DNA from: Nitrospinota bacterium | GTDB taxonomy: Bacteria > Nitrospinota > Nitrospinia > JACRGO01 | Assembly: GCA_016212295.1 (NCBI GenBank) | Contig: JACRGO010000013.1 | Location: forward strand, 1 to 14,963 | Direction of reading: 5' to 3' | DNA length: 14,963 bases | In this document: positions 1 to 14,963 of the stretch, piece by piece | How positions within the stretch are numbered: position 1 is the first letter of the stretch | How the letters are laid out: each line of letters begins with the position of its first letter | Translations under genes and position numbers: made by a program | The notes under the pieces: model-generated | Databases searched by the model: none | The model's input: the letters and a program-made list of their open reading frames with translations, nothing else | What the model was told of the DNA's origin: nothing

Positions 1-138
1 ATGGGACTGCTTCAAAATTGACAAGTTTATATTTACTGGTTTTCAATTTACCCATAGACCCTAAAATCCTAACTCATTGATTTTGTTGGGTTTTTTAAAA
101 TTGATTTGTTGTTTTTTAATTTATGCGTAGGCTCTATA
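1..138 (+). repeat. Terminal inverted repeat, left copy (138 bp)
   Basis: This AT-rich stretch is the exact reverse complement of 14825-14962: base i pairs with base 14963-i from 1 to 138 with no mismatch found by eye, and identity stops abruptly at 139. The outer tip starts with ATGGGACTGCTTCAAAATTG. The inner edge lies 16 bases before the hdrA start codon, so the copy supplies almost the whole visible hdrA upstream region. It also carries a 5' piece of the reading frame of the coiled-coil gene at the other end, broken off at the junction. It could be a multicopy genomic repeat, the end of a mobile element, or a misjoin; the sequence alone does not decide. Confidence 0.93.
18..47 (+). promoter_or_regulatory. 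Possible sigma70-type promoter inside left terminal repeat
   Basis: A perfect -35 hexamer TTGACA (18-23) is followed after 18 bases by TTCAAT (42-47), which matches the -10 consensus at four of six positions. It points toward hdrA. Because it lies in the inverted repeat, an identical copy points toward the coiled-coil gene at the other end. The poor -10 and AT-rich background keep confidence low. Confidence 0.25.
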
Positions 139-154
139 AACCGGAGCCGAGACT

Positions 155-2158
155 ATGGCGAAAATAGGGGTTTTCGTGTGCCACTGTGGAGAGAACATCG
201 CCGCGCACGTGCGTGTGGGCGAGGTCGCCGCGGCCATGCCCAAAATTCCGGGTGTCAGGTACTCGGTTGATTATAAGTATATGTGCGCGGACCCCGGCCA
301 GTCGCTCCTCAAGAACGCGGTCAAGGACCACAAGCTGGACGGCGTGGTCATTGTCGCATGCAGTCCGCACATGCACGAGCGGACATTCCGCAACGCGGTG
401 GCCAAGGCCGGACTCAACCCGTTTCTTTGCGAGATCGCGAACGTGCGCGAGCACTGCTCATGGGTGCATGACAATATCGACGAGGCTACGGCCAAGGCAA
501 TCGATATCGCCAGATTCATGGTCGAGAAGGTCAAGAAGAACCTGCCGCTTTATCCGATCAAAATCCCGGTGACGAAACACGCGCTGGTTATCGGCGGCGG
601 GATCGCTGGCATACAGGCCGCGCTTGATATCGCGAGGTCCGGCCACAAGGTCACTCTCGTTGAGCGCGAGCCGTCCATCGGCGGGAATATGTCGCGTCTG
701 TCGGAAACCTTCCCGACGCTCGACTGCTCTTCGTGCATCCTCACCCCGCGCATGGTGGAAGCGGCCGCGCATCCGAATATCCGGCTTCTTACCTATTCCG
801 AGGTGGAGTCGGTGGACGGATACATCGGCAATTTCAAGGTGAGCATACGGAAAAAAGCGCGGTACGCCCGCGAGGCGGACTGCACCTCATGCGGCCTGTG
901 CTGGGAAAAATGTCCGCAAAGGAAAATATCAAGCGAGTTCGACCAGCGCCTAGGCAACCGGACCGCCATATACATCCCGTTCCCGCAGGCAGTGCCCGCA
1001 GTGCCGGTGATAGACACCAGCAAATGCCCGTGGTTCACCAAGGGGGCAGGGAAGTGCGGCATCTGCGCCAAGGTCTGCGGACCCAAGTGCATCGACTTCG
1101 ACATGAAGGACGAAATAATTGAAGAGCAGTTCGGCGCGATTGTCCTGGCAACCGGCTTCGAGCTTTATACAATCGACAAAAAGCCGGATAACAGCCGGTA
1201 CAAGGGTTATGGAGAGTACGGCCACGGCAGGTTCAAGGACGTGGTTGACGGCTTGCAGTTCGAGCGGTTGTGCTCGGCTTCAGGCCCCACCAGCGGCGAG
1301 GTGCGCCGCCCCTCGGACGGAAAGACGCCGGAGACGGTTGTGTTCATCGAGTGCGTAGGGTCGCGCGACCCTGAAAAGGGGATCGAGTATTGCTCCAAGA
1401 TATGCTGCATGTACACCGCCAAGCACGCCATGCTGTACAAGCACAAGGTCCATCACGGCCAGGCCTATGTTTTTTACATGGACATCCGCGCCGGGGGCAA
1501 GGATTACGAGGAATTCGTAAGGCGCGGGATCGAGCAGGACGGCGCCATTTATATCTGCGGCAGGGTATCGAGGCTTTACGAGAGAAACGGCAAGGTCGTG
1601 GTCAAGGGGGCCGATACCATCACCGGCAGGCAGGTCGAGATCGAGGCGGACCTCGTGGTGGCCGCAACCGCCATCCTGCCGCGATCGGATTCGGAGAAGA
1701 TGGCCCAAATGGCGGGCATCAGCTATGACAGGTATGGCTTCTTCAAGGAGGCCCATCCGAAACTGGGGCCGGTTGAGACGACAACCGCGGGCGTGTTTCT
1801 TGCGGGCGCGTGCCAGGGACCGAAGGACATACCCGAAACCGTGGCGCAGGGCAGCGCGGTGGCCAGCAAGGTGGCACAGATATTCGCGAACGAACTGCTC
1901 GAACGGGAGCCGATAGTGGCGAAGGTCAACGAACCGACCTGCGTGGCCTGTTACTTCTGCCGGACCGCGTGTCCATACGCCGCGATATCGGAAAAGGAGA
2001 TCAGGGACAGGCAGGGGAATGTGGTCAGGGTCATAGCCCACGTGAACGAGGGACTTTGCGCCGGGTGCGGCGTTTGCGAGGCGATCTGCCCGTCCAACAC
2101 CATCGAACTGCAAGGTTACACGGACGAGCAGATGTTCGCGGAGATCAACGCGATTTGA
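155..2158 (+). CDS. hdrA: HdrA-like FAD and iron-sulfur subunit (heterodisulfide reductase subunit A family)
   Basis: This is the flavin-containing electron-distributing subunit of heterodisulfide-reductase-type complexes, cytoplasmic, 667 aa, the usual family length. The N-terminal domain carries C9, C11, C44, C69 and C101. A Rossmann FAD site GGGIAG lies at about 147-152, with DCSSC at 190-194. Cluster motifs are CTSCGLCWEKCP (243-254), C301/C304/C308/C312, the family-typical C400...C413/C417/C418 group, and two C-terminal ferredoxin motifs at 596-606 and 635-645. GACQGPKDIPETVAQ (551-565) is the conserved second flavin-contact region. The ATG is supported by GGAG at 143-146 with an 8-base spacer. 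In characterised complexes HdrA bifurcates electrons between ferredoxin and HdrB. It is first of five genes here, followed by the mvhD-like gene after a 142-base gap holding a palindromic repeat. No hdrB or hdrC is visible, so the physiological acceptor is unknown. Confidence 0.95.
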   Translation: MAKIGVFVCHCGENIAAHVRVGEVAAAMPKIPGVRYSVDYKYMCADPGQSLLKNAVKDHKLDGVVIVACSPHMHERTFRNAVAKAGLNPFLCEIANVREHCSWVHDNIDEATAKAIDIARFMVEKVKKNLPLYPIKIPVTKHALVIGGGIAGIQAALDIARSGHKVTLVEREPSIGGNMSRLSETFPTLDCSSCILTPRMVEAAAHPNIRLLTYSEVESVDGYIGNFKVSIRKKARYAREADCTSCGLCWEKCPQRKISSEFDQRLGNRTAIYIPFPQAVPAVPVIDTSKCPWFTKGAGKCGICAKVCGPKCIDFDMKDEIIEEQFGAIVLATGFELYTIDKKPDNSRYKGYGEYGHGRFKDVVDGLQFERLCSASGPTSGEVRRPSDGKTPETVVFIECVGSRDPEKGIEYCSKICCMYTAKHAMLYKHKVHHGQAYVFYMDIRAGGKDYEEFVRRGIEQDGAIYICGRVSRLYERNGKVVVKGADTITGRQVEIEADLVVAATAILPRSDSEKMAQMAGISYDRYGFFKEAHPKLGPVETTTAGVFLAGACQGPKDIPETVAQGSAVASKVAQIFANELLEREPIVAKVNEPTCVACYFCRTACPYAAISEKEIRDRQGNVVRVIAHVNEGLCAGCGVCEAICPSNTIELQGYTDEQMFAEINAI

Positions 2159-2165
2159 AATTCAA

Positions 2166-2283
2166 ATGGAACGTGGATGGCGTGGATGGCGCGGATAGCA
2201 CGGATAGCACGGATTTGCGCGGATGAAGAAATATTTTTTTAAATCCGTGCAGATCAGTGTTTTCCGCGTCATCCGCGTTCCAT
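2166..2283. repeat. Palindromic intergenic repeat, GGAT-rich family (copy 1)
   Basis: An imperfect inverted repeat begins ATGGAAC (2166-2172) and ends GTTCCAT (2277-2283). The outer arms GAACGTGGATGGCGTGGA and TCCGCGTCATCCGCGTTC pair, allowing G-U. The left arm contains about five tandem 9-10 base units beginning GGAT. It fills most of the gap between hdrA and the mvhD-like gene, and transcribed copies could fold into a long hairpin within the operon. A cleaner relative lies at 10555-10632. No coding content; MITE-like in form but with no transposase in view. Confidence 0.85.
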
Positions 2284-2300
2284 ATCTTTGGTTAAAAAAT

Positions 2301-2789
2301 ATGTCTGAACAATCTGAAAACAAAAAAAACGAATCCAACGGCGAGTGGGAGCCGAAGATCATCGCCTTCGTTTGCAACTGGTGCACGTACGTCGGCGCGG
2401 ACATGGCAGGCACCGGCAGGATGAAATACCAGGCAAACGTGCGGATCATAAAGGTCCCGTGCACCGGAAGGATTGACCCGCTCTTTCTCATGCGGGCCTT
2501 CGAGCGCGGCGCGGACGGAATACTTGTCTCCGGCTGCCATCCAGGAGATTGCCATTATAACGCCGGAAACTACCACGCAAGGCGGAGGTTCGCCGCGTTC
2601 CGCAAGCTTATCGAGTTCATAGGAATAGACCTCCGGCGGCTGCAATTCTCATGGGTATCAGCGGCCGAGGGCAAAAAGTTTGTTACAATCATCAATGAAG
2701 TGACTGACGCAATCCGCGCGCTGGGACCGTGCAAGGAGTATCAATCAATGGCCCTTGAGCCGCCAAAAGACAAGGTCATGCCGGAATGA
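2301..2789 (+). CDS. mvhD: MvhD/FlxD-like [2Fe-2S] electron-transfer subunit
   Basis: The 162-aa product matches the MvhD/FlxD family, which carries electrons between a hydrogenase or NAD(P)H dehydrogenase module and HdrA. FVCNWCTYVGAD (23-34) and VSGCHPGDCHYNAGN (76-90) are family hallmarks; C25, C28, C54, C79 and C84 are candidate [2Fe-2S] ligands. I chose the ATG at 2301. The frame stays open to an ATG at 2223, but that would add 26 residues encoded by the palindromic repeat, and homology only begins near EPKIIAFVC at residue 17. No clear Shine-Dalgarno precedes 2301, perhaps because the repeat displaced it. The 3' end overlaps the next gene by 4 bases (ATGA), implying translational coupling. 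Assigning it to an Flx-type rather than an Mvh-hydrogenase complex rests on the following genes, since no NiFe hydrogenase large subunit is present. Confidence 0.9.
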   Translation: MSEQSENKKNESNGEWEPKIIAFVCNWCTYVGADMAGTGRMKYQANVRIIKVPCTGRIDPLFLMRAFERGADGILVSGCHPGDCHYNAGNYHARRRFAAFRKLIEFIGIDLRRLQFSWVSAAEGKKFVTIINEVTDAIRALGPCKEYQSMALEPPKDKVMPE

Positions 2790-3697
2790 GCGAATACGAT
2801 AATATCTCAAACGAAATACGCGAACTTGCGGCAAAACTTCTCGCCCGGGGGGAAGTCGACGTCGTGATAGGGTACAAGCCCACAGCCTTGCCTGGACGGA
2901 CCCAGCCCGCGTTCGCGTATAAGCCGGAGGACGCGCGGGAATTCGTTTTCAATCCGCTTTGCGTGAGCGGCCTGCCGCTGTATCTGACCAAGGCCAAGCC
3001 GGAGATCAGCGCGAAAGACAGGATCGCCATCGTAGCCAAGGGATGCGACGTTAAAAACATAGTCGCTCTTCAACGCGAAAACCAGATCAGGCGCGAGAAG
3101 ATAAAGGTCATAGGCGTCGTGTGCAAGGGGGTCGTGGGAAAATACGGGCGCTGTGACGGCAAGACAGAACCTAAGCCGGAGGACTTGGACGAGAAGTGCC
3201 GGTACTGCGATGTAAACACTCCCAGGGACTACGATTACCTGATTGGAGAGAAAATCGAAAGCAGCCCGCAGTCCAAGGAAAAGGAATTCGAGGAGATCAA
3301 CAGAATAGAAAAGCTTTCGCCGCGGGAACGCTGGAAATTCTGGGAAGAGCATTTCAAGCGGTGCATCAAGTGCTACGCGTGCTCAAAGGTATGTCCGCTG
3401 TGTTACTGCAACCGGTGCATTGTTGACAAGACCATGCCAAGGTGGATCGACCCCAGCTCGCATGCGCGCGGGAATTTAGCTTGGAACATAATCCGCGCCC
3501 AGCACTTGGCCGGCAGGTGCACCGGCTGCGGCGAGTGCGAACGCTCCTGCCCGATGGACATCCCCCTGATGCTTTTAAACAAGAAACTGGAGCGCGAGTC
3601 GGAGGAACTGTTCGGATACCGGTCAGGGTATAATCCGCATGATCCCATCCCGCTCGCTGTGTTCCGCGAAGAGGATGATGATGAGTTTGTCAGGTAA
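2786..3697 (+). CDS. 4Fe-4S dicluster protein, FlxC-like
   Basis: A 303-aa protein with an N-terminal part resembling the FrhB/FdhB beta-subunit fold (conserved-looking KGCDVKNIVAL at 85-95, then isolated cysteines C113, C123, C138, C141) and a C-terminal ferredoxin-type dicluster. The clusters are C193/C196/C199/C203 and C245/C248/C251/C255. An additional CYC..C run (C206, C208, C211) directly follows the first motif. No membrane segment or signal peptide is seen. The start overlaps the previous stop by 4 bases. Position and cluster content suggest it passes electrons between the FlxB-like and MvhD-like subunits. I infer the FlxC name mainly from context; a coenzyme-F420-hydrogenase-beta-type label is the main alternative. 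Confidence 0.8.
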   Translation: MSEYDNISNEIRELAAKLLARGEVDVVIGYKPTALPGRTQPAFAYKPEDAREFVFNPLCVSGLPLYLTKAKPEISAKDRIAIVAKGCDVKNIVALQRENQIRREKIKVIGVVCKGVVGKYGRCDGKTEPKPEDLDEKCRYCDVNTPRDYDYLIGEKIESSPQSKEKEFEEINRIEKLSPRERWKFWEEHFKRCIKCYACSKVCPLCYCNRCIVDKTMPRWIDPSSHARGNLAWNIIRAQHLAGRCTGCGECERSCPMDIPLMLLNKKLERESEELFGYRSGYNPHDPIPLAVFREEDDDEFVR

Positions 3698-3709
3698 GCT
3701 GCCTTACCA

Positions 3710-3854
3710 CAAATGAAATTTCAAATCTCAATAGTCAAATAACAAATAAATCACAATAATCAAAATTACAAATAACAAACAAAGAAATAAAATTGTTTTG
3801 GACATTCAGTAATTGTGATTTGTAATTTATTTGTTATTTCGGATTTGTCATTTG
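3710..3854. repeat. AT-rich palindromic intergenic repeat with CAAAT/AACAAATAA motifs
   Basis: The element starts CAAATGA (3710-3716) and ends TCATTTG (3848-3854). The left half contains AAATAACAAATAAATCACAA, and the right half has its reverse complement with one change (T for C). Arms are imperfect, with indels, and the middle is further CAAAT-like sequence. It occupies most of the gap between the FlxC-like and FlxB-like genes. Its sequence is unrelated to the GGAT-rich repeat two genes upstream. It creates a spurious ATG at 3815 in frame with the next gene. Confidence 0.8.
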
Positions 3855-3871
3855 GAGTTTTGCTTCCCGAT

Positions 3872-4921
3872 ATGGAAACAAAAATTATAAACAAACAGGA
3901 CCTGGCTAAACTCATCGACGGGTTGATCTCCGCCGGTGCGCGGACTGTCGCGCCGGTCAAGGTCGGCCAGATGCATCTTTTCCAGGAAGTGCGTTCACCC
4001 GCTGAAGCGGTCTTCGACTATTTTCTCGCCCGGAGGTCGCCCAAGGAGTTTCTCTTCCCCCAGACCGAGCCCATATTCTCATACACCAGGCAAAAGGACT
4101 CGGTAAAAATCCATCCGGTGGACATGGCTTTTCCCAGGACGGTTGTTTTCGGCCTTCGGCCTTGCGACGCGGCAGGCCCGGGGATATTGGACGCCCTGTT
4201 CGCGTGGGATTATGAGGACAAATTCTGGTTCAACCGGCGGGAGCAGACGGCTTTCGTTTCGATGACCTGCGCCCAGGCGGACCACGCATGTTTTTGCTCG
4301 TCGGTTGGACTCTCCCCGGACGCGGCCGACACCGGCGCGGACCTGCATCTTACGCTCCTCGATGACGGGCAAAGATATTTCGTTGAGGCGCCGACCGGAA
4401 AAGGCAAGAAACTGGTTTCAGAATTTCCGTCGCTATTCAAACCCGCGACGGATTCCGACGCGGCCGCGCGCGGGTCCGCGGGCGAAAAGGCCAAGGGGCT
4501 TATCACGAGAAAACTTGATCTGTCCAACGTCAAGCAATGGCTGGGCAGCCATTTCACGGACGAATTGTGGGAGCGGCTTAGCGCGAAATGCATCGGCTGC
4601 GGCGCCTGCGCCTTTGAGTGCCCCACATGCCATTGTTTCGATTTCCAGGACGAGGCAACGCCGGAAGGGGGCGTCCGCTGCAAGAACTGGGATTCATGCT
4701 GCATAGACAACTTCACGTTGCACGCCTCTGGACACAACCCGCGCAATATTCAGCACAAACGGTACAGGCAAAGGATCATGCATAAGTTCAAGTATTATAT
4801 CGACAAGTTCGGCAAAACGCTTTGCACAGGCTGCGGACGCTGTTCGAGGCAGTGTCCGGTGACGCTGGACATCGCGGAAGTCCTTGAAAACATCGCGGCA
4901 AAGGCCGCTTCTGGTTCTTGA
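3872..4921 (+). CDS. 4Fe-4S subunit, FlxB / sulfhydrogenase-beta (HydB)-like
   Basis: A 349-aa cytoplasmic iron-sulfur protein of the family shared by sulfhydrogenase beta, FlxB and anaerobic sulfite reductase subunit A. Diagnostic stretches are VVFGLRPCDAAGPGILDALF (91-110), CAQADHACFCSS (133-144), CIGCGACAFECPTCHCFDF (240-258) and CTGCGRCSRQCP (318-329). The last two are ferredoxin-type motifs. I start at ATG 3872, where METKIINK begins. An in-frame ATG at 3815 would add 19 residues translated from the AT-rich palindromic repeat. The next gene begins 3 bases after the stop, as in sulfhydrogenase and flx pairs. It should relay electrons from the flavin reductase to the other iron-sulfur subunits. 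No sulfite reductase catalytic subunit is present, so an AsrA role is unlikely. Confidence 0.88.
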   Translation: METKIINKQDLAKLIDGLISAGARTVAPVKVGQMHLFQEVRSPAEAVFDYFLARRSPKEFLFPQTEPIFSYTRQKDSVKIHPVDMAFPRTVVFGLRPCDAAGPGILDALFAWDYEDKFWFNRREQTAFVSMTCAQADHACFCSSVGLSPDAADTGADLHLTLLDDGQRYFVEAPTGKGKKLVSEFPSLFKPATDSDAAARGSAGEKAKGLITRKLDLSNVKQWLGSHFTDELWERLSAKCIGCGACAFECPTCHCFDFQDEATPEGGVRCKNWDSCCIDNFTLHASGHNPRNIQHKRYRQRIMHKFKYYIDKFGKTLCTGCGRCSRQCPVTLDIAEVLENIAAKAASGS

Positions 4922-4924
4922 ACT

Positions 4925-5776
4925 ATGAACAGCAACGGAAACCAAAACATATACCAGCCAAAGCTTATCCGCGTAATCGACAAGATCCAGGAGACCCCTG
5001 ACGTCTTCACCTTCAAGTGGCGGTTCGTGGACGAAAAGGAAAACGAAGCCTTTGATTTCAAGGTGGGTCAATTCGGCGAGTTTACAGTTTTCGGCGAAGG
5101 GGAATCGACCTTTGACATATGCAACTCGCCGACCCAGAAGGAATACAACGAATTCTGCTGCCGCGTGGTGGGCAAGGTCACCAAGGCCCTGAGCAAGGTA
5201 GAGCCCGGGGAAACTCTGGGTTTTCGCGGACCCTATGGCGGCAGTTTTCCAGTGGACAAGTACAAGGGGAGCAATATGCTCTTTATCTCCGGCGGGATCG
5301 CCTTGCCGCCGGTCCGGTGCGTCATCGATTACTGCCTGGCGAAGCGGAGCGACTACGCCGGTCTGACGATCCTATACGGCGCGAGGACCGTGGACGACCT
5401 TGTATATAAGTATATGCTCAAGGATTGGGGAAGCAGGCCGGACGTGAAACTCGTCACAACCGTGGACCCCGGCGGCGAGACGCCGGACTGGAAAGGGGAG
5501 GTGGGGTTTGTCCCGGCAATCCTGGAAAAAATGAATCCAAGCAGGGAAAACACATACGTGGTCCTGATAGGCCCGCCGATAATGATAAAAATATCCATGC
5601 AGGTCCTTGGCAAACTCGGGTTCGATCCAGGCAGGATTTACACGTCGCTTGAGAACAAGATGAAATGCGGCGTGGGAAAATGCGGCCGATGCAACGTCGG
5701 CAACGTGTATGTCTGCAAGGACGGCCCTGTGTTCACTTACTCCGAGATACTCGCCCTGCCGCAGGAAGACATCTAA
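4925..5776 (+). CDS. FAD/NAD(P)-binding reductase with [2Fe-2S] site, FlxA / sulfhydrogenase-gamma (HydG)-like
   Basis: A 283-aa flavoprotein of the ferredoxin-NADP reductase fold, the expected NAD(P)H entry point of the cluster. The N-terminal half is the FAD barrel, ending in RGPYGGSFP (101-109). The NAD(P)-binding half begins at ISGGIALPPVR (121-131) and includes LYGARTVDDLVY (150-161). The C-terminal cysteines C248, C253, C256 and C264 form the [2Fe-2S] signature seen in HydG, AsrB and dihydroorotate dehydrogenase electron-transfer subunits. Length is normal for the family. It follows the FlxB-like gene by 3 bases and is last in the operon; no strong Shine-Dalgarno is visible, so coupled translation is likely. 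PyrK is an alternative family name, but the neighbours argue for an Flx/Hyd role. Confidence 0.9.
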   Translation: MNSNGNQNIYQPKLIRVIDKIQETPDVFTFKWRFVDEKENEAFDFKVGQFGEFTVFGEGESTFDICNSPTQKEYNEFCCRVVGKVTKALSKVEPGETLGFRGPYGGSFPVDKYKGSNMLFISGGIALPPVRCVIDYCLAKRSDYAGLTILYGARTVDDLVYKYMLKDWGSRPDVKLVTTVDPGGETPDWKGEVGFVPAILEKMNPSRENTYVVLIGPPIMIKISMQVLGKLGFDPGRIYTSLENKMKCGVGKCGRCNVGNVYVCKDGPVFTYSEILALPQEDI

Positions 5777-5885
5777 GCAGTCCATGCGAATAAGCTGAAT
5801 ATTCGTGTTTACAGGATTCAACGGAACAAGGAACTCAAACCCAATAGCCTGAGTTATCGCTTTGCATTGTTTTTCAAAATACCTT
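5777..5885. terminator. Convergent intergenic region with weak hairpins
   Basis: The gap between the ends of the FlxA-like gene (+) and pnp (-) holds two short potential hairpins: CGAATA/TATTCG (5787-5805, 7-base loop, then GTGTTT) and AACTCA/TGAGTT (5832-5855, 12-base loop). Neither has a proper T-tract. They could be weak bidirectional terminators, or termination may be Rho-dependent. Confidence 0.22.
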
Positions 5886-8009
5886 TTAACCCTTAACGCC
5901 GGCTTTCATCGCCTCTTCTTTTCTTGTTTGCTCGTCCATCGCCTCCACCCTGCTTAACCTGATCTTGCCCTGGTGATCAATCTCCAGGACCTTCACCAGC
6001 ACTTCCTGTCCTTCCTTGAGGACGTCAGTGACGTTTTTAACTCGATACGGCGCAAGTTGGGAAATATGGCACAAACCGTCCGTCCCGGGGAAGATCTGTA
6101 TGAAGGCGCCGAAGTCCATGATCTTGGACACGGTGCCGTTATAAATCTTGCCGACCTCCGCCTCCTGGATAATGTTTTCCACCATCTGAATGGCCTTTTT
6201 AAGGGAGGCTTCGTCAGGCGAGGCGATCACGACGCGGCAGTTGTCCTCTATGTCGATTGTGACTCCTGTCTTTTCGATTATTCCGCGGATGATCTTGCCG
6301 CCAGGTCCTATGATGTCTCCGACCCTGTCCGGCTTGACCATCATGACGAAAATTCTTGGGGCATAGGTGGAGAGATTTTCCCTTGGGCCGGATAGGACCT
6401 CCTCCATTTTTCCAAGGATGTGCATTCTTCCTTCCTTTGCCTGGGACAAGGCGCTTTCAAGCAAGTTCCTGTCCACGCCGTCGATCTTGATGTCCATCTG
6501 CAAGGCCGTGACGCCCTTTTTCGTGCCCGCCACCTTGAAATCCATGTCACCTATGTGGTCTTCAAGGCCCAGGATGTCGGATAGCACGGTATATTTCCCG
6601 TCCTCCTTGATAAGTCCCATGGCGATTCCGGCCACTGGGGAGGAGATCGGCACACCGGCGTCCATCAGGGAAAGTGCTGCGCCGCACACCGAGGCCATGG
6701 AACTGGAGCCGTTTGATTCCATTATTTCCGAGACGATCCTAATTGTATATGGGAATTGTTCAGGGTGCTTTGGAAGGACGTAGGATATGGCCCGCTCCGC
6801 CAAGGCGCCGTGTCCGATCTCTCTTCTTCCCGGGGAGAGGTTGAACTTGGTCTCTCCAACTGAAAAGGGAGGGAAATTATAATGCAGCATGAATTTCTTT
6901 GTGGATTTGCCTTCGAGGTTGTCCAGCCTTTGCTCGTCCGAGCCGGTGCCAAGGGTAGAGACCACCAGCGCCTGGGTCTCTCCCCTGGTGAACAGGGCTG
7001 AGCCGTGGGTCCTGGGGAGAAAGCCGACCCGTCCTGAAATAGGGCGAATGTCTCTTAAACCCCTGCCGTCGGCGCGTATGTTATCGTCGCTGATCATCTT
7101 GCGTATGGTTTTTGATTCAAGGTCGCTGAAGGCCGATTTGATTTTTTTCTTGAGGCCCTCGTCCCCTTCAGGGTTCAATTGCGCGATTACCTCATCCTTA
7201 ATCGCCCCCAGCCGGGTCTCACGATCGCTTTTCCCCGCGATTCTGAAGGCTTCCTTTATTTTGCCGGACGCAAGTCCCGCGATTTTCGCCTCAAGGTCCG
7301 CGTCTTTTTCGATTTGCGGGGCCTGGGCCTTCTCCTTGCCGAATCCCTCCCGCAACTCCAATTGAAGGGCGACCACCTGCTTAATGATGTTTTGAGCGAA
7401 TTCCAGGGCATCCACAAGCACGTTCTCAGGGAGTTCGGCGGCCCCGCCTTCCACCATGAGTAGGGCGTTTTGGGTCCCGGCCACGGCAAGGTTAAGGTCG
7501 CTTTTCGCCAATTCCTCATATGTGGGATTGGCGATAAAGGCCCCGTCGACCCTTGCCACTCTTACCGCCCCCACAGGGGCCAAGAATGGAATGTCTGAAA
7601 CCACCAGGGCCGCTGAGGCGCCTATCATGGCCAAAATATCCGGGTCGTGGCGCTGGTCCGCTGAAATGGTATAACAAATTACCTGGACTTCCCTGAAATA
7701 TCCTTCCGGGAAAAGGGGGCGTATCGGCCTGTCGATCAAGCGGCTGGTCAGGATTTCCTTCTCGCTTGGCCTTGCCTCTCTCTTGAAAAAACCGCCTGGG
7801 ATTTTTCCAGCGGCGTAGGTCTTTTCCCTGTAATCCACCATGAGAGGAAGGAAGTCCCCTTCCTTGGTGTTAGGAGAAGAAACGACGGAAACGAAGACGA
7901 CCGTGTCCTCGTAACGCACAATGACCGCCCCGTTGGCCTGTTTGGCGATTTCGCCTGATTCTATTGTCAGGGTCTTTCCGCCGATATTCATATTCAATGA
8001 TTTCACCAT
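5886..8009 (-). CDS. pnp: Polyribonucleotide nucleotidyltransferase (PNPase)
   Basis: A 707-aa phosphorolytic 3'-5' exoribonuclease, normally a homotrimer and a core RNA-decay enzyme. The order is a first RNase PH domain (from about 5), an all-helical linker, the catalytic second RNase PH domain (from about 310) with GSSSMASVCGAALSLMDAG and the conserved EDHIGDMDFKVAGT acidic motif, then a KH domain with VGDIIGPGGKIIRGI, and a C-terminal S1 domain with FGAFIQIFPGTDGLCHIS. The frame is open 60 bases further upstream. I start at MVKSLNM because GGAG lies 9 bases upstream and the extra 20 residues do not resemble PNPase. It is the last gene of the nusA-to-pnp block and follows rpsO, as in many bacteria, though after a long 382-base leader. 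No internal defect is seen. Confidence 0.98.
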   Translation of the reverse strand: MVKSLNMNIGGKTLTIESGEIAKQANGAVIVRYEDTVVFVSVVSSPNTKEGDFLPLMVDYREKTYAAGKIPGGFFKREARPSEKEILTSRLIDRPIRPLFPEGYFREVQVICYTISADQRHDPDILAMIGASAALVVSDIPFLAPVGAVRVARVDGAFIANPTYEELAKSDLNLAVAGTQNALLMVEGGAAELPENVLVDALEFAQNIIKQVVALQLELREGFGKEKAQAPQIEKDADLEAKIAGLASGKIKEAFRIAGKSDRETRLGAIKDEVIAQLNPEGDEGLKKKIKSAFSDLESKTIRKMISDDNIRADGRGLRDIRPISGRVGFLPRTHGSALFTRGETQALVVSTLGTGSDEQRLDNLEGKSTKKFMLHYNFPPFSVGETKFNLSPGRREIGHGALAERAISYVLPKHPEQFPYTIRIVSEIMESNGSSSMASVCGAALSLMDAGVPISSPVAGIAMGLIKEDGKYTVLSDILGLEDHIGDMDFKVAGTKKGVTALQMDIKIDGVDRNLLESALSQAKEGRMHILGKMEEVLSGPRENLSTYAPRIFVMMVKPDRVGDIIGPGGKIIRGIIEKTGVTIDIEDNCRVVIASPDEASLKKAIQMVENIIQEAEVGKIYNGTVSKIMDFGAFIQIFPGTDGLCHISQLAPYRVKNVTDVLKEGQEVLVKVLEIDHQGKIRLSRVEAMDEQTRKEEAMKAGVKG

Positions 8010-8391
8010 TCTCTGACTCTCCAAGGTAAAGGTAATTATTACGTTCGGAAATTCGCGTTTTCCGCGCAAATTTTCAACCGCTTATTGGAGCGCGCATGTC
8101 CTCAACCGAAATAAATTTCTCTTGAAGCATTCAACGCATTCTAAATAAAAAATTTTTAGCTAAGGAATACAGGAAACCAGAAAAAACCGGAAAGATGGAA
8201 AAAACATGGAAATTTTCCTGCCTTCCTTATGGAAAATACATGGCAAATAAAAATTTCAACTACTTTGGGTTAGGTATTTTTTTGCGCGGGGGGAAGTGTT
8301 CTGGTTACATTAGCAACAAAAACTTAAAACATTTTCACACCAGTTCATTGCTGAAAACCAATTCCCTATTAATAACCTCTTTCCTGGCCCT
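8010..8391 (-). other. rpsO-pnp intergenic region / pnp leader, no gene
   Basis: This 382-base stretch is mostly AT-rich and shows no credible gene; the short open frames have no recognisable protein features. On the pnp strand it contains a GGAAAATTTCC palindrome, A/T runs and, 25-70 bases before pnp, the 47-base hairpin repeat listed separately. CTCC at 8019-8022 (GGAG on the - strand) is the pnp ribosome-binding site, with 9 bases to the ATG. No convincing intrinsic terminator follows rpsO. In E. coli the pnp leader is a target of RNase III and autoregulation, so structure here could matter. Confidence 0.6.
8033..8079 (-). repeat. Hairpin repeat in pnp leader (copy 1)
   Basis: Read on the - strand this starts GGTTGAAAATTTGCGCGG and contains TTTGCGCGGAAAACGCGAA, an imperfect hairpin: CGCG stem, GAAAA loop, and AAATT/AATTT outer stem with a 2-base bulge. 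Sequence and flanks align with 8749-8797 on the + strand, so the two copies are inverted around rpsO. Confidence 0.7.
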
Positions 8392-8661
8392 TTATTTCCT
8401 GATCCCAAGCTTGCCGATGATGTCCTTATAGCGGTCAACGTCGTTGTCCTTCAGGTAATCCAGCAGCCGCCGCCTCTTTCCAACTATTTTCAAAAGCCCT
8501 CTCCTGGAATGGTTGTCTTTTTTGTGGACCTTGAAATGCTCCGTCAAATAACGGATTCTCTCGCTTAGAAGGGCTATCTGGATTTCGGGAGACCCGGTGT
8601 CCTCCTCGTGCTTTTTATAGTCCTTGATTAACGTGGTTTTTACCTCTTTGGTTAATGCCAT
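8392..8661 (-). CDS. rpsO: 30S ribosomal protein S15
   Basis: The 89-aa product is full-length S15, a primary 16S rRNA-binding protein of the 30S platform. Family signatures are [24 protein letters not shown] (21-44), [12 protein letters not shown] (46-57) and [10 protein letters not shown] (61-70). A very strong ribosome-binding site precedes the ATG: GGAGG (8671-8675 on the complement) with a 9-base spacer, in a purine run. The gene lies between truB and pnp as is canonical, with inverted copies of a hairpin repeat on both sides. In E. coli S15 represses its own translation through a leader structure. The 176-base leader here includes a hairpin, but no E. coli-type pseudoknot is obvious. 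Confidence 0.98.
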
Positions 8662-8748
8662 ATCCCCTCTCCTCCCAAAAATTTTAACTTAAAATTTATA
8701 GCGCGACATGGCCGCAGCCAAAAAAATTTTCTATGCGTTAATATGACT

Positions 8749-8797
8749 GGCTGAAAAACTTGCGTGGAAAACGCAAATTCCGGAACCTGATAATATA
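8749..8797 (+). repeat. Hairpin repeat in rpsO leader (copy 2)
   Basis: A 6-bp perfect stem TTGCGT/ACGCAA with a GGAAA loop sits in flanks that align with the inverted copy at 8033-8079 (GGYTGAAAA upstream, AATTCCGGAAC and TGATAATATA downstream). It lies in the 176-base gap between truB and rpsO (8662-8837), which otherwise holds AT-rich sequence and a weak possible rpsO promoter on the - strand (TATAAA at 8695-8700, TTGGCT at 8716-8721, spacing only 15). Confidence 0.7.
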
Positions 8798-8837
8798 AGT
8801 TATGTAGATTGATCTTAGCATAAATAAACAAAAAAGT

Positions 8838-9770
8838 TCAATCGGCAAAAACCCTTTTCGATTTCATTGCCGGTACGTCCATGCCGAGTCTTTCGTAATC
8901 TTCCATGCCTACCAATGATTCCACAAGGGCCAAAAACCTTTCGCCGGGGCCGACGACACGCAAAATATCCCTGGCGGCGAATGAGCCTTGAATGCCGGTA
9001 ATTCCCCTCTTGGAAATCATATTGCCCTTTAATAATTCCGCCTCCGTTTTTTTATCCACATGCGCCAGGGGATAAAAAGAGAGCGCGTCGCTGATGCTGT
9101 AAAGGACCTCGTTTTGCCTGCCTTCCCCTTTCAACTCCCGCAAGCGCTCCAAGGTTACGGAGTCCTTGATGTCCATGTTTCCAACCCTTTCCCGCACAAG
9201 GGATTTCAAGTGGGCCCCGCATCCCAAATCCTGGCCGATGGAATCGCACAATGTCCGGACATAAGTCCCGGAGGAGGTTTCCGTCCTGAAAAGAACTTCG
9301 TCGCCTTCAATCCCAAGAAGAGACAGGGAAGCGATGCGGACCGTTTTGGGGGTCCGTTCCAGGACAATCCCCTTTCTAGCCAATGTATACAGTTTTTCCC
9401 CGTGAATCTTTTTCGCTGAAAACATGGGAGGGACTTGTTGGATTTCTCCGGTATATTTTAAAAAGATTTCCAGGATCCGCGATTCATCCACGGAAAAGTC
9501 CTCGCATTTTTCAATGACCGCTCCCTCCGCGTCCTGGGTGTCCGTCCTTATTCCAAGCTTCATTCTTCCGCAATACACCTTGTTGGAGGTCAACAGGTAT
9601 TGGACAACGCGGGTCGCCTTTCCGAGGCAGATAGGAAGAACGCCGGAGGCCAGGGGGTCCAGTGTGCCGGTATGCCCCCCTTTTTTCGCGTTGAGTATTT
9701 TCCGGACAATGGAAACCGTTTTGAAGGAAGTAATCCCAATCGGCTTGTTTATGTTAATAATTCCGTCCAT
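8838..9770 (-). CDS. truB: tRNA pseudouridine(55) synthase TruB
   Basis: This enzyme converts U55 of the tRNA T-loop to pseudouridine. The 310-aa product opens with DGIININKPIGITSF and has the catalytic motif GHTGTLDPLASGVLP, with the nucleophilic aspartate at residue 38. Further family motifs are LGIRTDTQDAEG, QVPPMFSAKKIHGEKLY and SSGTYVRTLCDSIGQDLG. The C-terminal part (from about 225) is a PUA-like extension. I chose the ATG at 9770, which overlaps the rbfA stop (TGATG); a GTG one codon upstream (9773) is equally possible. The coupling makes rbfA-truB one translational unit. ribF, often between truB and rpsO, is absent. Confidence 0.97.
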   Translation of the reverse strand: MDGIININKPIGITSFKTVSIVRKILNAKKGGHTGTLDPLASGVLPICLGKATRVVQYLLTSNKVYCGRMKLGIRTDTQDAEGAVIEKCEDFSVDESRILEIFLKYTGEIQQVPPMFSAKKIHGEKLYTLARKGIVLERTPKTVRIASLSLLGIEGDEVLFRTETSSGTYVRTLCDSIGQDLGCGAHLKSLVRERVGNMDIKDSVTLERLRELKGEGRQNEVLYSISDALSFYPLAHVDKKTEAELLKGNMISKRGITGIQGSFAARDILRVVGPGERFLALVESLVGMEDYERLGMDVPAMKSKRVFAD

Positions 9771-10123
9771 CACTCTTTGTCCGTTTCCGATATTTCCAGA
9801 AGCGCCTTCTGTATCTTAAGGCTATAATCCAAGGAGTTGTCGATCTTGAAAATAAGCTCAGGCACGAGCTTCAAACGCAGCTTTCTTCCCAATTCCTTCC
9901 TCATGAATCCAGACGCGCTTGTAAGCCCTTGCAAGGCTTTTTCTTTTCCCTTTTCGTCGGCCATGACGCTCACGAATATCCTGGCGTTTTTTAGGTCGTC
10001 AGATAATTCCACGCGGGTAATGGTGACAAACCCGATCCTGGGGTCCTTGATCTCCATGAGCAGAAGATTGGAGATTTCCTCATGGATCAGTTCGCCCACG
10101 CGTTGTGACCGTTTATATCGCAT
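9770..10123 (-). CDS. rbfA: 30S ribosome-binding factor RbfA
   Basis: A 117-aa KH-fold protein that helps late 16S rRNA maturation in the 30S subunit. It begins with RSQRVGELIHEEISNLL and has the signatures DPRIGFVTITRVELSDDLKNARIFVSV and the C-terminal RLKLVPELIFKIDNSLDY. Length is typical. The stop overlaps the truB start. A 90-base gap separates it from ylxP; the sequence just before the ATG is AT-rich with no clear Shine-Dalgarno. Confidence 0.96.
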   Translation of the reverse strand: MRYKRSQRVGELIHEEISNLLLMEIKDPRIGFVTITRVELSDDLKNARIFVSVMADEKGKEKALQGLTSASGFMRKELGRKLRLKLVPELIFKIDNSLDYSLKIQKALLEISETDKE

Positions 10124-10213
10124 ATACGTTCAAAAAGATTTAAAAATAAAAAACCGGGGGAAAGAGGGGTTCACGGTGAAGGATTGCTCAGGCCGGCAAA
10201 GGGCGGTAAAGAA

Positions 10214-10495
10214 TCAATAAAGTTCTATCCGGCTTTCCAAAAGCTCGGCTACGTGCATTTCGTCAATAAAGTTGACAGCGATATCCAGGGTCTCCCGGAC
10301 CCTGTTTTTATCGCCGCTTACGGTCGCTATTCCGAGGATGATTTTCCTGTGGTTGTCCTGCTCCCCTACTTCGGCGATGGCGATGTTGAATTTGTTTTTT
10401 ACCCGCCCCTTAATGCTGCTGACGGCCTGGCGTTTTCCCTTAAGGGAATTATTGCCGTGAAGATATAAAGTAAGGGTGCATCCACCTACAAACAT
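10214..10495 (-). CDS. ylxP: DUF503 / YlxP-like small protein
   Basis: A 93-aa protein of the DUF503 family, recognised by MFVGGCTLTLYLHGNNSLKGKRQ at the N-terminus (residues 1-23 include the conserved LKGKR), NIAIAEVGEQDNHRKIILGIATVS in the middle and the C-terminal ESRIELY. It sits between infB and rbfA, the usual place of ylxP. The molecular role is not established; a ribosome-linked function is inferred from position. A 31-base dispersed repeat ends exactly at its start codon, so this leader is repeat-derived and has no standard Shine-Dalgarno. Confidence 0.9.
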   Translation of the reverse strand: MFVGGCTLTLYLHGNNSLKGKRQAVSSIKGRVKNKFNIAIAEVGEQDNHRKIILGIATVSGDKNRVRETLDIAVNFIDEMHVAELLESRIELY

Positions 10496-10526
10496 TTTAG
10501 ATACTTACTCGCCTATTTTGAGAATT
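10496..10526 (-). repeat. 31-bp dispersed repeat abutting ylxP start (copy 1)
   Basis: On the - strand this reads into the ylxP ATG and contains AATAGGCGAGTAAGTATC. It matches + strand 14421-14451 at 28 of 31 positions. It directly follows the 3' edge of the coiled-coil gene in the other copy but precedes a start codon here, so its role is unclear. Confidence 0.75.
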
Positions 10527-10554
10527 TATCTCGCTCAATTTTAAAAAAGATATA

Positions 10555-10632
10555 GAACGCGGATAACGCGGATGAGACGGATCTACGCGGATTTAAAATT
10601 TCTTATCCGTCTCATCCGTGTCATCCGCGTTC
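10555..10632. repeat. Palindromic intergenic repeat, GGAT-rich family (copy 2)
   Basis: A 28-base left arm (starting GAACGCGGATAACGCGG) and a 28-base right arm (ending GTCATCCGCGTTC) pair with two mismatches around a 22-base AT-rich loop. It shares the GAACGCGGAT/ATCCGCGTTC termini and GGAT-unit structure with 2166-2283. It lies between infB and ylxP, so the polycistronic message would carry a very stable hairpin just after the infB stop (10657). Confidence 0.9.
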
Positions 10633-10656
10633 CATTAAACTTTAAAATATTTTTGG

Positions 10657-12645
10657 TTAAATCTTCTTGGCGACCTTTTCAAAAAAGAAGGGTTCTATTA
10701 TGTCCCCTTCCTTTAAGTCATTGAAACCGTCAAAGCCTATGCCGCATTCATACCCGGCGGCGACCTCCCTGGCGTCTTCCTTGAAGCGCCTGAGAGAGGA
10801 AATTTTCCCCTGGTAAATTACAACGCTGTCGCGAATCAGGCGTCCTTCCGAATTCCTGGTGATGACCCCCTCCGTTACATAGGTACCCGCGATCTTTCCT
10901 ATCTTTGGAATAACGAAAACCTGCCGGACCTCCGCCTTTCCAGTCACCTTCTCAACCAGGGTGGGCTCAAGGAGGCCCTCCATGGCGGCCTTGACGTCGT
11001 TAATGGCGTCGTAGATCACCGTGTAGAGCCTAAGATCAATTTTTTCCCGTTCCGCCAGCGGTTGGGCGTTGTCAGTGGGCCGGACGCTGAATCCGATGAT
11101 AATGGCGTTGGAAGCTGAGGCAAGAAGGACGTCCGACTCCGTGATGCCTCCCACGCCGCCATGGATCACGTTGATCTGGACCTCCTTGGTGCTTAATTTC
11201 AACAGGGACTCCTTGATGGCCTGGACCGACCCCTGGGTGTCCGCCTTTATAACCAGATTGAGGGTCTTCACTACCCCTTTGCTGATTTGCTGATAAAGGT
11301 CGTCAAGCGTGATCCTTGTTCCGGCCTTCAGGAAATCTTCCCTCTGTTTTTGTGTCCTGGCGCCGCTTATTTGCCTGGCTTTCTTTTCGTCCTGGACCAC
11401 GACAAAGCTGTCGCCTGCCTTTGGGACGTCGTTCATGCCCAAAACCTCAACGGGCATGGACAAGGAAGCTGACTTCACCTTTTTCCCGCAATCGTTGAAA
11501 AGCGCCCTCACACGGCCGTAGCTGGCCCCTACCACGAAAACATCCCCGACTTTCAGGGTCCCTTTCTGGACCAGCACCGTGGCCACCGGGCCTTTTCCCT
11601 TGTGCAGTTTCGCCTCAATGACGACCCCCCTGGCCAAAGGCTTGGGATTTCCCTTCAGTTCCATTACTTCAGCTTGGAGAAGTATCATCTCCAGCAGATT
11701 TTCTATACCCTGGTTTTTCAGGGCGGAGACATTCGCGAAAATGGTGGCGCCTCCCCATTCCTCCGGGGCCAAATTCATGTCCGCGAGTTCCTTTTTCACC
11801 CTGTCCGGGTTAGCGTTGGGTTTGTCGATTTTGTTGACCGCGACGATGACCGGGACTTTAGCGGCGAAGGCATGGTCTATGGCTTCCTCGGTCTGCGGCA
11901 TGATCCCGTCATCGGCCGCCACAACCAGAACGACTATGTCGGTAGCCTGGGCGCCTCTTGCCCTCATGGCCGTGAATGCCTCATGGCCCGGCGTGTCCAA
12001 AAAGGTGACAGTGCCGCGGTTTATCTGGACCGAGTAAGCCCCGATATGCTGTGTGATGCCGCCCGCCTCTGTTGCCGTGACCTTGGTTTTCCGGATGGCG
12101 TCCAATAAGGTGGTTTTCCCATGGTCAACATGCCCCATGATCGTAACCACCGGGGGCCGGAGGACATAATCCGCCCCGGATTCCTCTTCCGCCTGCTCAA
12201 CTTCGCCCTCCGAGGAAACCTCCGATGTCCTGAACCCAAGGTCCGCGCATATCATCTTGGCGGCTTTCTGGTCGATGGCCTGATTTATGGTCGCCAGTAT
12301 CCCGCGTTTCAGCAACTGCTTTATGATTTCCGTCCCGGCAATCCCCATTCTGTCCGCAAGGTCCTTGACAGAATTGGATTCCTCTATGGGTATAGGCATG
12401 TCTTTATTACTGATTTTATTATTGATTTTGTCCTCGGAAGGCTTTTCTTCCCGGTGCGTGGCGGGCTCACTGGGTTTTTCCTTTTTCTTTTCCCCATACA
12501 TGCTTCGGATGAGTTCAGCGGTTTCTCCATCAACGGAACTCATGTAGTTCTTGACCTGAATCCCTTCCTCCTTGAGGATTTTGATGAGCTCCGCGCTCTT
12601 GATGTCGAGTTCTTTGGCTAAATAATGTACGCGAATATTACCCAT
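10657..12645 (-). CDS. infB: Translation initiation factor IF-2
   Basis: A 662-aa GTPase that delivers fMet-tRNA to the 30S subunit and promotes subunit joining. Two IF2_N-type modules occupy about 1-45 and 90-140, separated by a charged K/E/P/S linker. The G domain has GHVDHGKT (171-178), DTPGH (217-221) and NKID (271-274). After it come the beta-barrel domain II, domain III and the C-terminal fMet-tRNA-binding barrel, ending EGDIIEPFFFEKVAKKI. The N-terminal region (about 165 aa before the G domain) is short beside E. coli IF2. The ATG is 5 bases after the nusA stop, so the two are coupled. The genes often found between nusA and infB (ylxR, ylxQ) are missing. Confidence 0.98.
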   Translation of the reverse strand: MGNIRVHYLAKELDIKSAELIKILKEEGIQVKNYMSSVDGETAELIRSMYGEKKKEKPSEPATHREEKPSEDKINNKISNKDMPIPIEESNSVKDLADRMGIAGTEIIKQLLKRGILATINQAIDQKAAKMICADLGFRTSEVSSEGEVEQAEEESGADYVLRPPVVTIMGHVDHGKTTLLDAIRKTKVTATEAGGITQHIGAYSVQINRGTVTFLDTPGHEAFTAMRARGAQATDIVVLVVAADDGIMPQTEEAIDHAFAAKVPVIVAVNKIDKPNANPDRVKKELADMNLAPEEWGGATIFANVSALKNQGIENLLEMILLQAEVMELKGNPKPLARGVVIEAKLHKGKGPVATVLVQKGTLKVGDVFVVGASYGRVRALFNDCGKKVKSASLSMPVEVLGMNDVPKAGDSFVVVQDEKKARQISGARTQKQREDFLKAGTRITLDDLYQQISKGVVKTLNLVIKADTQGSVQAIKESLLKLSTKEVQINVIHGGVGGITESDVLLASASNAIIIGFSVRPTDNAQPLAEREKIDLRLYTVIYDAINDVKAAMEGLLEPTLVEKVTGKAEVRQVFVIPKIGKIAGTYVTEGVITRNSEGRLIRDSVVIYQGKISSLRRFKEDAREVAAGYECGIGFDGFNDLKEGDIIEPFFFEKVAKKI

Positions 12646-12650
12646 TTACA

Positions 12651-14261
12651 TCAGACCTTTTCGTGAAGTTCAATGAATTCAATGGCCTTCCTGTGTATTT
12701 CCTCGGCTTCTTGCTGTCCCAGGCCTTCCTCCAGCAATTCATCTATTTCCGCCCCGGACAGCTCGGCGATGGTTTGGTATCCGGCTGCTTTCAAGCGCTC
12801 CAGCAGGGCCGCTGGAATACCGGGCAGTTCGCCCAAGGGAAATTCTTCAATGTTTTCAATAATACCAACCGCCTCTTCCTTCTCCAATGGTTCGGAGGGG
12901 ACAAGCGGCGCTTCGCTGGAAGGCGCCTCCGGCTTTTTTTCTTCCTTTTCAGGAGTTTTTCTCGCTTTGGCCGGCGCTTCTTCCTTCTTTTCCAAATCTT
13001 CCTTATGCCTTACTTCCGACAGTTGGAGAACCAGCACGGCCTTTTCCTCGCTCAATCCGGCGGCGCTCAATCCTTCCTTGCCTTTTTCCACGACTTTCTG
13101 GAAATTGTTCAGCCCGCCTGTAAGCAGGGCGTGGATATCCGCTTCCTGTATCCCCTCGGTTATCTGCAACAAGGCAATGAAATTTTCCTTGTCCCTTTGC
13201 GCCCTGGATTCCTTTTCCTCGATTTCCTGACGCAGTTCCTTTTCACCCTTTATGTCGATTCTCCATTTGGTGAGACTTGACGCCAGGCGGACATTTTGCC
13301 CCCGCTTCCCGATGGCCAGGGATAACTGGTCATCCGGCACAATAATTTCCATGGATCTTTCCGGCGGGTTCAGATGCACCCTGGATATCTTGGCCGGGCT
13401 CAGGGCATGGGTGACGAAAACCGTTGGGTCTTCCGACCATTCAACGATATCGATCTTTTCCCCTTGCAATTCATTTACTATGGATTGGACGCGCACCCCG
13501 CGCATTCCCACGCAGGCGCCTACAGGGTCAACATCCTTCTCCTTGGAAAAAACCGCGATCTTGGAGCGTCCGCCAGGTTCCCTTGCCACGCCTTTGACCT
13601 CAATTATTCCCTCATATATCTCCGGGACCTCCACCTCAAAGAGCCTGGAGAGGAGTCCGGGATGCGTTCGTGACAGAAGGGCATAGACGCCCTTGGAGCC
13701 TTTTTTTATATCCAGAACATACGCCCTCATGCGGTCGTTTCTCTTGAATTTTTCCGATGGGACCTGTTCCCTCCTGGGCAGTATTCCCTCTATTTTTCCC
13801 AAATCAACGATTATGTCACGCCGTTCCTGGCGCAGGACCACAGTGCTGACCACCTCGTTGATTCTGTCCTTGAAATTGTTGTACAAGGTTTCTGATTCCG
13901 CTTCCCTGACCCGCTGCAAAATAAACTGTTTGGCGTTCAGGGCCGCGATCCGGCCCAGCGATTCCGCTTGGCCCGGGACCTTGGCCTTCATGCCTTTCGC
14001 GGCGTTCGGGTCGATCTTCTTGGCCTCTTGAAGCGAGATTTCCAACGCCGGATTTGTGACCTTTGAAACAACCTCTTTCATCAAAAAGAGTTCCGTTTCT
14101 CCGGTGGATTCATTAAAAATAACGGAAAGCTCCAGTTCCGCCGGAAAACGCTTCCTGGCGGCGGATAGAAGGGCGGCCTCAATGGCCTCGATCAGAATTT
14201 TGCGATCGATCCCTTTTTCATGGCTGATGGAATCAATTATTTGGACCAGTTCCACGCTCAT
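12651..14261 (-). CDS. nusA: Transcription termination/antitermination factor NusA
   Basis: A 536-aa RNA-polymerase-associated factor affecting pausing, intrinsic termination and antitermination. The order is an N-terminal RNAP-binding domain (1-125), S1 (about 135-200), KH1 (about 230-300, with VGACVGMRGVRVQSIVNEL), KH2 (303-345, with DDQLSLAIGKRGQNVRLAS), a helical region (350-415), a low-complexity K/E/P/A linker (about 420-465), and a C-terminal helix-hairpin-helix domain (about 475-530, LPGIPAALLERLKAAGYQTI). It is longer than minimal NusA proteins that stop after KH2. The start is MSVELVQIID, with AAAGGA about 12 bases upstream. It is the first gene of the block, has no rimP upstream, and is preceded by a promoter and an intrinsic terminator that suggest leader control. 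Confidence 0.98.
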   Translation of the reverse strand: MSVELVQIIDSISHEKGIDRKILIEAIEAALLSAARKRFPAELELSVIFNESTGETELFLMKEVVSKVTNPALEISLQEAKKIDPNAAKGMKAKVPGQAESLGRIAALNAKQFILQRVREAESETLYNNFKDRINEVVSTVVLRQERRDIIVDLGKIEGILPRREQVPSEKFKRNDRMRAYVLDIKKGSKGVYALLSRTHPGLLSRLFEVEVPEIYEGIIEVKGVAREPGGRSKIAVFSKEKDVDPVGACVGMRGVRVQSIVNELQGEKIDIVEWSEDPTVFVTHALSPAKISRVHLNPPERSMEIIVPDDQLSLAIGKRGQNVRLASSLTKWRIDIKGEKELRQEIEEKESRAQRDKENFIALLQITEGIQEADIHALLTGGLNNFQKVVEKGKEGLSAAGLSEEKAVLVLQLSEVRHKEDLEKKEEAPAKARKTPEKEEKKPEAPSSEAPLVPSEPLEKEEAVGIIENIEEFPLGELPGIPAALLERLKAAGYQTIAELSGAEIDELLEEGLGQQEAEEIHRKAIEFIELHEKV

Positions 14262-14292
14262 AAGAATATAAAATCCTTTAACATTTTTTCTG

Positions 14293-14325
14293 AAAAAAAA
14301 AGTGGGCTTAGAAAAAGCCCACTTT
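14293..14325 (-). terminator. Intrinsic terminator in nusA leader (possible attenuator)
   Basis: On the - strand the perfect 11-bp stem AAAGTGGGCTT/AAGCCCACTTT with a 5-base loop is followed by an uninterrupted T-tract (complement of A at 14293-14301). It would terminate only leftward transcription, since the + strand side continues into C-rich sequence. It lies downstream of a good promoter and about 31 bases before the nusA ATG. It may end the coiled-coil gene transcript, act as a nusA attenuator, or both. Confidence 0.88.
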
Positions 14326-14351
14326 CTCTCCCCCCAACTTAAGAATAATAA

Positions 14352-14380
14352 ATTATCACATAAAAATCCTTTAAGCGCAA
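14352..14380 (-). promoter_or_regulatory. nusA: Sigma70-type promoter for the nusA operon
   Basis: On the - strand TTGCGC (14375-14380) and GATAAT (14352-14357) are separated by exactly 17 bases, and TGT directly before GATAAT gives an extended -10. Transcription would begin near 14345, leaving a leader of about 80 bases that contains the terminator hairpin. It lies between the coiled-coil gene stop and nusA. Confidence 0.6.
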
Positions 14381-14420
14381 CTTTTATGCTTAAATTGAAG
14401 GATTAACCAAGGATATTTGA

Positions 14421-14451
14421 AATTTTCAGAATAGGCGGGTAAGTATCTAAA
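14421..14451 (+). repeat. 31-bp dispersed repeat at 3' end of coiled-coil gene (copy 2)
   Basis: Contains AATAGGCGGGTAAGTATC and matches the - strand of 10496-10526 with three changes. It covers the stop codon of the coiled-coil gene (complement of 14447-14449). Confidence 0.75.
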
Positions 14452-14857
14452 GCTTGAGGAGTCTTTTGATGATTTCAGCGGCGACGGGGTTCATGAGGGT
14501 AATAGCGATTATGGTAAGAATAATCAGGAACCGGAGCTCGGCCTTAATCAGTTTTGTTTCACCCTTGAGGAAAATTATATCTTCTCTTAAAGAGGAGATT
14601 TTCCCGTTGAATCCGACTTCAAAAGAGGAGATTTTTTCGCTGAACCGGCTTTCGAGGGATGAGATTTTTTCGCCGACCTTGCCTATTTCGATGGCCAATT
14701 TTTTTTCCAGGCGCTCTTCGGCAAGGGCTAAAGCGTCTTTCCGGGCGTCGAGGTCTATCTCTTTTATTAAATCGCAGAGGTCTTCAGAGGCATGGTCGCC
14801 AAGTGTCTCTCTTAAAGTTTTAGGTATAGAGCCTACGCATAAATTAAAAAACAACAA
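14447..14857 (-). CDS. Small coiled-coil protein with C-terminal membrane anchor (DUF1640/LA_3696-like)
   Basis: A predicted product of up to 136 aa. IPKTLRETLGDHASEDL near the N-terminus resembles the small bacterial family labelled LA_3696 or DUF1640-like; function unknown. The middle is a charged helix with three 11-residue repeats (EKISSLESRFS, EKISSFEVGFN, GKISSLREDII), a pattern expected of a coiled coil. The C-terminus has one hydrophobic segment (about LRFLIILTIIAITLMNPVAA) and a basic tail KRLLKL. The start is uncertain: the frame is open to a TAA in the terminal repeat and contains no ATG. TTG at 14857 is a guess, and the first 11 or so residues come from the 138-bp repeat, so the native start may have been lost. 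The 31-base repeat covers the stop. Confidence 0.6.
   Translation of the reverse strand: MLFFNLCVGSIPKTLRETLGDHASEDLCDLIKEIDLDARKDALALAEERLEKKLAIEIGKVGEKISSLESRFSEKISSFEVGFNGKISSLREDIIFLKGETKLIKAELRFLIILTIIAITLMNPVAAEIIKRLLKL
14591..14689. repeat. Three 33-bp imperfect tandem units inside the coiled-coil gene
   Basis: Units beginning at 14591, 14624 and 14657 each start with AGAGGAGATTTT or GGATGAGATTTT and keep the reading frame. They encode the three 11-residue coiled-coil repeats. The clear DNA-level similarity suggests recent duplication. Confidence 0.75.
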
Positions 14858-14962
14858 ATCAATTTTAAAAAACCCAACAAAATCAATGAGTTAGGATTTT
14901 AGGGTCTATGGGTAAATTGAAAACCAGTAAATATAAACTTGTCAATTTTGAAGCAGTCCCAT
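14825..14962 (-). repeat. Terminal inverted repeat, right copy (138 bp)
   Basis: Exact reverse complement of 1-138; one extra base (14963) lies outside. Its inner edge runs into the coding part of the coiled-coil gene, so it includes that gene's upstream region and first codons, plus the same TTGACA-containing possible promoter at 14916-14945 on the - strand. Confidence 0.93.
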
Positions 14963-14963
14963 A

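Follow-up and report, generated by a model that had tools for sequence, protein, structure and literature searches.

Does the nusA operon of this bacterium limit its own transcription through a terminator placed directly behind its promoter, or does that terminator serve only to close the transcript of the gene upstream? The window, a stretch of 14,963 nt that makes up one entire contig of an uncultured Nitrospinota bacterium (G000, 3.7-Mb genome), raises the question with a promoter, a hairpin and nusA that follow one another closely on the minus strand, with infB, a DUF503 protein gene, rbfA, truB and pnp behind nusA in that order (Table 1). The initial annotation had proposed self-attenuation, and conservation of the promoter-terminator pair in the same genus and across the class upholds that proposal; as a reading of sequence, self-attenuation at the nusA leader is well supported. 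We consider it probable that the element is a transcription attenuator of the rimP-leader type, in which NusA would act back on its own operon.

Table 1. Features of the nusA leader and of the operon behind it in the window.
Feature	Position	Strand	Basis
-35 element TTGCGC	14375..14380	(-)	sequence reading
Extended -10 element TGTGATAAT (TGT-GATAAT)	14352..14360	(-)	sequence reading
Leader 5' of the stem, ~20 nt, with a G6 run at 14335-14330	14326..14345	(-)	antiterminator search negative
Terminator hairpin AAAGTGGGCTT-TTTCT-AAGCCCACTTT, signature GGGC...GCCC	14299..14325	(-)	sequence, folding
T-run, T9	14293..14301	(-)	sequence reading
Ribosome-binding site AAAGGA of nusA, 3' of the terminator	14274..14279	(-)	sequence reading
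nusA, first gene behind the leader	12651..14261 (ATG 14261)	(-)	
infB, next in the operon	10657..12645	(-)	
DUF503 protein gene, rbfA and truB, same direction	8838..10495	(-)	

The promoter is laid out as TTGCGC-17-(TGT)GATAAT (14380-14352), with a spacer of 17 between its two elements, and the match predicts an RNA start near 14345. Read on the minus strand, the extended -10 promoter and start given by the initial annotation have the right coordinates, and its order of a terminator some 20 bases past the start, followed by nusA, is confirmed. The minus-strand text from promoter to terminator is AAGTTGCGCTTAAAGGATTTTTATGTGATAATTTATTATTCTTAAGTTGGGGGGAGAGAAAGTGGGCTTTTTCTAAGCCCACTTTTTTTTTCAG, and the start of nusA, GTTAAAGGATTTTATATTCTTATG, comes soon after. 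Taken alone, the promoter is modest: when its 80-nt stretch is shuffled, a comparable match arises in 4.4% of cases. A generic promoter and terminator scan of the window picked up neither this promoter, whose -35 matches in only three of six positions, nor the hairpin, the latter probably missed since stem pairing runs into the T-run. The nusA promoter becomes convincing because it is conserved in the same-genus genome and across the class. A second promoter-like sequence 3' of the T-run, TTCAGA-18-TATATT (14294-14265), was considered as the true nusA promoter and rejected because its RNA would begin within or after the ATG. The spacer of the leader promoter (14372-14354, minus strand), AAAGGATTTTTATGTGATAA, contains a start-stop (ATG TGA) preceded by sequence like a ribosome-binding site and is similar to the genuine ribosome-binding site of nusA, AAAGGATTTTATATTCTTATG (14279-14261, minus strand); the likeness is probably a coincidence in A+T-rich DNA.

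The hairpin has a perfect stem of 11 bp closed by a TTTCT loop. Both this stem and the nine-base T-tract had been described before and are present, but three of the Ts overlap the stem and had been counted in both; the structure is either 8 bp followed by T9 or 11 bp followed by T6. For the predicted RNA (14345-14293) the folding energy is -21.9 kcal/mol (z -4.1), a stability reached by none of 200 shuffles. When a strong terminator is defined as an 8-bp stem of Watson-Crick pairs, five or more of them G-C, with T6 behind it, this hairpin is the only one on either strand of the 15-kb window, and none of 30 shuffles contained any. The nusA ATG lies 31 nt beyond the end of the T-run.

The same promoter-terminator pair, for which a comparison with related genomes had been suggested, is found in the relatives. 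In the only other genome of the genus (G001), the sequence before nusA runs TTGCGT-N17-TAGCTT and, further on, GTGGGC...GCCCAC with T9, the hairpin reading GAAGTGGGC...GCCCACTTTTTTTTT, and none of 1,000 shuffles reached the local alignment score of the two leaders from -35 to stem. Pairwise local alignment was used for this promoter comparison; MAFFT on the two leaders put the -35 wrongly. Across the class, an automatic search found a hairpin with a T-run before rimP in 61 of 65 distinct leaders. Of the remaining four, one lies at a contig edge and two are the rimP genes that have moved in this genus; in the last, L113, a hairpin with a longer loop can be recognised by eye. L008 also has a long-looped hairpin, for which the automatic search chose another structure. 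A promoter-like pair whose -10 ends 20-33 nt 5' of the stem is present in 53 of the 61 distinct leaders, against 1.5 expected from dinucleotide shuffles. Class leaders have TTGAAA or TTGCAA at the -35 place, and the distance from the end of the -10 to the stem, 26 nt in the window, is 22-31 nt in nearly all those linked to proS.

The hairpin of the window is the published rimP-leader, a kind of element already known and widespread in bacteria. That element was described as a GGGc...gCCC stem with a U-run in the leader of rimP-nusA-infB, 4-130 nt before the first gene, with no visible antiterminator in its general form; NusA was proposed as its regulator, and conservation of the stem sequence was the reason given for proposing a specific reader (Naville & Gautheret 2010, PMC2965389). 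The window shares the stem signature (GTGGGC...GCCCAC at 14322-14302), the U-run and the position in a nusA-infB leader; it likewise lacks a visible antiterminator, and the signature is rare elsewhere in its genome. It differs from the published form in having nusA first, with rimP on another contig without a terminator, and its class relatives differ in carrying a candidate antiterminator. The motif GTGGGC-N3-10-GCCCACTTTTT has a single site in the 3.7-Mb window genome and a single site in the 5.6-Mb genome of G001, each of them in the nusA leader. A looser motif gave 46 distinct sites in 77 class genomes, 37 of them at a rimP or nusA leader by manual tally, and the other 9 equal in number the matches to a reversed-pattern control. 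Among 77 leaders from other phyla, a hairpin with a T-run was found in 61 on the sense strand and in 10 on the antisense strand, and many of these leaders carry AGTGGGC...GCCCACT.

Leaders of similar design have been studied in model bacteria. RNA-seq of the Streptococcus agalactiae operon gbs0413-gbs0418 (rimP-nusA) yielded two RNAs, one short and one long, that share a start, with termination 31 nt downstream of it (PMC4448216); this is nearly the geometry predicted here, although the start was mapped there and is predicted here, and the first gene is rimP there and nusA here. The Bacillus subtilis nusA operon also has an intrinsic terminator in its leader, but that leader, in the work cited by PMC2965389, extends ~180 nt before ylxS/rimP, whereas the predicted start in the window lies ~20 nt before the stem. 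Leader terminators before rimP-nusA are likewise common to Rfam RF01770 and the Escherichia coli metY-nusA-infB terminators, and NusA feedback has been reported in E. coli. The RF01770 covariance model, which is gammaproteobacterial and E. coli-type, had no match in the window genome and none in ten leader loci when E values up to 5 were allowed; among 14 control genomes it matched only E. coli. Rfam searches of the window at gathering thresholds, and of those ten loci with the same relaxed E value, gave only matches far below gathering, among them L20_leader at 23-28 bits against a cut-off of 58.7, and all were regarded as chance.

Which gene the leader serves can be asked in this genus, where rimP is no longer part of the operon. 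The gene lies directly 5' of nusA in nearly all class relatives, and in the window genome and in G001 rimP stands alone on another contig. No terminator was found before the relocated rimP in either genome of the genus, and the leader has been kept at nusA. As rimP moved without a terminator while the leader stayed, nusA would be the partner of the leader; by the evidence of this one genus, what is regulated would be nusA, or the remainder of the operon, and not rimP. Two rimP-less genomes outside the class, L109 and L100, had no GGGC hairpin and no detectable rimP. Incompleteness of these genomes, or loss of both features, might account for this, and the two lend no support as a test of the idea that the leader follows nusA, which therefore rests on the one genus.

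The initial annotation had suggested folding the leader for a competing antiterminator, and none was found in the window: nothing complementary to the 5' arm stood out in its leader (z 0.06; score 6.6 against 8.2 in shuffled leaders). The element was likewise not found in the G001 leader. Most other class members have GUCUGC, CCUGC, GUCUAC or GCUCGU between start and stem, a short element that complements the terminator's 5' arm. GUCUGCU or GUCUACU, facing AG(C/U)GGGC, stands just 5' of the hairpin in L003, L005, L008, L141, L129, L034, L039, L045 and others, a set of Nitrospinota and a few deltaproteobacterial genomes. Pairing of class leaders with their own arm averaged 11.8, above the maximum of 300 arm permutations (11.62) and of shuffled leaders (9.08), and in several lineages G has become A in the element where the facing arm base changed from C to U. 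Kinship of the sequences inflates these pairing tests, and the element is therefore a candidate antiterminator only. Among leaders of other phyla, 4 of 39, mostly deltaproteobacterial, showed antiterminator pairing at p<=0.05; an antiterminator as a trait of all rimP-leaders is thus unsupported. It is conceivable, and we hold it as a tentative view, that nusA is the true partner of the leader and that Nitrospinota possess a covarying 5' antiterminator switch that was lost secondarily in this genus.

We propose a model where RNA polymerase starts near 14345 and transcribes ~45-50 nt to the hairpin and U-run. At the GGGC...GCCC hairpin the polymerase would either release a short RNA or read through into nusA-infB-rbfA-truB. 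NusA would promote formation of the hairpin in the exit channel and so increase termination, and abundant NusA would then lower expression of its own operon. The analysis shows the layout of the sequence, the joint conservation of promoter and hairpin, the specificity of the motif and its persistence at nusA once rimP had gone; that the promoter fires, that termination is partial and that NusA is the sensor, we infer. The B. subtilis precedent given in the initial annotation is correct according to the passage of PMC12288461 that cites Mondal 2016, in which NusA controls its own expression by promoting termination within the leader of its operon.

A simpler account, raised in the initial annotation for the coiled-coil gene of the window and applicable to proS in relatives, reduces the hairpin to a 3' terminator of the upstream gene and the promoter to a fortuitous or minor match. 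The upstream ORF of the window (14857-14447) is co-directional with nusA, as is proS in most relatives, where it typically ends ~80-95 nt before the stem; conservation alone might therefore reflect the end of a proS transcript. However, a promoter at fixed spacing sits between proS and the hairpin in those 53 leaders, and the hairpin is retained where the upstream genes are divergent, both in family f6 and in G001, whose genes upstream of nusA, a multiheme cytochrome first, run the other way for >4 kb. The motif is, moreover, peculiar to the rimP/nusA operon and present before rimP in other phyla. Ending the upstream transcript thus fails as the main role, given G001, and we regard that account as highly improbable, although the window hairpin may also halt readthrough from the co-directional ORF.

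A real attenuator might instead answer to a signal other than NusA, such as a cold-shock RNA chaperone, transcription speed, NusG, another factor or, in the relatives, a competing fold. CspA-family proteins have been put forward as antiterminators of the E. coli nusA-infB operon, a proposal that is disputed, and the 5' element of most class members, with pairing above that of permuted and shuffled sequences, would suit such a signal. The element was not found in the window or G001, however, the leader followed nusA and not rimP, and in B. subtilis regulation by NusA is demonstrated, according to the passage cited above; we find a different signal unlikely. By analogy NusA is the most likely sensor here, because the B. 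subtilis mode is demonstrated and because the leader stayed with nusA and not with rimP. Counting against the NusA step is the canonical strength of the terminator, with its low folding energy and uninterrupted T9; in B. subtilis, NusA counts most at weak hairpins and interrupted U-tracts. The strength of the hairpin and the negative search for an antiterminator in the window would also fit a constitutive terminator with fixed partial readthrough, which would set the promoter-to-operon ratio or free a small RNA and would involve no feedback. Yet conservation of the GGGC...GCCC stem across phyla exceeds the needs of a generic terminator, and this arrangement seems to us less likely still than a signal other than NusA.

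NusA feedback through a leader terminator has so far been demonstrated or proposed in few model bacteria only. The same leader on a nusA without rimP in Nitrospinota supports an ancient, general self-limiting loop, which would act on an operon of transcription and translation factors, and it marks nusA, as distinct from rimP, as the partner that would be regulated. The leader is compact, at ~50 nt, and suits in vitro study of how NusA reads the GGGC stem. If the antiterminator of the class relatives is real, its pairing with the GGGC arm would be a regulatory switch undescribed for the rimP-leader attenuator.

Several features of the contig stand apart from the leader. Positions 1-138 and 14825-14962 hold an identical 138-nt sequence, inverted, at the two contig ends. 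The same sequence, at full or nearly full length, is found at the ends of ~20 contigs in this genome; only its outer 27 nt are present on some further ones. A high-copy insertion element bounded by terminal inverted repeats probably ends in this sequence and breaks the assembly. The tip of the repeat abuts the ORF 5' of nusA (14447-14857, minus strand), which encodes a small coiled-coil protein with a C-terminal membrane segment and without a Pfam match, and which has nine more matches elsewhere in the genome. Because the TTG start of this ORF falls within the repeat at the contig end, the protein may have a truncated or artificial N-terminus. A 32-nt sequence around the stop codon of the ORF (14420-14451) recurs, inverted and at 91%, at 10496-10527, between infB and the DUF503 gene, which suggests a decayed copy of the coiled-coil gene unit within the nusA operon. 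The gap between infB and the DUF503 gene also holds an inverted pair of 31-nt GCGGATGA-type repeats (10552-10635), and a third related copy of this type lies at 2253-2283.
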